Positions 1 through 64,000 of a DNA stretch of 64,000 nt are shown here, piece by piece (the first letter of the stretch is position 1; each line of letters starts with the position of its first letter). The notes beneath the pieces were generated by a model, which was not told where the DNA came from, did no database searches, and worked only from the letters and a program-made list of their open reading frames with translations. The translations under genes were made by a program, and so were the position numbers. The DNA comes from Hyphomonadaceae bacterium (GTDB lineage: Bacteria > Pseudomonadota > Alphaproteobacteria > Caulobacterales > Aquidulcibacteraceae), in the NCBI GenBank assembly GCA_016791425.1, contig JAEUMQ010000013.1, forward strand, positions 186,001-250,000, read 5' to 3'.

Positions 1-477
1 CTTGGCCTGGAGCGCGCCCGCGCCGCCGGCATCGACGCGCTGACGATCCCGCACCAAGGCAAGCCTCGCGAAGCCTTCGAGCGCGAGCTCGATGCCGCGC
101 TGCAGGGCTGCGACCTCGTTGCGCTCGCCGGCTTCATGCGTGTGCTTTCGCCCTGGTTCGTGACCGCCTGGAGCGGCCGCGTGCTGAACATCCACCCGTC
201 GCTGCTGCCGTCGTTTCCCGGCCGCGACACCCACGAGCGCGCCCTCGCCGCCGGCGTGAAGCTGCATGGCTGCACGGTGCACGTTGTTACGGAAGCCTTG
301 GACGCCGGCCCGATCATCGGCCAGGCCGCCATTCCGGTGCTGAGGGACGACACCCCCGAGCTGCTCGCGGCGCGCCTACTCGACGCCGAGCATCTGCTCT
401 ATCCGCGCGCGCTTGCGGCCTTCGCCAAGGGCGAAGCCGCCTTGCTTGAGAAGCCGCTGCTCAGCGCCTGGACTTAG
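1..477 (+). CDS. purN: Phosphoribosylglycinamide formyltransferase PurN (5' truncated)
   Basis: Transfers a formyl group from 10-formyl-tetrahydrofolate to GAR, the third step of de novo purine synthesis, in the cytoplasm. The frame is open from base 1, so the N-terminus lies outside the window; 158 residues are visible. The family active-site signature is clear: [13 protein letters not shown] supplies the catalytic Asn and His, and the conserved Asp follows in [11 protein letters not shown]. The stop (TAG 475-477) overlaps the stop of the convergent ndk gene, leaving no room for a separate terminator. purM would be expected just upstream by family habit, but it is not visible here. Confidence 0.96.
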
Positions 478-896
478 CCGACGATCTCGTCGGGCTTGAA
501 GAAATACGCGATCTCGATCTTCGCATTCTCCAGGCTGTCGGACCCGTGCACCGAATTGGCCTCGATGCTCTCGGCGAACTGCTTGCGGATCGTGCCTTCC
601 GCTGCGTTGGCCGGATTGGTCGCGCCCATCACGTCGCGATACTTCGCCACCGCGTTCTCGCCTTCCAGCGCCTGCACGACGACTGGGCCGGACGTCATGA
701 ACGTCACGAGATCCTTGAAGAATGGCCGCTCCTTATGGACCGCATAGAACCCCTCGGCCTGCGCCTGCGACAACTTGAGGCGCTTTTGCGCGACGATGCG
801 CAGCCCCGCGCCTTCGATCACGGCATTGATCTGGCCGGTCAGGTTGCGCGCCGTGGCGTCGGGTTTCAGAATCGAAAGCGTGCGTTCCACGGCCAA
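474..896 (-). CDS. ndk: Nucleoside diphosphate kinase
   Basis: Balances NTP and dNTP pools by moving the gamma phosphate from ATP to other nucleoside diphosphates through a phospho-histidine. The length (140 aa) is the usual family length. The active-site His117 lies in NSVHGSDS, and the N-terminal [11 protein letters not shown] motif is typical. The start appears to be TTG at 896, giving MAVERT as in relatives, with an AGGAG eight bases upstream; no ATG fits. Its 3' end overlaps purN tail to tail. Confidence 0.96.
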
Positions 897-998
897 GACA
901 GGCGCTCCTGCGAGAAAATGCGATTGGGAGCGCGCTCTATAGCTGCCCCATGCGGCGGGGCCAAGAACGGGCCGGCAAAAATGTCCGCGCCGGAAATC

Positions 999-1310
999 TC
1001 AGAAGCAACGCATCGAGGCGACCCGCCCCTCGGTGCTGGTGAAGAGATTGAGCCGGTTGGGCCGGAAATCCTGCGTAACCATGCATTGCGGACAAATGAT
1101 CCGCGCGCCGGGCGGCAGCGCGGCGCGGTCGATCTCGCTCTCGCGCTTGCCTATGAGGCTCTGGTGCTGCGCCATGCCGCAGGTGTCCTCGCCCTGCTGC
1201 GCGGGCGGCGACGGCGTCTCCGCGGGTGCGGTGGGAGCTTCCGGAATCGCAGACGGGACCGGCGCGCACCCGAAGGCTGCGGCGAGGATCAGGAGGGCGA
1301 GCCATTTCAT
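999..1310 (-). CDS. Peptidase inhibitor I78-like lipoprotein
   Basis: A small lipoprotein of 103 aa. Residues 1-15 form a signal peptide ending in a lipobox (AAAFGC), followed by a Pro/Ala-rich linker. The C-terminal part matches the I78 inhibitor pattern: QSLIGKR, then VTQDFRPNRLNL and a final Cys-containing strand. I78 proteins are thought to inhibit serine peptidases, by analogy with potato inhibitor I. Here the usual R-x-I-x-PG stretch is replaced by a CPQC pair, so inhibition is not assured. The ATG at 1310 is chosen because it directly precedes the signal peptide; the frame is open further upstream without meaning. It lies 11 bases after holC on the same strand. Confidence 0.75.
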   Translation of the reverse strand: MKWLALLILAAAFGCAPVPSAIPEAPTAPAETPSPPAQQGEDTCGMAQHQSLIGKRESEIDRAALPPGARIICPQCMVTQDFRPNRLNLFTSTEGRVASMRCF

Positions 1311-1321
1311 GCCTGGTCTCC

Positions 1322-1768
1322 TCAAGCCTGCTTTTCCCAGGCCCCGCGCGCGTTCTCGCGCCAATATGAGGCGTCCACCCCCGCCTCCTTGGCTTGCTTC
1401 CAATGCGCCCGCGCCTTTTCCAAGGCGGCTTCGTCGCGCCCGTCGAAGAGCAGACACGCGCGCTCGAACGCCGCGATGTCGCCAGGCGGAGCGCCGTCGA
1501 TCAGAAAGAGCGCCTTGGCCCCGTTTGGGTTGCCATCCTTCTCAGTCAGCAGCACCGGCTGCTTCGCGGCGTTACGGTCATCGACGCCATGCGGCACGAA
1601 ACTGTCGTCCCGCCAGGTCCACAAGAGATCGTCGAGCGCTTCGAGCCGCTCCTTCTGACCGCCGCGCACGATCGCCCGCCAGCCGCGCTGCAGGCATTTG
1701 TCGAGCAGCGGCGGCAGCGCCTTCTCCAGCTCGGTCTTCTCAAGATGGTAGAACCAGAGCTCAGCCAT
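1322..1768 (-). CDS. holC: DNA polymerase III chi subunit HolC
   Basis: Chi subunit of the DNA polymerase III clamp-loader complex, which links the replisome to single-strand binding protein. The 148-aa protein has the family start (ELWFYHLEKTELEKALPPLL) and the conserved LLTEKDGNPNGAKALFLIDG segment. It overlaps the upstream 94-aa ORF by 8 bases, so it is probably translated from the pepA mRNA. The pepA-holC neighbourhood is common in proteobacteria. Confidence 0.92.
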   Translation of the reverse strand: MAELWFYHLEKTELEKALPPLLDKCLQRGWRAIVRGGQKERLEALDDLLWTWRDDSFVPHGVDDRNAAKQPVLLTEKDGNPNGAKALFLIDGAPPGDIAAFERACLLFDGRDEAALEKARAHWKQAKEAGVDASYWRENARGAWEKQA

Positions 1769-2045
1769 CCGCTTTGCGCCGCTTCACGTGGCGAACCATC
1801 GCCACGTTCTCCATCATGTGATGCCTGACCCGGCCTTCGATCATATCGAGCGCGTTCCTTGATTGCCGAGCCGCCACCTCGAAACCGAACCGCCACATCT
1901 CGCTCGACCTGAGCCCCAGAAAATCGAGGTTCGCCACCCACCCCGCTTTGTGTGCGTGAAGCCAAACATCCTCGATGAAGTTCCGCACCCGATGCTCGTC
2001 ATCGGGCGGCGGCACGCCCACGTCGACTTCGATCCAGTGCTTCAA
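1761..2045 (-). CDS. Conserved-looking hypothetical protein between pepA and holC
   Basis: I do not recognise this 94-aa protein. It is rich in charged and aromatic residues, has no membrane segment or signal peptide, and ends in a basic tail (VKRRKADG). It has no Cys and no obvious catalytic motif. The frame extends upstream into pepA. The likeliest start is the TTG at 2045, whose bases overlap the pepA stop as TTGA, a coupling pattern seen at other junctions here. Its 3' end overlaps holC by 8 bases. The tight packing argues that it is real and co-translated. Confidence 0.6.
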   Translation of the reverse strand: MKHWIEVDVGVPPPDDEHRVRNFIEDVWLHAHKAGWVANLDFLGLRSSEMWRFGFEVAARQSRNALDMIEGRVRHHMMENVAMVRHVKRRKADG

Positions 2046-3535
2046 TCTTCGAATTTCTGCGCGACGAGGCGGTTCAAGACCCGCACGCCCCAACCCGTAG
2101 CCCAGGCAGGGGAGACGGGGTCCTCGCCCGGCGCGGACTTCCACGCCGTGCCGGCGATGTCGAGGTGCGCCCAGGGCGTGCCTTCCTTGATAAATCGCTT
2201 GAGGAATTGCGCGCCGATCACCGAGCCCGCGACGGGCTTGCCGGCGATGTTCTTCATGTCCGCGTTCGGACTGTCGATCATCTTGTCATAGGCCGGGGCG
2301 AGCGGCATGCGCCACACGAGTTCGCCCTCGTGCGTTCCCGCCGCCTGCACGGACGCGGCGAAATCGTCGTCGTTGGAATAGAGCCCGGCATACTCGTTGC
2401 CGAGCGCCACGATCACCGCGCCCGTGAGCGTCGCGAGATCCACGATCGCCGCGGGATTGTGCTTCTCCTGCGCGTACCAGAGCGCATCGGCGAGCACGAG
2501 CCGGCCTTCCGCGTCGGTGTTGAGCACTTCGATCGTCTGTCCGGACGCGGAGGTGACGATATCTCCCGGACGCTGCGCTTCGCCGTCCGGCATGTTCTCC
2601 ACGAGCCCGACGATGCCGACGACGTTGGCCTTCGCCTTGCGCGCCGCGATCGCCATCATCGCGCCCGCGACGGCCGCGGCGCCGCCCATGTCGCCCTTCA
2701 TCTCGTCCATGCCGCCGGCAGGCTTGATCGAGATGCCGCCAGTGTCGAACGTGACGCCCTTGCCGACGAGCGCGATCGGCTGCGCGCCCTTCGTGCGCGC
2801 GCCCTTCCAGTTCATCACCACGAGCTGCGTCTCGCGCACGCTGCCTTTGCCGACGCCGAGAATGGCGTTCATCCCGAGATCGGCCATTTCCTTCTCGCCG
2901 AGGATCGTCACTTCGAGGCCAAGGCTCTCGAGCTTCTTGAGCCGCTTGGCGAATTCCTCCGGATAAAGAACGTTCGCCGGCTCGCTCACCAGGTCGCGCG
3001 CGAAATAGACCGCATCGGCGACCGAGGAATCCTTCTCGTAGCGCGACTTCGCCGCCGCCGGCCCCTGCACGACGACATGAATCTCCTTGAGCGACGGCCG
3101 CTGCTCGGGCTTCAAACGCGTGCGGTAGGAATCGAACCGGTAGCTGCCGAGCCGCGCGCCGATCGCTGCGCGCGCGGCCGCGTCCGCGGCCCCCGCGTTC
3201 GGCAGCGCATCGATCAGCAATGCGAGCTGTTGGGCGCCTGACGCGATCGTCCGCCGCGTCGCCTGCGCGCCCCACCGCTCGCACGCCAGCGCATCGGCCC
3301 GCTCCAGATTGCCGAGCCCGATCACGAGCACGCGCGAGAAGTCGAGCCCGCCCGGCGCCAGTATTTCCACAACCTGACCGGCCCCGCCATTGAACCGCGC
3401 CGCGGCCATGGCGCGCGTGACCGCGCCCTGCGCCTTTTCGTCGAGCGCCTTCCCGGCATCGAGGAGCGTCGGCCCCTCGCACGCCATCAGAACCGCAGAA
3501 TCACCCGTGGCTTCCGTTGCGAAGCGAATGTCCAT
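2042..3535 (-). CDS. pepA: Leucyl aminopeptidase (M17)
   Basis: Cytosolic two-metal aminopeptidase that removes N-terminal residues, usually a hexamer. The protein is 497 aa from the ATG at 3535. The catalytic domain shows the metal/active-site segment GKGVTFDTGG and the family signature NTDAEGRL, both intact. An in-frame extension of 11 residues upstream of the ATG does not look like part of the fold. Some M17 members also bind DNA in E. coli; nothing here tests that. It is the first gene of a leftward unit with the 94-aa ORF, holC and the I78-like gene. The 228-bp gap upstream separates it from divergent lptF. Confidence 0.96.
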   Translation of the reverse strand: MDIRFATEATGDSAVLMACEGPTLLDAGKALDEKAQGAVTRAMAAARFNGGAGQVVEILAPGGLDFSRVLVIGLGNLERADALACERWGAQATRRTIASGAQQLALLIDALPNAGAADAAARAAIGARLGSYRFDSYRTRLKPEQRPSLKEIHVVVQGPAAAKSRYEKDSSVADAVYFARDLVSEPANVLYPEEFAKRLKKLESLGLEVTILGEKEMADLGMNAILGVGKGSVRETQLVVMNWKGARTKGAQPIALVGKGVTFDTGGISIKPAGGMDEMKGDMGGAAAVAGAMMAIAARKAKANVVGIVGLVENMPDGEAQRPGDIVTSASGQTIEVLNTDAEGRLVLADALWYAQEKHNPAAIVDLATLTGAVIVALGNEYAGLYSNDDDFAASVQAAGTHEGELVWRMPLAPAYDKMIDSPNADMKNIAGKPVAGSVIGAQFLKRFIKEGTPWAHLDIAGTAWKSAPGEDPVSPAWATGWGVRVLNRLVAQKFED

Positions 3536-3763
3536 AGAGCCTCCGAAGGGGCGCGAGCCCCGAGACAAGGGCCTGACGCCGCCGCTTCAACCGAAGCGGC
3601 CACAATGCTAGCGACGTGGTAACCCAACGCCGCCGCGCTTGGAAAGGCGCGAGCGGCCCATGCTTGAAGGAACGCCTGTGGGGATGCCCAAGGGACCGCC
3701 CAACCGACACTCGACCGCGACGCCCAGTGGAAAAGCCTCCAGTGGAAAACGGCGGGCGCGCGC

Positions 3764-4897
3764 ATGAATACGCTGGAGAAATACATCTTCCGCCAGACCC
3801 TGGGCCCGCTTTGCGGGGTCATTGCGGCCCTGGCTGCGGTCGCGATCCTCACCCAAGGTCTCGACAAGCTCTCGATGATCGCCACCAACCAGAGCTCGGG
3901 CCTCGCCTTCGCCTGGGTGACGATCCTCACTCTGCCGCAGCTCATCTCACTCATTCTGCCTTTGGCGCTCTTCTTCGCGGTCGCCTACGCGATGAACCGC
4001 ATGCACACGGAGAGCGAGACGGCCGTCGCCTACGCCGCAGGGGTGTCCTATGCGCGCCTCGCCAAGCCGATCCTGCGCCTCGCCATCGCCTGCATGGTCG
4101 TGCACCTCACCGTGGTCGTGCTGATCCAGCCCGCGTCCTACCGCGAGATGCGCCGCACTGTGTACGCCGTGCGCGCCGACATCGCCTCGGCGCTTGTGCG
4201 CGAGGGCGCATTCACCTTCCCCGCGGAGGGCCTGACGCTCTACGCGCGCGAGCGCGGCCCGGACGGCGAGATGCGGGACATGCTCGTCCATGACGATCGC
4301 CCGCGCCGTCCGCTCACCTACACCGCCCGGCGCGGCGCCGTGATCACGCTGAACAGCAAGCCCGCCGTCGATATGCGCGACGGCCAGATCCAGCGCCAGA
4401 ACGCCGACGGCGGCGTCGAGGTGCTCGATTTCGATCAGTACACGCTGCAGCTGGGGGACTTCTTCTCCGCGCCCGACGAATTCTACCTGAAGCCTTCGGA
4501 CCGCTACCTGTTCGAGCTCTTCAAACCGGACATGACGCACTTCTTCGATCAGACCTGGGCCAACCGGCTGCTCGCCGAAGGCCATTATCGATTAGCCGCG
4601 CCTTTGCTCAATCCGGCCCTCGCGCTCATCGCGCTCGCCGGATTGCTGGGCGGCGATTTCAGCCGCCGCGGCTACGGCCAGCGCCTTGCAATGGCGGCAG
4701 TGACGGCGCTGCTCGTGCGCCTGTGTGCGCTGGCGCTGCAAGCCGCGAGCGCGGACAATCCGATGCTCAATCCGCTGCAATACGCGCTGCCCATCTCCGT
4801 CTCGCTGATCGCCGGCTGGATGCTGGTGACCGCGCATCCTCGAAAACCGTCAAAGCAATGGCGCGACCGCGACACCCTCGCGCCGTTGCCCGCTTAG
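3764..4897 (+). CDS. lptF: LPS export permease LptF
   Basis: One of the two inner-membrane permease subunits of the LptB2FGC exporter, which pulls lipopolysaccharide out of the inner membrane. It is 377 aa with an N-terminal pair of membrane segments, a third near residues 100-120, a periplasmic jellyroll-like middle region (about 130-260) and three C-terminal segments. The start motif MNTLEKYIFRQTLGP is typical. lptG follows after 9 bases. It begins a long rightward operon; its promoter should lie in 3536-3763. Confidence 0.94.
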   Translation: MNTLEKYIFRQTLGPLCGVIAALAAVAILTQGLDKLSMIATNQSSGLAFAWVTILTLPQLISLILPLALFFAVAYAMNRMHTESETAVAYAAGVSYARLAKPILRLAIACMVVHLTVVVLIQPASYREMRRTVYAVRADIASALVREGAFTFPAEGLTLYARERGPDGEMRDMLVHDDRPRRPLTYTARRGAVITLNSKPAVDMRDGQIQRQNADGGVEVLDFDQYTLQLGDFFSAPDEFYLKPSDRYLFELFKPDMTHFFDQTWANRLLAEGHYRLAAPLLNPALALIALAGLLGGDFSRRGYGQRLAMAAVTALLVRLCALALQAASADNPMLNPLQYALPISVSLIAGWMLVTAHPRKPSKQWRDRDTLAPLPA

Positions 4898-4906
4898 GAT
4901 AGCATC

Positions 4907-5992
4907 ATGCGGTTCCTGTTCAGCGGCATTGGCCTTTATCTGGCCTCGCAAGCGGTCAGTGGCTTCCTGATCGCGTTCGGCGCGGTGGCGGCCACCACCT
5001 GCCTCATCGATATCGTCGAACACATGCGGCAGGATTTTCCGCTCCTCGCCGCTATACAGCTTATGGCGCTGCGCGCGCCGCTGCTGATGGAACAGACGCT
5101 GCCCTTCGTCGTGCTTGCCGGCGCGATGATCTCGATGGTGCGGCTCAATCGCTCAAGCCAACTCGTCGCGCTGCGCGCCTCCGGCGTCTCGGCCTGGCGG
5201 TTCTTGGCCCCGTGCACGGTGTGGGCCGCGACCCTCGGCCTTCTGGTCGTGACCGCCATCAACCCGCTCGGCACCTACCTCTACAAGATCTATGAGACCC
5301 AGCGCGCAGCCATCGAATCACAGAACCAGCAGGCCACGCTGGAGAACGGCGTCTGGCTGCGGCAGGGCGATCCGCAGGGGCAGATCGTCATTCACGGCGA
5401 GCGGGTCACCCAGAACGGCGCGCGCCTGGAAGAGGCGACGTTCATCTTCTTCGAGGAGCGCGGCAATGCGCTGCGGTTCGCGCGCCGCATCAAGGCCGCG
5501 CGCGCCGACTTGAGGCCGGGCTTCTGGCAGCTCTCGGACGTCACCGAAGCGGTGCCGGGCGAGCGCCCCATCGGACAGGCCCACCTCGCCATCCCCACCC
5601 ACCTGCACCCCAGCGAGCTTCTGGAGCGCTTTGTCGATCCCGACAGCCTGTCCTTCTGGTCGCTCCCGGCCGTGATCCGCGAAGCCGAGCAGGCGGGGCT
5701 GGCGCCGGTCGGCTATGAGGTCCGCTGGCAATCCTTGCTCGCCTACCCGATCATGCTGGCGGCGATGGCCGGCCTTGGGGCCGTCTTCTCCCTGCGCCTG
5801 CAGCGCCTGGGCGACCTCGCCCGCTGGGGCGCCGCCGGCGTCGGCTTGGGATTGCTGTTGTTTTTCCTGTCGCAGCTGGCCGCGGCCTTCGCCGCGACCC
5901 GCGCTGTGCCGCCCGTGATCGCGGCCTGGTCTGCGCCACTGACCGGGGTGTTCACCGCGCTCGCCATCGTCGCTTTCCTCGAAGATGGATGA
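4907..5992 (+). CDS. lptG: LPS export permease LptG
   Basis: Partner permease of LptF in the LptB2FGC transporter. It is 361 aa with the same layout as LptF: membrane segments in the first 110 residues, a periplasmic beta domain (about 125-255) and three C-terminal membrane segments. The order lptF-lptG-lptD gives most of the LPS export route in one operon; the ATPase lptB is not in the window. The ATG at 4907 follows a short AGGAT ribosome site. Confidence 0.94.
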   Translation: MRFLFSGIGLYLASQAVSGFLIAFGAVAATTCLIDIVEHMRQDFPLLAAIQLMALRAPLLMEQTLPFVVLAGAMISMVRLNRSSQLVALRASGVSAWRFLAPCTVWAATLGLLVVTAINPLGTYLYKIYETQRAAIESQNQQATLENGVWLRQGDPQGQIVIHGERVTQNGARLEEATFIFFEERGNALRFARRIKAARADLRPGFWQLSDVTEAVPGERPIGQAHLAIPTHLHPSELLERFVDPDSLSFWSLPAVIREAEQAGLAPVGYEVRWQSLLAYPIMLAAMAGLGAVFSLRLQRLGDLARWGAAGVGLGLLLFFLSQLAAAFAATRAVPPVIAAWSAPLTGVFTALAIVAFLEDG

Positions 5993-6100
5993 CGCTTCTG
6001 CAATGTGCTGCGTAAGCCGTTAACCTTTCCCGCGCCGGACGCTGGACGACGCCGCGCGCGCAAGGTTAGGTGGAGCGTGGGGAGTCGCAAAGAGGGCCTA

Positions 6101-8353
6101 ATGGTGCGCGGGGAGCCGGATCGGTCCGCCGAGCGAGCGCCGTTTCTATGCGGCGCGGCGCTTGCCGCGATTCTGATCGCCTCCAGCCCCGCCCAAGCCC
6201 AGACCGCCCAGACCGAAGCCGCCCCGCCAGAGCCGACCGCCGGCCCTGAATCGGCGGGGCCCGCCGAAGCAGCCGGCCAGACAGTGGTTCTCGAGGCCGA
6301 CAATGTCGGCGCACGCGACGACAACCGCGTCGTCTTCGCCGAAGGCAATGTCGAAGCGCGCCACGAGGGGCGCACGCTGCGCGCCGACCACGTGGAGTAC
6401 GATCTCAACGCCGGCACGATCCACGCCCGCGGCAACGTCCAGCTCGTCGATCGCGACGGGACGGTTCGCTACGCCGACGAGGTCGAGGTCGATGAGAATC
6501 TCGGCATTTCCGTCGCCACCGACCTGCAGGCCCGCCTGGGCGGCACCGGCCGCCTGGCGGCGCGCACGGTCGTCCGGCGCGAAGACGACAAGAGCGAGCT
6601 CGGGCGGATCATCTACACCAGTTGCCCGATCTGCGAGGACGGCTCGCGGCCGCCAACCTGGGCGCTGCGCGCGCGCCGCGCGATCCAGGATCCGGACCGG
6701 CGCCAGATCACCTATCACGGCGCCGTCTTCGAAGCCGCCGGCCTGCCGGTCCTCTATCTGCCGTGGTTCTCGCATCCCGATCCGTCCTCGGGACGCACAT
6801 CCGGCTTTCTCACCCCCGACCTTGGCCGCAACCGCCGCCTGGGGGCGAACTGGGGCCAGCCCTATTATTGGGCGATCTCGCCCTATCAGGATCTGACCGC
6901 CGCGCTGCAGATCAACGAGAAGGTCAATCCGCTCGGCTATCTGGAATATCGCAAGCGTTTCTATTCGGGCTATCTGGGCTTCCAGACATCCTTCACCAAC
7001 GAGGCGGACTTCGACGGCAACGGCGAGCGCTTCGGCGAGGAATCCTTCCGCGGCCACATCTTCGGGTCCGGCCAGTTTCAGATCGACGATTACTGGCTCT
7101 GGGGCTTCGGCGTCGAACGCACCTCGGACGACCTCTACCTCAAGCGCTATTCGATCGAGGATATCGGCGATCGCCGCGGCCCCTTCCTCGGGGACCAAAC
7201 CCGGCTGCTCTCCCAGCTCTACGTCCAGGGCCAGGACACCCATTCCTTCGCGACCGTCAACTTCCTCTCCTTCCAGGGACTTCGCGAATTCGACGACGAC
7301 GCGGTGCTGCCGCTGATCTTGCCGTTCGGCGAGATCGAGCGGGTCTTCACCGAGCCGCTTCTGGAAGGCCAAGTTCGTCTGAAGGCCTCTACGGCGGTCC
7401 TTGAACGATCCGACTCCACCGACTCCGCACGCCTGACCGTCGGCGCCTCCTGGCGCACGGACAAGATCGTCGGCCCGGGCCTGGTGGTCAGTCCGTTCGC
7501 AGAGGGCCGCATCGACGGCTACCGCTTCGCCTCGGCGAACACCGACGACGCAGAAACCTTCACCCGCAGCGTCGGCCTCGCCGGCGCCGAGGTATCGTGG
7601 CCGCTGATGCGGCCCGGCGAGCGCGTCGATCTGCTGGTCGAGCCCGTGATCATGGCTGCGGTCGCCGCCGGCGAGAACGATGCCCGGATCGTCAACGAGG
7701 ACAGCGTCGCGTTCGACCTGAACGAATCGAATCTCTTCCGCCCCAACGCGGCCCCCAATTACGACCTCTGGGAGCCCGGCGGCCGAGTCGCCGCCGGCGT
7801 CCGCGCCACTGCCCGCGATCGGGAGGGGAGGAGCGCGAGCTTCATGTTCGGCCGCCGTTGGCGCGGCGAGGCCGAGCCCCTGTTCGACGAGCGCAGCAAT
7901 CTCGACGGCACGGCCTCCGACTATCTGGCCGCCGCCGAGGTCGACCTGGGCCCCAGCTTCGGCGCCCAGGTGCGCACCCGGATCGAAGAAGAATCTTTTG
8001 ATATCAATCGGCTGGAAGCAACTCTCCGGGCCGCGCTCGGCCGCTTCTCCGCCAACGCCCGCTACTACACCATCGACCAGGCGGCCTCCCCGGACGGCCC
8101 GTCGAGCGAAATCTATGCAAGTGTCGGCGCCCAATTGATCCGCGGCTGGGAGCTGCACTATGGGGTGCGCCGCGATCTCGATTCGGACATAAATCTGAGC
8201 CAGGACTGGCGCGCCATTTATCGCGACGACTGCACCTTCCTCGAATTCTCCTACACCCGCTCCGAAACGTTCGACCGGAGGCTGGGACCGGACGAGGGCT
8301 TCCAGATTCGCCTCGGGCTGACGTCGCTCGGGATGTTTGGAGGCGGCGGCTGA
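6101..8353 (+). CDS. lptD: LPS assembly outer-membrane protein LptD
   Basis: Outer-membrane beta-barrel that receives LPS from the periplasmic bridge and places it in the outer leaflet. The chosen ATG (6101) has AGAGGG upstream and opens with a signal peptide ending near AQAQ (residues 32-34); a longer reading from 6005 adds an implausible basic leader. An OstA-like repeat domain follows (about 60-165) with alternating strands, then a CPIC motif (Cys175/Cys178 of the 750-aa protein) and the large C-terminal barrel. Only two further Cys-type positions are available for disulfides, so the pairing differs from E. coli. lptE is not seen nearby. Confidence 0.93.
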   Translation: MVRGEPDRSAERAPFLCGAALAAILIASSPAQAQTAQTEAAPPEPTAGPESAGPAEAAGQTVVLEADNVGARDDNRVVFAEGNVEARHEGRTLRADHVEYDLNAGTIHARGNVQLVDRDGTVRYADEVEVDENLGISVATDLQARLGGTGRLAARTVVRREDDKSELGRIIYTSCPICEDGSRPPTWALRARRAIQDPDRRQITYHGAVFEAAGLPVLYLPWFSHPDPSSGRTSGFLTPDLGRNRRLGANWGQPYYWAISPYQDLTAALQINEKVNPLGYLEYRKRFYSGYLGFQTSFTNEADFDGNGERFGEESFRGHIFGSGQFQIDDYWLWGFGVERTSDDLYLKRYSIEDIGDRRGPFLGDQTRLLSQLYVQGQDTHSFATVNFLSFQGLREFDDDAVLPLILPFGEIERVFTEPLLEGQVRLKASTAVLERSDSTDSARLTVGASWRTDKIVGPGLVVSPFAEGRIDGYRFASANTDDAETFTRSVGLAGAEVSWPLMRPGERVDLLVEPVIMAAVAAGENDARIVNEDSVAFDLNESNLFRPNAAPNYDLWEPGGRVAAGVRATARDREGRSASFMFGRRWRGEAEPLFDERSNLDGTASDYLAAAEVDLGPSFGAQVRTRIEEESFDINRLEATLRAALGRFSANARYYTIDQAASPDGPSSEIYASVGAQLIRGWELHYGVRRDLDSDINLSQDWRAIYRDDCTFLEFSYTRSETFDRRLGPDEGFQIRLGLTSLGMFGGGG

Positions 8354-8388
8354 GGGAGGGGTTGCAGCTCTCGCCGTCGGAGGTTCGT

Positions 8389-9699
8389 ATGCGGGGTTTC
8401 AAGGTTTGGGCGCTCGTCGCCGTTGTGGCGGCGGCGATGACGGCGCCGGGATGGGCGCAGCCGCGCCCGCCGGCCGGCGCTGCGGCGCAGGCGACGCAAC
8501 AGCAGGCGACGCAAGCGGCCGCGGCCGCCCCCGCGCAACTTTCCGAGGGCGTCGCAGCCGTCGTCAATGACGACGTCATCTCCACCTACGACGTGCGCCA
8601 GCGCTCGCTCCTCTTGCTGGCTTCTTCCGGCATCGAGCCCTCCGGCGACAATCAGCAGCGCGCGCGCAGCCAAGCCATGCGCGACCTCGTCGATGAGCGC
8701 CTGCAATTGCAGGAGGCCCGCCAGTTCGACATCCGCATCACGCCCGACGCGATCGATCGCTCGATCGCCGAGATCGCGCGCCAGAACAACATGACGCCCA
8801 CTCAGTTCACCGGCCAGCTCACCTCGGCCGGCATCAATCCTTCGACGCTCCGTGCACAGATCGAGGCCGACACCGCCTGGCGCCGCCTGATCAACGGCCG
8901 CTACGCCTCGCGCGTGCGCATCTCGGACCTGCAGATCCGAGATACCCTGGCCCGCATCGCCTCCAACGCCACGCGCACGCAATACCAAGCCTCGGAGATA
9001 TTCCTCCCCGCCGACACCGACGCTGAATTCGCCGAAGCCGAGCAGGTCGCCATGCGCCTGCTGCAGGAGATGCAGCGCGGCGCGCCGTTCCCGCTCGTCG
9101 CACGGCAATTCTCCGCCGCGCCCAGCTCCGCCGCAGGCGGCGACCTTGGCTGGTTCGCCGAAGGCGAAGTCCGTCCCGAAGTGCAGGCCGCCCTCGATCG
9201 CCTGCAGCAGGGCCAGGTCTCCACGCCATTCCGCGTTGCTGAGGGCGTCTACATCGTCGCGCTGCGCGACAAGCGCACTGGCGCCGCCGCCGAGAGCATC
9301 AATCGCGTTTCGTTGCGCCAGATCACCGCGCCCGCCGCGAGTCGCTCCGCGCTCGACCGCGCGCGCCGCCGCATCAGTTCCTGCGACAATCTGCAGAACG
9401 CCACGTCCGGCGTCACCGGCGTGGAAATCGCCGATCTCGGCTCGGTCGCCGAGGGCGATCTCTCCGACGTCATCCGCGCCCAGATCAGCGGCGTCAGCCC
9501 GGGCCAGACCACGGCGATCGCGATCACCGACAACCAGGCCTCGCTCATGGTCGTCTGCAACCGCGAGACCGCCGCCGCCGGCATGCCGACGCGCGACGAG
9601 ATCGAGAACCGGCTCTTCGAGCAGGAGCTGGCGATGCTGTCGCAGCGCTATCTCCGCAACCTCCGGCGCGAAGCCACCATCATCACGCGCAATCAATAG
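8389..9699 (+). CDS. surA: SurA-like periplasmic peptidyl-prolyl isomerase/chaperone
   Basis: Periplasmic chaperone that escorts outer-membrane proteins such as LptD. The 436-aa protein starts at the ATG at 8389 with GGAGG five bases upstream. It has a signal peptide ending at GWAQ, a low-complexity Ala/Gln linker, a SurA N-terminal helical domain (VAAVVNDDVISTYDV onward), and one clear parvulin-type rotamase domain around residues 190-295. A second, weaker region lies before the C-terminal helix. Directly after lptD and abutting pdxA (TAG-ATG with no gap), as in the classic lptD-surA-pdxA-rsmA operon. Confidence 0.9.
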   Translation: MRGFKVWALVAVVAAAMTAPGWAQPRPPAGAAAQATQQQATQAAAAAPAQLSEGVAAVVNDDVISTYDVRQRSLLLLASSGIEPSGDNQQRARSQAMRDLVDERLQLQEARQFDIRITPDAIDRSIAEIARQNNMTPTQFTGQLTSAGINPSTLRAQIEADTAWRRLINGRYASRVRISDLQIRDTLARIASNATRTQYQASEIFLPADTDAEFAEAEQVAMRLLQEMQRGAPFPLVARQFSAAPSSAAGGDLGWFAEGEVRPEVQAALDRLQQGQVSTPFRVAEGVYIVALRDKRTGAAAESINRVSLRQITAPAASRSALDRARRRISSCDNLQNATSGVTGVEIADLGSVAEGDLSDVIRAQISGVSPGQTTAIAITDNQASLMVVCNRETAAAGMPTRDEIENRLFEQELAMLSQRYLRNLRREATIITRNQ

Positions 9700-10719
9700 A
9701 TGGCGCACAAACCCATCGCCGTCTCGATGGGTGATCCGGCGGGCGTGGGCCTCGAGATCGCGGCCCGCGCCTTCGCCGCCCAAAGTGTACAGCCGGGAGC
9801 GCCGCGCTTCTTCCTGGTCGGCGACGCCAACGCCGCCGCTCGCGCCGCGCGGCGCATCGGTCTCGATCTGCCCTTGCGCAAGGTTGGCGCCGCCGCGCAG
9901 GTGGCCGACACCGCCCCCGACGCGCTTCCCGTGCTGCATGTCCCGCTCGCGATGGAGGAAACGCCCGGCGAACCCGATCCGGTCAACGCGCACGCCATCA
10001 TCGAATCCATAGCGGTCGCGACCGCCGCCGCCGCCAGCGGCGCTGCTTCCGCGATCGTCACGCTGCCGATCGCCAAGGCGCCGCTCTACCAGGCCGGCTT
10101 TCCGTTCCCGGGACACACCGAGTTCGTCGCCCACCTCTGCGAAGCGTTGCCCTACGAGCGCACCCGCGGGCCGGTGATGCTGCTCGCCGGCGAGGGGCTT
10201 CGCGTCGCCCTCGCCACCATCCACATCTCCCTGGCCGAAGCCATCGACCATCTGTCCACGGAGCTTCTGATCCGCACCGTGCGCGTCGTGCACGAGGCGA
10301 TGCGCAGCGACTTCGGCCTCGCCGCGCCGCGCATCGCGCTGGCCGGGCTCAATCCGCACGCCGGCGAGGGCGGCTCGCTCGGACGCGAGGAGCTGGAGAT
10401 CATCAATCCGGCCGCCGGCGAGCTGCGCGCCGAGGGCATCGACGTCGCCGACGCGCGCCCTGCCGACACGCTGTTCCACGCCGAGGCGCGCGCCGGCTAC
10501 GACGTCGCGATCGCGATGTATCACGATCAGGGCCTCATCCCGGTGAAGACGCTCGATTTCTGGGGCGCGGTGAACGTCACGCTCGGCCTCCCGATCGTGC
10601 GCACCTCGCCCGATCACGGCACGGGCTTTGACATCGCGGGCAAGGGGCTCGCGCGCCCCGAAAGTTTCATCGCCGCATTGCAGATGGCGCGCGACATGGC
10701 CGCACGACGCAAGGGATGA
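9700..10719 (+). CDS. pdxA: 4-hydroxythreonine-4-phosphate dehydrogenase
   Basis: Oxidises 4-phosphohydroxy-L-threonine in the vitamin B6 (pyridoxal phosphate) pathway. The 339-aa protein has the family start (SMGDPAGVGLEI), the FPGHTEF metal-binding His motif, and YHDQGLIPVK near the C-terminus. The ATG immediately follows the surA stop codon and the gene overlaps rsmA by four bases (ATGA), so all three are co-translated. Confidence 0.96.
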   Translation: MAHKPIAVSMGDPAGVGLEIAARAFAAQSVQPGAPRFFLVGDANAAARAARRIGLDLPLRKVGAAAQVADTAPDALPVLHVPLAMEETPGEPDPVNAHAIIESIAVATAAAASGAASAIVTLPIAKAPLYQAGFPFPGHTEFVAHLCEALPYERTRGPVMLLAGEGLRVALATIHISLAEAIDHLSTELLIRTVRVVHEAMRSDFGLAAPRIALAGLNPHAGEGGSLGREELEIINPAAGELRAEGIDVADARPADTLFHAEARAGYDVAIAMYHDQGLIPVKTLDFWGAVNVTLGLPIVRTSPDHGTGFDIAGKGLARPESFIAALQMARDMAARRKG

Positions 10720-11558
10720 GCGGCGCGGTGGATGAGCCGCCGCCGATCCGCGCGCTGCTGGAGCGCGAGGGATTGTGGGCCGACAAGGGCCTCGGTCAGC
10801 ACTTCCTGCTCGATCTCAACATCACCCGCCGCATCGCGCGCGCAGCCGGGGATATCGCAGGCAAGCCTGTCATCGAGATCGGCCCAGGCCCCGGCGGCTT
10901 GACGCGCGCGCTCCTGGAAGCGGGCGCCGATCCCCTCTACGTCATCGAGCGCGACGCACGCTTCCTGCCGATCCTCGAAGAGCTTCGTCCGTGGACGAAC
11001 GATCGCTTGCGCGTCGTGCATGCCGATGCGCTCGACATCGACGAGGCGTCCCTGGCGCCGAAGGCCGCAATCGTGGCGAACCTGCCTTACAATGTCGCCA
11101 CGCCGCTGCTGGTCAAATGGCTGAAGGCCGGGCCAGGCCTCGATCCGCTCGTGCTCATGTTCCAGGCCGAAGTGGCTGACCGCATCGTCGCGACGCGCGG
11201 CTCATCAGCCTACGGACGGCTCTCGGTGCTCGCCCAGGCTCTCCGCAAGGTCGAGCGCGCGATGAAGCTCCCCGCGCGCGCCTTCACCCCGCCGCCGAAG
11301 GTCGATTCCGCCGTCGTGCGGCTCGATCATCGCGCCGACGCCTTCCCCGACATCGAGGCGCTGGAGCGCGTCTCCGCCGCCGCCTTCGGCCAACGCCGCA
11401 AGATGCTCCGCTCCGCGCTCCGCTCCCTGACCCCAACGCCCGAGACCCTGCTCGCCGCGGCCGGGCTCACCCCGACCGCGCGCGCCGAGGAGATCGACAT
11501 AGCCGGCTTCCGCGCGCTTGCGGAGGCCTGGCGAAAGGCGCAATCGTCCAGCGCCTGA
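10716..11558 (+). CDS. rsmA: 16S rRNA dimethyladenosine transferase RsmA (KsgA)
   Basis: Uses S-adenosylmethionine to dimethylate the two adjacent adenines near the 3' end of 16S rRNA, a late check in small-subunit assembly. At 280 aa it is of family length. The SAM-binding loop EIGPGPGGLT and the catalytic NLPYNV motif are intact. It is the last core gene of the lptF-rsmA unit. Confidence 0.96.
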   Translation: MSGAVDEPPPIRALLEREGLWADKGLGQHFLLDLNITRRIARAAGDIAGKPVIEIGPGPGGLTRALLEAGADPLYVIERDARFLPILEELRPWTNDRLRVVHADALDIDEASLAPKAAIVANLPYNVATPLLVKWLKAGPGLDPLVLMFQAEVADRIVATRGSSAYGRLSVLAQALRKVERAMKLPARAFTPPPKVDSAVVRLDHRADAFPDIEALERVSAAAFGQRRKMLRSALRSLTPTPETLLAAAGLTPTARAEEIDIAGFRALAEAWRKAQSSSA

Positions 11559-11570
11559 ACGGGGGAGACC

Positions 11571-11882
11571 ATGCTGCGCTTCACGCTTCTCGCCATCGGC
11601 TTGGCCATCGCGTTGTCCGCCTGCAAGACGCCCTACAAGGCGCCGCTGCCGCTGAACGGTCCGATCGCCTATTCCTGCTCGGACGGCACGCAGCTCATGG
11701 CCGATTTTGTGGGCGACGAAGCACGCATCGCCATCGTGGGCGGCGTCTCGGTGGTTCTGCCGAACGCCGGCACGCCCGAAGCGCCGAACTACACCAACGG
11801 TCGCTACACGCTGCGCGGCCGCGGGGCCGCGGCGAACTGGCTGAGCCCCGGCCACAGCTTCACCGCCTGCCGCGGAAGCTGA
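11571..11882 (+). CDS. MliC-like small lipoprotein (putative C-type lysozyme inhibitor fold)
   Basis: 103-aa lipoprotein: signal peptide with lipobox LSAC, then a compact beta domain. The domain begins YSCSDG and ends with a short strand TACRGS, giving the paired cysteines expected for the MliC/PliC lysozyme-inhibitor family, whose members sit in the envelope and block host lysozyme. The match is by pattern and length only; the inhibitory loop is not confidently seen. GGGGGAG precedes the ATG. It lies 12 bases after rsmA and ends exactly one base before the convergent small membrane protein gene. Confidence 0.6.
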   Translation: MLRFTLLAIGLAIALSACKTPYKAPLPLNGPIAYSCSDGTQLMADFVGDEARIAIVGGVSVVLPNAGTPEAPNYTNGRYTLRGRGAAANWLSPGHSFTACRGS

Positions 11883-12008
11883 TCACTCCGCTGGCGGCAA
11901 ATGCCGGGGGCGGTCTTTCGCGAAGAAGCCGACGAACCAGAGCCCGAAAAACCCCGTCGCCACCACCGCGCCCAAGCCGATCACCACTGAGAGCCACGGG
12001 TCCGTCAC
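11883..12008 (-). CDS. 41-aa single-span membrane protein, coupled to the 79-aa protein
   Basis: Unrecognised tiny protein of 41 aa: a short N-terminus (VTDPW), one hydrophobic span of about 22 residues rich in Gly and Phe, and a basic, proline-containing tail (KDRPRHLPPAE). The start is a GTG at 12008 that overlaps the stop of the upstream gene as GTGA. Being coupled to a membrane protein and having a clean positive-inside tail makes a real gene likely. It is last in the gmk unit. It could form a complex with the 79-aa protein. Confidence 0.55.
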   Translation of the reverse strand: MTDPWLSVVIGLGAVVATGFFGLWFVGFFAKDRPRHLPPAE

Positions 12009-12244
12009 GGCTGCACCTCGTCCGCAAAGCCCAGATGGAGAATGGTCTGCGCCAGGGCATGAAACAAGACCGCGGCCAACACCAGGCCAAGGCTGCCCCA
12101 ACCCCATTGCAGGCCGTTGTTCAAAAGAGGGCCAAACGAGGCTCCAATGAAACAAGCAATCACTACGCCGTTGAAGAGGACGGCGCTGAGCTTTACCGCT
12201 TCCTCGCGATGCCTGGCGGACTTGATGCGCAATCTGAACCGCAT
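12005..12244 (-). CDS. 79-aa two-span membrane protein downstream of gmk
   Basis: Unrecognised 79-aa protein with a basic N-terminus (MRFRLRIKSARHREE), then two hydrophobic segments around residues 19-40 and 51-70 joined by a short Asn/Gly/Trp-containing turn. The ATG at 12244 lies two bases after the gmk stop, and the stop overlaps the start of the 41-aa ORF by four bases, so translation of the three is probably linked. No catalytic residues are apparent. Function unknown. Confidence 0.6.
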   Translation of the reverse strand: MRFRLRIKSARHREEAVKLSAVLFNGVVIACFIGASFGPLLNNGLQWGWGSLGLVLAAVLFHALAQTILHLGFADEVQP

Positions 12245-12246
12245 GC

Positions 12247-12885
12247 TCAGCCCCCGTCTTTCAGCAGCCCCTCCACAAAAGCGGGCAGCCAGCTCTGGCG
12301 TCCACGCTTGAGCCGCTCCGCAGCAAGGATCGCGACGAGCGCAGCATGCGTGGCCTCCACGTCGCGATTGACCAGCACGTAATCGTACTCCTCCCAATGC
12401 GCGATCTCGCCGGCCGAGCGCGCCATGCGCCGCTGGATGACTTCTTCGGAATCCTCCGCCCGCGCCCGCAGGCGCCGCTCGAGCTCGCCATGCGACGGCG
12501 GCAGGATGAACACGCCCACGACGTCGCTCGGCGCCGCCGCCCGCAGCGCGCGCGCGCCCTGCCAATCGACGTCGAAGAGAACATCGCGCCCGGCCGCGAG
12601 CGCCGCCTCCACCGGCGCGCGCGGCGTGCCGTAGAAATTGTCGAACACGAGCGCCCATTCCAGGAACTCGCCGCGCGAGGCCATCGCCTCGAACTCTTCG
12701 CGCGCCATGAAATGATATTCGCGCCCTTCGCGCTCGGCGGGTCGCGGCGCCCGCGTCGTGGCGGAGATGGAAAGCGCGATCGCCGCGTCGCGCTGCACGA
12801 GCATCTTCGCGAGCGTCGACTTGCCTGCGCCCGAGGGGCTCGACAGCGCAAGCATCAGCCCGCGCCTTTGCTCGTCACTCGACAT
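12247..12885 (-). CDS. gmk: Guanylate kinase
   Basis: Phosphorylates GMP to GDP with ATP. 212 aa with the P-loop SSPSGAGKST, the GMP-binding stretch (SISATTRAPRPAEREG and REYHF) and a typical lid region rich in Arg. It overlaps the yicC gene by 11 bases, the widespread yicC-gmk pairing. Confidence 0.96.
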   Translation of the reverse strand: MSSDEQRRGLMLALSSPSGAGKSTLAKMLVQRDAAIALSISATTRAPRPAEREGREYHFMAREEFEAMASRGEFLEWALVFDNFYGTPRAPVEAALAAGRDVLFDVDWQGARALRAAAPSDVVGVFILPPSHGELERRLRARAEDSEEVIQRRMARSAGEIAHWEEYDYVLVNRDVEATHAALVAILAAERLKRGRQSWLPAFVEGLLKDGG

Positions 12886-13771
12886 TGGCCGCCTGCTCCC
12901 GCACCTGATCGATCGCGGTCTTCAGATCGAGCCCGAGCCGGGTCAGGGCCAGATCCTGCGATTTCGAGCACAGCGTGTTGGCCTCGCGCGCAAATTCCTG
13001 CGCCAGGAAATCCAGCCGCCGCCCCGCCGGCTCTTTCTGCTTCAGCAGCGAGCGCGCCTCCGCCGCGTGCGCCGCGAGCCGGTCGAGCTCCTCCTGCACG
13101 TCGCCCTTGAGCGCAACGAGCGCCGCCTCCTGCGCCAGGCGCTGCGGGTCGAGCTGCACCTCAGGCGCCAGCGCCGCGAGCCGGAGCTTGATGCGCTCCT
13201 GGGTCGCCGCAGGCCCAGCCGCCGCGATCGCCTTGGCCTCCGCCGTCAGCGCCTCGATCCGCGAGACGAGGCCCCCCAGGACTTCCCCGAGCGCGCGTCC
13301 CTCCTGTCCACGCGCCGCCGCAAGCCCGTCGAGCACGGTGTTGAGCGTGGCCGCGAGCGCATCGCCGATGAGGCCGATGAGCGCCTCCGGGGCCTGCTCC
13401 TCGATCGCGAGCACGCCGCGGACGAGCAGGAGCCCGTCCCAGCTCGGCGCACCGACGCGGCCGGATTCCACGAACGGCCGTCCCGCCGCAATCAGCGCCT
13501 CGACCTGATCCACATTCAGCGTCGGGGCGGCCGCGACAGCCGCTTCCTGTTTCAGCGCCAGGGAAATCTGGATCGCGCCGCGCTTGAAGCGTTTGCCCGC
13601 CGCCTCGCGCGCGACCGTCTCCAGCCCCTCGAAGCCGGACGGGAGCCTGAGCTTCAGGTCGAGTCCGCGGCTGTTGACGCTGCGCGCTTCCCAGGCCCAG
13701 CGGATGCCGCCCCGTTCGCCTGCGGCCTCGCCATCGGCGCGCGCGAACCCGGTCATGCCCGATATCGCCAT
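12875..13771 (-). CDS. yicC: YicC family endoribonuclease-like protein
   Basis: 298-aa member of the YicC family, some of which are reported as endoribonucleases that act on small RNAs. The start (MAISGMTGFARADGE) and the C-terminal block (KEPAGRRLDFLAQEFAREANTL, about residues 240-262, and the SKSQD segment) are family hallmarks. A longer open frame exists upstream, but the ATG at 13771 is the only one that gives the conserved N-terminus. Overlaps gmk. Confidence 0.92.
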   Translation of the reverse strand: MAISGMTGFARADGEAAGERGGIRWAWEARSVNSRGLDLKLRLPSGFEGLETVAREAAGKRFKRGAIQISLALKQEAAVAAAPTLNVDQVEALIAAGRPFVESGRVGAPSWDGLLLVRGVLAIEEQAPEALIGLIGDALAATLNTVLDGLAAARGQEGRALGEVLGGLVSRIEALTAEAKAIAAAGPAATQERIKLRLAALAPEVQLDPQRLAQEAALVALKGDVQEELDRLAAHAAEARSLLKQKEPAGRRLDFLAQEFAREANTLCSKSQDLALTRLGLDLKTAIDQVREQAANVE

Positions 13772-13836
13772 GTGATGCTCCAGAATCGCAGATGAATAGG
13801 CGACTGGGAGCTTTCTGTCCCGGACGGCGCGATTCT

Positions 13837-14907
13837 CTAGCGGTTCGACGCCGCCGCAGCCGCCTCGCGCTCGACCTGCCGCCAGCGCGCCACGTTCGCA
13901 TTGTGGTCCCGGACATTGGTCGCGAAGACATGCCCCCCCGTCCCGTCGGCGACGAAGAAGATGTCGTTCGTGTGCGCCGGATTGAGGGTCGCTTCGATCG
14001 AGGCGCGGCCCGGATTGGCGATCGGCGTCGGGGGAAGGGCCGGTATCTGATAGGTGTTGTAGCCGGTGTTGAGCGCGATCTCGCTCTGGCGAATGCCACG
14101 CTGCAGGCCTGTAGTCTCGTTCACGAGCCTGCCGTTCACGCATCGCTCCGGATGCTGCCGGCACACCCCGTAGATGATGGTCGGGTCGCTCTCCAGCCGC
14201 ATCCCGCGCTTCAGCCGGTTCACGAACACCGACGCCACGCGCGGACGCTCCGCCGCGATCCCGGTCTCTTTCTCCACGATCGAGGCAAGGATCACGGCCT
14301 CTTCTGGCGTGCGCACCGGCAATCCGTTGGCGCGCCGCGCCCAGGCGTCCTGGAGCGCCTGGCTCCGCGCCTCCATCATGCGCCGCAACACCTCGGATCG
14401 ATCCGCCCCGCGTTCGACATTGTACGTCTCCGGCAGGATCGAACCCTCCGGCGGAACCTCCGGCACATCTCCCGTCAGCAGGTCGGAGCGCGCCAGGATC
14501 TCGACGATCGCGGAGCTGGTGAGCCCTTCGGCGACCGTGATCGAATGCGCGAGCGCACTGCCGCTCGCCAGCATGTCGATGATCGCGCGCGGCGAGGCGT
14601 GCGCTGGGATCGAATATTCGCCGGCCTTGAGCACCCGCTGCTGGGAATAGGCGTAGGTCGCGACCCGGAAGATGAGCGGATTGCGGATCTGTCCTTCCGC
14701 CTCCAGCAGCCGGCCGATCGCGTTGATCCCGGCCCCGCGCGGGACCACAACGACCTTTTCCTCCGTAGACGGACCAGCGCGGTTGGCTTCGAAGACCACG
14801 TAGAGCGCCGTCGCCAGCAGAAGGGCGCCCGCCGTGAGCGCGAGCGACATGAGCGCGTTGAAGCGCGACCAGAATCCCCCGCGTCGAGCACGACGCGCGG
14901 CGGCCAT
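13837..14907 (-). CDS. mltG: Endolytic transglycosylase MltG
   Basis: Inner-membrane lytic transglycosylase thought to terminate nascent peptidoglycan strands. 356 aa: a basic cytoplasmic tail, one membrane span at about residues 18-40, a LysM-like region (VVVPRGAGINAIGRLL), then the YceG catalytic domain with the conserved ASIVEKET Glu motif and YNTYQIPALPP. The ATG overlaps the fabF stop by one base (TGATG). The fabF-mltG order is common in alphaproteobacteria. Confidence 0.93.
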   Translation of the reverse strand: MAAARRARRGGFWSRFNALMSLALTAGALLLATALYVVFEANRAGPSTEEKVVVVPRGAGINAIGRLLEAEGQIRNPLIFRVATYAYSQQRVLKAGEYSIPAHASPRAIIDMLASGSALAHSITVAEGLTSSAIVEILARSDLLTGDVPEVPPEGSILPETYNVERGADRSEVLRRMMEARSQALQDAWARRANGLPVRTPEEAVILASIVEKETGIAAERPRVASVFVNRLKRGMRLESDPTIIYGVCRQHPERCVNGRLVNETTGLQRGIRQSEIALNTGYNTYQIPALPPTPIANPGRASIEATLNPAHTNDIFFVADGTGGHVFATNVRDHNANVARWRQVEREAAAAASNR

Positions 14908-16193
14908 CACTCCGCCGCGGTTAGAATGATTGCCGCGTTCGTCCCGCCGAAACCGAAGGAGTTCGACATCGCTATCTGAACCGTACGCTTCTTCGCCGTA
15001 TGCGGCGTCAAATCGATCACGGTATCGACCGAAGGATCGTCCAGATTGAGAGTAGGAGGGACCACCCCATCCCTGATCGCCAGAATGCAAAAGATCGCCT
15101 CCACGGCCCCCGCCGCCCCGAGGAGATGCCCGATCGCCGACTTGGTCGACGACATGGAAAGATCGCCAGAAGCGTTCCCGAACACCCGCTCTACCGCCTT
15201 AAGTTCTATCTCGTCCCCCAGCGGCGTAGAGGTCCCGTGAGCGTTGATATAATCGATATCCTTCGGCGCCAAGCCCGCGTCCGCTAAAGCTCCCTTCATG
15301 GCGCGATAGGCCCCGTCGCCGTCCTCGGCAGGGGCCGTCACATGATAGGCGTCGCCCGACAGCCCGTAGCCTTTCACCTCGGCGTAGATCTTCGCGCCGC
15401 GCGCCTTGGCGTGCTTGTACTCCTCCAGGATGACCACGCCCGCGCCCTCGCCCATGACGAACCCGTCACGCTGCTTGTCATAGGGCCTGGAGCCCTTTTG
15501 CGGCGCATCGTTGAAATGCGTGGAAAGCGCGCGCGAAGCGGCGAACCCGGCCATGCCGATGCGGCAGATTGCACCTTCCGCGCCGCCCGCGACCATGACG
15601 TCGGCGTCGCCGTAACGAATGAAGCGCGCCGCATCGCCGATCGCATGCGCGCCGGTGGCGCATGCTGTGACCACCGCATGGTTCGGCCCGCGGAATCCGT
15701 GCCGGATCGAAACCTGCCCGCTGGCGAGATTGATGAGCGCGCCTGGGATGAAGAATGGGCTCACCCGCCGCGGCCCCTCGGTATGGAGGGTGATCGCGGT
15801 CTGCGCGATGCTGTCGAGCCCGCCGATGCCCGCGCCGATGAGCACGCCGGTGCGTTCCCGCTCCTCCACGGTCTTCGGCGCCCAGCCGCTGTCGGCCACC
15901 GCCTCATCGGCGGCCGCCATCGCGTAGAGGATGAACTCATCGACCCGACGTTGCTCTTTGGGCGACATCGTGAGGTCGGGGTCGAAGACCCCTTCCTGGC
16001 CGGGCGCGCCTCCGCCTCGCCCATCGACGCGCGGTACATGGCACGCGATCCGGCAAGGCAGATCATCGACCTTGAAATGCGTGATCGGCCCCGCGCCCGA
16101 TTTGCCTTCGATCAGGCGCCGCCAGGTGACTTCACGTCCGAACCCCAGCGGCGAGATGAGACCGATCCCGGTGACGACAACCCGACGCGTCAT
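14907..16193 (-). CDS. fabF: Beta-ketoacyl-ACP synthase II
   Basis: Condensing enzyme that elongates acyl-ACP with malonyl-ACP in type II fatty acid synthesis. 428 aa with the nucleophile Cys178 in TACATGAHA, the catalytic His motifs INAHGTST and AIGHLLGAAG, and the C-terminal FGFGGTN loop. It sits directly after acpP (12-base gap), so substrate carrier and enzyme are made together. Confidence 0.96.
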   Translation of the reverse strand: MTRRVVVTGIGLISPLGFGREVTWRRLIEGKSGAGPITHFKVDDLPCRIACHVPRVDGRGGGAPGQEGVFDPDLTMSPKEQRRVDEFILYAMAAADEAVADSGWAPKTVEERERTGVLIGAGIGGLDSIAQTAITLHTEGPRRVSPFFIPGALINLASGQVSIRHGFRGPNHAVVTACATGAHAIGDAARFIRYGDADVMVAGGAEGAICRIGMAGFAASRALSTHFNDAPQKGSRPYDKQRDGFVMGEGAGVVILEEYKHAKARGAKIYAEVKGYGLSGDAYHVTAPAEDGDGAYRAMKGALADAGLAPKDIDYINAHGTSTPLGDEIELKAVERVFGNASGDLSMSSTKSAIGHLLGAAGAVEAIFCILAIRDGVVPPTLNLDDPSVDTVIDLTPHTAKKRTVQIAMSNSFGFGGTNAAIILTAAE

Positions 16194-16205
16194 CTGGGCC
16201 GCGCG

Positions 16206-16451
16206 CTAGCGCTTTTCGGCGAGCTTGTCGGTGATGAACTTGACCGCGTCGCCGACGGTTTGGATGTGCTCGGCGGCGTCGTCGGGAATCTCGATTCCGA
16301 ACTTCTCCTCGAACGCCATCACGAGCTCGACATTGTCGAGGCTGTCCGCGCCCAGATCGTCGATGAAGCTCGCCTTGTCGGTCACCTTCTCCGGCGGCGC
16401 CTCCAGGTGCTTCACGACGATTTCTTTCACCTGCTCAAAGACGTCCGACAT
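16206..16451 (-). CDS. acpP: Acyl carrier protein
   Basis: Carries the growing acyl chain on a phosphopantetheine arm. 81 aa, acidic, with the attachment Ser37 in the DSL motif ([12 protein letters not shown]). The ATG at 16451 has GAGG six bases upstream; an earlier in-frame codon adds four residues of no apparent value. A 184-bp gap before it suggests its own promoter in addition to read-through from fabG, consistent with the high ACP demand. Confidence 0.97.
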
Positions 16452-16573
16452 GAATTGCCTCACATATCCTCAGGTACTGGTCGGTTCTTGTTGGTTCGCG
16501 CCGGGCCCGGGCCCAAAAATCAAGGCGCGGCCAAGAATTGGACACTGGCCGGTCGCCTAACACATCTGACCGT

Positions 16574-16593
16574 GCGTGGCTAGAAGGCCACGC
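16574..16593 (-). terminator. Hairpin after fabG, possible attenuator/terminator
   Basis: A perfect 7-bp stem (GCGTGGC / GCCACGC) with a 6-base loop lies 43 bases past the fabG stop in the fabG-acpP spacer. There is no T-run on either strand, so it may mark an mRNA end or stabilise a processed acpP transcript rather than act as an intrinsic terminator. Confidence 0.35.
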
Positions 16594-16635
16594 CCAAGCC
16601 GGAATTGGGATCTCCCCCAAAGAGCCGAAGCCGGA

Positions 16636-17376
16636 CTACATCATGGCCATCCCGCCGTTCACGTGCAACGTGTGGCCGGTGACATAGCCCGCTTCCTCGC
16701 TGGCGAGATAGAGCGTCGCGGCCGCCACATCGTCGCCTTCGCCGAGCCGGCCGGCAGGTATGCGCCCAAGCATGGCGCTTTTCTGGGCGTCGCTGAGCAC
16801 ATCGGTCATCGCCGAGCGGATGAAGCCGGGCGCGACGCAATTGACCGTGACGTTGCGCGACGCGACCTCGGCCGCCAGCGCCTTGGAGAATCCGATCATC
16901 CCGGCCTTGGAGGCCGAATAATTCGTCTGGCCCGGATTGCCGGTCGCCGCCACGACCGAGGTGATGCCGATGATACGCCCCCAGCGATTGCGCATCATGT
17001 TCTTCAACGCCGCCCGCGACAGCCGGAAATAGGCGTCGAGATTTACCCGCAGCACCGCGTCCCAGTCCTCGTCCTTCATCCGCAGGAGGAGGCCGTCCTT
17101 GGTCATCCCCGCGTTCGACACCAGGATGTCGAGGCGCCCCCCGAGCGCTCCCTCGGCCTGCCCCACGAGGGCGTCCACCGCCGCCGCGTCCGAGAGCGAG
17201 CAGGGTAGGACGACCGGATCGTGCTTGAGCCCCGCCTTGGCTGCTTCGAGCGCCTCAACCCGGGTGCCGGAGAGCGCGACGCGCGCCCCCGCCCCGTCGA
17301 GCGCCTGCGCAATGGCGCCGCCGATCGCGCCCGATGCGCCCGTGACGAGCGCGGTCTTACCTGAAAGGTCGAACAT
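16636..17376 (-). CDS. fabG: 3-oxoacyl-ACP reductase
   Basis: NADPH-dependent short-chain dehydrogenase that reduces 3-oxoacyl-ACP. 246 aa with the cofactor loop TGASGAIGG, SNAGMTKD, and the catalytic Ser, Tyr and Lys in ITSVVAATGNPGQ and NYSASKAG. The C-terminus GHTLHVNGGMAM is diagnostic of FabG rather than a generic SDR. GAGGA lies five bases before the ATG. Confidence 0.96.
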   Translation of the reverse strand: MFDLSGKTALVTGASGAIGGAIAQALDGAGARVALSGTRVEALEAAKAGLKHDPVVLPCSLSDAAAVDALVGQAEGALGGRLDILVSNAGMTKDGLLLRMKDEDWDAVLRVNLDAYFRLSRAALKNMMRNRWGRIIGITSVVAATGNPGQTNYSASKAGMIGFSKALAAEVASRNVTVNCVAPGFIRSAMTDVLSDAQKSAMLGRIPAGRLGEGDDVAAATLYLASEEAGYVTGHTLHVNGGMAMM

Positions 17377-17399
17377 GTATTCCTCGCAAGCGGCAGGGC

Positions 17400-17540
17400 T
17401 TATTCCCCGGCCGCCACGGCGGCAAGCGTGACGACCGTCTCCCAGTTGCGCGCCGCGCCAAGCCGGAGCGGCCTCAGCTTCGAGCGCCCCTGCCCATCCG
17501 GGTAAGTCCCATAGCGGCAGCCCTCGCCCTGCGCGCTCAT
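17400..17540 (-). CDS. 46-aa small protein between the DUF2059-like gene and fabG
   Basis: Unrecognised 46-aa ORF found by reading the spacer on the minus strand. Its ATG overlaps the upstream stop as ATGA (17537-17540), and it ends in TAA 23 bases before fabG. The N-terminal half is hydrophilic with one Cys and several Gly, Arg and Lys; the last 15 residues (TVVTLAAVAAGE) are hydrophobic but too short for a span. The exact four-base coupling and position inside a tight operon support translation; it could also be a leader that sets fabG expression. Confidence 0.45.
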   Translation of the reverse strand: MSAQGEGCRYGTYPDGQGRSKLRPLRLGAARNWETVVTLAAVAAGE

Positions 17541-18166
17541 TGCGCCGGCATCGCATGACACCACCGCGGCGCGCCTCCCGTCTCCGGCGCACAGGCCCGC
17601 GCCAGCGCCGTGAGCGCCTCGCCGGCCATGTCACGCGACAGCCCTTGCGCGACCGTACGCAGCGTCGCCTCCACGCGCCGCGCCATGGGCGAGCCCAGGA
17701 ACAGGAGCACGCGCTCGAAATCCGCCGAAGGGATCGCGGCGAGCGCCTGGATACGCGCGCCATCCGTCCTGGCGCGCTGCGCCGCCGCGACGGCTCTGGC
17801 GACGTCCGGCCTCTGCAACACGCCCTGCATGTCGATGAGCTGCTGGAGCTCCCCGGCGCTGAACTCGGCGGCGAGCGCCGTGTTGACGGCCTCCAGGATC
17901 GCCGGCATCCGCCGATCGAGGATCGGCGTCAGGATCCCCGCAACCTGGCCCGCCATCGCCGCCCGCTCAGCCTCGCTGGCGTCCGGCAGGCGCCGCGCGA
18001 TCGTGTTCTCCAGGCTCGCGCGGGCGCCGGCGCGAAGCTGCTCGGCGACGTCCGATACGGCCATGAAGCGCGCGGCGAGCGCCCGCCCATCCGATGTCTC
18101 ATCGGCGCGCGCAAGGCTCGTCGCGGCGAGGAACGCCAATCCCATGAGCAGGACGCGCACGCTCAA
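17537..18166 (-). CDS. DUF2059-like secreted protein in the fab operon
   Basis: 209-aa protein with a signal peptide (hydrophobic residues 4-18, then ARA-D). The mature part is all-helical and Ala-rich, with a [16 protein letters not shown]-like segment and a [14 protein letters not shown] segment that resemble the DUF2059 pattern of periplasmic proteins. Two Cys near the C-terminus may pair. The start overlaps the fabD stop as TTGA (TTG at 18166); GTG at 18160 is an alternative. Its role beside fatty-acid synthesis genes is unknown. Confidence 0.65.
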
Positions 18167-19104
18167 ACGCTCTTCGCGAACGCTTCAAGATCCGCCGGCT
18201 CGTTGAGCGCGAGGGCTTCGGCATCCGGCGCATTGCGCTTCACCATCCCCGAAAGCTGCTTGCCCGCGCCCACTTCAACGAAGCGCGCCACCTGCCCTTC
18301 GCCCGCCATCCATTCCACGCTTTCGCGCCACCGCACCCGCCCGGTGACCTGCTCCACCAGCAGACGTCGGATGCTCGCCGGCTCGCCGGTCGGCCGCGCC
18401 GTGATGTTCGCCACCAGCGGAACCGCGAGCGGCGCGATTGTCGCCTTGTCGAGCGCCGCCGCCATCGCGTCCGCAGCCGGCTGCATCAGCGGCGAATGGA
18501 AGGGCGCCGAGACCGAAAGCGGAATGGCGCGCACCCCCTTCGCCTTCGCCGCCGCGATGGCCGCATCCACGCCCGCCTTCGCGCCCGAGATCACGACGTT
18601 GCCGACATTGTTGTCATTGGCGACCACGACCACGCCGGCCGCCGAGCCTTCGTGCGCGATCGCCTCCGCGGTCGCCACATCGACCTTCCCGATCAGCGCC
18701 GCCATCGCGCCCTCGCCAACCGGAACCGCCGCCTGCATGGCGTTGCCGCGGATGCGCAGCAGCTTGGCCGCATCGGACACCGAAAGCGCCCCGGCCGCCG
18801 CCAGAGCGGAATATTCCCCGAGCGAATGCCCCGCCACGAAAGCGGCCTTGCCGACGCCCACGGAAAACTCTCGCTCCAGCGCCCGCATCGCCGCGAGGCT
18901 CACCGCAAAGAGCGCCGGCTGCGTGTTCGCGGTCAGCGTGAGATCCGCCTCCGGCCCCTCGAAGATGAGCTTCGAAAGCTTCTCCCCGAGCGCCTCGTCG
19001 ATCTCCTGGAATACCTCGCGCGCCGCCCCGAACGCGTCATGGAGCGCCTTGCCCATGCCTGGCGCCTGGCTGCCCTGCCCGGGAAAGATAAATGCGATGC
19101 TCAT
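18163..19104 (-). CDS. fabD: Malonyl-CoA:ACP transacylase
   Basis: Loads malonyl groups onto ACP. 313 aa with the nucleophile Ser94 in GHSLGEYSA, the FPGQGSQ start loop and the catalytic His in SAPFHSPLM. The ATG at 19104 matches the family start ([11 protein letters not shown]). It heads the leftward fab operon, whose promoter must lie in the 183-bp gap shared with divergent rpsF. Confidence 0.96.
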
Positions 19105-19287
19105 GGGGCGGGGCGTAGCCAAAGGGCCCGCCCCCGGCAAGGTTCGCGCTTGCTTTCCCGCCGCCGATCCGTATTTTCCCGCCCTTCGCGACCTGCGGTC
19201 CCGGGGCAATCCTTTGCGCCCAGGATCCATCGTCCGGCCCGGTCCTTCCTCCGAGCCGCGCGCCGCGGGTCCCAACGGAAGAGGATC

Positions 19288-19692
19288 ATGGCTTTCTACG
19301 AACACGTGCTGATCACGCGGCAGGACATCTCGCCGCAACAGGTCGACGCCCTCATCGAAGACGTCACCCACACCCTCCAGGAACTGGGCGGCCGGGTGGA
19401 GAAGTCTGAGTATTGGGGCCTGCGCAACCTGACCCACCGCATTCGCAAGAACCGCAAGGGCCATTACGCGCTCATCAACATCGACGCGCCCGCCGCCGCG
19501 ATCCACGAGCTGGAGCGCCGGCACCGCATCAACGAAGACGTGCTGCGGTATCTCACCATCCGCGTCGAGGAACTCGAGACCGAGCCGAGCCCCGTGCTCG
19601 CCCGCCGCGACCGCGATGAGCGCCGCCGCGCCCGCCGCGAGGGCCGCGAAGACGGCGCCCCCGAGGGCGAAACCGGCGGCGATGAGGATTAA
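19288..19692 (+). CDS. rpsF: 30S ribosomal protein S6
   Basis: Small-subunit protein that binds S18 on the platform. 134 aa, beginning [15 protein letters not shown], with a 35-residue charged C-terminal extension rich in Arg and Asp/Glu/Gly, as is frequent in alphaproteobacteria. GAAGAGG lies before the ATG. First of the rpsF-rpsR-rplI unit. Confidence 0.97.
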
Positions 19693-19695
19693 GCC

Positions 19696-19953
19696 ATGAA
19701 CCAGAAGGTCAACATCGCCAACATTCCCGCCCGCCGTCCGTTCGGACGTCGGCGGAAAGTGTGCCCGTTCTCCGGCGCCAACGCCCCGAAGATCGACTAC
19801 AAGGACGTGAAGCTGCTCCAGCGCTTCATTTCCGAGAAGGGCAAGATCGTGCCGTCGCGCATCACCGCGGTGTCGGCGAAGAAGCAGCGTGAGCTCGCCG
19901 TCGCCATCAAGCGCGCGCGTTACCTCGCGCTCCTGCCTTACGCCGTTCAGTAG
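19696..19953 (+). CDS. rpsR: 30S ribosomal protein S18
   Basis: Partner of S6 on the small subunit. 85 aa; the core ([20 protein letters not shown]) and [20 protein letters not shown] are family hallmarks. It starts 3 bases after rpsF. Its stop codon is part of the AGGAGG-like site used by rplI. Confidence 0.97.
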
Positions 19954-19964
19954 GAGGCGCGCCC

Positions 19965-20549
19965 ATGCAAGTCATCCTGCTCGAACGCGTCGAGAATCTC
20001 GGCATCATCGGCGATGAAGTGCGGGTGCGCCCCGGCTTCGCGCGCAACTTCCTGCTGCCGCAGAAAAAGGCGCTGCGCGCCACCGACGCCAACCGCAAGC
20101 TTTTCGAGGCGCGCCGCGCCGAGATCGAGGCGAAAAACGCCGAAGCCCGCGCCAGCGCGTCAAAGTCCGGCGAGAAGATCGACGGCTCGTCCTACATCCT
20201 CATCCGCCAGGCGGGCGAGGCGGGCCAGCTCTACGGCTCGGTTTCCGCCCGCGACATCGCCGACGCGATCGCCGAAAAGAATTCCAACGTGGCCCGCCAG
20301 GCCGTGGTCCTCGACAAGCCGATCAAGACCATCGGCCTGCATCAGGTCCGCGTGCGCCTGCATGCCGAAGTCTCGGTGAACGTGACGGTCAACGTCGCCC
20401 GCTCCGCCGACGAGGCCGAGCGCCAGGCCAAGGGCGAGAACGTCATCGCCTCGGCGCTGGAGGCCGACCGCGCCGCCGCCGACGAGCACGCCCAGGCGCT
20501 CGCCGAGACCGCGGCCGCCGAGGCCGCCGCGCGCGGCGATCGGCCCTGA
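19965..20549 (+). CDS. rplI: 50S ribosomal protein L9
   Basis: Large-subunit protein at the base of the L1 stalk. 194 aa: N-terminal domain [13 protein letters not shown] with [17 protein letters not shown], a central helix, the C-terminal RNA-binding domain, and an extra Ala/Glu-rich tail of about 40 residues that is longer than in E. coli L9. TAGGAGG lies upstream of the ATG, overlapping the rpsR stop. Confidence 0.96.
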
Positions 20550-20585
20550 CCATAGTCCGTAGGCGAACGAAGTCAGGAGGCCGGC

Positions 20586-21161
20586 ATGGCGTTGCGTCAC
20601 TCCCGTATGACGGAGCTCGGCGCCTCCGCGCCTGACTTCTCGCTTCCCGATCCGGCCGGCAGGCGCTGGGCGCTCGAGGACTTCAAGGGCGGCCAGGCGC
20701 TGCTCGTTGCGTTCATCTGCAACCATTGCCCGTTCGTGAAGCACATTGCCGCCGGCCTTGCCGCCTACGCGCGCGATTATGCGGGCAAGGGCGTGAAGAT
20801 CGTCGCGATCAGCCCGAACGACGTGGAGAGCCATCCCGAGGACGGCCCCGAGAAGATGGCGGAGTTCGCCGTGGGCCACGGCTTCACCTTCCCGTATCTC
20901 TATGACGAGAGCCAGGAAACGGCCTTGGCCTACGAGGCGATCTGCACGCCCGACTTCTTCCTCTTCGATCGCGATCTCACGCTCGCCTATCGCGGCCGTT
21001 TCGATGCGGCGACGCCCGGCAATTCCCTCGCCGTGACCGGCGCCGATCTGCGCGCCGCAACGGATGCGCTCATCGCCGGACGCGCGCCCGCCGCCGACCA
21101 GGCGCCGAGCATGGGCTGCTCCATCAAATGGAAGCGCGACCGCGCGCCCTCCTGGGCCTGA
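20586..21161 (+). CDS. Thioredoxin-fold redoxin (AhpC/TSA-like)
   Basis: 191-aa protein of the thioredoxin/peroxiredoxin superfamily, with the opening GASAPDFSLPDPAG typical of AhpC/TSA and redoxin proteins, and a CNHC motif (FICNHCPFVKH) that supplies a thioredoxin-like dithiol. A conserved cis-Pro region (AICTPDFFLFDRD) follows. No signal peptide, so it is cytoplasmic. A strong AGGAGG precedes the ATG. It may be a stress reductase or peroxidase; the true substrate cannot be told. It ends 6 bases before a convergent gene. Confidence 0.8.
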   Translation: MALRHSRMTELGASAPDFSLPDPAGRRWALEDFKGGQALLVAFICNHCPFVKHIAAGLAAYARDYAGKGVKIVAISPNDVESHPEDGPEKMAEFAVGHGFTFPYLYDESQETALAYEAICTPDFFLFDRDLTLAYRGRFDAATPGNSLAVTGADLRAATDALIAGRAPAADQAPSMGCSIKWKRDRAPSWA

Positions 21162-21167
21162 TCCCAG

Positions 21168-22232
21168 TCAGTCCGCGCGCCTGCGTCTTGGCGCCGGCGG
21201 CTCCGGCGCTGGGGGAGGCGGAGGCGGCGTCGCGGAAGCCGGGCACCGCTCCCGCCCGACGAAATCCGCCGCCGCGATCTCCTCGAATTTCCGAGCGCGG
21301 AAAGCCTCGCGCAAACGCGGGTTGCGCCACGCCGCGGGCGACAGGCTGCACGCGCTCCAGAAGCCGCGCCCGGCGCTCTCAGCTGCGCTGATCTCGCGCG
21401 CATAATCCGGCGCCGCATCTTCCGACGCCGCCGCAAATCCAAGCGACGCCGTGCGTGCGGCGAGATCGAACGTCGCGCCGCCCTTGCGAACCCGGCACTG
21501 CACGAGCACGGGCGCGCTCGCCGCCAGCAGCCGCGTGCAGAACACCATGCCGCCCTGCACCAGTTCCGCCACCGCTTTCATCGCCGCTTCACCGCATGCG
21601 CTTTCCCCGCCTTCCGCCTGCAGGCAGGTCTGCGTCCGCGGATCGCGCGCGCTCTCCCGCTGCGGATAGAATTCCGGGGCGTCGATGCCCGCCAATTGCA
21701 GCGTCACATCGCCCATCCGCAGCATGTCGCCGCTCACCACCGCCACGTCCTCGCCGCGCGCGAAATAGGCGGTGCGCGTCGGGAAGAACCCCAGCGCGGA
21801 TGCCGCCGCGAGCGACAGAATGGCGCCCAGCACCATGCCGAAAAGCCCGACCAGAAGCGGCCGTTCGCTCCGCTCCCCATCGTCCCGCCGCGGCGCGAAC
21901 CCGAAGAGCGAGAGCAGTCCGAGCCCCGCCACCGCCAGCAGGACGATGTCGAAGGTGGCGTTGAGCGATTGCGGAGCAGTCGCGAGGTTGCGCCCAAACG
22001 CCTCAGCGATCGCACTCTCGCGCCCCCGCCGCGCCATATCCCCCAGAAGGCCAACAAGATCGCCGAAGTCCGTCGGCACCATCGGTCCGCCGAACCAGGC
22101 CGCGATCGTGAGCCCCGCGCCCACCAGCCACGCCAGCACCCGCATTCCCAGCGGCAACGAGCGTGTGCTGAAGAAGAAGATGACGAGCGCCGCCCCCAGC
22201 AGCGCGAAGGGCTGATAATCCGGCGTCAGCAT
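21168..22232 (-). CDS. Membrane-anchored thermonuclease-like (SNase fold) protein
   Basis: 354 aa. The first half has four hydrophobic segments (about 7-22, 28-48, 92-112, 125-150). The second half (about 165-310) has the staphylococcal nuclease core GDVTLQLAGIDAPE followed by a family-like helix region with several Cys, and a Pro/Arg-rich tail. Aligned by eye to S. aureus nuclease, the position of catalytic Arg35 is Gln (LQLAGID) and no Arg is visible at the Arg87 position, while the Asp and Glu of IDAPE are kept. It may therefore be inactive or have a different active site. A conserved fold, not a proven nuclease. Confidence 0.7.
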   Translation of the reverse strand: MLTPDYQPFALLGAALVIFFFSTRSLPLGMRVLAWLVGAGLTIAAWFGGPMVPTDFGDLVGLLGDMARRGRESAIAEAFGRNLATAPQSLNATFDIVLLAVAGLGLLSLFGFAPRRDDGERSERPLLVGLFGMVLGAILSLAAASALGFFPTRTAYFARGEDVAVVSGDMLRMGDVTLQLAGIDAPEFYPQRESARDPRTQTCLQAEGGESACGEAAMKAVAELVQGGMVFCTRLLAASAPVLVQCRVRKGGATFDLAARTASLGFAAASEDAAPDYAREISAAESAGRGFWSACSLSPAAWRNPRLREAFRARKFEEIAAADFVGRERCPASATPPPPPPAPEPPAPRRRRAD

Positions 22233-22336
22233 GGCGCGAACCTAGCCCCGCGGCCACGGGCCCGCCAGCCGACGACGCAGACCCCCGCCCTCGGTTACAC
22301 GCGCGAAAGAAGCGGCGCCGTGCTAAGAACCGCGCC

Positions 22337-22828
22337 ATGACCGACGCTCCCAAGCCTGCAACCGCCGGCGTCATCGCGCCGCCGCCGCTCCTCCTGGTCG
22401 GAGCGCTTCTTCTGGGCCTCGGCCTCGACCGGCTCTGGCCCCTCGGCTTCATCGCGCGGTTCCCGCAGCCGGCGCGCTACACGGTCGCCGCCATCCTGTT
22501 GCTCGCCAGCGCCTATTTGCTTCTTTCCGCGTCCGGACGGTTCGGCCGCGCCAAGACCGCACGCGCCCCGTGGGTTCCGACGACCGCGCTCGTCGTCGAG
22601 GGCGTTTACACCCACACCCGCAACCCGATGTATCTCGGCTTCTTCCTCATCCTGGCGGCGCTCGGCGTGGCGCTTGCCTCCGACTGGTGCTTCGCGACGC
22701 TCGTGCTGCTCGTACTGACGATACATTTCGGCGTCGTCCTGCGCGAGGAACGATATCTCGAGGGTCTCTTCGGCGCCGACTACCGCGCCTACAAGCGGCG
22801 CGTCCCCCGCTATCTGTGGACCCGCTGA
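22337..22828 (+). CDS. Isoprenylcysteine carboxyl methyltransferase-like membrane protein
   Basis: 163-aa integral membrane protein with about four spans. The C-terminal block is that of the ICMT/phospholipid methyltransferase family: TRNPMYLGFF, then REERYLEGLFGADYRAYKRR and PRYL, which bind SAM and the lipid-side substrate. Bacterial members are mostly of unknown substrate. It diverges from the nuclease-like gene and is followed by a hairpin-rich 234-bp spacer before dnaB. Confidence 0.82.
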   Translation: MTDAPKPATAGVIAPPPLLLVGALLLGLGLDRLWPLGFIARFPQPARYTVAAILLLASAYLLLSASGRFGRAKTARAPWVPTTALVVEGVYTHTRNPMYLGFFLILAALGVALASDWCFATLVLLVLTIHFGVVLREERYLEGLFGADYRAYKRRVPRYLWTR

Positions 22829-22840
22829 TCCTCGAAGTTT

Positions 22841-22915
22841 GGGACCGCGCGCCTTCAGGCGCGCATTGTTAGGCGGTCGGAATGTGGGCCCGGAGGCCCG
22901 CGCTCCAACCGCCCA
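22841..22915. repeat. Inverted pair of REP-like hairpin elements
   Basis: Two hairpins lie back to back. Element 1 has a perfect 7-bp stem (GCGCGCC 22847-22853, loop TTCA, GGCGCGC 22858-22864). Element 2 (22872-22913) has a GGCGGT/ACCGCC base and a GGGCC-CGGA-GGCCC core. Read in opposite directions, both fit TTGGnnCGCGnGCC-loop-GGCnCnCATT, which suggests two copies of one repeat in inverted orientation, like REP/BIME sequences. Adjacent to them is another 7-bp hairpin at 22920-22941. They may end the upstream mRNA or be RAYT-mobilised relics. Confidence 0.5.
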
Positions 22916-22919
22916 ACGG

Positions 22920-22941
22920 CTCCGTCAACCTGCGGACGGAG
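22920..22941. other. Third hairpin of the pre-dnaB spacer
   Basis: CTCCGTC (22920-22926) pairs with GACGGAG (22935-22941) around an 8-base loop, directly after the REP-like pair. No T-run follows. The remaining spacer to dnaB (about 22942-23062) shows no gene; the dnaB promoter probably lies there. Confidence 0.35.
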
Positions 22942-23062
22942 ACCGAATCAGAAGGCCCGAATCACCAGTGCAAACCCGCCGCTTGTCGGCGCCTCTCTTG
23001 ATCCTGCTGGCTCCGCGGGCCGGTATACGGGTCGTTAAGACTCTGAGCGCGAGATCGAAACG

Positions 23063-24556
23063 ATGTCCGCGCTTCCCGCCGCCCTGCCTGGCGCCTTGGC
23101 CACGCCCGCCGCCCCGCCGCACAATCTGCAGGCTGAGCAGGCGCTGCTGGGCGCGATCCTCTTCGACAACGAGAACATGAACCGCATCACGGACAAGCTC
23201 CGTGACACGCACTTCTACGATCCTGTCCATGGGCGCCTTTTCGCCACCTGCGCGAAGCTCATAGCGCAGGGCCGCCTCGCCGACGGCGTCACGCTCCGCG
23301 ATCATTTCGTGAAGGACGGCGGTCTCGCCGAGATCGGCGGCGCCGCCTACCTGCTGACGCTCCTGGAAAGCGCCGCGCGGCTCTCCGTGCACGCGCAGGA
23401 ATACGCCGAGCGCATCTACGACCTTTCGCTGCGTCGCGAGCTCATCCGCGTCGGCCAGGAAATCTCCACGCTCGCTGAAAATCCACCCGACGGCGCCGAC
23501 GCCGAAGACATCATCGAAGAAAGCGAGCGCACGCTCTTCACGCTCGCCGAGAGCGGCGGCGCGAGCAAAGGCTTCTCGCCCTTCGCCAACGCGCTCGCCA
23601 CCTCGATCGAAACCGCGGCGGCGGCGTATGAAAGCAAATCCGACGTCTCCGGTCTCGCCACCGGCTTCGACGATCTCGACCGCATGCTCGGCGGCTTGCA
23701 CGGCTCGGACCTGATCATCCTTGCCGGCCGCCCCTCGATGGGCAAGACCGCGCTCGCCACCAACATGGCTTTCAACATCGCGCTCGCACGCTCGAAAGCC
23801 TTGCGCAGCGGCGATTTTGAGAACCAGACCAACAAGGGCGGCGTCGTCGCGTTCTTCTCCCTCGAAATGTCGGCCGAACAGCTCGCAACCCGCCTGCTCT
23901 CAGACTACGCCGCAATCGAGAGCGACCGCATCCGCCGCGGCAAGATCACCAAGGCCGAGTACGAGCGCCTGCACGAGGCATCCATCGAGCTGCAGGCGCT
24001 GCCGCTGCACATCGACGAGACCGGCGCCATCAACATCGCGCAATTGCAGGCCCGCGCACGCCGCCTGCAGCGTACAACGGGCCTCGACATGATCGTCGTG
24101 GACTATCTCCAGCTCGTCACATCGGCGTCGCGCAAGGGCGACGGCCGCGTCCAGGAAGTGAGCGAGATCACCCAGGGCCTGAAAGCCCTCGCCAAGGATC
24201 TCTCCGTCCCCGTCATCGCGCTCTCCCAGCTCTCGCGCGCGGTCGAAACCCGCGACGACAAACGCCCGCAGCTCTCCGACCTTCGCGAATCCGGCTCCAT
24301 CGAGCAGGACGCCGACGCCGTGCTCTTTGTCTTCCGCGAGAGCTATTATCTTGAGCGCGCCGAACCGCGCGCCGGCACCGACGAGCACTTCGCCTGGCAG
24401 CGCACGGTGGACGAGGTCCGCAACCAGGCCGAGGTGATCATCGGCAAGCAGCGCCACGGCCCCATCGGCAAGGTGAAGCTCTTCTTCGACAGCCGCTACA
24501 CCCGCTTCGGCAATCTCGCCGCCCGCCCCGGCGGCCCGCTGCCGATCGACGAATAG
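23063..24556 (+). CDS. dnaB: Replicative DNA helicase
   Basis: Hexameric helicase that opens the fork ahead of the replisome. 497 aa: N-terminal domain with HNLQAEQALLGAILFDN, a linker, and a RecA-like domain with Walker A GRPSMGKTA (about residues 222-230), Walker B MIVVDYLQL and the C-terminal SDLRESGSIEQDAD motif. No intein is present: the motifs are continuous. The alr gene follows after a structured spacer. Confidence 0.97.
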   Translation: MSALPAALPGALATPAAPPHNLQAEQALLGAILFDNENMNRITDKLRDTHFYDPVHGRLFATCAKLIAQGRLADGVTLRDHFVKDGGLAEIGGAAYLLTLLESAARLSVHAQEYAERIYDLSLRRELIRVGQEISTLAENPPDGADAEDIIEESERTLFTLAESGGASKGFSPFANALATSIETAAAAYESKSDVSGLATGFDDLDRMLGGLHGSDLIILAGRPSMGKTALATNMAFNIALARSKALRSGDFENQTNKGGVVAFFSLEMSAEQLATRLLSDYAAIESDRIRRGKITKAEYERLHEASIELQALPLHIDETGAINIAQLQARARRLQRTTGLDMIVVDYLQLVTSASRKGDGRVQEVSEITQGLKALAKDLSVPVIALSQLSRAVETRDDKRPQLSDLRESGSIEQDADAVLFVFRESYYLERAEPRAGTDEHFAWQRTVDEVRNQAEVIIGKQRHGPIGKVKLFFDSRYTRFGNLAARPGGPLPIDE

Positions 24557-24562
24557 GCGGCC

Positions 24563-24586
24563 CCGACCCGATCTGAATCGGGTCGG
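24563..24586 (+). terminator. Strong hairpin after dnaB
   Basis: A perfect 10-bp stem (CCGACCCGAT / ATCGGGTCGG) with the loop CTGA starts 7 bases after the dnaB stop. No T-run follows (CACTCAAAAATT), so termination may be Rho-dependent or the hairpin may protect the mRNA end. It fits on either strand. Confidence 0.55.
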
Positions 24587-24600
24587 CACTCAAAAATTCT

Positions 24601-24647
24601 GGCCGTTTCTCGACCGAAAACCGCGCAGCACTTCTCGGGAAACGGCC
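24601..24647 (+). promoter_or_regulatory. Long hairpin in the alr leader
   Basis: GGCCGTTTCTCG (24601-24612) pairs with CGGGAAACGGCC (24636-24647) as a 12-bp stem with one G-T pair, around a 23-base loop. It lies 35 bases before the alr ATG and after the dnaB hairpin. It may be a leader structure of alr or an inverted repeat for a regulator. Promoter elements are not recognisable. Confidence 0.4.
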
Positions 24648-24682
24648 TGGACCTCCGGTCCGGGCGCCGCCAAACAGGTCGC

Positions 24683-25729
24683 ATGGGCGCACGCCTCGCA
24701 CGTCTCACCGTCAACCCGGACGCCATCGCCGCCAATTGGCGCTGGTTCGCGCGCGCCGCCGGCAAGGCCGACTGCGCCGGCGTGGTCAAGGCGGACGCCT
24801 ATGGCCTTGGCGCCGACGCAGCCGCCGCGGCCCTCCTAAGCGCGGGCTGCCGCAGCTTCTTCGTTGCCACGGCGGTTGAAGGCGCACGCGTCCGCGACGT
24901 GGTCGGCGCCGCGCCTAACATCTACGTGCTGAACGGCGCCGCGCCCGACGAGGTGCGCCTCCTGCAGCAGGAGGAGCTCATGCCGGTGCTCAACAGCCTC
25001 GCGCAGATCGCCTTGTGGGGCGACGCCGGGCCCGCGGCGCTCCACATTGACACCGGAATGAACCGTCTGGGCATTTCCCCAGACGATGTCGTGGAAGCCG
25101 GCTTGCTTCTTCCCAAACCGAAGCTCGTGATGAGCCACCTCGCCTGCGCCTCCACGCGCGGCCACGAAATGAACGCCCGCCAACGCGCCGCCTTCGTGAC
25201 AGCCTCACATGCGTTCCCCGGCGCCAAACTCTCGCTCGCCGCCAGCGCCGGCGCGCAACTCGGCGAGGATTATCTCTTCGACATGATCCGCCCCGGCATC
25301 GGCCTCTACGGCTGGGCCGGCATGGACGACGGCAATCCGCCCCTCGCTGCCGCCACAACCATCACCGCGCCAGTCCTTCAGATGCGCGACGTTCCCGCTG
25401 GCGAATCCTTCGGCTATGGCGCGACCAAGCGCGCGGACAAGCCGATGCGCGCCGCTACGGTGGCCCTCGGCTACGCCGACGGCTTCTTGCGCAGCTTCAC
25501 AGGGTCCGGCTATGGCGTCTCTGGCGGTGCACGACTGCCGCTGCTCGGGCGGGTGTCGATGGATCTGGTGATCCTCGACGCGACGGCCGCGCCGGACCTG
25601 AAAGCGGGGGACGAAGTGGAGTTTCTGGGCGAGGGCGCGCCGATCGAAGAGGTCGCGAGGGCGGCAGGCACGCTGCCCTATGAGATTCTCACGACCTTCG
25701 CCGGGACCGTGCGGAAAAACCAGGCGTGA
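24683..25729 (+). CDS. alr: Alanine racemase
   Basis: PLP enzyme that makes D-alanine for peptidoglycan. 348 aa, slightly short for the family. The PLP lysine is Lys36 in VVKADAYGLGA; RPGIGLYG and LGYADGFLR follow, the latter near the catalytic Tyr region. The stop overlaps the mlaE start as GTGA, so the racemase and the lipid transporter genes are coupled. The dnaB-alr order is typical of alphaproteobacteria. Confidence 0.94.
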   Translation: MGARLARLTVNPDAIAANWRWFARAAGKADCAGVVKADAYGLGADAAAAALLSAGCRSFFVATAVEGARVRDVVGAAPNIYVLNGAAPDEVRLLQQEELMPVLNSLAQIALWGDAGPAALHIDTGMNRLGISPDDVVEAGLLLPKPKLVMSHLACASTRGHEMNARQRAAFVTASHAFPGAKLSLAASAGAQLGEDYLFDMIRPGIGLYGWAGMDDGNPPLAAATTITAPVLQMRDVPAGESFGYGATKRADKPMRAATVALGYADGFLRSFTGSGYGVSGGARLPLLGRVSMDLVILDATAAPDLKAGDEVEFLGEGAPIEEVARAAGTLPYEILTTFAGTVRKNQA

Positions 25730-26496
25730 CTCCCTTTCAGCAGATCGGCCGCGCGACGCTCGCCACGTTGCGCGAGGCGGGACGCTTCGCGCTCTTCGCA
25801 GGCCGCGCCGTCGCGGCTTGCTTTTCGCCGCCCTTCTACCTGTCGCAGATCTGGCGCCAGGCTCTCCAGATCGGCTATTTCTCGCTGCCGGTCGTCGGGC
25901 TGACGGCCGTCTTTATCGGCGCCGCGCTCGCCCTCAACATCTTCGTCGGCGGCGCCCGCTTCAACGCCGAGAGCTTCGTCCCGAACATCGTCGTGCTCGG
26001 CATCACGCGCGAGCTTGGCCCGGTGCTCGCCGGCCTCATGCTCGCCGGCCGCGTCAGCGCCGGCATCGCCGCGGAAATGGGCACCATGCGCGTCACCGAA
26101 CAGATCGACGCGATGACGACGCTCTCCACCGACCCGTTCCGGTTCCTCGTGGCCCCACGCGTCATCGCCGCGACGCTCTGCCTGCCGCTGCTCGTCATCG
26201 TCGCCGACATCATTGGCGTGATGGGCGGCTACCTCGTCGCGACGCGCTCGCTCGACTTCAATGGCGCGATCTATATCCGCAACACGTTCAACTTCGTGGA
26301 AAACGCCGACGTGATCCTTGGCCTCATCAAGGCCGCCGCGTTCGGCTTCATCATCGCCGCCGTCGGCGCCTACCAGGGCTACAATTCCTCCGGCGGCGCC
26401 CTGGGCGTCGGACGCGCAGCGACCAACGCCGTCGTCGCCTCCGCCGTGCTCATCCTCGCTTCGAACTATCTCATCACGGCGCTCTACGTCGAATGA
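25726..26496 (+). CDS. mlaE: Lipid transporter permease MlaE
   Basis: Inner-membrane permease of an Mla-type ABC transporter that moves phospholipids between the membranes to keep outer-membrane asymmetry. 256 aa with about five spans and the family motif around residues 100-130 (GITRELGPVLAGLMLAGRVS, EMGTMRVTEQIDA). GTG start overlapping alr; ATGA overlap with mlaF. No MlaD substrate-binding protein is beside it. Confidence 0.92.
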   Translation: MTPFQQIGRATLATLREAGRFALFAGRAVAACFSPPFYLSQIWRQALQIGYFSLPVVGLTAVFIGAALALNIFVGGARFNAESFVPNIVVLGITRELGPVLAGLMLAGRVSAGIAAEMGTMRVTEQIDAMTTLSTDPFRFLVAPRVIAATLCLPLLVIVADIIGVMGGYLVATRSLDFNGAIYIRNTFNFVENADVILGLIKAAAFGFIIAAVGAYQGYNSSGGALGVGRAATNAVVASAVLILASNYLITALYVE

Positions 26497-27254
26497 CCGC
26501 CATGCTCGAGCTCGCCGGTCTTGAAAAGACCCTGAACCGCCGCAAGGTGCTCGACGGGCTCACGCTCGATGTGGCGCCAGGCAAGTCGCTCGTGATCATC
26601 GGCGGCTCCGGCGTCGGCAAATCCGTCACGATCAAATCCGCAATCGGCATCATGCGACCCGACGCGGGGAGCGTGCGCATCGACGGCGAGGACTTTCTCG
26701 CCCTCGATCGCGTCGGTCGCGAGCGGGCGGTGCGGAAGATCGGCATGCTCTTCCAGGGCGGCGCGCTCTTCGACTCGCTCACCATCTGGGAAAACGTCGC
26801 CTTCCGCCTGCTCTACGCCGACAGCGTGCCCCGAAAAGAAGCCCGCGAGCGCGCCGTCGAAGTCATGCGCAAGGTCCGCTTGGCGCCCGATTTCGCCAAC
26901 CTGCGACCGGTCGAATTGTCTGGCGGCATGCAGAAGCGCGCCGCGCTCGCCCGCGCGATCATCGGCGCCCCCAAGCTCATCTTCTTCGACGAGCCCACCA
27001 CCGGTCTCGATCCCATCACCGCCGACGCGATCAACGATCTCATCGTCGAGATGGTGAAGGAGCTCGGCTCCGCCGCCGTCTCGATCACCCACGACATGGC
27101 CAGCGCCCGCAAGATCGCCGACGAGATCGCCATGATCTATCAGGGCAAGATCATCTGGCGCGGCCCCGCGCGCGACGTCGATGCGAGCGGCAACGCCTAC
27201 GTCGATCAATTCGTCCGCGGCAGCGCTGACGGCCCGATCCAAGCCGTCGTCTAA
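26493..27254 (+). CDS. mlaF: Lipid transporter ATPase MlaF
   Basis: ATPase partner of MlaE. 253 aa with Walker A GGSGVGKSVT, Q-loop MLFQGGALFD, signature LSGGMQKRAALAR, Walker B LIFFDEPTTGLD and H-loop ITHDM, all intact. The QGGALFDSLTIWENV stretch is characteristic of the Mla group. The ATG overlaps the mlaE stop. Its end overlaps the convergent MHS transporter by four bases. Confidence 0.94.
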   Translation: MTAMLELAGLEKTLNRRKVLDGLTLDVAPGKSLVIIGGSGVGKSVTIKSAIGIMRPDAGSVRIDGEDFLALDRVGRERAVRKIGMLFQGGALFDSLTIWENVAFRLLYADSVPRKEARERAVEVMRKVRLAPDFANLRPVELSGGMQKRAALARAIIGAPKLIFFDEPTTGLDPITADAINDLIVEMVKELGSAAVSITHDMASARKIADEIAMIYQGKIIWRGPARDVDASGNAYVDQFVRGSADGPIQAVV

Positions 27255-28921
27255 GCGTCGATATCCCGCTTGCTCGTCTCCGGCAGCAGCAGGAGCCCGA
27301 TCACCGCGGTCGCGCCCGCGACGATCACCGGATACCAGAGCCCGGCATAGATGTTGCCGCTGGCGGCAACGATCGCGAACGCCGTCGTCGGCAGGAACCC
27401 GCCGAACCATCCGTTCCCGATATGATAGGGGAGCGACATCGACGTGTAGCGGATGCGCGCCGGGAAAAGCTCCACCAGCATCGCCGCGATCGGCCCGTAG
27501 ACCATCGTCACATAGAGCACAAGCAGCGCCAGGATCGCGATCGTCAGCGGCTTGTTGATCGCCGCAGGATCTGCCGCCGCCGGGTATCCATGCGCCGTCA
27601 GCGCGGCGCGCGCCGTATCCTCGAAGGCCTTGATCGCCGCCGCGCGCTCCTCCGCGCTCATGTTCCGTGCGTCGGGCGCAACGATCAGCGTCTCGCCGAT
27701 CCGCACCCGCGCCACGGCCGACACAGGAACCGGCGCATTCGCGTAGCTCACGCCGGCGCGCGCCAGGAACGATTTCGCAATGTCGCAGGAGCGGCGATCG
27801 AACTTCTGCTTCCCAACCGGATCGAACTGCACCGAGCACGCGGCTGGATCGGCGAGCACGGTCACCGGCGCGCTGCGCTGCGCCTCCGCCAGCGCTGGGT
27901 TCACCGCACCGGTCAGCGCATGGAAGAGCGGGAAATAGGTAAGCGCTGCAAGCGTACAGCCCGCCAGGATCACCTTCTTCCGTCCGATCTTGTCCGAAAG
28001 CCATCCAAACACGATGAAGAACGGCGTCCCGATCGCGAGCGCGACGGCGATGAGAACGTTGGCGGTGACGGACTCCACCTTCGCCACGCGCTCCAGGAAG
28101 AAGAGCGCGTAGAACTGCCCCGTGTACCAGACAACCGCCTGCCCGGCGACGGCGCCGAAGAGCGCGATGAGCACAAGCCGCAAATTGGCGGGCTTGGCGA
28201 ACGATTCAGCCAGCGGCGCCTTCGATGTCTGACCTTCCGCCTTCATCTTCTGGAAGACCGGGCTCTCCTCGAGCTTCAGCCGGATCCAGAGCGACACGCC
28301 CAGAAGCACGATCGACAAGAGGAACGGGATCCGCCATCCCCACGCCGCGAAATCCTCCGCCGGCATCGATGAGCGCGTGACGAGGATGACAATGAGCGAG
28401 AGGAAGAGGCCGACCGTCGCCGTCGTCTGGATGAACGAGGTGTAAAGCCCGCGCCGCGCATTGGGCGCATGTTCCGCGACATAGGTCGCCGCGCCGCCGT
28501 ATTCGCCGCCGAGCGCCAACCCCTGCAGCAGCCGCAGCAGCACCAGGATGATCGGCGCCGCCACGCCGATCTCTGCATAGCTCGGCAGCACGCCGACGAG
28601 GAACGTGGAGAGCCCCATGATCCCCATGGTCACCAGGAACGCGTTCTTCCGCCCGACCACATCGCCCACGCGCCCGAACACCAGCGCCCCGAACGGCCGC
28701 ACGGCAAAGCCCGCTGCGAACGCCGCGAGGGCGAAGACGAAACCGGTCGTCTCCGGCACGCCGGAGAAGAAGCGCGCCGAGATCACCGCCGCCAGCGAGC
28801 CATAAAGGTAGAAATCGTACCATTCGAAGACGGTGCCCGCCGACGACGCGGCGATCACCAGTTTCTCGCGCGGCGTCGCCGCATGGTGCTTTGGCGTTTC
28901 CGCCGCCTCTGTCGCGCTCAT
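27251..28921 (-). CDS. MHS-family MFS transporter with a large extra loop domain
   Basis: 556-aa major facilitator of the metabolite:H+ symporter (MHS) group. GTVFEWYDFYLYG at residues 29-41 and RPFGALVFGRVGDVVGRK mark the family; FGWLSDKIGRK is the second half's loop. About 12 spans. Between the eighth-ninth spans (roughly 335-455) there is an unusual soluble insertion of about 110 residues with two Cys (AACSVQF and RRSCDI), which could form a disulfide in the periplasm. The substrate is unknown (relatives carry dicarboxylates, betaine or shikimate). It is convergent with mlaF. Confidence 0.85.
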   Translation of the reverse strand: MSATEAAETPKHHAATPREKLVIAASSAGTVFEWYDFYLYGSLAAVISARFFSGVPETTGFVFALAAFAAGFAVRPFGALVFGRVGDVVGRKNAFLVTMGIMGLSTFLVGVLPSYAEIGVAAPIILVLLRLLQGLALGGEYGGAATYVAEHAPNARRGLYTSFIQTTATVGLFLSLIVILVTRSSMPAEDFAAWGWRIPFLLSIVLLGVSLWIRLKLEESPVFQKMKAEGQTSKAPLAESFAKPANLRLVLIALFGAVAGQAVVWYTGQFYALFFLERVAKVESVTANVLIAVALAIGTPFFIVFGWLSDKIGRKKVILAGCTLAALTYFPLFHALTGAVNPALAEAQRSAPVTVLADPAACSVQFDPVGKQKFDRRSCDIAKSFLARAGVSYANAPVPVSAVARVRIGETLIVAPDARNMSAEERAAAIKAFEDTARAALTAHGYPAAADPAAINKPLTIAILALLVLYVTMVYGPIAAMLVELFPARIRYTSMSLPYHIGNGWFGGFLPTTAFAIVAASGNIYAGLWYPVIVAGATAVIGLLLLPETSKRDIDA

Positions 28922-29046
28922 CCCCGCCCCGTCTTTGTGCGGGCCGGCTTATAGCCTCATTCCACGCCGGCGTGAACGGCGCTGGAGCCCCTTCAGCAAA
29001 GCCCCCGATGGGTCTATGGTCATCGCGCCCGACAAGGGAGGCGTCC

Positions 29047-29583
29047 ATGGCGGAGCGAGCGACCACCGAATTCTGGAAAGACCTTCCGCCCATCGCCCAG
29101 GTCTTCAAGCCGCACGCGCTGCCTGAGCATTTCGTGGCCGGCGCCGCCACCGCGGACGAGCGCTATTACGTCCCGTTCAACGACACCATCTTCACGCGCC
29201 CGCTCTTCATATCGCCGCAAGCCAACAAGTGGTGCGACGTGCTGATGTCGAAGGGCCCCGCGCTCGTCTCCCGGCACTATCACCCCCACGAAGTCTTCGC
29301 CTACACCATCTCCGGAAAGTGGGCCTATCTCGAGCACAATTGGACGGCCAAGGCCGGCGACTTCGTCTACGAGACCCCGGGCGAGAGCCACACGCTCGTC
29401 ACGTACGATTGCGGCAAGGACTGGACGAGGATCTTCTTCGTCGTGCAGGGCCCGCTCATCTGGATCGACGAGCAGGGCAATTCCACCGGCTATTTCGACG
29501 TGCATGATTATATCGCCCTCTGCGAGGCGCACTACGAGAAGGTCGGAATCGGCAAGGATTATTTGCGCTCCCTCTTCCGCTGA
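29047..29583 (+). CDS. Cupin protein, 2,4'-dihydroxyacetophenone dioxygenase-like
   Basis: 178-aa single-domain cupin. Metal ligands are visible in SRHYHPHEVFAYTISG (two His and a Glu) and a later His in PGESHTL, giving the 3His-1Glu set of an Fe or Mn cupin. Layout and C-terminal IWIDEQGNSTGYFDVHDYI resemble the dihydroxyacetophenone dioxygenase (DAD) group. The substrate is not certain. GGGAGG precedes the ATG. It diverges from the MHS transporter over a 125-bp gap; transporter and dioxygenase may share a regulator and a substrate, but that is inference. Confidence 0.8.
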   Translation: MAERATTEFWKDLPPIAQVFKPHALPEHFVAGAATADERYYVPFNDTIFTRPLFISPQANKWCDVLMSKGPALVSRHYHPHEVFAYTISGKWAYLEHNWTAKAGDFVYETPGESHTLVTYDCGKDWTRIFFVVQGPLIWIDEQGNSTGYFDVHDYIALCEAHYEKVGIGKDYLRSLFR

Positions 29584-29594
29584 AATTGGCGCGC

Positions 29595-29614
29595 CTCTCC
29601 GGCCTCCAGGAGAG
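29595..29614 (+). terminator. Hairpin after the cupin gene
   Basis: CTCTCC (29595-29600) pairs with GGAGAG (29609-29614) around an 8-base loop, 11 bases past the cupin stop. The stem is short and without a T-run, so it is only a weak terminator candidate. Confidence 0.3.
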
Positions 29615-29668
29615 ACATCCGTTCCGGACTCGGATGAACCCCCGGTGCTGAACAACGGGCGCCGTCGC

Positions 29669-29687
29669 CTTGTCTCATTGAGACAAG
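29669..29687. promoter_or_regulatory. 19-bp palindrome upstream of ppc
   Basis: CTTGTCTC-ATT-GAGACAAG is a perfect inverted repeat with a 3-base centre, about 120 bp before the ppc start. Its size and centre fit a dimeric repressor operator (TetR-like in style) better than a terminator. No regulator gene lies next to it. Confidence 0.4.
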
Positions 29688-29807
29688 CCTGCCTCAACGG
29701 GCCGGAGGCGGGCGCCTCGTTTCCAATCACCGGACGCAATCCGCCCCACGCTTCATTCCGCACAGCGGATCGCTTTGCTATGCGTTGGCGTCCAGAAGGA
29801 GAAGCCC

Positions 29808-32510
29808 TTGGCCGCTGCGCGCCGTCCATCCGCCAAAGCCGCGCCCACCCAATCGCTGGAACACGACCTGCGCGCGTCGATCCGTCTCTTGGGCGACGCC
29901 TTCGGCGCCGTCATCGAGGCGCAGGACGGCAAACCCCTCCTCGACACCATCGAAGGCGTGCGCACGGCTTCCGTCGCCTTCCACCGCGCCGGCGCCGGGG
30001 CCGAGCTGCTGGAAGCTCGTCTCAGCGCCCTCTCGCTCGCCGAGGCCGTCCGCGTCGTCGCCAGCTTCGCCACCTTCCTGCAGCTGCAAAATATCGCCGA
30101 GGACCACGTCCAGCAGAAGCGCCTCGACCCAGACGCCGACCGCCTCGGTCAGGCCTTCGAATCCCTGCGCCGGGAAAAGACCGCTCCGAAGAAGATCCTC
30201 GACCTGCTGAAACAGGGGCGGATCGCGCCGGTCATCACCGCCCACCCCACCGAAGTCCGCCGCAAAAGCGTGCTCGACCGCGTCAACGCCGTCGCCGATC
30301 TGCTCGCCCGCCTCGACCGCAAGGACGATGCTCTCGACCGCGCCGCGCTCATGCGCGAGCTCACCATCTTCTGGCGCACACGCCTGCTGCGGCCGGTGCG
30401 CCTTCACGTCGTCGATGAGATCGAGAACGCCGTCTCGCTCTTCAATCTGTCGCTGCTGCGCGAGATCCCGGCGCTCTATGATCGCCTGGAGACGCTCGTT
30501 CCCGGCGCCGCGGAGCTGCCGAGCTTCCTGCGCATGGGCTCTTGGGTCGGCGGAGACCGCGACGGCAACCCCTATGTCACCGCCAACATCATGCGCACTG
30601 CGCTGCAACGCCACGCGCGCGAAGCGCTCGGCTTCTACCTGAACGCCGTGCACGAGCTTGGCGCCAACCTCTCCCTCGCCCAGAGCCTCGCCGGCGCCAC
30701 CACCAATCTCGACCGCCTTGCGGTCAAATCAGGCGACGTCTCCGAGCACCGCGCCGACGAGCCCTATCGCCGCGCGCTTTCCGGCATTTATGCGCGCCTC
30801 GGCGAAACCTATCAGTCGCTCGTCGGCCAGCCCGCCCCGCGCCCTTCGCGCCTGGAAGCGGCCCCTTACGCCTCGCCGGCCGAATTCCGCCGCGACCTGC
30901 AGATCATCCTCGACTCCCTCATCGCGAAGCAGGGCGATGTTTTCCGCACAGGGCCTTTGCCGACGCTCATCCGCGCAGTCGATTGCTTCGGCTTCCACCT
31001 CGCCACGCTCGACATGCGCCAGAATTCCAACGTGCACGAGCGCGTCGTCGCCGACCTGCTCGCCGGCGCCGGCGCCTGCGAAGACTACCTTGCGCTCGAT
31101 GAGCAGGCCCGCTGCGATCTCCTCGCCGAGGAGCTCACTCACCCGCGCCTGCTGCGTTCCCCGTTTGCGACCTATCGCGATGAAACCCGCAGCGAGTGCG
31201 AAGTCATCGCCGCCGCCGCGCGCGCGCGGCGCAAATACGGCCCCGATACGATCGTCGCTTATGTCATCTCCAACACCGGAACGGTCAGCGACCTCCTCGA
31301 GACTTTCCTCCTGCTGAAGGAGTTCGGCCTCTTCACGCCCGGCGATCCCCCGAGCGCATCGGTCTTTCCTGTGCCGCTCTTTGAGACCGTCGCCGACCTG
31401 CGCGCCGCCGCCGCCACGATGCGCAAGCTCCTCGCCATCCCCGTCGCGCGCGAGGCGCTGAAGTCGCGCGGCTTCCTCGAGATCATGATCGGTTATTCCG
31501 ACTCCAGCAAAGACGGCTCCTACCTCACCTCCACCTGGGAGTTGCACGAAGCCACCAAGGCGTTGATCGACGTCTCGAAGGAGATCGGGCTGCCCCTGCA
31601 GCTCTTTCACGGCCGCGGCGGCACCGTCGGACGCGGCGGCGGCTCCGCCTTCCAGGCGCTGCTCTCCCAGCCCAAGGGCAGCGTCGGCGGCCGCATCCGC
31701 GTCACCGAGCAGGGCGAAGTCGCGGCCAACAAATACGCCAATCCATCGAGCGCGCGCCAAAGCCTGGAGAGCCTTGTCGGGGGCGTGCTCATGGCCTCGC
31801 TCGGCAAGGCCAACGGCGCCGACCACGGCGCGCACGCGCCCTTGCTCTCCAGAATGGCGAACGCCTCAATGGCCGCCTATCGCGCGCTCGTCTACGAGGA
31901 TCCCGGCTTTCTGGATTTCTTCTACGAAGCCACGCCGGTGCGCGAGATCGCCGAGCTCAATATCGGCTCGCGCCCCGCATCGCGCACGGGCGAGCGCTCG
32001 ATCAAGGCGTTGCGCGCGATCCCTTGGGTGTTCTCATGGTCGCAGGTGCGCGCCATGCTGCCCGGCTGGTTCGGCTTCGGCAGCGCCTTTGAAGCCAACA
32101 AGGCCGATCTCTCGGAACTGCGCGACATGCTCCAAGGCTGGCCCTTCTTTCGCGCCACGCTCGCCAACATGGAGATGGTCCTCGCCAAGGGCGATCTGGA
32201 CATCGCGCGCCGCTACGCGAACCTGGTCGCCGACCGCGCGCTCGGCGACCGCATCTTCGCGATCATCGCCGCCGAATGGCGCCGCACCATCGACGCCGTT
32301 CTTGCGATATCCGAGGAGACCGAGCTGCTGCAGAACAATGTCGAGCTCGCCGCCTTCATCCGCGCCCGCGCTCCGTACATCGAACCCCTGAACCATCTGC
32401 AGGTCGAACTCATCCGCCGCCACCGCGCCGGCGACCGCAATCCGCTCGTGCGCGAGGGCATCCATCTCACGATCAACGGCATCGCCGCGGGCCTCCGCAA
32501 CAGCGGCTGA
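29808..32510 (+). CDS. ppc: Phosphoenolpyruvate carboxylase
   Basis: Carboxylates PEP to oxaloacetate to refill the TCA cycle. 900 aa, family length. Active-site motifs are intact: the catalytic His in ITAHPTEVRRKS, GGDRDGNPYVT, MIGYSDSSKDG and FHGRGGTVGRGGG. The C-terminus LTINGIAAGLRNSG is the usual PEPC end. The start is taken as TTG at 29808 because AAGGAG lies six bases upstream; an upstream in-frame TTG at 29775 lacks such a site. It sits in a block between mlaF and radA, flanked by a palindrome and brnTA. Confidence 0.96.
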   Translation: MAAARRPSAKAAPTQSLEHDLRASIRLLGDAFGAVIEAQDGKPLLDTIEGVRTASVAFHRAGAGAELLEARLSALSLAEAVRVVASFATFLQLQNIAEDHVQQKRLDPDADRLGQAFESLRREKTAPKKILDLLKQGRIAPVITAHPTEVRRKSVLDRVNAVADLLARLDRKDDALDRAALMRELTIFWRTRLLRPVRLHVVDEIENAVSLFNLSLLREIPALYDRLETLVPGAAELPSFLRMGSWVGGDRDGNPYVTANIMRTALQRHAREALGFYLNAVHELGANLSLAQSLAGATTNLDRLAVKSGDVSEHRADEPYRRALSGIYARLGETYQSLVGQPAPRPSRLEAAPYASPAEFRRDLQIILDSLIAKQGDVFRTGPLPTLIRAVDCFGFHLATLDMRQNSNVHERVVADLLAGAGACEDYLALDEQARCDLLAEELTHPRLLRSPFATYRDETRSECEVIAAAARARRKYGPDTIVAYVISNTGTVSDLLETFLLLKEFGLFTPGDPPSASVFPVPLFETVADLRAAAATMRKLLAIPVAREALKSRGFLEIMIGYSDSSKDGSYLTSTWELHEATKALIDVSKEIGLPLQLFHGRGGTVGRGGGSAFQALLSQPKGSVGGRIRVTEQGEVAANKYANPSSARQSLESLVGGVLMASLGKANGADHGAHAPLLSRMANASMAAYRALVYEDPGFLDFFYEATPVREIAELNIGSRPASRTGERSIKALRAIPWVFSWSQVRAMLPGWFGFGSAFEANKADLSELRDMLQGWPFFRATLANMEMVLAKGDLDIARRYANLVADRALGDRIFAIIAAEWRRTIDAVLAISEETELLQNNVELAAFIRARAPYIEPLNHLQVELIRRHRAGDRNPLVREGIHLTINGIAAGLRNSG

Positions 32511-32531
32511 CCCCTTGCTCTCGCCTCTTTA

Positions 32532-32541
32532 TGTATATACA
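32532..32541. promoter_or_regulatory. TGTATATACA palindrome in the brnTA promoter
   Basis: A perfect 10-bp palindrome sits in a strongly AT-rich stretch 8 bases before the brnT ATG, overlapping a possible -10 box. BrnA antitoxins of the ribbon-helix-helix type are known to repress their own operon, so it is a natural BrnA operator candidate. The AT-rich island contrasts with its GC-rich surroundings. Confidence 0.5.
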
Positions 32542-32549
32542 ATAAATAG

Positions 32550-32846
32550 ATGTTCCGGATCACGTTTGATCGCCGAAAGCGCGACAGGACGCTCAAGGAA
32601 CGGAAGTTGAAGTTCGAGGATGCCGCCAAGGTCTTCCAAGGATACACGCTGGACGAGATCGATGCACGGCTCGACTACGGCGAAGAACGTTGGATCACGG
32701 TCGGCGCACTCCGGAACAAGGTCGTGGTTATCGTTTGGACACCGGTGGATGCTGAAACCCGTCGGGTCATCTCAGTGAGAGCAGCAGATGGCGAAGAGCA
32801 AGAAAACTACTGGCGGCGACTCGCCGAAGAAGGCCCCCTGGATTGA
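32550..32846 (+). CDS. brnT: BrnT-family toxin
   Basis: 98-aa RelE-fold ribonuclease toxin of the BrnT family; members cut RNA and halt translation under stress. Family features: ITFDRRKRDRTLKERKLKFEDAAKVF near the start (residues 4-29 region), the EERWITVGALRNKVVVIVWT core, and RVISVRAADGEEQENY near the end. The ATG at 32550 is just downstream of the palindrome. It overlaps brnA by 59 bases. Confidence 0.88.
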   Translation: MFRITFDRRKRDRTLKERKLKFEDAAKVFQGYTLDEIDARLDYGEERWITVGALRNKVVVIVWTPVDAETRRVISVRAADGEEQENYWRRLAEEGPLD

Positions 32847-33105
32847 TGCGGACGAGGCTCCCCCGCTCGCCAAGGCGTTCTTCAAACGGGCGACCTTGAA
32901 CAAGGCTGGTCAGCCCCTGCGCGGTCGCCCCAAGCAGGGGAGCACGAAGCAGGCCGTCAGCTTGCGCTTGGATCCGGACGTTGTGCGCGCCTTCAAAGCC
33001 CAGGGACCGGGGTGGCAATCAGCCATGAACGCCAGCCTGCGGAGGGCAGCGGGCCTATCAACGAAGCCGCCCGCGAGATCGCCTTCCCGGAAAGCCGCGA
33101 AATAG
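32788..33105 (+). CDS. brnA: BrnA-family antitoxin
   Basis: 105-aa antitoxin: a Lys/Pro-rich N-terminus, WIDADEAPPLAK, then the ribbon-helix-helix KQAVSLRLDPDVVRAFKAQGPGWQ (about residues 53-76), which binds DNA, and a basic tail. The start lies inside brnT, an unusually long 59-base overlap; no later in-frame start gives the conserved WID region, so this start is preferred. Antitoxin and toxin are co-transcribed with the toxin first, as is usual for brnTA. Confidence 0.85.
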   Translation: MAKSKKTTGGDSPKKAPWIDADEAPPLAKAFFKRATLNKAGQPLRGRPKQGSTKQAVSLRLDPDVVRAFKAQGPGWQSAMNASLRRAAGLSTKPPARSPSRKAAK

Positions 33106-33122
33106 GGTTCGCAACGCCAACA

Positions 33123-33476
33123 TCAATCCGGCCTGCCCATGAGCAGCCGCGCGATCTTGCCGTCCTTGACGACATAGATCGCCGCCGACTCGATGCGTTC
33201 GCCGCCCGGCTCACGCTCGATGATCTCGTGATCGACGACGATATTTCCCACGCTGAACCGGTTCGCCGACCACGCGCGGTTCTGCGGATGCTGTGCGAAT
33301 GTCTTGCCGAAGAGCGCGCGCACCGCTGCGCGGTCGCCGAGTGTGACATTGCCCGCCAGATCCATGAACGCGCAATCGTCGGCGTAGAAGCTCAACAGAA
33401 GCTCCACGTCCCGCGCGTTATAGGCGTCGAGCTGCGCCTGCACGATCTCGCTCGGGCTTATGGTTCGCACGCGCAT
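33123..33476 (-). CDS. NTF2-like/SnoaL-fold protein
   Basis: 117-aa single-domain protein of the NTF2-like fold (nuclear transport factor 2/SnoaL/ketosteroid isomerase shape): AQLDAYNARDVELLLSFYADD at residues 14-34 and a conserved VVDHEIIER strand. No signal peptide. The fold binds small hydrophobic molecules; reaction unknown. It starts three bases after the upstream membrane protein gene, so they form a pair. Its 3' end faces brnA. Confidence 0.8.
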   Translation of the reverse strand: MRVRTISPSEIVQAQLDAYNARDVELLLSFYADDCAFMDLAGNVTLGDRAAVRALFGKTFAQHPQNRAWSANRFSVGNIVVDHEIIEREPGGERIESAAIYVVKDGKIARLLMGRPD

Positions 33477-33479
33477 CCT

Positions 33480-34064
33480 CTATCGCTCGCCCCGACGCCC
33501 GATGCTTTCCAACAGCAGCCACACAAAGAGCGGCAGATAGAGAAGCTTCAGGGCGCCCGGCGCTTCGCGACCCAGACTGACCATCGTTTCGCTATAGATC
33601 TCCACGCCGAGAATCGTCACGAGAACCACCGCCCCGAGCGCCTTCGCCCAGCCCCCGACGCTGTCGATCGCAAGCATGCAGACGCACCACGCCAGGAACG
33701 CCCAGCCGAGATACTTTTCCACGCGCTGCCCGAGAACATCGAAAGCCACGCGCCGCAAGGGTTCGGACGGCGCCAGATCATGCAGCCCCTGCAACAGAAA
33801 GATCGCCGCCAGCCCGCCCGCCGCCGCGCACGCGAGAAGATTGATCCAAACCGGCAGCCGGAAATCGAACACGCAGGAGGCAAAGAGCACGAAGGTCACG
33901 CCGAGCGCGGCGTGGATGATTGTTTCCGCCCCCTGTCCGAACGCCAACGCGCCGATCGCGCCCAGCACCCCAAGCAACAGCGCCAGAGCCGCAAGAGCCC
34001 CGCGCGGCGATCGCACTCTCGAAGCAGCGACGGCGGCCATGTTTGCTCCGGCGATCTCAGCCAT
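33480..34064 (-). CDS. Multi-span membrane protein of unknown function
   Basis: 194 aa with five or six hydrophobic spans (about 24-44, 48-68, 72-92, 118-138, 142-160, 170-188), few charged residues between them, and a basic end (IGRRGER). I do not recognise the family. No metal or catalytic motif is seen. It is the first gene of a leftward pair with the NTF2-like protein, divergent from radA. Confidence 0.65.
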   Translation of the reverse strand: MAEIAGANMAAVAASRVRSPRGALAALALLLGVLGAIGALAFGQGAETIIHAALGVTFVLFASCVFDFRLPVWINLLACAAAGGLAAIFLLQGLHDLAPSEPLRRVAFDVLGQRVEKYLGWAFLAWCVCMLAIDSVGGWAKALGAVVLVTILGVEIYSETMVSLGREAPGALKLLYLPLFVWLLLESIGRRGER

Positions 34065-34121
34065 TCGTCATAGCCCCTCGCCGTACTAAGCTCCAGGCGG
34101 CGGATTCGCTCCGGAGCCAGA

Positions 34122-35513
34122 ATGGCCAAGCCCGACACAGTGTTCACCTGCCAGGCCTGCGGCGCGATCCATCCCAAATGGACCGGCAAGTGCGACGCGT
34201 GCGGCGAGTGGAACACGCTTGTCGAAGAGACCGTGCGCGCCGTCGTCCCCGGCGCGATGGCGGCGCCGAAGCAGAAATCCAAGGCCGTCGCCTTCGTCGA
34301 TCTGGCCGGCGAGGCCGAGCCGCAGCCGCGCCTCTCCACTGGCATCTCCGAGCTCGACCGCGTCTGCGGCGGCGGCCTTGTTCCGGCTTCGGCTCTTCTG
34401 GTCGGCGGCGATCCAGGCATTGGCAAATCAACGCTCCTCCTCCAAGCCGCCGCCGGCGTCGCCAAGGCGGGCGGCGTCGTGGCCTACGTCACCGGCGAAG
34501 AGGCCGAAGCGCAGATCCAATCGCGCGCACGACGCCTCGGCGTCGCCGACGCGCCCGTCCGTCTCGCCGCCGAAACAGACCTGCGCAAAATCCTCGACGG
34601 CCTGAAGTCGCTGAAGCCCGATCTCGTCATCGTGGATTCCATCCAGACCGTCTGGGCCGACGGCATCGACGCCGCGCCCGGCACCGTCGCGCAGGTCCGC
34701 GCCTGCGCGCACGAGCTCGTGCGCTTTGCGAAACGATCAGGCGCCGCGATGCTGCTCGTCGGGCACGTCACCAAGGACGGCCAGATCGCCGGCCCGCGCG
34801 TGGTCGAGCACCTCGTGGACGCCGTGATCTATTTCGAGGGCGAGCGGGGCATGCCTTTCCGCATCCTCCGCGCCGTAAAAAACCGCTTCGGCCCCACCGA
34901 CGAGATCGGCGTCTTCGAGATGGTCGAGGCGGGCCTCCAGGAAACCCCGAACCCCTCGGCCCTCTTCCTCAACGCCTCCGGCGAGCGGGCGAGCGGCGCG
35001 GCCGTCTTCGCCGGCGTCGAGGGGTCCCGGCCCGTCCTGGTCGAGATCCAGGCGCTCGCCGCGCCCGCCCAGTACGGCGCCGCCCGCCGGGCGGTCGTGG
35101 GCTGGGATTCCTCCCGGCTCGCCATGATCCTGGCGGTCCTGGAGACACGCTGCGGACTTGGCTTCGGGGGACGGGACGTGTACCTCTCGGTAGCCGGCGG
35201 CCTGCGGATAACCGAGCCGGCGGCGGACCTTGCGGTGGCGGCGGCCTTGATCTCAGCGCTGGCGGACGAACCCCTTCCGAAGGACTGCGTCGCGTTCGGC
35301 GAAGTGGCCCTCAGCGGGGAGATACGCCCGGCCGGCCGCACCGACCTGCGCCTCAAAGAGGCGTCCAAACTAGGCTTCAAGGCGGCGCTCGCCCCACCCC
35401 AATCGGGCAAGGGGAGCAACGCCGTGCGCATTCGTGAGATTGCCAGAATAGGCGATCTGGCGGCGCTTCTCGCGCCGTCCAATGAGGGGAGGGACGGGCG
35501 ATGGAAGGCTTAG
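34122..35513 (+). CDS. radA: DNA repair protein RadA
   Basis: RecA-related ATPase that helps process branched recombination intermediates. 463 aa: N-terminal zinc finger with CQAC and CDAC, Walker A GGDPGIGKST, the RadA-specific KNRFG motif (VKNRFGPTDEIG) and a C-terminal Lon-like domain without a protease Ser-Lys pair evident. It overlaps cvpA by 13 bases. The radA-cvpA-purF run is typical of alphaproteobacteria. Confidence 0.96.
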   Translation: MAKPDTVFTCQACGAIHPKWTGKCDACGEWNTLVEETVRAVVPGAMAAPKQKSKAVAFVDLAGEAEPQPRLSTGISELDRVCGGGLVPASALLVGGDPGIGKSTLLLQAAAGVAKAGGVVAYVTGEEAEAQIQSRARRLGVADAPVRLAAETDLRKILDGLKSLKPDLVIVDSIQTVWADGIDAAPGTVAQVRACAHELVRFAKRSGAAMLLVGHVTKDGQIAGPRVVEHLVDAVIYFEGERGMPFRILRAVKNRFGPTDEIGVFEMVEAGLQETPNPSALFLNASGERASGAAVFAGVEGSRPVLVEIQALAAPAQYGAARRAVVGWDSSRLAMILAVLETRCGLGFGGRDVYLSVAGGLRITEPAADLAVAAALISALADEPLPKDCVAFGEVALSGEIRPAGRTDLRLKEASKLGFKAALAPPQSGKGSNAVRIREIARIGDLAALLAPSNEGRDGRWKA

Positions 35514-36166
35514 GGCTGACCTGGTTTGACGGGGCTGCAATCGTAATTCTGGCGTTCTCGGGGGTCATGGCGTTTGCGCGCGGCCTCATCCGGGAGGTGT
35601 TTTCGATCGTCGCCTTCATCGGCGCGGCGATCGCCGCGATCTACCTGGCCGAGCATGTCCGCCCGATCGTCGAGCAATTCACCAGCCTGCGGGGCTCGCT
35701 CGCGGCCCTGGCCGCCGGCCTCTTCATCTTCCTGGCGGTCTTCGTCATCGTCACGGTGATCACGTCCATGGTCGCCAAGCAGGCCCATGATTCAGCCGAC
35801 GTCGTCGGCGGCTTCGACCGCCTGGGCGGCGCGATCTTCGGCGTGGTCCGCGGGGTGCTGGTCGTTGCGCTCTTCGTGCTTCTGATGCGCCAGACGACGG
35901 ACGATCGCGGCGTCGTTCAGCACGCCACCATCCCCTCCGCGATCACCAACGCCCGCACCTATCCGATGTTTGAAGCGGTCGCGATCGGCCTGGAGCGGCT
36001 TTTGCCGCAGGCGAAAGAGCGCGCGAGCGACTACATTGAGAAGCGACGCCACCGTGATTCGGTCCAGCCTGCCGCGACCGATCCGGCTCCGGCGCCTCTG
36101 GAGGGCGCGCCCGCGCCCGCCGCCCCGCCTCCTGGCGACGCCAAGGGGCAAACGAAGGGCCAATAG
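35501..36166 (+). CDS. cvpA: CvpA family membrane protein
   Basis: 221-aa inner-membrane protein of the colicin V production family with four spans (about 10-30, 34-54, 70-92, 110-130) and a long hydrophilic Pro/Ala-rich tail. Family members help with biofilm, envelope stress and transport in other bacteria. Start ATG follows a GAGGGGAGGG stretch. It lies between radA and purF. Confidence 0.88.
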   Translation: MEGLGLTWFDGAAIVILAFSGVMAFARGLIREVFSIVAFIGAAIAAIYLAEHVRPIVEQFTSLRGSLAALAAGLFIFLAVFVIVTVITSMVAKQAHDSADVVGGFDRLGGAIFGVVRGVLVVALFVLLMRQTTDDRGVVQHATIPSAITNARTYPMFEAVAIGLERLLPQAKERASDYIEKRRHRDSVQPAATDPAPAPLEGAPAPAAPPPGDAKGQTKGQ

Positions 36167-36185
36167 CCCGCCAAAGGATAGCGCC

Positions 36186-37718
36186 ATGATCGCCGCGCAG
36201 CCCTCGGACCGGTTCGCCTCCCCCGATCCGGACGACGAGTCCTGCGCGGACGACGGTCGCCCGCGCGAAAAGTGCGGCCTCTTCGGGATCATCGGCGCGG
36301 ACGACGCCTCGGTCTTCACCGCCCTCGGCCTTCACGCCCTCCAGCATCGCGGCCAGGAGGGCTGCGGCATCGTCACCTTCGACGGCGCCCGCTTCCATGT
36401 GGAGCGCCACCTCGGCCTGGTCGGCGACAATTTCGGCGACGGCAAGGGCGAGGAGCTGCAGACCCGCCTGCCCGGCAAGGCCGCCATCGGCCACACCCGC
36501 TACGCCACTCAGGGCGCCAATATCCTTCGCAACGTCCAGCCGCTCTTCGCTGATCTCTCCTCCGGCGGCTGCGCGGTCGGCCACAACGGCCAGTTCACCA
36601 ACGCTCGCGCGCTCCGGGACGATCTCGTCCGCAACGGCGCCATCTTCCAGTCCACCTCCGACACTGAATGCGTGCTGCAGCTCATCGCCCGCTCGCGCCG
36701 CACCAAGATCGTCGATCGTTTCATCGACGCGCTCATGCAGGTCCAAGGCGCCTACGCCCTCGTCTGCCTGACCAACAAGAAGCTCATCGGCGCCCGCGAC
36801 CCGATCGGCATCCGCCCCCTCGTCATCGGCGAACGCGACGGCGCCTACATCCTCGCCTCGGAAACCTGCGCGCTCGACATCATCGGCGCCCGCTTCGTCC
36901 GCCCGGTCGAGAACGGCGAGGTCGTCGTCATCTCGATGGGCAAGAACGGCAAGGCCGAGCTGGAAAGCTACTTCCCCTTCCCGCGCGTGCCCGCGCGCCC
37001 GTGCGTGTTCGAGTTCGTCTATTTCTCGCGCCCCGATTCCATCGTCGAAGGCCGCTCCGTTTACGAGGTGCGCAAGCGCATGGGCATGCGCCTCGCGATG
37101 GAGACCAAGACCGCCGCCGACGTCATCGTGCCCGTCCCGGATTCCGGCGTGCCTGCCGCGCTCGGCTACGCCCAGGCGAGCGGCATCCCCTACGAGCTCG
37201 GCATCATCCGCAACCACTATGTCGGACGCACCTTCATCCAGCCGAAGCAGGAAATCCGCGCTTTCGGCGTGCGCCTGAAGCATTCCGCCAACCGCGACAT
37301 CCTCAAGGGCAAGCGCGTCGTCCTCGTCGATGACTCGATCGTCCGCGGCACCACCTCGCGCAAGATCGTCCAGATGGTCCGCGACGCCGGCGCCGCCGAG
37401 ATCCATTTCCGCAGCGCATCCCCTCCCATCAAGCACCCGGACTTCTACGGCATCGACATGCCGGACAAGGACCAGCTGATGGCCGCGCAGCTGACATCGA
37501 AGGAAATGAAGAAGCAGCTCGGCGTCGATAGCCTCGGCTTCCTCTCGGTCGAAGGGCTTTACTGGGCGATGGGCGAGGAGAAGCGCAACGCCGCGCATCC
37601 TCAGTACACCGATCATTGCTTCACCGGCGACTACCCCACGCCGCTCGTCGATCACAACGCCGATCGCGCCGCCAAGGATTTTCAGCTCTCGCTTCTGGTG
37701 GAATCCTCCGCCAAATGA
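36186..37718 (+). CDS. purF: Amidophosphoribosyltransferase
   Basis: Commits PRPP to purine synthesis by transferring the amide of glutamine. 510 aa. An N-terminal propeptide of 29 residues should be removed to expose Cys30 (REKCGLFGI), the glutaminase nucleophile. The phosphoribosyltransferase loop VVLVDDSIVRGTT is intact. Length is that of the B. subtilis type, with propeptide and possibly an iron-sulfur site. The ATG at 36186 gives the propeptide. Confidence 0.96.
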   Translation: MIAAQPSDRFASPDPDDESCADDGRPREKCGLFGIIGADDASVFTALGLHALQHRGQEGCGIVTFDGARFHVERHLGLVGDNFGDGKGEELQTRLPGKAAIGHTRYATQGANILRNVQPLFADLSSGGCAVGHNGQFTNARALRDDLVRNGAIFQSTSDTECVLQLIARSRRTKIVDRFIDALMQVQGAYALVCLTNKKLIGARDPIGIRPLVIGERDGAYILASETCALDIIGARFVRPVENGEVVVISMGKNGKAELESYFPFPRVPARPCVFEFVYFSRPDSIVEGRSVYEVRKRMGMRLAMETKTAADVIVPVPDSGVPAALGYAQASGIPYELGIIRNHYVGRTFIQPKQEIRAFGVRLKHSANRDILKGKRVVLVDDSIVRGTTSRKIVQMVRDAGAAEIHFRSASPPIKHPDFYGIDMPDKDQLMAAQLTSKEMKKQLGVDSLGFLSVEGLYWAMGEEKRNAAHPQYTDHCFTGDYPTPLVDHNADRAAKDFQLSLLVESSAK

Positions 37719-37725
37719 GCGGCGC

Positions 37726-38418
37726 ATGAGCAGGACAGTCCTCGTCACCGGCGCCTCGCGCGGCATCGGCCGCGCGACCGCGAAGCTCCTCGCCCGCGAG
37801 GGCTGGCATGTCATCGCCGCCGGCCGCGCCCAGCGCGCACTAGAGGAGCTGGACGACGAGATCCGCAGCGAAGGCGGCGCCGCCACGCTCGTTCCGCTCG
37901 ATCTGAAGGACGGGGGCGGCATCGACCGCCTCGGCGCCGCGCTCTTCGAGCGCTGGGGCCGCCTGGACGGCCTCGTCGGCAACGCCGCGGTCTTGGGTCC
38001 TCTCACGCCCGTGCATCAGGCGACGCCCGGCGTCATGGCCGAAGTGCTCGCGGTCAACGTCCACGCCAACCACCGCCTGATCCGCTCATTCCACCCGCTG
38101 CTGCGCGCGAGCGACGCGGGCCGCGCCGTCTTCCTCACCTCCGGCGCGGCGCAATTCGCGCCGGCCTATTGGGGGCCCTATTCCTCGAGCAAGGCGGCGC
38201 TGGAAGTCCTCGTCCGGACCTACGCCGCCGAGTGCGCCATCACCCCCGTCCGCGCGAACCTCTTCTCGCCCGGCCCGGTGCGCACCGCGATGCGCGCCAA
38301 AGCCTTCCCGGGCGAGGATCCCGAAACCCTTCCGCACCCGGACGACATCGCTCCGCACATCGTCGCGCTGCTGCAGCCATCGTGCGAGAGGAATGGCGAG
38401 ATCGTCTCCCCCGGCTGA
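37726..38418 (+). CDS. Short-chain dehydrogenase/reductase
   Basis: 230-aa SDR with the cofactor loop TGASRGIGRA, the VGNAAVLGP strand, and a catalytic Ser/Tyr/Lys set in LTSGAAQ and YSSSKAA. The preference for NADPH is suggested by an Arg in the glycine loop region. Substrate unknown. It follows purF by 7 bases, an arrangement common in alphaproteobacteria. It ends two bases before the convergent der. Confidence 0.85.
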   Translation: MSRTVLVTGASRGIGRATAKLLAREGWHVIAAGRAQRALEELDDEIRSEGGAATLVPLDLKDGGGIDRLGAALFERWGRLDGLVGNAAVLGPLTPVHQATPGVMAEVLAVNVHANHRLIRSFHPLLRASDAGRAVFLTSGAAQFAPAYWGPYSSSKAALEVLVRTYAAECAITPVRANLFSPGPVRTAMRAKAFPGEDPETLPHPDDIAPHIVALLQPSCERNGEIVSPG

Positions 38419-38420
38419 AT

Positions 38421-39764
38421 TCAGCCCTCACCTTCCGCAAACGGATTTTTGCTTGCCCGCACATGCAGGCGGATCGGGACCTTCTGCAGCCCGAACGCCT
38501 CGCGCAACCCGTTCACGAGGTAGCGCTTGTACGCCTCCGGCAATTGATCCGCGCGCGAGGAGATCAAGACGAATGTCGGCGGTCGCGCCTTGATCTGCGC
38601 CATGTAGCGCGGCTTGATCCGCTTACCGCGCACGGCCGGCGGCGGATGCCGCGAGATCATGTGCTCCAGCCAGCGATTGAGATCGGGCGTCTTCACCCGC
38701 GCGTTCCAATCGTCATAGGCCGCGAACACGCTCTCCATGAGCTTGGCGAGGCCGACCCCCGCGATCGCCGATAGCGTCACCAGCGGCGCGCCGCGCGCCT
38801 GCGGCAGGCTGTCGTGCGCGAGCTCCTTGAGCTCTTTCAGCCGCTCCGGCTTCGCCTCCACCTTGTCCCATTTGGCGAGCGCGAAGACGAGCGCGCGGCC
38901 TTCCCGGATCACGAGGTCGCCGAGCGCCAGATCCTGGTTCTCGAACGCCTCGTCCGCGTCCATCACCAACACGCACACGTCCGCGAAGCGGATGGCCCGC
39001 AGCGTGTCGGCGACCGAAAGCTTCTCCAGCTTTCCTTCCACCCGCGCCTTCCGCCGCACGCCCGCCGTATCGATCAGCCGCACCGCCCGCCCGCGATATT
39101 CCCAATCAACCGAAATGGAATCCCGCGTGATGCCCGCCTCCGGCCCCGTCAGCATCCGCTCCGCGCCGAGCAGAGCATTCACCAGCGTGGACTTTCCCGC
39201 ATTCGGCCGTCCGATGATCGCCAGCTTGATCGGCTTGTCGCCCGGCGTCTCCACCTCTTCGCTCGCGACGCCCGGCATGGCCTTCGCGATCGCCGCGTAG
39301 AGATCGCCCATGCCTTCGCCGTGCTCGGCCGAGATCGCCACCGGATCTCCCAGGCCCAGTTCGTACGCCTCGATGGCGCCCGCTTCGCCCGCCCGCCCCT
39401 CGGCCTTGTTCGCCGCTAGCACGACGGGCTTTCCGGAACGCCGCATGATGTCCGCGAACGTCCGGTCGATCGGCGTCACGCCGTCGCGCGCATCGACCAT
39501 GAAGAGAAGCACGTCGGCGTCTTCCATCGCCGCCTCGGTCTGCGCCCGCATCCGCGCGGCGAGCGATTCATCGCGCACATCCTCGAAGCCGGCGGTGTCG
39601 ATCAGCTCGAGATCCAGATCGCCCAGCCGGCCTTCCCCCTCGCGTCGGTCGCGCGTCACGCCCGGCAGGTCATCGACGATCGCCAGCTTCCGGCCTGCGA
39701 GCCGGTTGAAGAGCGTCGATTTCCCGACATTCGGCCGCCCGACGATCGCGAGCTTGATCGCCAT
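38421..39764 (-). CDS. der: GTPase Der (EngA)
   Basis: Essential GTPase with two G domains in tandem that assists 50S ribosome assembly. 447 aa: first P-loop GRPNVGKST at the start, second GRPNAGKST near residue 185, NKAEG and a second NKxD-like motif (ALAKWDKVE), then the KH-like C-terminal domain. It ends the leftward panB-TPR-bamB-der group. Confidence 0.95.
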
Positions 39765-39863
39765 CGCTAGAGCGCACGCGCCGGCGAGAGCGTCGCTCGC
39801 CGCTTGTGCGCGCTCGCCCCATCGCCGTTCGGTGAGAGCGCTTGGTTCTGCATGGCCGCTTTA

Positions 39864-39880
39864 TGCGCCTATCGGGCGCA
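39864..39880 (-). terminator. Hairpin downstream of bamB
   Basis: TGCGCC / GGCGCA (6 bp, 5-base loop) lies 10 bases past the bamB stop, read on the minus strand before TAAAG. A second 7-bp hairpin lies at 39782-39802, near the der start. Both are modest; read-through into der is possible. Confidence 0.3.
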
Positions 39881-39889
39881 GGGCGACAA

Positions 39890-41248
39890 CTATCTCAACG
39901 CCACCACTCTGGCGTTGTCGCCGACGAAATAGATCGCATCGTCGGCCGCCACCGGCGAAATGTAGATCGGATCGCCGACTTTGCGCGTCTCGACGATCTC
40001 GCCATTGACCGGGCTCACGGCCGTCGCCTGGCCGAGCGAATTGCCCAGGATGAGCCGGCCCGCGACCATGATCGGCCCGGTCCAGGAGATGCGCCCCTTG
40101 CGGTCATCCGAGTCCTCGAAGCGCGGCAGCTGGCGCACCCAATAGACCTTGCCGCTGGTCTTATCGAGCGCAGTGAGCTCGCCATCGACCGTCACCGCAT
40201 AGAGCACGTCGCCCGCGATCCAAGGCGTCTGGGTGGACGCGAACGTGCGCGCCCACAGACGTTGCCCCGTGCGCAGATCGATCGCGGCGAGAATCCCCGA
40301 ATGGCTGGCCGCATACACGACGCCATTGTCCACCGCCGGCCGCCCGGCCACGTCATTGATCGCCGAAAGCGACGTCAGCCGCCCCGCCCGCGTCAGCGCA
40401 TCCACCCAAAGCCGGCGCCCGTTCGCCGCCAAGAGCGCGACGACTTCCCCGGACGCGAAGGGCGCGATCACCGTGTCGCCGGACACCGCCGGGCTCGACG
40501 CCGCGAGAATGCGCGCCGGCTCCGCGATCGCCTGGTGCGTCCATTGTATCTGGCCTGTCGCCGCATCCATCGCCACCAGTTCGCTGTCGTTGGTGACCGC
40601 ATAGACCTTGCCGCCCGCGAACGTCGGCGCCGCGTGGAACGGCGCATTCGTCCGCGTCCGCCACACTTCATCGCCGCTCTGCGCGTTGAGCGCCGCCGCA
40701 AAGCCAAACCCGCTCGTCACGTAGATGCGGCCGTCGCCGGCCGCGACGCCCCCGCCCATGGCGCGACGGTCGCGGCCTTCCTCGGGGCGCATCCGCTGCG
40801 ACCACAGCGTCCGCCCGCTCCGCGCATCGACCGCGCGCACGACGTGCTCGGCGTCGAGGAAGTAGAGCTTGCCGTCCTGGATGACCGGCGAAGCCGCGAT
40901 CCTGACCCGGTCGCTCGACCCGGCGCCGACCGAAAAGCCGCCCCGGTTCTCGAAGTTCGAGGGGCCGGTGACATTGATCGGCGCGTTGGCCGAGTTGCCG
41001 CCAGGCTGGCTCCAATCGCCCGAAGGCGCCGGGGCGGGCACCACGATCGCGCGAGCCTGCAGGTCAGGATCGGGAGCGAGCTGCTGCTCGAAGGTGAGAA
41101 TCGAGATCCGGCCTTCTTCCGGCGCCGCGGGGGCGTCGTCGCCGCCGCCGTTAAACGGCCACACGGAATCCGCCGCGCGCCCCACCGTGCCGCAGCCAGC
41201 CAACGCCGCGGCGGCCAGCAGCACCGCGATCGTCCGTGAAGTCGTCAT
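39890..41248 (-). CDS. bamB: Outer-membrane assembly lipoprotein BamB
   Basis: PQQ-like beta-propeller lipoprotein of the BAM complex, which folds outer-membrane proteins. 452 aa: signal peptide with lipobox ALAGC, a long linker, then repeated propeller strands such as KLYFLDAEHVVRAVDARSGR, VYAVTNDSELVAMDAATGQ and GILAAIDLRTGQRLW. ATG at 41248 overlaps the upstream TPR gene's stop by four bases. The BamB and SurA/LptD genes in this window serve the same envelope pathway. Confidence 0.92.
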   Translation of the reverse strand: MTTSRTIAVLLAAAALAGCGTVGRAADSVWPFNGGGDDAPAAPEEGRISILTFEQQLAPDPDLQARAIVVPAPAPSGDWSQPGGNSANAPINVTGPSNFENRGGFSVGAGSSDRVRIAASPVIQDGKLYFLDAEHVVRAVDARSGRTLWSQRMRPEEGRDRRAMGGGVAAGDGRIYVTSGFGFAAALNAQSGDEVWRTRTNAPFHAAPTFAGGKVYAVTNDSELVAMDAATGQIQWTHQAIAEPARILAASSPAVSGDTVIAPFASGEVVALLAANGRRLWVDALTRAGRLTSLSAINDVAGRPAVDNGVVYAASHSGILAAIDLRTGQRLWARTFASTQTPWIAGDVLYAVTVDGELTALDKTSGKVYWVRQLPRFEDSDDRKGRISWTGPIMVAGRLILGNSLGQATAVSPVNGEIVETRKVGDPIYISPVAADDAIYFVGDNARVVALR

Positions 41249-41976
41249 TTCGTCTCTCCCCCAACAGGCCTGGGCGCCGGCGGCGCGGCCTGCTTCTGCT
41301 TCTCGCCGGCTGGCGCTGGAGCGCTTGCCGCCGCCCCCGGCCCCAGCACCGAAAGCGCCAGCTGGGCACGTTGCCGGACCGAGTCGGGCGTTTGAAAGGC
41401 GTCGCTGAGGCTCTGGAACGTCTGCCGCGCCAGATCGAACTGCCCCGCGTCCCACGCCTTCACGCCCAGGAGCTCGCGCGCCGGGTACGAGATCGCCCCG
41501 CCAGCCTCGATGATCGGCGCGAGCCGCGCCTGCACGGCCGCCAGATCCTGCGTCTCCGCAACCACATAGGCCGCCCGCAGGCGGGCCATGTCGCGCACGA
41601 TCGGGTCCTTGGCGGCGGCTGCCGCGGCGTCGAAATCCGCGATCGCGCCAGGCAGGTCGCCCTGGCCGGCCTTGGCCGCGCCGGCCTCCATGAGCGCGAG
41701 CTGGCGATAGATCTGCGGCCCCTTGCCGCGCAGCGCGGCGAAGGCCTCGGCGGCCTCCGCGGCCTTGCCCTCATGCAGGAGGGTCTGGGCGTGGACGAAA
41801 TCCACCGAATGGTTGCGCGCCTGATCGGCGCTCCAGGCCTGATAAAGCCGCCACCCGCCGACCCCGGCGAGCACGATGACGGCGAGCCCAATGATCAGCC
41901 CACCGAATTGTTGCCAGATGCGCTTGAGGCGATCCTGCCGGACCTCTTCCTCGACTTCCTGAAAAAGGTCGGTCAC
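41245..41976 (-). CDS. Membrane-anchored TPR protein, YfgM-like
   Basis: 243 aa. A GTG start (41976) with GAGGA upstream gives a short cytoplasmic N-terminus (VTDLFQEVEEEVRQDRL), one membrane span (about 22-42) and a periplasmic TPR-type helical domain. This is the layout of YfgM, which works with SecYEG and periplasmic chaperones; the yfgM-bamB-der order is widespread. The Pro/Ala/Lys tail is low complexity. Confidence 0.85.
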   Translation of the reverse strand: MTDLFQEVEEEVRQDRLKRIWQQFGGLIIGLAVIVLAGVGGWRLYQAWSADQARNHSVDFVHAQTLLHEGKAAEAAEAFAALRGKGPQIYRQLALMEAGAAKAGQGDLPGAIADFDAAAAAAKDPIVRDMARLRAAYVVAETQDLAAVQARLAPIIEAGGAISYPARELLGVKAWDAGQFDLARQTFQSLSDAFQTPDSVRQRAQLALSVLGPGAAASAPAPAGEKQKQAAPPAPRPVGGETK

Positions 41977-42040
41977 GTGGTGGTTCCTCGCGCGCCCGGG
42001 CGCCCAGACAGCGGAAAAGCCCTGACAGCGGAAAAGCGGT

Positions 42041-42922
42041 CTAGCTGCGCTCGCTGTCGCCGGCAACGCGCGAAGGCGCCCCACCCCCGCCCGAAGCGGC
42101 GGCCTTGGGCCCAAGCACATAGGTTTCCGCCGCCCCCGGGAAGCTCCCGGCGCGGACGTCCGCGGCGAACGCGGCGGCCGCCTCGTCCACCACCCGTTTC
42201 AGGTCGGCGTACCGGCGCACGAATTTCGGCGTCCAGTCGAAAAGCCCAAGCATGTCGTCGGTGACCAGCACTTGGCCATCGCAGAACTTCGACGCCCCAA
42301 TCCCAATCGTCGGGACCGACAACGTCGCTGTGATCTCCTCGGCCAGCTTCTCCGCCACGCCCTCGACCACGATCGCGAACGCTCCGGCCTCCTCCGCCGT
42401 CCTGGCCTCCGCAAGCACGCGCTCGCGCTCGCTCTGGGTGCGCCCCTTGGCTTTGAAGCCGCCGTCCACGTTCACCGCCTGCGGCCGGAGCCCCACATGC
42501 CCCATCACCGGAATGCCGCGCTCGACGAGATAGCGGATCGTCTCCCCAACCGCGGGCCCGCTCTCCACCTTCACCGCCTGGCAGAGCGTTTCCTTCATCA
42601 CGCGCGCCGCGTTGAGATAAGCGGCTTCCACGCCGCCCTCGTAGCTGCCGAACGGCATGTCCACGACCACCATCGCGCGCTTGGCGCCGCGCATGACCGC
42701 CTGCCCATGCAGGATCATCATCTCGAGCGTCACGCCGACGGTGTTCGGCAGGCCGTGGATCACCTGCCCCACGGAATCGCCGACCAGCAGCACGTCGCAA
42801 TGGGGATCGAGCAACGCGGCCATCGGCGCCGAGTACGCCGTCAGGACCACGATCTTTTCCCCGCCTTTGCGCGCGCGAATGTCCGGCGCGGCGAGACGGC
42901 GCGAATTCTCATGCTTGGACAT
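42041..42922 (-). CDS. panB: 3-methyl-2-oxobutanoate hydroxymethyltransferase
   Basis: First enzyme of pantothenate (coenzyme A) synthesis; makes ketopantoate from 2-oxoisovalerate and methylene-tetrahydrofolate. 293 aa with [31 protein letters not shown] and MGHVGLRPQ, which hold the Mg and substrate ligands. The C-terminus is Gly/Ala-rich and variable. panC is not in the window. Confidence 0.94.
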
Positions 42923-42973
42923 GAAGAGGGATTAGCCCAGCGGGTGCTCCGCCGCCAGCACGCTCCCCCAAAG

Positions 42974-43354
42974 CTATTCCGAGGCCGCCCGCGTCGCCGC
43001 CAAGCCGCCGATCCCGGCCGCCGCCGCCAGCAGGATGGGTGTGAGCATGCCGCCCAGCGCTGCCTGCAGCGACGCCGCCGTCGCTGCGCCCTTGGAGACC
43101 TCGCCATAGGCCGTCGTCATATCGAGGCCGAATTGCGCCACCATGCCGGGCCCGACCGCCTGGGCGATCGAGATCACCGCCAGCGCCAGGGCGCCTCCGG
43201 CCATCGCGAACGCTCCGACCCGGATCAGGCCAACCGCCTTCGCCCGGCTCTCCCGGCGCGAGACCTTCTGGCTGACCCCGGCCGCAAAGCCGTCGTCCGC
43301 GGGATCCTCGATCTCCGCGAAGGCTGCCTTCAGGTGCGTGTCAAACTCGGTCAT
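42974..43354 (-). CDS. Small two-span membrane protein after the sigma gene (anti-sigma-like)
   Basis: 126 aa: a hydrophilic acidic N-terminal region (TEFDTHLKAAFAEIEDPADD, residues 2-21), a basic patch, then two hydrophobic segments about 45-70 and 95-120. Such an arrangement after an ECF sigma gene is seen in anti-sigma partners, but no zinc-binding ZAS motif is present. Start chosen at ATG 43354 with GGGAA upstream; ATG 43360 and GTG 43378 are alternatives. It lies 51 bases past the sigma stop. Confidence 0.55.
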   Translation of the reverse strand: MTEFDTHLKAAFAEIEDPADDGFAAGVSQKVSRRESRAKAVGLIRVGAFAMAGGALALAVISIAQAVGPGMVAQFGLDMTTAYGEVSKGAATAASLQAALGGMLTPILLAAAAGIGGLAATRAASE

Positions 43355-43405
43355 GGCCATTTCCCAATAACTTACCACAAGCCTTGGCCGTCTTCCATTC
43401 AGCCA

Positions 43406-43963
43406 TCATGCCGCCTGCGGCGTCAACAATCTCCGAAGCTTCTCCATGCCTCGTTGGACATGGGACTTCACCGTGCCCAGTGGAAGTCCCGTCAAGTCCA
43501 CGATTTCAGCATGGGAGAGGCCTTCTCCGTGGTTCAACGAGACGCAGAGGCGCTCTCCGTCGCTGAGCCGCGCCAAGGCCCTCTGCAGGTCGATCTTTGC
43601 CCCCGCGACCCGATCCGGGGCTGAGTCCTCCGACGCGATCTCCGCCGCATCGTCGAGCGATTCGAAATTCGCCTTCTGCTTGCGCTTGGCCATCAGGAAG
43701 GTCGTGACCGCCACCCGGCGAAACCAGCCGGCGAACGCCGCCGGGGTCTCCAGATCGCCAAGTCGGTCCCACGCCTTCACGAACGCCTCCTGGGCCAGAT
43801 CATCTGCTTCCGCGTCGTCCCGGCACATCCTCCGCAGGAGCGCCCTTGCCCACCCTTGCCGGCGTTTGACCAGCTCGCCGAAGGCTCGCTGGTCTCGCGC
43901 CTGAGCGGCGAGGATGAGGGCTGCCTCCGTCGAGGACGCCGGATCGACAAGCCCTCCCCGCAC
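43406..43963 (-). CDS. ECF-type RNA polymerase sigma factor
   Basis: 185 aa with a sigma-70 region 2 (AEADDLAQEAFVKAWDRLG) and region 4 helix-turn-helix (LSHAEIVDLTGLPLGTVKSHVQRG), no region 1 or 3: an extracytoplasmic-function type. The GTG at 43963 is the only good start. It sits between two membrane-protein genes, so it is likely controlled from the membrane. Which ECF group it belongs to is not clear. A self-recognised promoter in 44405-44507 is expected but not seen by eye. Confidence 0.88.
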   Translation of the reverse strand: MRGGLVDPASSTEAALILAAQARDQRAFGELVKRRQGWARALLRRMCRDDAEADDLAQEAFVKAWDRLGDLETPAAFAGWFRRVAVTTFLMAKRKQKANFESLDDAAEIASEDSAPDRVAGAKIDLQRALARLSDGERLCVSLNHGEGLSHAEIVDLTGLPLGTVKSHVQRGMEKLRRLLTPQAA

Positions 43964-43972
43964 GATTCAAGC

Positions 43973-44404
43973 TCACGCCTCGTTCGAGTTTCCGGGCGCA
44001 ACGGCGCTGTTCTTCGGCTTCGAGGAATAATCCACGATCGCCAGGATCAGGAAGGCGACGCCAAGGGCGCCCAGGATCGCCGCGCCGGTCATCTGGCCGC
44101 CCCAGGAATGCCCGGTCGGATCGAAATCGCCTGTGAAGAAGGCCGAGGCGGTCAGGGCGATCGAGAGCGCCAGCATGATCACCGCGCTCCCGAGGGTGCT
44201 GCGCGCCCGGTCGGGCCGCTTGGGCTTGGGATCGGACAGGCTCGCGATCAGCTCCGGGTCGATCTTCTCGCCCTTTTCAATGGCTTGCGAGATGAGCTTG
44301 TGCGCCGATTGCCGCGTGCGCTCCTTGAGCCAAATCGGGACGATGATCACTGCCCCCAAAAACACAAAGAAAAACAGGGGAACGAGGACTTCCACGCCGG
44401 TCAT
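43973..44404 (-). CDS. DUF6249-like membrane protein upstream of the sigma gene
   Basis: 143 aa, three spans (about 5-22, 70-90, 105-125) with a cytoplasmic middle loop holding EKGEKIDPELIASLSDPKPKR (residues about 44-64). The layout and this loop resemble DUF6249 proteins found with ECF sigma genes; the assignment is by pattern. ATG 44404 is preferred since GGAG lies six bases upstream; ATG 44416 would add four residues. Its stop lies nine bases before the sigma GTG. Confidence 0.65.
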   Translation of the reverse strand: MTGVEVLVPLFFFVFLGAVIIVPIWLKERTRQSAHKLISQAIEKGEKIDPELIASLSDPKPKRPDRARSTLGSAVIMLALSIALTASAFFTGDFDPTGHSWGGQMTGAAILGALGVAFLILAIVDYSSKPKNSAVAPGNSNEA

Positions 44405-44507
44405 TTGTTTCTCCATCGCCGGTGGGGCCCTTCGCCCCTATCTTGCCTCAAAGGATGCGGGGAGGCCCCCGTTCGGATGCGCCCGGCATTACGGCCGCTT
44501 CAGCTCC

Positions 44508-44864
44508 CTATCCGAGCGCCTTGGCATAGGTCTCCGGCCGGAACCCCACGATGAGCTTTCCGCCCCCCAGATCGAGCACCGGCCGCTTGATCATCGAGGG
44601 CTGCTCCAGCATGAGCGCCGTCGCCTGCTTCTCATCGACCTTCTCGCGCACGTCCTCCGGCAGCTTCCGGAACGTCGTTCCCGCGCGATTGAGCAGGGTC
44701 TCCCACCCGACGGCCTTGGCCCACCGCTCAAGCGAAGCGCGGTCGATCCCCTCGCCCTTATAGTCGTGGAAGCGGTAGCCGACCCCATGCGCGTCGAGCC
44801 AGGCGCGCGCCTTCTTCATCGTGTCGCAGTTCTTGATCCCGTAGAGCACAACGTCCTTGGCCAT
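44508..44864 (-). CDS. ArsC/Spx-family reductase-like protein
   Basis: 118-aa member of the ArsC/Spx/MgsR/YffB superfamily: VLYGIKNCDTMKKA at the N-terminus carries a single Cys (no CxxC), and SMIKRPVLDLGGG near residue 90 matches the YffB branch. No second Cys of true arsenate reductases is seen, so an arsenate role is doubtful. It diverges from the esterase gene with a 67-bp gap. Confidence 0.85.
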   Translation of the reverse strand: MAKDVVLYGIKNCDTMKKARAWLDAHGVGYRFHDYKGEGIDRASLERWAKAVGWETLLNRAGTTFRKLPEDVREKVDEKQATALMLEQPSMIKRPVLDLGGGKLIVGFRPETYAKALG

Positions 44865-44931
44865 GCCTGATCATGGCCCGGCTCGCGGGCGCCTGCTAGA
44901 TCAGCCAAGCGAACGCCCCGGAGAGCATGCC

Positions 44932-45876
44932 TTGACGACCAGACGCCTCGTCGATCCGCAATTGCTGCCCCTGCTCGACGCGATGCCGCCGGTGACCATG
45001 AGCCCGGAGACATTGCCCGCCATGCGCGCGCGCATCTTTCCGTTCGAGGAGGATCCCGCCCATGTCGAGAAGGTCGAGATCTTCACGCGCTCCACGCCCG
45101 GCCTCAACGGCGCGCCCGATGTCGGCCTGGTGATTGCGCGGCCGCGCAACGCAGCCGCGCCGCTGCCGGCCATCCTCCATATGCACGGCGGCGGCTATGT
45201 CGCCGGAACGGCGGCTCAATTCGCGCCGCACTGCCGCGCCATCGCGGCCGAAACCGACAGCCTCATTCTCTCGGTCGATTATCGCCTCGCGCCGGAGACG
45301 CCGTATCCTGGCCCGATCGAGGATTGCTACGCCGCACTCGCCTGGCTCTTCGCCAACGCCGCCGATCTCGGCATTGATCGAACGCGCATCGGCGTGATGG
45401 GCGAAAGCGCCGGCGGCGGCCTCGCCGCCGCGCTCGCGCTCATGGCGCGCGACCGGGGCGAATATCGCTTCGCCTTCCAGCACCTCATCTATCCGATGAT
45501 CGATGACCGCACCTGCGCGCACCCCGATCCCCATCCCTACGCGGGCGAGTTCATCTGGAATCCCGGCTCCAACGCGTTCGGCTGGATGAGCCTGCTCGGC
45601 CCCGCAATGGGCGCGGACAACGTCTCTCCCTACGCGGCCGCCGCGCGCGCGACCGACCTGACAAATCTCCCCCCGACCTTCATCGCCTGCGGCGCGCTCG
45701 ATCTCTTCCTGGAGGAAAACCTCGACTACGCCCGCCGCCTCACGCGCGCCGGCGTGCCCGTGGAGCTGCACATCTATCCCGGCGCCTTCCACGGCTTCCA
45801 GCGCGCCGACGCGGTGATCGCGCGCAACGCCAACCGCGACCGCATCGACGCGCTTCGCCGCGCGCTTCATCCCTAG
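44932..45876 (+). CDS. Alpha/beta hydrolase, hormone-sensitive-lipase type esterase
   Basis: 314-aa esterase/lipase of the HSL (bacterial family IV) group: the oxyanion-hole motif MHGGGYV, the nucleophile elbow GESAGGG and C-terminal Asp/His (ALDLFLEE and FHGFQ) are all present. No signal peptide, hence cytoplasmic. The start is taken as TTG at 44932 with GGAGAG upstream; a longer frame from 44857 adds 25 residues that read as noise. It faces the SMP-30-like lipoprotein gene. Confidence 0.87.
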   Translation: MTTRRLVDPQLLPLLDAMPPVTMSPETLPAMRARIFPFEEDPAHVEKVEIFTRSTPGLNGAPDVGLVIARPRNAAAPLPAILHMHGGGYVAGTAAQFAPHCRAIAAETDSLILSVDYRLAPETPYPGPIEDCYAALAWLFANAADLGIDRTRIGVMGESAGGGLAAALALMARDRGEYRFAFQHLIYPMIDDRTCAHPDPHPYAGEFIWNPGSNAFGWMSLLGPAMGADNVSPYAAAARATDLTNLPPTFIACGALDLFLEENLDYARRLTRAGVPVELHIYPGAFHGFQRADAVIARNANRDRIDALRRALHP

Positions 45877-45885
45877 ACGGAGCAA

Positions 45886-46851
45886 TCACTCCAGCGGCAG
45901 CGAATAGAGGCTGAACGCGCCCGGATCCTGCCCCGCCAGCGTCGGATCGAAGAGGTAGCGCAGCTTCGCATCGACCGACCACACGCGCCCGCGCGCCAGC
46001 GTCACCGTCGCCGATCCGGGAACCCCGCCGAGCACGCGCATGCGCGCTTCATCGCCGACGATGCTGAACTCCGTCACGCGGCCCGCCGCGCCGCCTTCGG
46101 CCTGCACGAACCTTCCCCCCGCAATGGCGCGCATGCCGTCCGGCCGGTCGAGCGGCGCGATCGATGGACGCAATTCTGTCACCGCGCCCGCCTTGCCGTC
46201 GGCGCCGACCGCGATGCGGAAGAGCTTCCCTGTGGTCACCGTATTGAACACCACCGCGCCGTCGGCGCCCACGGCGATGCCGTCCGCGCCCGCGAACCGC
46301 GCATCCTCGCTCCACAGCTCAAGCGCGCCGGCGCCCGGCGCCAACCGGAAGATTTTCCCAGCCACGGTTTCGGTCACGAACGCGCCGCCATGCGCATCGA
46401 CCCCGATATCGTTGCACACCCCCGCCGCGCCGCCTGGAAAGGGATAGCTCGCCACGAGGGCCCCGGTGTCGAGCGCAAACACCTTCAGCGCCGAGCGTGC
46501 ATCCGCCTCCGGCCCAGTGGTTCCGCGCACGGGCCGGGCGCACACCAGGAGCCGGTTGCGCGCATCGTCCGCGAACACGCCGAGCATCGAGACCATGCCC
46601 GTCTGCCCGGGCGTGAGCCACACCGAAGCCGCCGTCTCGCCCGGCCGTGCGCGCAAGATCGCCCCCGTACCCGCCGAGCCGATGAAGATGTCCCCGTTCG
46701 CGCTCGACGTGATGCTCTCCGGGTAAACCCCAGCACCCGGAATCGCGATCTCAGTGATCTCTGCCGCGCTCTCCACGGCTTTGGTCGCGCACGCGCCAAG
46801 AGCGCTCACGCACGCCAAGGCTGTGAAGAGCTTCCAGGTCCTGTTCGCCAT
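45886..46851 (-). CDS. NHL/SMP-30-like beta-propeller lipoprotein
   Basis: 321 aa: signal peptide with lipobox ALGAC, then repeats of strand type (GDIFIGSAGTGAILRARPG, GGAFVTETVAGKIFRLAPG) as in SMP-30/gluconolactonase/LRE-like propellers. No Glu metal triad is confirmed. The mature N-terminus [10 protein letters not shown] is identical to that of the cyclophilin-like lipoprotein at 58796-59704. GGGGGA lies seven bases before ATG 46851. Confidence 0.72.
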   Translation of the reverse strand: MANRTWKLFTALACVSALGACATKAVESAAEITEIAIPGAGVYPESITSSANGDIFIGSAGTGAILRARPGETAASVWLTPGQTGMVSMLGVFADDARNRLLVCARPVRGTTGPEADARSALKVFALDTGALVASYPFPGGAAGVCNDIGVDAHGGAFVTETVAGKIFRLAPGAGALELWSEDARFAGADGIAVGADGAVVFNTVTTGKLFRIAVGADGKAGAVTELRPSIAPLDRPDGMRAIAGGRFVQAEGGAAGRVTEFSIVGDEARMRVLGGVPGSATVTLARGRVWSVDAKLRYLFDPTLAGQDPGAFSLYSLPLE

Positions 46852-46940
46852 CGGACATCCCCCACATTGTTGTTTCTGGCGCCTCATAAAACCGATGCGC
46901 ACGCCGCGATCAACCACCGATCATCGGCGAACCGCGCTCG

Positions 46941-46953
46941 CACCTCCGAGGTG
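46941..46953. promoter_or_regulatory. 13-bp palindrome in the divergent spacer
   Basis: CACCTC-C-GAGGTG is a perfect inverted repeat in the 219-bp gap between the lipoprotein gene (left) and the MetE-like gene (right), a place where an operator could control both. Short palindromes occur by chance in GC-rich DNA. Confidence 0.25.
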
Positions 46954-47000
46954 GGCGCGATCCCCGCGCGCTTTCTTCTGGCGTTGCGCGACGAGCGAGC

Positions 47001-47034
47001 GGCGCACTAAGGTCCGGCGTCAAACCTGTGCGCC
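47001..47034 (+). promoter_or_regulatory. Bulged hairpin in the leader of the MetE-like gene
   Basis: GGCGCAC (47001-47007), a TA bulge, AGGT (47010-47013), loop of 10, ACCT (47024-47027) and GTGCGCC (47028-47034) make an 11-bp bulged stem 36 bases before the GTG start. It does not match a SAM riboswitch that I can identify. It may be a translation regulator of the gene. Confidence 0.4.
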
Positions 47035-47070
47035 GGGATATGCAGACGGCGCCTTGTGGGAGGAACGCCC

Positions 47071-48114
47071 GTGCTTCTACCGACGAGCCTTGTCGGCTCC
47101 TACCCACAGCCCGATTGGCTGATTGACCGCGAGAACCTGAAGGGACGTTTCCCCCCGCGCGTGCGCATGCAGCAGCTCTGGCGCGTCGCGCCGGAATATC
47201 TGGAACAGGCCCAGGACGACGCCACGCTCATCGCCATCCGCGACCAGGAACGCGCGGGGATCGACATCGTCACCGACGGCGAGATGCGCCGCGAGTCCTA
47301 TTCCAATCGCTTCGCCAACGCCCTTGAAGGCGTAGACATGGAGAAGGTCGGCGAAGCGCTCGACCGCTCCGGCCATCCCAATCCCGTGCCGCTCGTCACC
47401 GGCAGGATCCGCCGCAAGCACGCCGTGCAGGTGCGCGATGTCCAATTCCTGCGCGCCAACACCGACCGCCAGATCAAGATCACCGTGCCCGGTCCCTTCA
47501 CGATGTCGCAGCAGGCGCAGAACGCCTTCTACGCCTCCGAGGCGGAAATGGCGAACGACTATGCCGACGCTGTGAACGCCGAAATCAAGGATCTCTTCGC
47601 CGCCGGCGCCGATGTGGTTCAGATCGACGAACCCTACATGCAGGCGCGCCCGAAACCGGCGATGGAATATGGGCTATCCGCGCTCAACCGCGCGCTCGAG
47701 GGCGTGCAGGGCACCACCGCGGTCCACATCTGCTTCGGCTACGCCCATATCATCCATGAGCGCCCGTCCGGCTATTCCTTTCTCACCCAACTCAAAGCAT
47801 CGCCCATCGGCCAGATCTCGATCGAGACCGCGCAATCGAATCTCGACACGTCCGTGCTCAAGGACCTGCCGGGCAAGACCATCATCCTCGGCGTGCTCGA
47901 TCTCTCCCTCGATGCGATCGAAACACCGGAGGTCGTCGCCGACCGCATCCGCCGCGCCTTCGCCGATGTGCCGCCGGAACGCATCATCGTCGCGCCCGAT
48001 TGCGGCTTCAAATACATGACGCGCGAAATCTCGTTCGCGAAGATGAAGGCGATGGTCGATGGCGCGAAGATTGTTCGCGCCGAGCTCACCGGCAAGAAAA
48101 TAGCCGCTACCTGA
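47071..48114 (+). CDS. MetE-like C-terminal-domain methyltransferase
   Basis: 347-aa protein like the catalytic half of cobalamin-independent methionine synthase. Zinc ligands by pattern: His219, Cys221 (AVHICFG), Glu252 (ISIETAQ) and Cys311 (VAPDCGFKY). The folate-binding N-terminal half of full MetE is missing, so the methyl donor may differ. GTG start at 47071 has GGAGG seven bases upstream. It overlaps the convergent CoA-transferase by 8 bases. No metE or metH partner is adjacent. Confidence 0.85.
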   Translation: MLLPTSLVGSYPQPDWLIDRENLKGRFPPRVRMQQLWRVAPEYLEQAQDDATLIAIRDQERAGIDIVTDGEMRRESYSNRFANALEGVDMEKVGEALDRSGHPNPVPLVTGRIRRKHAVQVRDVQFLRANTDRQIKITVPGPFTMSQQAQNAFYASEAEMANDYADAVNAEIKDLFAAGADVVQIDEPYMQARPKPAMEYGLSALNRALEGVQGTTAVHICFGYAHIIHERPSGYSFLTQLKASPIGQISIETAQSNLDTSVLKDLPGKTIILGVLDLSLDAIETPEVVADRIRRAFADVPPERIIVAPDCGFKYMTREISFAKMKAMVDGAKIVRAELTGKKIAAT

Positions 48115-49312
48115 TCGCGCCTCCGCTGCGAAGCTGCGCGAGCCGCTCGGCTTCAAGCCCGAGCAGCCCCCCGAGCACCGCATCGGTATCGGCGCCAAGC
48201 AGCGGCGGCGCCTGCGCGGTCGCGGTCGGCGTCTGCGAAAGCTTGAGCGGGGAACCGATGAGCGACACCTCCCCCGCCGTCGGATGCGAAACCGTGCGCA
48301 CCATGTCCCGCGCATGCGTCTCCGGCGCGGCCAGCGCCTGACCGACCTTGCGCACCGCCCCGCCCGGAATGCCCGCCGCCCCAAGCCCCGCCAGCCAGAA
48401 CGCCGTTGTCTCCTTCGCCACGAGCGGCCGCAAGAGTCCCAGCAGCTCCGCGCGGTTCTCCACCCGCCGCGCGTTCGTCGCATAACGGGCATCCACGGCG
48501 AGTTCCGGCCGCTTCATCAGCGTACAGAGCGACGTGAATTGCCGATCGTTGCCTACCGCGATCACCACGCCGCCATCGACCGTATCGAACATGTCATAAG
48601 GCACGATGTTCGGATGCCCGTTCCCGTAACGCTTCGGCTCCGCGCCCGAGACGAGGTGCGCGCTTCCCACATTCGCGAGCATCGCAAGTTGGCAATCATA
48701 GAGCGCCATGTCGATATGCTGGCCGACGCCGTCGCGGTCGCGCGCCAGGAGCGCTGCGAGGATCGCCTGCGCCGCCGCCATACCGGTAAAAAGATCCGCC
48801 ACTGCGACACCGACCTTCATCGGCGCACCGTCGGTCTCGCCCGTGATCGCCATGAGCCCGCCCTCGGCCTGGATCACGTAATCGTATCCCGGAAGCTCCG
48901 CGCGCGGCGAGGATCGTCCGTACCCGGATATCGAACAATAGACGATGGCCGGATTGATCGCCGCGATCGATGCATAACCGAGCCCAAACTTGTCCAAGCC
49001 CCCGAGCTTGTAATTCTCAACGAGCACGTCGCTGCGCGCCGCGAGATCACGCACCAGCCCCTGCCCGTCGGCCGTCGAAAGATCGATCGCCACGCTCTTC
49101 TTGTTGCGGTTCGCGCAGAGATAATAAGCCGCCTCGCCGCCCGCATAGGGCGGCCCCCAATGGCGCGTGTCGTCCCCTCCCTTGGGGTTCTCGACCTTGA
49201 TCACCTCGGCGCCGAGATCGGCGAGGACCATCGTGCACCACGGTCCCGCGAGCACGCGCGAGAGATCAAGCACGCGGCGACCGGCGAGCGGCGGGGGGCG
49301 GTGGGCGTCCAT
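48107..49312 (-). CDS. Class III CoA-transferase (CaiB/BaiF type)
   Basis: 401 aa. Family hallmarks are [29 protein letters not shown] near residues 13-41, [11 protein letters not shown], and the catalytic Asp173 in VADLFTGM, which forms the aspartyl-CoA intermediate in formyl-CoA transferase relatives. Acceptor and donor are unknown. ATG 49312 starts just before the conserved N-terminal fold; longer frames upstream lack meaning. It diverges from folE over 82 bases. Confidence 0.9.
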
Positions 49313-49394
49313 ATGCGTTCTCTCCGGCGGCGGGGCTGGACATACCCCAACGCCCTGGGCCAAGGCGAGAGCGCGAGATTTCCGGAGGCAAGCG

Positions 49395-49982
49395 ATGGCG
49401 AAGAAGCCCAAGGCCGGCGTGACGGCGGCCGAAGCGGAGGCCGCCGTGCGAACCCTGATCGCCTGGGCCGGCGACGATCCTGACCGCGAAGGCCTCCAGG
49501 ACACCCCTGCCCGCGTGACGCGCGCCTACCGCGAGCTCTTCGCCGGCTATGAGAGCGATCCGCGCGACTATCTGCAGCGCACCTTCGAGGAGGTCGGCGG
49601 CTATGACGAGCTCGTCGTCCTCACCGACATCCCCGTGGTGAGCTTCTGCGAACACCACATGCTGCCCTTCACCGGCGTCGCACACGTCGGCTACCTGCCG
49701 CAGAGCCGCGTAGTCGGCATCTCCAAGCTGGCGCGCGTCGTCAACGCCTTCGCGCGCCGCCTGCAGATTCAGGAGAAGCTCACCTCTGACATCGCCCACG
49801 CCGTGCAGGACGTGCTGCACCCGAAGGGCGTCGGCGTGGTGATCAAGTCCTCGCACAGCTGCATGACCACGCGCGGCGTCAACACGCCAGGCTCCCAGCT
49901 CACCACCAGCACCTTGCTCGGCGACGTGCGCGACGACCCGCGCACCCGCGCCGAGTTCCTGGATTTCGTCCGCAGCCGCTGA
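49395..49982 (+). CDS. folE: GTP cyclohydrolase I
   Basis: First enzyme of folate (tetrahydropterin) synthesis from GTP. 195 aa with the zinc ligands Cys85 and His88 ([10 protein letters not shown]) and Cys156 ([10 protein letters not shown]), and the pterin-binding [13 protein letters not shown]. The ATG is preceded by GGAGG. It lies before the chemotaxis cluster and ends 8 bases from the convergent cheZ. Confidence 0.96.
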
Positions 49983-49990
49983 GGCGCCCG

Positions 49991-50482
49991 CTACCCGAAC
50001 ATCCTGTCGATCTCATCCTGATCGACGCCCTCGCCCGGCATGGCCGGACCGTTGAGCAGCACATCGGCCTCCGGCTCTTCCGGCGGCGCATCGCCCTCGT
50101 CCCCGAGGAGATGCGCCAGCTTGCCGAGCTTGTGCTCGATGTGCAGCAGCGTCTCGATGACCTTCGTGCTGCGCTGCCCGGTGAGGTCCTGGAACGCGCA
50201 CGCCTCCATGAGCGACATGCACCTCGCCTCCACCGCTTCGCGATAGGCGCCCGGTGAAATGTCCCCCGGCAGCGCCAGAATCTCGCTCACCTGATCCATG
50301 ATCTGATTGGCAGCCGATTCCGTCGTCTCCACGATGAGCCCGATCTGGTTCATCGCCGACGGCAGCTTCCGCGCGCGAATGTCCGAAGGGCTGAGCTCGC
50401 ACAGCGCACCGCGCGCCATCCGCACATACGTGAGCAGCACGTCACGCTCCGCGCGCCGCGCATCATCTTTCAACCCATCCAT
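49991..50482 (-). CDS. cheZ: CheZ-like CheY-P phosphatase
   Basis: 163-aa helical protein. Residues 97-103 are FQDLTGQ, which holds the CheZ catalytic Asp99 and Gln103 in the D-x3-Q spacing that dephosphorylates CheY. The C-terminus is VDQDEIDRMFG, resembling the CheY-binding peptide at the N-terminus of the flagellar switch protein FliM (SQDEIDALL). A short Pro/Glu linker joins them. ATG overlaps the cheY stop by one base (TGATG). The short length is usual for alphaproteobacterial CheZ. Confidence 0.85.
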   Translation of the reverse strand: MDGLKDDARRAERDVLLTYVRMARGALCELSPSDIRARKLPSAMNQIGLIVETTESAANQIMDQVSEILALPGDISPGAYREAVEARCMSLMEACAFQDLTGQRSTKVIETLLHIEHKLGKLAHLLGDEGDAPPEEPEADVLLNGPAMPGEGVDQDEIDRMFG

Positions 50483-50868
50483 CAGATCTCTCCCAGCACC
50501 GCCGCCATCTTCTGCTTCAGCACCGCCTGCGTGAACGGCTTGATGATGTAATTGTTCACCCCCGCCTGCCGCGCTGCGATGACGTTCTCGGCCTTCGCCT
50601 CCGCCGTCACCATGATGAACGGCAGCTTTGCCGTGCGCGCGTCGCAGCGCACCTTCTTCAAGAGGTCGAGCCCGGTCATCGGCTGCATGTTCCAGTCCGA
50701 GATGACCAGATCATACGCCTTCGTCCCGATCATCTCGTAAGCCGCCTGCCCGTCCGTCGCTTCATCGACATTGCGAAAGCCAAGCTGCTCCAGCAGCCCG
50801 CGGATGATTTTCAGCATCGTGCGATAATCATCGACGATGAGTATCGAAAGGTCTCGACTGACGCTCAT
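50482..50868 (-). CDS. cheY: Chemotaxis response regulator CheY
   Basis: 128-aa single receiver domain: phosphoacceptor Asp58 in VISDWNM, the acidic pair in VDDYR, the Thr of IMVTAEA and the Lys of YIIKPFT are all in place. It should bind the flagellar switch when phosphorylated by CheA. It starts 149 bases from divergent cheA, the shared control region. One-base overlap with cheZ. Confidence 0.94.
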   Translation of the reverse strand: MSVSRDLSILIVDDYRTMLKIIRGLLEQLGFRNVDEATDGQAAYEMIGTKAYDLVISDWNMQPMTGLDLLKKVRCDARTAKLPFIMVTAEAKAENVIAARQAGVNNYIIKPFTQAVLKQKMAAVLGEI

Positions 50869-51017
50869 TCCCCTCTCCGCATTCTGCGCCGATATTCGGA
50901 TGTGGCGCGGAGGCTCACATCCAAAACTTAACCGCAACCTAAGTGCGAATTATCTGAATTTACTCGCTCTTAAGCGCAGGCTTCCGAAGCTCGCGCGAAA
51001 CCGAAGAGGACGCGCGC

Positions 51018-53783
51018 ATGGACGATGTCGTTCGCGACTTTCTGGCCGAAGCCGCCGAAAGCATGGATGCGCTGGATCGCTCGCTCGTGCGTCTGGAGGA
51101 CGCGCCCGGAGATCCTGAGCTCCTCTCCGAGATCTTCCGCGTCATGCACACGATCAAAGGAACGTGCGGCTTCCTCGGCCTGCAGCGTCTTGCCGCCGTC
51201 GCGCATGCGGCCGAAGACATCCTCGGCCAGTTTCGCGATGGAGCGATTTCGCCCACCCAGGAAAGCGTTTCGGCCGTCCTCGAAGCCGTCGATGTCATCA
51301 AGGCGCTGCTGGGCGAACTGGAAGCCAACGGCGCCGAACCGGCCGGCGACGACAAGCCGCTCGTCGCCCGCTTGCGCGCGATCGCGCAGCAATCGCCGAA
51401 GGCCGAGCCCGCGTCCGCCGAGCCGCTCGCGTCGCGCATCGGCGGGCTCTCCACCATCGATTGCGGCGTGGAGCTCGCGCTTGCCCGCATCAAGGCGCGT
51501 TCCGAAGGCGTCCGCTTCAATGGCGCCCCCGAGGAGCCGCTGCACGCGGCGCTGCGTGATGCGGTATGGGCCGCATGCGAAGGCGAGGCGAATCTGTCTC
51601 TGGCGCGAACGCTCTCGCAGTTCGAATTATCCGAGCCCGTCGAGGTCGCGAGTTTCATGACCTGCCTTGGCGAGGCCCTGGCCGAGCTTGGCGCCGCGCC
51701 GGCGACGATCGCAGACCTCGCCGCCCTTCTTGGCGCCGCCGATCCAAAACCCTCTGCGGACCCTTCACTCGTCGCCAGATCATCCGACCATGCCGCGTCG
51801 GGCGTCGCCGCCCAGTCGATCCGCGTCAATGTGGAGGCCCTCGAGCAGCTGATGAACGTTGCGAGCGAGCTTGTCCTTATCAGGAACCAGCTCATCCAGA
51901 CGCTGCGCTCGCAGCCCGACAGCCCGTTCGCGGCGCCGCTGCAAAGACTGAACCATGTCACCACCGAGCTGCAGGAAAGCGTGATGACCACGCGCATGCA
52001 GCCGATCAGCGCCGCCTGGGCCAAGCTGCCGCGGCTTGCGCGCGATCTTGCCGTCGAGCTCAACAAGCGCATCGAGGTGGTCACCCACGGCGCCGAGACC
52101 GAGCTCGATCGCCAGGTCCTGGAGATGATCAAGGACCCGCTCACCCACATGATCCGCAACGCCGCCGATCATGGCCTTGAATCCCCCGGTGAGCGCGCCA
52201 AGGCCGGCAAGCCGGAAATGGGCCGCATCATGCTCTCGGCCCGCCACGAGGGCAGCCAGATCGTGATCGAGGTGGCGGACGACGGCCGCGGCCTGCAGGC
52301 CGCGAAGCTGCGCGCCAAGGCGCTGACGCGCGGTCTCATAACGCCGGTCGAAGCCGAAAGCCTTTCCGACGCCAAGATCCACCAGCTCATCTTTCATCCC
52401 GGGTTTTCCACCGCCGAAGCCGTGTCCGGCATCTCCGGACGCGGCGTCGGCATGGACGTGGTGCGCACGAACATCGAGAAGATCGGCGGCGCAGTGGAGC
52501 TGTCCTCCACCGAAGGCAAGGGCACGCGCTTCACCATCCGGATTCCGCTCACCCTCACCATCGTCTCCGCCCTGATCGTCGATTGCTGCGGGGAGCGCTT
52601 CGCCATGCCGCAATCGGCCGTCGTCGAGCTGGTCGGCGTCGGCGGCGGCTCGCGGCGCGCTCTTGAAGACATCAACGGCGCGCCGGTCCTGCGCCTGCGC
52701 GATCGGCTCCTCCCGCTGATCTCGTTGCAGGAGCTTATGGGCATGCCCAAGCGCGAGAACGAGGAGCAGAGCATCCTCGTCACCAGCCTGGGCGCCTTCA
52801 GTTTCGGCATCATCGTCGATCGCGTGTTCGACACCGAGGAGATCGTAGTGAAGCCCGCCGCGAGCATCCTGCGCTCGATCCCGTACTATTCCGGCGCGAC
52901 CATCCTCGGCGACGGCGCGGTGATCATGATCCTCGATCCCAAAGGCATCGCCAGCAGCCTGGGCTCCATCGACGCCGAGCAGCAGGAGACCGCCTCCCGC
53001 GGCGCCGTCCGCGCCGCCGAGCGCACCCAATTGCTCGTCGTGCGCGGCGGCTCGCACGCCCCCAAAGCGACGCCCCTGCAACTCGTCTCCCGGATCGAAG
53101 ACGTGCGCCTAAGCCAGGTGGAATACGCCAACGACAAGCCCGTGCTGCAATACCGCGGCCGCCTCATGCCGCTCGTCGATCTGGGCGGCGGGGTCTCCTT
53201 CGGCGCCCCATCGGAAACCAAGCCCGTCATTGTCTTCGACAACGAGGAGCGCGCCATCGGCCTCGTCGTCGATGAAATCGTCGATATCGTCGAGGCGCCG
53301 CTCGTGCAGGAATTCCATGCCGATCGTCCTGGCGTGCTCGGCAGCCTCGTCGTCGCCGACGCGGTCACCGACGTGATCGACCTCGCCTATTACTGGCGCA
53401 TGGCCGCCGCCGACGCGGCCCCCCGGGCGGACGCCGCGCCCTTGGTGAAACGCGCGCTCATCGTTGATGCGAGCCCCTTCCAACGCAACCTCATCGCCCC
53501 GCTCCTGGCCATGGCCGGCTTCCAGGTGATGATGACCAGCGACGCCGCCAGCGCCGCCGCGCTCGCCGAGACCGATGGGCCCTTCGACCTCATCTTCACC
53601 GACGCCGCGCTCGGCGAGCGCAACATGCTCGACAGCCTCACCGCGCCGGTCATCGGTCTTTATGACGATCCCCTCGCGGTCCGTCAGCGCGACACCGAAG
53701 GCTTCGCGCGCATCGCCTGCCGCTTCGACCGCGACGACGTCCTGAACGCCGTCGCCGCCCTCCAGGACAAGCACGCCGCATGA
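51018..53783 (+). CDS. cheA: Hybrid chemotaxis histidine kinase CheA with a C-terminal receiver-like domain
   Basis: 921 aa. Hpt domain with the phosphorylated His44 (MHTIKGTCGFLGL); a helical domain of unclear type (about 150-235) where a CheY-binding domain is usual; dimerisation and ATPase domain (VNVEALEQLMNVASELV, NAADHGLE, DDGRGL, GRGVGMDVVR); a CheW-like domain and a second one (about 520-655 and 670-790). The C-terminus (about 808-915) is receiver-like: VDAS and Asp862 (FTDAAL) are kept, but the usual Thr/Ser and Lys appear replaced (Tyr, Arg). It may be a phosphate sink or a structural domain. Overlaps cheW by ATGA. Confidence 0.93.
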   Translation: MDDVVRDFLAEAAESMDALDRSLVRLEDAPGDPELLSEIFRVMHTIKGTCGFLGLQRLAAVAHAAEDILGQFRDGAISPTQESVSAVLEAVDVIKALLGELEANGAEPAGDDKPLVARLRAIAQQSPKAEPASAEPLASRIGGLSTIDCGVELALARIKARSEGVRFNGAPEEPLHAALRDAVWAACEGEANLSLARTLSQFELSEPVEVASFMTCLGEALAELGAAPATIADLAALLGAADPKPSADPSLVARSSDHAASGVAAQSIRVNVEALEQLMNVASELVLIRNQLIQTLRSQPDSPFAAPLQRLNHVTTELQESVMTTRMQPISAAWAKLPRLARDLAVELNKRIEVVTHGAETELDRQVLEMIKDPLTHMIRNAADHGLESPGERAKAGKPEMGRIMLSARHEGSQIVIEVADDGRGLQAAKLRAKALTRGLITPVEAESLSDAKIHQLIFHPGFSTAEAVSGISGRGVGMDVVRTNIEKIGGAVELSSTEGKGTRFTIRIPLTLTIVSALIVDCCGERFAMPQSAVVELVGVGGGSRRALEDINGAPVLRLRDRLLPLISLQELMGMPKRENEEQSILVTSLGAFSFGIIVDRVFDTEEIVVKPAASILRSIPYYSGATILGDGAVIMILDPKGIASSLGSIDAEQQETASRGAVRAAERTQLLVVRGGSHAPKATPLQLVSRIEDVRLSQVEYANDKPVLQYRGRLMPLVDLGGGVSFGAPSETKPVIVFDNEERAIGLVVDEIVDIVEAPLVQEFHADRPGVLGSLVVADAVTDVIDLAYYWRMAAADAAPRADAAPLVKRALIVDASPFQRNLIAPLLAMAGFQVMMTSDAASAAALAETDGPFDLIFTDAALGERNMLDSLTAPVIGLYDDPLAVRQRDTEGFARIACRFDRDDVLNAVAALQDKHAA

Positions 53784-54253
53784 CCACCGCCCCTTCCTCC
53801 GCCGATATCGACCTCGTCACCATGAGCGTTGCGGACGCCCATTTCGGCGTGCCTGTGCTCAAGGTCCGCGACGTGCTCGATTCTCCCGCGACCTATCCAG
53901 TGCCCCTCGCTCCCGCGGAGATCCGCGGCTCGATCAATCTGCGCGGCCGCATCGTCACCGCGATCGACCTGCGCATGCGCCTGGGGCTTCCCCCGCGCGA
54001 CCCGGCCCTCCCCAGCAAGTGCGTGATCGTCGACTCCGAAGCCGCCGGCGAGCCCTACGCCTTCATCGTCGATGAAGTCGGCGACGTGCTCACCGTCTCG
54101 GCCAAGGACTACGAGCCCAACCCGATCACGCTCTCGCGCGAATGGAGCGGGCTCTGCCAGGGGCTCTACCGGCGCGAGAGCACGCTCCTGCTCGTGCTCG
54201 ACACCCAGGCCGTGCTGCGCATCGAAACGCGCAAGTTCGAGCGCGTCGCATAG
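53780..54253 (+). CDS. cheW: Chemotaxis coupling protein CheW
   Basis: 157-aa SH3-like coupling protein that joins receptors to CheA. VTMSVADAHFGVPVLKVRDVLDSP at the N-terminus and INLRGRIVTAIDLRMRLGL are the family signature, with an unusually good spread of strands to the end. ATG overlaps the cheA stop by four bases. A convergent hairpin follows. Confidence 0.92.
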   Translation: MTTAPSSADIDLVTMSVADAHFGVPVLKVRDVLDSPATYPVPLAPAEIRGSINLRGRIVTAIDLRMRLGLPPRDPALPSKCVIVDSEAAGEPYAFIVDEVGDVLTVSAKDYEPNPITLSREWSGLCQGLYRRESTLLLVLDTQAVLRIETRKFERVA

Positions 54254-54276
54254 CGTCCAGCGCATCAATGGCTCAG

Positions 54277-54297
54277 CCGGCGCGCCGCAGGCGCCGG
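54277..54297. terminator. Hairpin between convergent cheW and cheR
   Basis: CCGGCGC (54277-54283) pairs with GCGCCGG (54291-54297) around a 7-base loop, between two stop codons. A bidirectional terminator is plausible, though neither side has a T-run. Confidence 0.5.
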
Positions 54298-54298
54298 T

Positions 54299-55126
54299 CT
54301 ACGCCACCTTCGAAGTGCTGAACGCCGGCCGGTACACCCCGCGCTCCTGGCCCGCGCCGACGAACTTGTCCGTCACGCCGACCACCGTGTCCGCGCTGCC
54401 CAGGAAGAGCCAGCCGTCTGGATCCATCTGCCGCGCGATCAGCTCCAGCACCCGCATCTTCGTCGGCGCGTCGAAATAGATAAGAACGTTGCGGCAGAAG
54501 ACGACATCGAAGAACCCGAACCTGAGCGCGCTCTGTAGCAGATTGTGCGTCTCGAAGCGGACCATGCGCCGCAGCGTGTCGCTGATCGCGTAGGTCTGCG
54601 CATCCACGATCCGGAAGAAGCGGCCGAGCCGTTCCGGCGTCAGCCCGCGCTTCACCTCGAACGCCGAATAGACGCCCGCGCGCGCCTTCGCCACGATCGG
54701 CGCGGAAATGTCCGTGCCCAGGATCTCGAACTGCATGCCCGGAAAGCGTTCATGGATCAGCATCGCGATCGAATAGGCCTCCTGCCCGCTCGAGCACGCC
54801 GCGCTCCATATCCGGATCGGGCGCATCCCGAGCCGGTGCGAGAGGATATCCGGGATGACCACATGCGTCAGGTGTTCAAACGGCCGCTCGTCCCGGAAGA
54901 ACAGGGATTCATGCGTGACCATCGCCTCGATCACCGCGTTGATCATCTCCTCGCGCGGCCGCTCGCGCAGCGCCGCCATGAGCTCGATCACGCTCTTCAG
55001 CCCGAGCTTCTGCGCCACGGGTGCAAGGCGGCTCGCGACCAGATAGAGCTTGTCGCTGGTCAGCGCCATGCCGCTGCGTTCAAGCAGCAGCTTCTGCAGC
55101 GAAAGGAAATCCACGCTCGAGATCAA
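54299..55126 (-). CDS. cheR: Chemotaxis methyltransferase CheR
   Basis: SAM-dependent enzyme that methylates Glu on receptors. 275 aa: N-terminal helical domain, SAM motif IWSAACSSGQEAYSIAM and the CheR motif FCRNVLIYFD with DPDGWLFLGSADT. Start is TTG at 55126, which overlaps the cheB stop as TTGA and has GGAGG just upstream. Works with CheB as the adaptation pair. Confidence 0.94.
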   Translation of the reverse strand: MISSVDFLSLQKLLLERSGMALTSDKLYLVASRLAPVAQKLGLKSVIELMAALRERPREEMINAVIEAMVTHESLFFRDERPFEHLTHVVIPDILSHRLGMRPIRIWSAACSSGQEAYSIAMLIHERFPGMQFEILGTDISAPIVAKARAGVYSAFEVKRGLTPERLGRFFRIVDAQTYAISDTLRRMVRFETHNLLQSALRFGFFDVVFCRNVLIYFDAPTKMRVLELIARQMDPDGWLFLGSADTVVGVTDKFVGAGQERGVYRPAFSTSKVA

Positions 55127-56172
55127 AGCCGCCTCCCCGCCGCGTTGAAGAGGAAGCCGCCGATCTCCTCCAACGGCAATTGCGCGAGCGCGCGGCCGGT
55201 CCGGTAAGCCGCCTGCGGCATACCGTAAACGACGCTCGTGGCCTCATCCTGGGTGATGAAACGACCGCCCGCCTCCGCAACCGCGATGCATCCATCGGCG
55301 CCATCGCGCCCCATGCCGGTCAAAACCACCCCCAGCAGCCCCGCGCCATAGACCTTCGCAAGGCTGCGCAGCATGGGGTCCACCGCCGGCTTGCAGAAAT
55401 GCTCCGGCGGCGCATCCGACAGCCGGATCACGACGCCCTCAGCGCTCCTCTCCGCCAACATGTGCCGCCCGCCCGGCGCCACATAGATCGTCGCCGGCTG
55501 CACGATCTGCCCCTCGGCGCCTTCGCACGCCTGCACCCCCGCGACTTGGCCTAGTTGCTCGGCCAGGAGCGCCGTGAAGGTCGCGGGCATGTGCTGCGTG
55601 ACGAACACCGGCGCTTTGAGCCCGCCACGCGCGCGCGCGAACACCTTCACGAGCGCCGGCGGTCCGCCGGTCGAGCTGCCGATCGCCAGCGCGCTATAGG
55701 AGACGGGCGTTGGCGCCGCGGGCCGTGCACGAGGCTGCTCGACCGGCCGTTTCGCCTTTGCGCCGGCCAGCGTCTTGATCTTGAGCTTGAGTTCCTCGAA
55801 GAACGCCGCGCGCGCCGCCGGTCCTTCGCCCGCGTCCGGCTTGCGCACATAGTCCGCAGCACCGAGCTGTAGCGCCTTCAGGCTCATCGCCGCATGCCGG
55901 TGCGTAAGCGCCGAAGCCATGATCACCGCTGCGCCCGGCCGCTTCGCCAGGATCCTCGGCAGCGCCGCCAAGCCGTCCATCACCGGCATCTCCACATCGA
56001 GCAGCACGATCTGCGGCGCCAGCGTCTCCAAGAGCGCCAGCGCCGCCAGACCGTCCCCCGCGCTGCCGACGACGCGGATCGCCGGATCGCTCTCGATCCC
56101 GCGGGTGATGAGGCCGCGGATCACCGCCGAATCCTCCACCACCAGCACGCCGATCGTCGCTTCGCGCTCCAT
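55123..56172 (-). CDS. cheB: Chemotaxis methylesterase CheB
   Basis: Removes methyl groups from receptors once phosphorylated. 349 aa: receiver domain with Asp59 (VLLDVEMPVMDG), a linker, then the esterase domain with the catalytic Ser in IGSSTGGPPA, His in VTQHMPATF and Asp in GMGRDGADG. It lies 26 bases after the receptor gene. Confidence 0.95.
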   Translation of the reverse strand: MEREATIGVLVVEDSAVIRGLITRGIESDPAIRVVGSAGDGLAALALLETLAPQIVLLDVEMPVMDGLAALPRILAKRPGAAVIMASALTHRHAAMSLKALQLGAADYVRKPDAGEGPAARAAFFEELKLKIKTLAGAKAKRPVEQPRARPAAPTPVSYSALAIGSSTGGPPALVKVFARARGGLKAPVFVTQHMPATFTALLAEQLGQVAGVQACEGAEGQIVQPATIYVAPGGRHMLAERSAEGVVIRLSDAPPEHFCKPAVDPMLRSLAKVYGAGLLGVVLTGMGRDGADGCIAVAEAGGRFITQDEATSVVYGMPQAAYRTGRALAQLPLEEIGGFLFNAAGRRL

Positions 56173-56198
56173 GCATCACACCCGTCGCCGGCCTCGGA

Positions 56199-58538
56199 TC
56201 ATCGGTTGAGGAACCGCTCGATGGTCGTGCGCAATTCCTCGCCCTGCCGCGACAGCTCCGCCGACGCCTGCAGCAGGTCCGCGCTCGCAGCACTGCTCTG
56301 CCGCGCCGCCTCGCTGACGCCCTCGATGCTGCCCGACACCTGCTGAGTGCCGTCCGCCGCTTGCGACACGTTGACGGCGATCTCCCGTGTCGCGGTCGAT
56401 TGCTCCTCCACGGCGCCAGCGATGGCGGTGGCGATCTGCGCCACCTGCCGGATCGTCTCCGCAATGCCGTTGATCGCGCCCACGGACGTCGATGTCGCCG
56501 CCTGCATCGCCGCCACCTGCGAGGAGATCTCCTCGGTCGCCTTCGCGGTCTGGTCGCTCAGGCTCTTCACTTCAGACGCCACGACCGCGAAGCCTTTGCC
56601 CGCCTCGCCCGCGCGCGCCGCCTCGATCGTCGCGTTGAGCGCCAGCAGCTTCGTCTGCCCCGCGATATTGTTGATCAGCGTGACGACGTTGCCGATCTTC
56701 TGCGCGGCATCCGCCAGGCTTTGCACCGAAATGCTGGTGCGATCCGCCTCGCTCACCGCGCGCTGCGTGACGGTGTTCGATTCGGCCACCTGCCGCGCGA
56801 TCTCCGAGATCGACGCAGAGAGCTCCTCGCCCGCCGCCGACACCGTCTGCACGTTGGAGGACGCCAAATGCGCCGCCGACGCCACCTCCGACGCCCGCCG
56901 GGTGGTGTCCTCCGCCGTGCGCGCCATCGATTCCGCCGTCGCCCGCATCTCGGTCGACGCCGACGCGACGATGTCCGCGATCTCCTTCACCCGGAAAGCG
57001 ATCTGCATCTGCTCGGTGACGTCGGCCGCGAACTTCACCACCTTGAACGGCCTGCCGTTGCCGTCGAGGATTGGATTATACGACGCCTGGATATAGATCA
57101 CGCGCCCGCCCTTGGCGACGCGCTTGTATTGCCCCGCATCGAACTCCCCGCGCCCGAGCTTCTCCCAGAACGCCCGATATCCCGCCGTCGCCGCCTCCGC
57201 CGGATCGACGAACATGGAATGGTGCTTGCCCTGGATCTCGGCGAGCGAATAACCCATCGCCTGCAGGAAATTCTCGTTCGCCGAGATGATCCGTCCATCC
57301 AGCGCAAACTCGATGATCGCCTGCGACCGCTTGAGCGCGGCGAGCATGCCCGCGTTCATCCGCGTCTCGGTCACGTTGTCCCATTCGAGCGTGTTGCCGA
57401 CATAATTCCGGTTGGCGTCGAATACGGCTCCGACCGAAAGCGCAAACTTGAGATCTCCCACGCTGATGTCCGTGCGGTAGGGAAGCCGCGAGGCGTCCGA
57501 CAGCATTTGCCGCTGATGCGCCGGATTCTTGTGGAAGATGTCGATGCAGGCGCCGAGGATCCTGTCCGGATCGAACGTCGGCCAGATCGTGCGGAAGGCC
57601 GTCGCGTTGTCGCGCAACAGCCTTTTCGTCGCGTCATTGAGGAACGTCACCTTGAAGTCGCGGTCGATCATCATCATCGCGACCGAGGATTGCTCGAAGG
57701 CGGCGCTCTTGAACAAGGCGGCGCGCGCGGCGTTCTCCTGCTCCGTGATGTCGTTCGCGAACTTCACCACCATGAACGGCTTGCCCGCCCCATCGAGCAC
57801 GGGATTGTAGGTCGCCTGGATCCAGATCTGCCGCCCACCCTTGCCGACGCGCAAATACTTGCCCGCGTCGAACTCCCCGCGCCCGAGCTTCTCCCAGAAC
57901 GCGCGGTATTCGCCGCTGCTCCGATACGCCGGCTCCACGAACATCGAATGATGCTGGCCGCGGATTTCCTCCAGCGAATATCCGAGCGCCTGGCAGAAAT
58001 TGCCATTCGCGTTGAGGATCCGCCCGTCCAACGAGAACTCGATCACCGCCTGGGAACGCTGCAGCGCCGAGACCATCCCCGCATTCAAGCGGCTCGTCGT
58101 GGTGTCCTCCCATTGCAGCAGCGTCCGCGCCGGCCCTCGCTCCCCATCCGCCCAGCCGCTCAGGGTGACGGAGATGCGCAGCGCCCCGACATCCACCTCC
58201 ACACGCTGAACTTGCCGCTGCGCATCCGCCAGCATTTGACGGAAGCGCCCGGGCGCATTGGGGAAGAGATCGATCCGCGCCGCCTCGATCGCATTGAGAT
58301 CAAGCGCCGGCCACAAGATGCGAAAGTCTCCCGCTCGCTCCTGCAAGAGCCTCCGCCCCGCATCGTTCACCGTCTGCACCGCGCCGTCGCGATCCACCAA
58401 CATCATCGCCGTGAGCGCGTTCTCGAACGCAGCTCCGGATTCTCCCCGCGCCGCGACGCCCTCCGCCGATGCGTGGGCGTCGACATGCGCCGCCGCCGTG
58501 GAAGATTTCAACGCGGTTTGCAGACCAAAGCGTGACAC
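56199..58538 (-). CDS. Soluble methyl-accepting chemotaxis protein with four PAS domains
   Basis: About 779 aa, no membrane segment. Four PAS domains fill residues 40-510, in the order A-B-A'-B': the A type has LLxDNA..FRxxWPxxD and an FHKNP-like end, the B type has [14 protein letters not shown] and SMFVEPA. B and B' match strongly ([16 protein letters not shown] in both), so the pair was duplicated. Then a linker and the signalling domain ([21 protein letters not shown]). GTG 58538 is chosen for the GGAGG seven bases upstream; ATG 58571 adds 11 residues. Likely senses an intracellular redox or oxygen cue, but no cofactor is shown. A 257-bp gap precedes it. Confidence 0.92.
57139..57173 (-). 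repeat. Intragenic duplicate of PAS module sequence
   Basis: The 35 bases here recur exactly at 57868-57902, inside the second and fourth PAS domains of the receptor gene. The surrounding protein similarity shows a duplication of a PAS pair. The exact identity suggests recent homogenisation or strong constraint. Confidence 0.7.
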
Positions 58539-58795
58539 GGCGACACCTCCTTCGCGCGAGAAGGTCGCCATGGAAGACTTCCATCGGTTAATCGAGTGTA
58601 GCTTTGCTCGATCCGCCGCCCGACTTGCTTGCTCGCCTCCGCAAACAATAGCGCGCAGCACAAATTGTTCGAATTTCGCGCTCGAATACCTCGAATTACC
58701 CGCGCAATGTCCTCATGCTTCGCGCAGCCGAGCACATCCGCGAGACCAGCCCGAGCGCACCGAGCGGACGGCGGCGCACGCACCGAGTCGCGCGC

Positions 58796-59704
58796 TCAGC
58801 CGTTCCTTGCCCGCACTGGAAGAGGCACATTGCAGAGATTGATCCGCCCCGTCGGGCTCGCGAACCATTCCTCACGCCGGAACCGCCGCGACTCCACCAG
58901 CGCCCGAAACGATGCGCTGTCTGTCCGCAGCGTCTCCAGTTCGACGCGCTCCGCCTCCGGAACATCGGCGGCGACCCGCATGGTCCGGATCGGCGTACGC
59001 TCCGCCGCGCTGACGTAGAACCCCAGATCGCCCGTTCCGCGCGGCAGCGCCGAGAGCAATTCCACGCCCTGCACGATGCGCCCGACCAGCGTCACGTTGC
59101 GGTCCAGATGCCGCGGCGCGTGTCCGATCACGGCGTAGAGCTCCGCGCCGCCGCCGCTGTCAGCCCCGTTGTCTCGGCCCGCGCCAACCATGCCGTAGCA
59201 ATGCGCGAGCCAGATCCGCCCGCCTCCGCGCGCAGCGGGAAATCCATCCGAGAAGCCCACCTCATCCGCATAGGAATCCGGATCGGCCAGCGGCCTGAAC
59301 GGCGCTCGCGCTGCGCCGCGATCAAATTCCGCCGGCAGCGTCGCGCGCCCCGCGCGGATCTGGCGCCGGCTCTCCTCGGGACGCGCCCATTGCGCAACGT
59401 AATTGTCCTGCACGCGCACCACCGCGGCGCCGTCGAAATATCCCTCGCGCGCCAGCGCCTTGATATTCGCCGCGTGCAACGGCGCGAACGCTGGCGCGAG
59501 TTCGATGATCACCCGGCCGCGCGTGAGCTCCAGATAGAGCGTGTTCTCCGGATCGAGCGCCCGCCAGTCGGACGCCGGCGATTGCGCCAGCACATCGCCC
59601 ATGGACCGCCACGCGCCCGTCTCCGGCGCCGCGCTCTCAACTGCTTTCGTCGCGCATCCCATAACCGCAAGCGCCATCGCGCCGGCCGCCAGCATCCCAC
59701 GCAT
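58796..59704 (-). CDS. Cyclophilin-type peptidyl-prolyl isomerase-like lipoprotein
   Basis: 302 aa: signal peptide with lipobox AVMGC, then a linker and a cyclophilin fold: [44 protein letters not shown] and [25 protein letters not shown]-type strands. Usual active residues are only partly visible. The mature N-terminus [10 protein letters not shown] is identical to that of the lipoprotein at 45886-46851. ATG 59704 follows a G-rich site. Probably a periplasmic or outer-membrane isomerase/chaperone. Confidence 0.8.
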
Positions 59705-59778
59705 GCTTCGCCCCCCTTGAACCTCGGACCAGGAGGTCGATACGCCGGCGGATGAGGCGCCGTCTACAATGCCCGCAC

Positions 59779-60552
59779 TCAGGCCGCATCCACGAAGCGA
59801 ACGCAAAGCCCCGCTTCATCCCGCTCGATCCGCGCATCGATCTCGAACAGCTCCTTGAGCAGCCCCGGGGTAAAGACCTCCCCCGTCGGCCCGTCGGCAA
59901 CCGCCCGGCCGCCCTTCAGCGCCAAGATCCGATCGGCATAACGCGCCGCCAAAGAGAGATCATGCAGCGCCACGATGACCAGCCGTCCGCGCGCCGCCGC
60001 GTCGCGAAGCCGATGCATCGCGTCGAGCGCATGCTTTGGGTCGAGCCCGGCGATCGGTTCATCCGCGATCAGCAGCTCCGGATCGCCGACCATCGCCCGG
60101 GCGAGCATGGCGCGCGCAAGCTCGCCGCCCGAAAGCGTCGTCACGGATTGCTCGCGCTTTGCCGCAAGGTCGCAGAGCGCCAACATCTCGCCGACGCGGG
60201 ACTTCTCCGAGGCCGGCAGATCGCCGAACGCCGGAAGGATCGGCGTCAGGCCGAGCGCCACGACGCGCTCGACGCTGATCGGCCACTCGCAGCGCGCGTT
60301 CTGCGGCAGGTAGCCGCGCCGCTTCGCAAGCGCGCGCCGATCCATGCCGAGCACCGGCGCACCATCCAGCGCCACCGCGCCCTTCTCCGGCCTCAAGAGA
60401 CCCGCAAGCGCAAGCAGCAATGTGGACTTGCCCGCGCCATTAGGACCGATGACCCCGACCAGGCCCGGCGCCGACCAGGACGCCGAGACATCATCGACGA
60501 TCGCCTTGCCGCCGCGCAGAACGCTGACGCCGCTCGCTTCCAGTATCGCCAT
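59779..60552 (-). CDS. btuD: Cobalamin/iron-complex ABC transporter ATPase BtuD-like
   Basis: 257 aa with Walker A GPNGAGKST, signature LSGGELARAML, Walker B LLIADEPIAGLD and H-loop ALHDLS. Family is the B12/haem/siderophore importer type, and position next to btuB points to B12. No BtuC permease gene is adjacent on this strand; it may lie to the right of btuF outside the window. It follows btuB by 19 bases. Confidence 0.85.
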   Translation of the reverse strand: MAILEASGVSVLRGGKAIVDDVSASWSAPGLVGVIGPNGAGKSTLLLALAGLLRPEKGAVALDGAPVLGMDRRALAKRRGYLPQNARCEWPISVERVVALGLTPILPAFGDLPASEKSRVGEMLALCDLAAKREQSVTTLSGGELARAMLARAMVGDPELLIADEPIAGLDPKHALDAMHRLRDAAARGRLVIVALHDLSLAARYADRILALKGGRAVADGPTGEVFTPGLLKELFEIDARIERDEAGLCVRFVDAA

Positions 60553-60571
60553 GCCGCCTTACCTCACGCGA

Positions 60572-62485
60572 TCAGAAGCCCGCGCGCAGCCCGACATAAA
60601 CCGCACGCCCCGGCGCTCGCGTGGTGTAAATCTCCTCATAGGTCTCATCGAGAGCATTTTCGACCCGCCCATAGAGATCAAGCTTTTCCGTGAGCCGCAC
60701 GTCGCCGCCGACATTCACCAGCGTGAAGGCGGGCAGCTCGATCGGATAAGGCCCGCTCAGCGTGAAATTGTTGTCCAGCATCTTGCCGTTATAGCGCACG
60801 GTCGCAAACGCGCCGAACCGGTCGGAAAGCGAACGCCACGCAAGATTGACGCTCCCGATGCGCGGCGGCCGTCGCACTTCCTCCGCGCCGTCCTGGGTCG
60901 CGTCGAGATAGGTGTAGGAAGCCGAGAGCCGCCATTGCTCGCCCAGCGACGCCTCCGCGCTCACCTCCACGCCTTCGCGCTCGGATTCGGTCCCCAGATT
61001 GATCGGCGTGCAGAGCGGGTAGGCCGAACAATCGAGCGTGATCTCGTCCTCGAGCGCGGCGCTGAAATAGGTCACGTCGATCCGCCCCCGGCCGTCCCAG
61101 AAGCGCTGCTCCACGCCCGCCTCCCATCCGTCGGATTTCTCCGGCGTCAGGTTCGGGTTGCCCACATAAGTCGCGCCGACAAAGCCATAAAGCTCCGAAT
61201 ACCCCGGATTCTTGATCCCCGAGCCCGCGGCCGCATGCACCCGCGTCCCGCTTCCGAAGAGATAGCTCGCGTTCACCTGATAGGTGTCCGCATCGTCGAA
61301 GCGATCGTTCGCATCGAAGCGGTACGCGGCCCCGATCCCGAGCCGGCCCTGCGCGACAAGCTGATATTGCGCAACATAGCCGGTGTTCTCGATCCGCCGC
61401 TCCGACGCGAATTCCGCCGGCGTGAACGGCGACGTCGTCCGGAACGTCTCGCGCTCGAAGTCGAGCGCGCCGGTTAGCGTTTGCACAAGATCGTCGTCGC
61501 CGAAACGCAGCGAGCTCGCATAGGAACCCTTGAGCCGCCCGCCTTCGGAGCCCGAAGCGCGCGCGGCATCGGAGAATCCCTCTCGGCTCGCATCGACGCC
61601 CTGCAGGCTGAGCACATTCCACCAGCGCCCGTCGAGCAGCTCGAACTCTCCGCTCAAGAGGCCGTAGGCGGCCTCGTTCTGGTAATAATCGTCGCTGTCG
61701 ATGACGAACCCATAAGTCGCGCCCGGCGGCCAGTTGAAGTCCTGGTCGTTGGACTGCGCCTCGGTGTAGGCGTAGCGCCCGATCGCGCGGATGCGGAAAT
61801 TCTCCGCGATGTCGAACACGAAGCGTCCTGAAAGCACGCTGTTTTCGGCGCCCAGCTCGCGCACGCCGAACCGCGACGTGGGCGTCCCATCCGTCTTCTG
61901 GTAGCCGACGCTCACCGCGAAATCGACCGGCCCCGCCACATCCGCGACGCGAAACGCGGCGTCCCATGAATTGAACGAGCCGACCTCAAGGCGCCCGCGC
62001 ACGCCGGGCGCCTCCGCGCCGCTTGCTGTGATATAGTGGATCACGCCGCCGATCGCGTCGGAGCCGTAAAGCGCGCTCTGCGGCCCGCGCAGGACTTCAA
62101 TGCGCGAGACATCGTCCGCGATCAGCGTCGCGAACTCGAACTCCCCGAAATAAGGATCGGCGGCCTCCATGCCGTCGATGAGAACGAGCGTGTGGTTGCC
62201 TTCAGCGCCGCGCATGCGCACTTGCGTGAGGCCTCCCACCGCTCCCGCGCGGCTCACCGCGACGCCCGGCACGTCGCGCAGAAGGTCCGATATGACGCGC
62301 GTCTGGCGCGTCTCCACGCTCTCGGCCCCGATCGCCGTCGCTGAGAGCCCAAGCGTGTCCCGCGACAGCCCCGCGCCCGCGCGCGTGGCGGTGACGATGA
62401 TCTCGCCTTCCTCCTGCGCGAACGCGAAAGACGGCGCAGCGGCGAGGGCCAACGCCAACGCCGCGCTCGAAAGGTGCTCACTCAT
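60572..62485 (-). CDS. btuB: TonB-dependent cobalamin receptor BtuB-like
   Basis: 637-aa outer-membrane receptor: signal peptide ending AFAQ, a TonB box-like IIVTATR near residue 30, plug domain (ISDLLRDVPGVAVSRAG, VRMRGAEGNHTLVLIDGMEAADP), a large beta-barrel and a C-terminal Phe (YVGLRAGF). Specificity for B12 is inferred from the upstream cobalamin riboswitch. ATG 62485 has GGGGGA upstream. Coupled to btuD. Confidence 0.9.
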   Translation of the reverse strand: MSEHLSSAALALALAAAPSFAFAQEEGEIIVTATRAGAGLSRDTLGLSATAIGAESVETRQTRVISDLLRDVPGVAVSRAGAVGGLTQVRMRGAEGNHTLVLIDGMEAADPYFGEFEFATLIADDVSRIEVLRGPQSALYGSDAIGGVIHYITASGAEAPGVRGRLEVGSFNSWDAAFRVADVAGPVDFAVSVGYQKTDGTPTSRFGVRELGAENSVLSGRFVFDIAENFRIRAIGRYAYTEAQSNDQDFNWPPGATYGFVIDSDDYYQNEAAYGLLSGEFELLDGRWWNVLSLQGVDASREGFSDAARASGSEGGRLKGSYASSLRFGDDDLVQTLTGALDFERETFRTTSPFTPAEFASERRIENTGYVAQYQLVAQGRLGIGAAYRFDANDRFDDADTYQVNASYLFGSGTRVHAAAGSGIKNPGYSELYGFVGATYVGNPNLTPEKSDGWEAGVEQRFWDGRGRIDVTYFSAALEDEITLDCSAYPLCTPINLGTESEREGVEVSAEASLGEQWRLSASYTYLDATQDGAEEVRRPPRIGSVNLAWRSLSDRFGAFATVRYNGKMLDNNFTLSGPYPIELPAFTLVNVGGDVRLTEKLDLYGRVENALDETYEEIYTTRAPGRAVYVGLRAGF

Positions 62486-62684
62486 GGATTCCCCCGTCGG
62501 CGTCGCAACGACTTCAACGGGAAGGCTTCCCAAGGCCACGCCGATGGCGCGGCGCCCAGGTCGGCATACCGGCGGACGGACGCCCGAAGCGCCTGCCGGC
62601 CAGCCGATGCAGCCCTCCGCTGCGTTCGTCGCTCAGACGGGTTCCCGCGCCTGGACCATCCCCTGGACCCAAGCAAGAGCGACA

Positions 62685-62880
62685 CGCGCCGACCGGTCTC
62701 CTGGCTTGCGGGTCCTCACGCGATGCGCGGCCTTCCCAGGCTCATTGAGCCCAGTGACTGCAATCCGGCCTGCCGTGAAGACAGACGCGGACCACGTGCG
62801 CATCGCGCTCGCCGCTCACAGTTGCAGGGACAGCCGCAGAATAGGAGCCTCGCTCCGCACTGCGTTCCCGTAGAGCCCTC
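62685..62880 (-). promoter_or_regulatory. Cobalamin riboswitch upstream of btuB
   Basis: On the minus strand the B12-box AAGCCAGGAGACCGGTC lies at 62691-62707. Further upstream are the conserved CCTGCAACTGTGAGCGG piece (62812-62830) and a GGGAACGCAGTGCGG piece near 62870. The core fits a class I cobalamin aptamer. Its leader to btuB (62486-62684) holds no gene and no clear terminator; the ribosome site (GGGGGA) near the ATG is a likely target. Confidence 0.88.
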
Positions 62881-63029
62881 GCGGGCGCCGGCGCGATATC
62901 GGAAGCAAGCCGAGGCTCGCTTCCGGCGGCCCGCTTAGCAGGGGTGTTTGCAGCAGCGCAAGAGCGTTCGCATGCCCTCGCCGCCGCGTTGACAAGCTGT
63001 GGCAAGATCGACACCTTCGCGCGCGACGG

Positions 63030-63222
63030 TCCCTTCTCCGGAAGGGCAAAAGGGAATGCGGTGCGGCGCAAGCCATCCAGGCGCACGCCAAGTCCGCAGC
63101 TGCCCCCGCAACTGTAAGCGGAGAGCACGAAGCCGAAAGCCACTGGAGAGGCGCTGGAGCGCAGCTCTGGGAAGGTCGGCCTAAAGTGCGCTCGATCCGC
63201 GAGCCAGGAGACCTGCCGTCCT
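63030..63222 (+). promoter_or_regulatory. Cobalamin riboswitch upstream of btuF
   Basis: On the plus strand the B12-box GAGCCAGGAGACCTGCC is at 63201-63217, with GGGAATGCGGTG at about 63051 and CCCGCAACTGTAAGCGG near 63105-63121, plus CTGGGAAGG at 63168. This is a second, separate aptamer pointing away from the btuB one. Between 62881 and 63029 lies the promoter-bearing core of the divergent region, without a recognised promoter. Confidence 0.88.
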
Positions 63223-63231
63223 CGCATCGTG

Positions 63232-63259
63232 CGTCGCCGGGCGGGGCCCCTCGGCGACG
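63232..63259 (+). promoter_or_regulatory. Hairpin after the btuF riboswitch (possible expression platform)
   Basis: CGTCGCCG (63232-63239) and CGGCGACG (63252-63259) form an 8-bp stem around a 12-base loop, 15 bases past the B12-box. No T-run follows, so it may act by Rho or by folding rather than as an intrinsic terminator. 107 bases remain to the btuF ATG without an obvious gene. Confidence 0.4.
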
Positions 63260-63366
63260 GCTGCGCTCGCAGAAGCGCTTCCCTTGCGCGTGGGCGCGAG
63301 GCCTTCCGCGGTCCGTGACGATGGCGGACCAATGCCGGCCTTCCTGATGCACAACGGCGCGCCGCG

Positions 63367-64000
63367 ATGCTGACGCGCCGTGCAACCGCCCTCGGCGCGA
63401 TCGCCGCCTGCGTCCCCGCCGGCGCCGCGCACGCAACCCCGATCCGCGTCGTCTCGCTCAATCCGTGTCTCGACACGATCCTCGTGCACGTCGCCGACCG
63501 CAGCCAGATCGCAGCGCTCAGCCATTATGCGCGCGAGCCCGGCGCCTCGACGATTGCCGATATCGCCCGCACGCTTCCCTTCACTTACGAGAGCGCCGAG
63601 GAGATCGTCGCCCTCCGCCCCAGCCTCGTTCTCGCCAGTCATCATTCGGGGCTAGCCACGCGTCAGGCCCTTGCCCGCCTGGGCGTCGAGGTCGCGACCT
63701 ATGGCGTACCCGACAGCGTTGAAGCGAGCATCGCCCAGATCGCCGACGTCGCGCGCCGCGTCGGTCGCCAGCAAAACGCCGCAACGCTGATCGAACGCAT
63801 TCGCGCGCGCCTCGCCGAAGCCGAACGCGGCGCAACGCGACGCCCCATCAAGGCGCTTGTCTTCCAGGCGCGCGGCCTCGTCGCCGGCGAAGGCACGCTC
63901 GCCGACGAATTGATGCGGCGCATCGGCTTCGACAACGTCGCGGCGCGCTATGGCGTGCATCAATGGGGCAACGCGCCTCTCGAGCTGCTTATCGCCGATC
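63367..64000 (+). CDS. btuF: Cobalamin-binding periplasmic protein BtuF-like (3' truncated)
   Basis: The frame is open from ATG 63367 to the window edge; 211 residues are visible, with no stop. A twin-basic-looking start (MLTRRATALGA) leads into a signal peptide ending near AHA, then the helical-backbone substrate-binding fold of the BtuF/FhuD type (RVVSLNPCLDTILVHVADRS, FTYESAEEIVALRPSLVLASH, TYGVPDSVEASIAQIADVA). Riboswitch context supports a B12 ligand. The rest, and likely btuC, lie beyond the window. Confidence 0.85.
   Translation, partial: MLTRRATALGAIAACVPAGAAHATPIRVVSLNPCLDTILVHVADRSQIAALSHYAREPGASTIADIARTLPFTYESAEEIVALRPSLVLASHHSGLATRQALARLGVEVATYGVPDSVEASIAQIADVARRVGRQQNAATLIERIRARLAEAERGATRRPIKALVFQARGLVAGEGTLADELMRRIGFDNVAARYGVHQWGNAPLELLIAD

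Follow-up and report, generated by a model that had tools for sequence, protein, structure and literature searches.

The window that we analysed is a 64,000-nucleotide stretch of an alphaproteobacterial genome (Hyphomonadaceae bacterium; G000, whose locus extended beyond the window is L003, with other G and L numbers denoting compared genomes and loci). Near its right end, a single spacer running from the ATG of a btuB-like gene (62485, minus strand) to the ATG of a btuF-like gene (63367, plus strand) parts two divergent gene sets. The features of the locus are, from left to right:

59779-60552, minus strand: btuD-like ABC ATPase, 257 aa (ABC_tran), which groups in the tree with type 2 BtuD
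60572-62485, minus strand: btuB-like TonB-dependent receptor, 637 aa (TonB_dep_Rec_b-barrel and Plug); GACGGGGGAATCC precedes its ATG
62519-62529, minus strand: S2, putative partner of S1 (arms chosen by eye)
62611-62621, minus strand: S1, putative switch segment, able to fold locally as a hairpin or to pair with S2 (arms chosen by eye)
62628-62683, minus strand: P13 element of the btuB leader, a predicted three-way junction (consensus fold with compensatory changes, 11 leaders)
62674-62907, minus strand: cobalamin aptamer of the btuB-btuD leader, the type 2 arm (RF00174, 71.5 bits, E = 1.2e-15, model positions 1-189)
62957-62962, minus strand: candidate -35 box CTTGCG, also in G001
62989-62994, plus strand: candidate -35 box TTGACA, also in G001
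63011-63234, plus strand: cobalamin aptamer of the btuF-btuC leader (RF00174, 102.4 bits, E = 1.7e-24, model positions 1-189)
63232-63259, plus strand: P13-like hairpin of the btuF leader with CGGGG in its loop, the same in G001 and G002 bar one base
63367-64000, plus strand: btuF-like periplasmic binding protein (Peripla_BP_2), running off the window; 280 aa in L003
L003:7963-9180, outside the window: btuC-like permease after btuF (BtuC models best, below cut-off)

A first-pass annotation of the sequence had placed two divergent cobalamin riboswitches in this spacer, and an Infernal scan bore this out: across the whole window, cmscan at gathering thresholds returned two matches only, both full-length matches to the cobalamin model RF00174 (cut-off 31.5 bits), on opposite strands and 103 nt apart. 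A permissive scan of 62400-63400 added to these a single chance match far below its cut-off, and no third RF00174 match was found in the 4.36 Mb assembly. Neither arm lacks the core structure. Each covers the whole aptamer model, keeps the B12 box AGCCAGGAGACC and the conserved P5-L5 region (GCUGUCCCUGCAACUG and GCUGCCCCCGCAACUG), and has complementary L5 and L13 loops. The scores leave no doubt that both elements are cobalamin aptamers by sequence and structure, and both are classed as adenosylcobalamin-type riboswitches. They are only 53% identical to each other, differing in L5, L13 and their periphery. With a complete aptamer on each strand, each heading its own operon, the two leaders would be expected to respond separately to B12, as the annotation had predicted.

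The genes beneath the leaders encode a receptor, a binding protein, a permease and an ATPase of the right families (Pfam/NCBIfam), all under cobalamin riboswitches. B12 models rank best for the receptor (TIGR01779, the B12 receptor model, 212 bits, below cut-off) and for the permease, and none of the BtuB-, BtuC-, BtuD- or BtuF-like proteins reached its NCBIfam equivalog cut-off; these models seem to be built on distant enterobacterial proteins. A role in B12 transport is thus suggested by gene context and relatives, hence our term Btu-like. The leftward unit proved to be as annotated, with btuB followed by btuD after 19 nt. The rightward leader was also as annotated in its position, but it precedes btuF-btuC and not btuF alone. 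Dividing the locus into receptor and binding protein is therefore too simple, because one ABC complex is split over two leaders, its ATPase sharing the left one with the receptor and its permease the right one with BtuF. About 5 kb past btuC, outside the window, lie a TrbE-type conjugal transfer ATPase and its neighbours (L003:14336-16804; G000:C8:256336-258804), which raises the possibility that the btu locus borders an integrative conjugative element.

The genome encodes a MetH above cut-off, a full-length MetE was not found, and CobM/CbiF, the sole biosynthesis family looked at, gave a sub-threshold match only, which together suggest that B12 is needed and imported. The MetH match (G000:C19:323905-327642) falls into two stretches, with an in-frame TAG reported within one of them, and MetH may be made as two proteins or by reading through its end. 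Six partial MetE matches occur in the genome; one of them, a MetE-like protein of 367 aa in the window (47074-48084), corresponds to the C-terminal half of MetE only (108.8 bits, below cut-off).

In corrinoid riboswitches, loop L5 of the aptamer kisses loop L13 of the expression platform, and the L5 consensus quoted is UCCCG (PMC10653944, PMC11260477). Both arms here match RF00174 over its full length, well above the gathering score, and show the L5-L13 kissing complement described in those reports. The btuB arm is distinguished by L5 UCCCUG (within 62821-62834, minus strand) with L13 CAGGGG, complementary as CAGGGGA, and by a three-way-junction P13; in this genus the P13 of the btuF arm is a plain hairpin, and this arm pairs L5 CCCCCG (within 63099-63112, plus strand) with an L13 containing CGGGG. 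Among 30 leaders (18 from the btuB-arm search and 12 others, with L13 located by eye), the two loops vary together, L5 ending in CUG going with an L13 starting CAG and L5 ending in CCG with CGG; G290 is the exception, with an L13 starting CAU opposite an L5 ending in CUG. An L5-L13 kissing loop is thus predicted in both arms, with differing sequences.

For the btuB leader, the P13 consensus fold from 11 leaders contains 19 pairs, five of which are kept through changes on both sides. When this structure was imposed, 96.6% of 205 cells were paired, and none of 500 shuffles reached the covariation score, a test favoured by deriving the structure from the same sequences. The region 3' of the btuB aptamer is nearly invariant among G000, G001, G002 and G029. 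These data bear on whether the btuB-side aptamer has degenerated and ceased to sense B12, leaving a single working switch. Its lower score and the mismatch of its outermost P1 pairs with the model would fit such decay, but its conservation in other genomes and genera, with matching L5-L13 and a covarying P13, makes decay very improbable.

We found no terminator-like site in the leaders, which, by analogy with other members of the family, makes translational OFF control the likeliest mode for both arms. Further downstream in the btuB leader, before the ribosome binding site, an S1-S2 helix shows compensatory changes (66 of 70 cells pair in 10 distinct rows) and beats all 2,000 partner shuffles, part of this excess reflecting the choice of its arms by eye. 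Leader by leader, S1-S2 pairing was not above shuffles in most single leaders, nor was direct pairing of a conserved block with the ribosome binding site. A 22-nt pattern of this block, at up to three mismatches, matched in nine of 385 class genomes, our own included, and the eight non-self loci, none of which had an Rfam match at threshold, were taken as chance, so we rejected it as a conserved block outside riboswitches. A conserved upstream open reading frame over L13 of the btuB leader (eight codons, ATG to TGA, MVQAREPV) was likewise rejected: inspected by eye, the frame is retained in G001, G002, G029, G105 and G228 and broken in G025, G720, G290 and G077.

Two further observations concern the leader ends. 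The btuF start (63340-63367) has no clear Shine-Dalgarno sequence, whereas G001 carries GGGGGAAG at the equivalent position. An inverted repeat, CGGAAGC..GCTTCCG (62900-62925), lies immediately 5' of the btuB aptamer, and since different inverted repeats occupy this position in G001, G002 and G029 (by eye), a protective hairpin may form the start of the btuB transcript. A consensus sigma-70 promoter scan found no full match. The two candidate -35 boxes stand back to back, separated by 26 bp in this genome and by 16 bp in G001; if they are real, two polymerases would hinder each other and the two leaders would be coupled at initiation.

Close divergent pairs of cobalamin riboswitches are rare but recurrent. 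Pairs less than 2 kb apart occurred in two of 60 family genomes (G000, G001), three of 299 order genomes (G000, G001, G105) and two of 71 class-sample genomes (G000, G340), all three counts using stricter filters that may miss weak aptamers. For the order count, positions were read in the family genomes and in 40 others with at least two matches, as genomes with fewer cannot form a pair. G001 has the same gene split and the same divergent layout as our genome; G029 has the same split with the two units in tandem; and G002 has it with the units on different contigs and btuC beyond a contig end. In the same order, G105 carries back-to-back RF00174 aptamers like those here, 86 nt apart (L043:9601-10108), but with unlike cargo, namely NicT-, CobW- and CobN-type genes opposite a TonB receptor. 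In the same class, the aptamers of G340 are likewise back to back, 68 nt apart, and there BtuB- and BtuF-like genes face a putative cobalt transporter cluster (by eye). G340 has two divergent pairs in all, at G340:C15:113705-115118 and 132401-132898, in which the aptamers are separated by about 1.0 kb and by 68 nt, respectively.

We compared the arms across genomes. Among themselves, the btuB arms of G000, G001, G002 and G029 share 78-88% identity, against 53-60% with the btuF arms. When the 3' part of the btuB arm served as a BLAST query, 102 of 398 order genomes gave matches, mostly to the conserved aptamer part only. Matches reached the query end in G000, G001, G002, G029, G105, G228, G720, G762, G025, G077 and G714, and those in G726 and G239 extended to position 113/114 of the btuB-arm query. 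In G228, G720 and G290 the leader is followed by btuB, and no other btu relative was detected in the surrounding stretch. In G077, G714 and G762, by contrast, btuB is accompanied behind this leader by BtuC- and BtuD-like genes, together with a binding protein of weak similarity. A local inverted duplication within the spacer, which a close, divergent pair of one RNA family might bring to mind, is refuted by this arm-by-arm grouping: each arm is far closer to its counterpart in other genomes than to its neighbour, and the btuB arm is found elsewhere without the other arm nearby. We regard its probability as negligible. The arms of G105 follow the same division, its btuB-type arm grouping with the btuB arms here and the other with the btuF arms of this genus (SH-aLRT 68 and 90). 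As these arms are related one by one yet serve other cargo on one side, the divergent pair may be older than its present cargo.

In Phenylobacterium and relatives, one riboswitch precedes btuB, followed by btuF-btuC-btuD. The Phenylobacterium btuB-(gene)-btuF-btuC-btuD operon (L047-L054; L051 is cut inside btuB, with its leader outside the available sequence) encodes homologous BtuF (52-57% identity) and BtuC (57-67%) behind one RF00174 leader, with all genes on one strand, whereas here btuB and btuD belong to another lineage, lie on the opposite strand and have a second leader. In our trees, one operon lineage (type 2, the set recovered with the btuB-arm search) takes in BtuB, BtuD and the left aptamer, and the other, the Phenylobacterium type, takes in BtuF and BtuC (names were given to the groups once the first trees were available). 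The AU test, which covered BtuD and BtuC only, rejected forcing BtuD into the Phenylobacterium set (p = 1.5e-5) and BtuC into the other, non-Phenylobacterium set (p = 8.2e-8); in FastTree, the groupings of BtuB and BtuF were supported at 0.999 and 1.0. Here the btuF arms are 63-66% identical to type 2 and 60-62% to type 1, over a shorter aptamer core that discriminates the lineages weakly, so it is BtuF and BtuC, and not the aptamer, that assign the right half to its lineage. In G139 we also noted two very similar btuB-btuF-btuC-btuD operons (L093, L094), each behind its own cobalamin riboswitch.

The transporter is thus probably a chimera of two operon lineages, as its gene trees suggest. Two switches would be present because the halves of the transporter derive from different lineages, and history accounts for them better than design. 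No genome with both complete operons was seen among those examined, so complementary loss from a two-operon genome is only one of several possible routes to the present arrangement, replacement by transfer being another.

An alternative in terms of design is that tuning of the two switches to different B12 concentrations explains why both have been retained, one threshold applying to receptor and ATPase and another to binding protein and permease. Different thresholds for the two leaders are plausible in themselves, given aptamers that share just 53% identity and are unlike in L5-L13 pairs and peripheral parts, and the btuB arm is conserved across genera. Separate descent, however, already accounts for the aptamer difference, and with ATPase and permease of one complex on different leaders, separate thresholds would unbalance that complex. 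We therefore hold tuning to be an unlikely reason for the retention of both switches. More speculative, and in our judgement quite improbable, is the idea that an importer drawn from two lineages is balanced by its two unlike riboswitches, driven by back-to-back promoters, as a two-threshold stoichiometry controller, the pair being a portable unit whose cargo is swapped between families; it is suggested by G105, where both arms occur but one side carries other genes.

Our preferred reading, which we hold with good though not full confidence, is that two divergent riboswitches each repress translation of their own operon at a locus that forms one transporter from two lineages. It builds on what the computations showed directly, namely both aptamers, both L5-L13 complements, the covariation of the left P13 and the separate descent of the gene halves. 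At high intracellular B12, ligand binding would let L5 kiss L13, stabilizing the P13 element and masking the ribosome binding site, and each switch would thereby repress translation of its operon. The left leader would control the outer-membrane receptor and the ABC ATPase, and the right leader the binding protein and the permease. In evolutionary terms, the left unit would have kept btuB and btuD with their own leader and the right unit would have retained btuF and btuC behind a different one, possibly through complementary gene loss, and the parts would join as one working chimeric transporter.

The kind of regulation is known, but its layout is uncommon and its history interesting. Tandem riboswitches (PMC9481103) also place two aptamers in one non-coding stretch. 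Aptamers in tandem act on one transcript, whereas here there are two divergent transcripts. In the portions of the literature available to us, including PMC545781, PMC11260477 and PMC10653944, we found no divergent cobalamin riboswitch pair described, and such a pair may well have been described before. Of greater interest are the genes, as one transporter has apparently been assembled from two operon lineages, each half with its own riboswitch. The locus offers a natural pair of cobalamin riboswitches of different descent that share a cell and a spacer, each controlling one half of a single transporter. Such a pair would allow parallel measurements of threshold, stoichiometry and promoter competition. 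Riboswitches would appear to travel with operon fragments, and a small regulon can thus carry two unlike copies of the same sensor.
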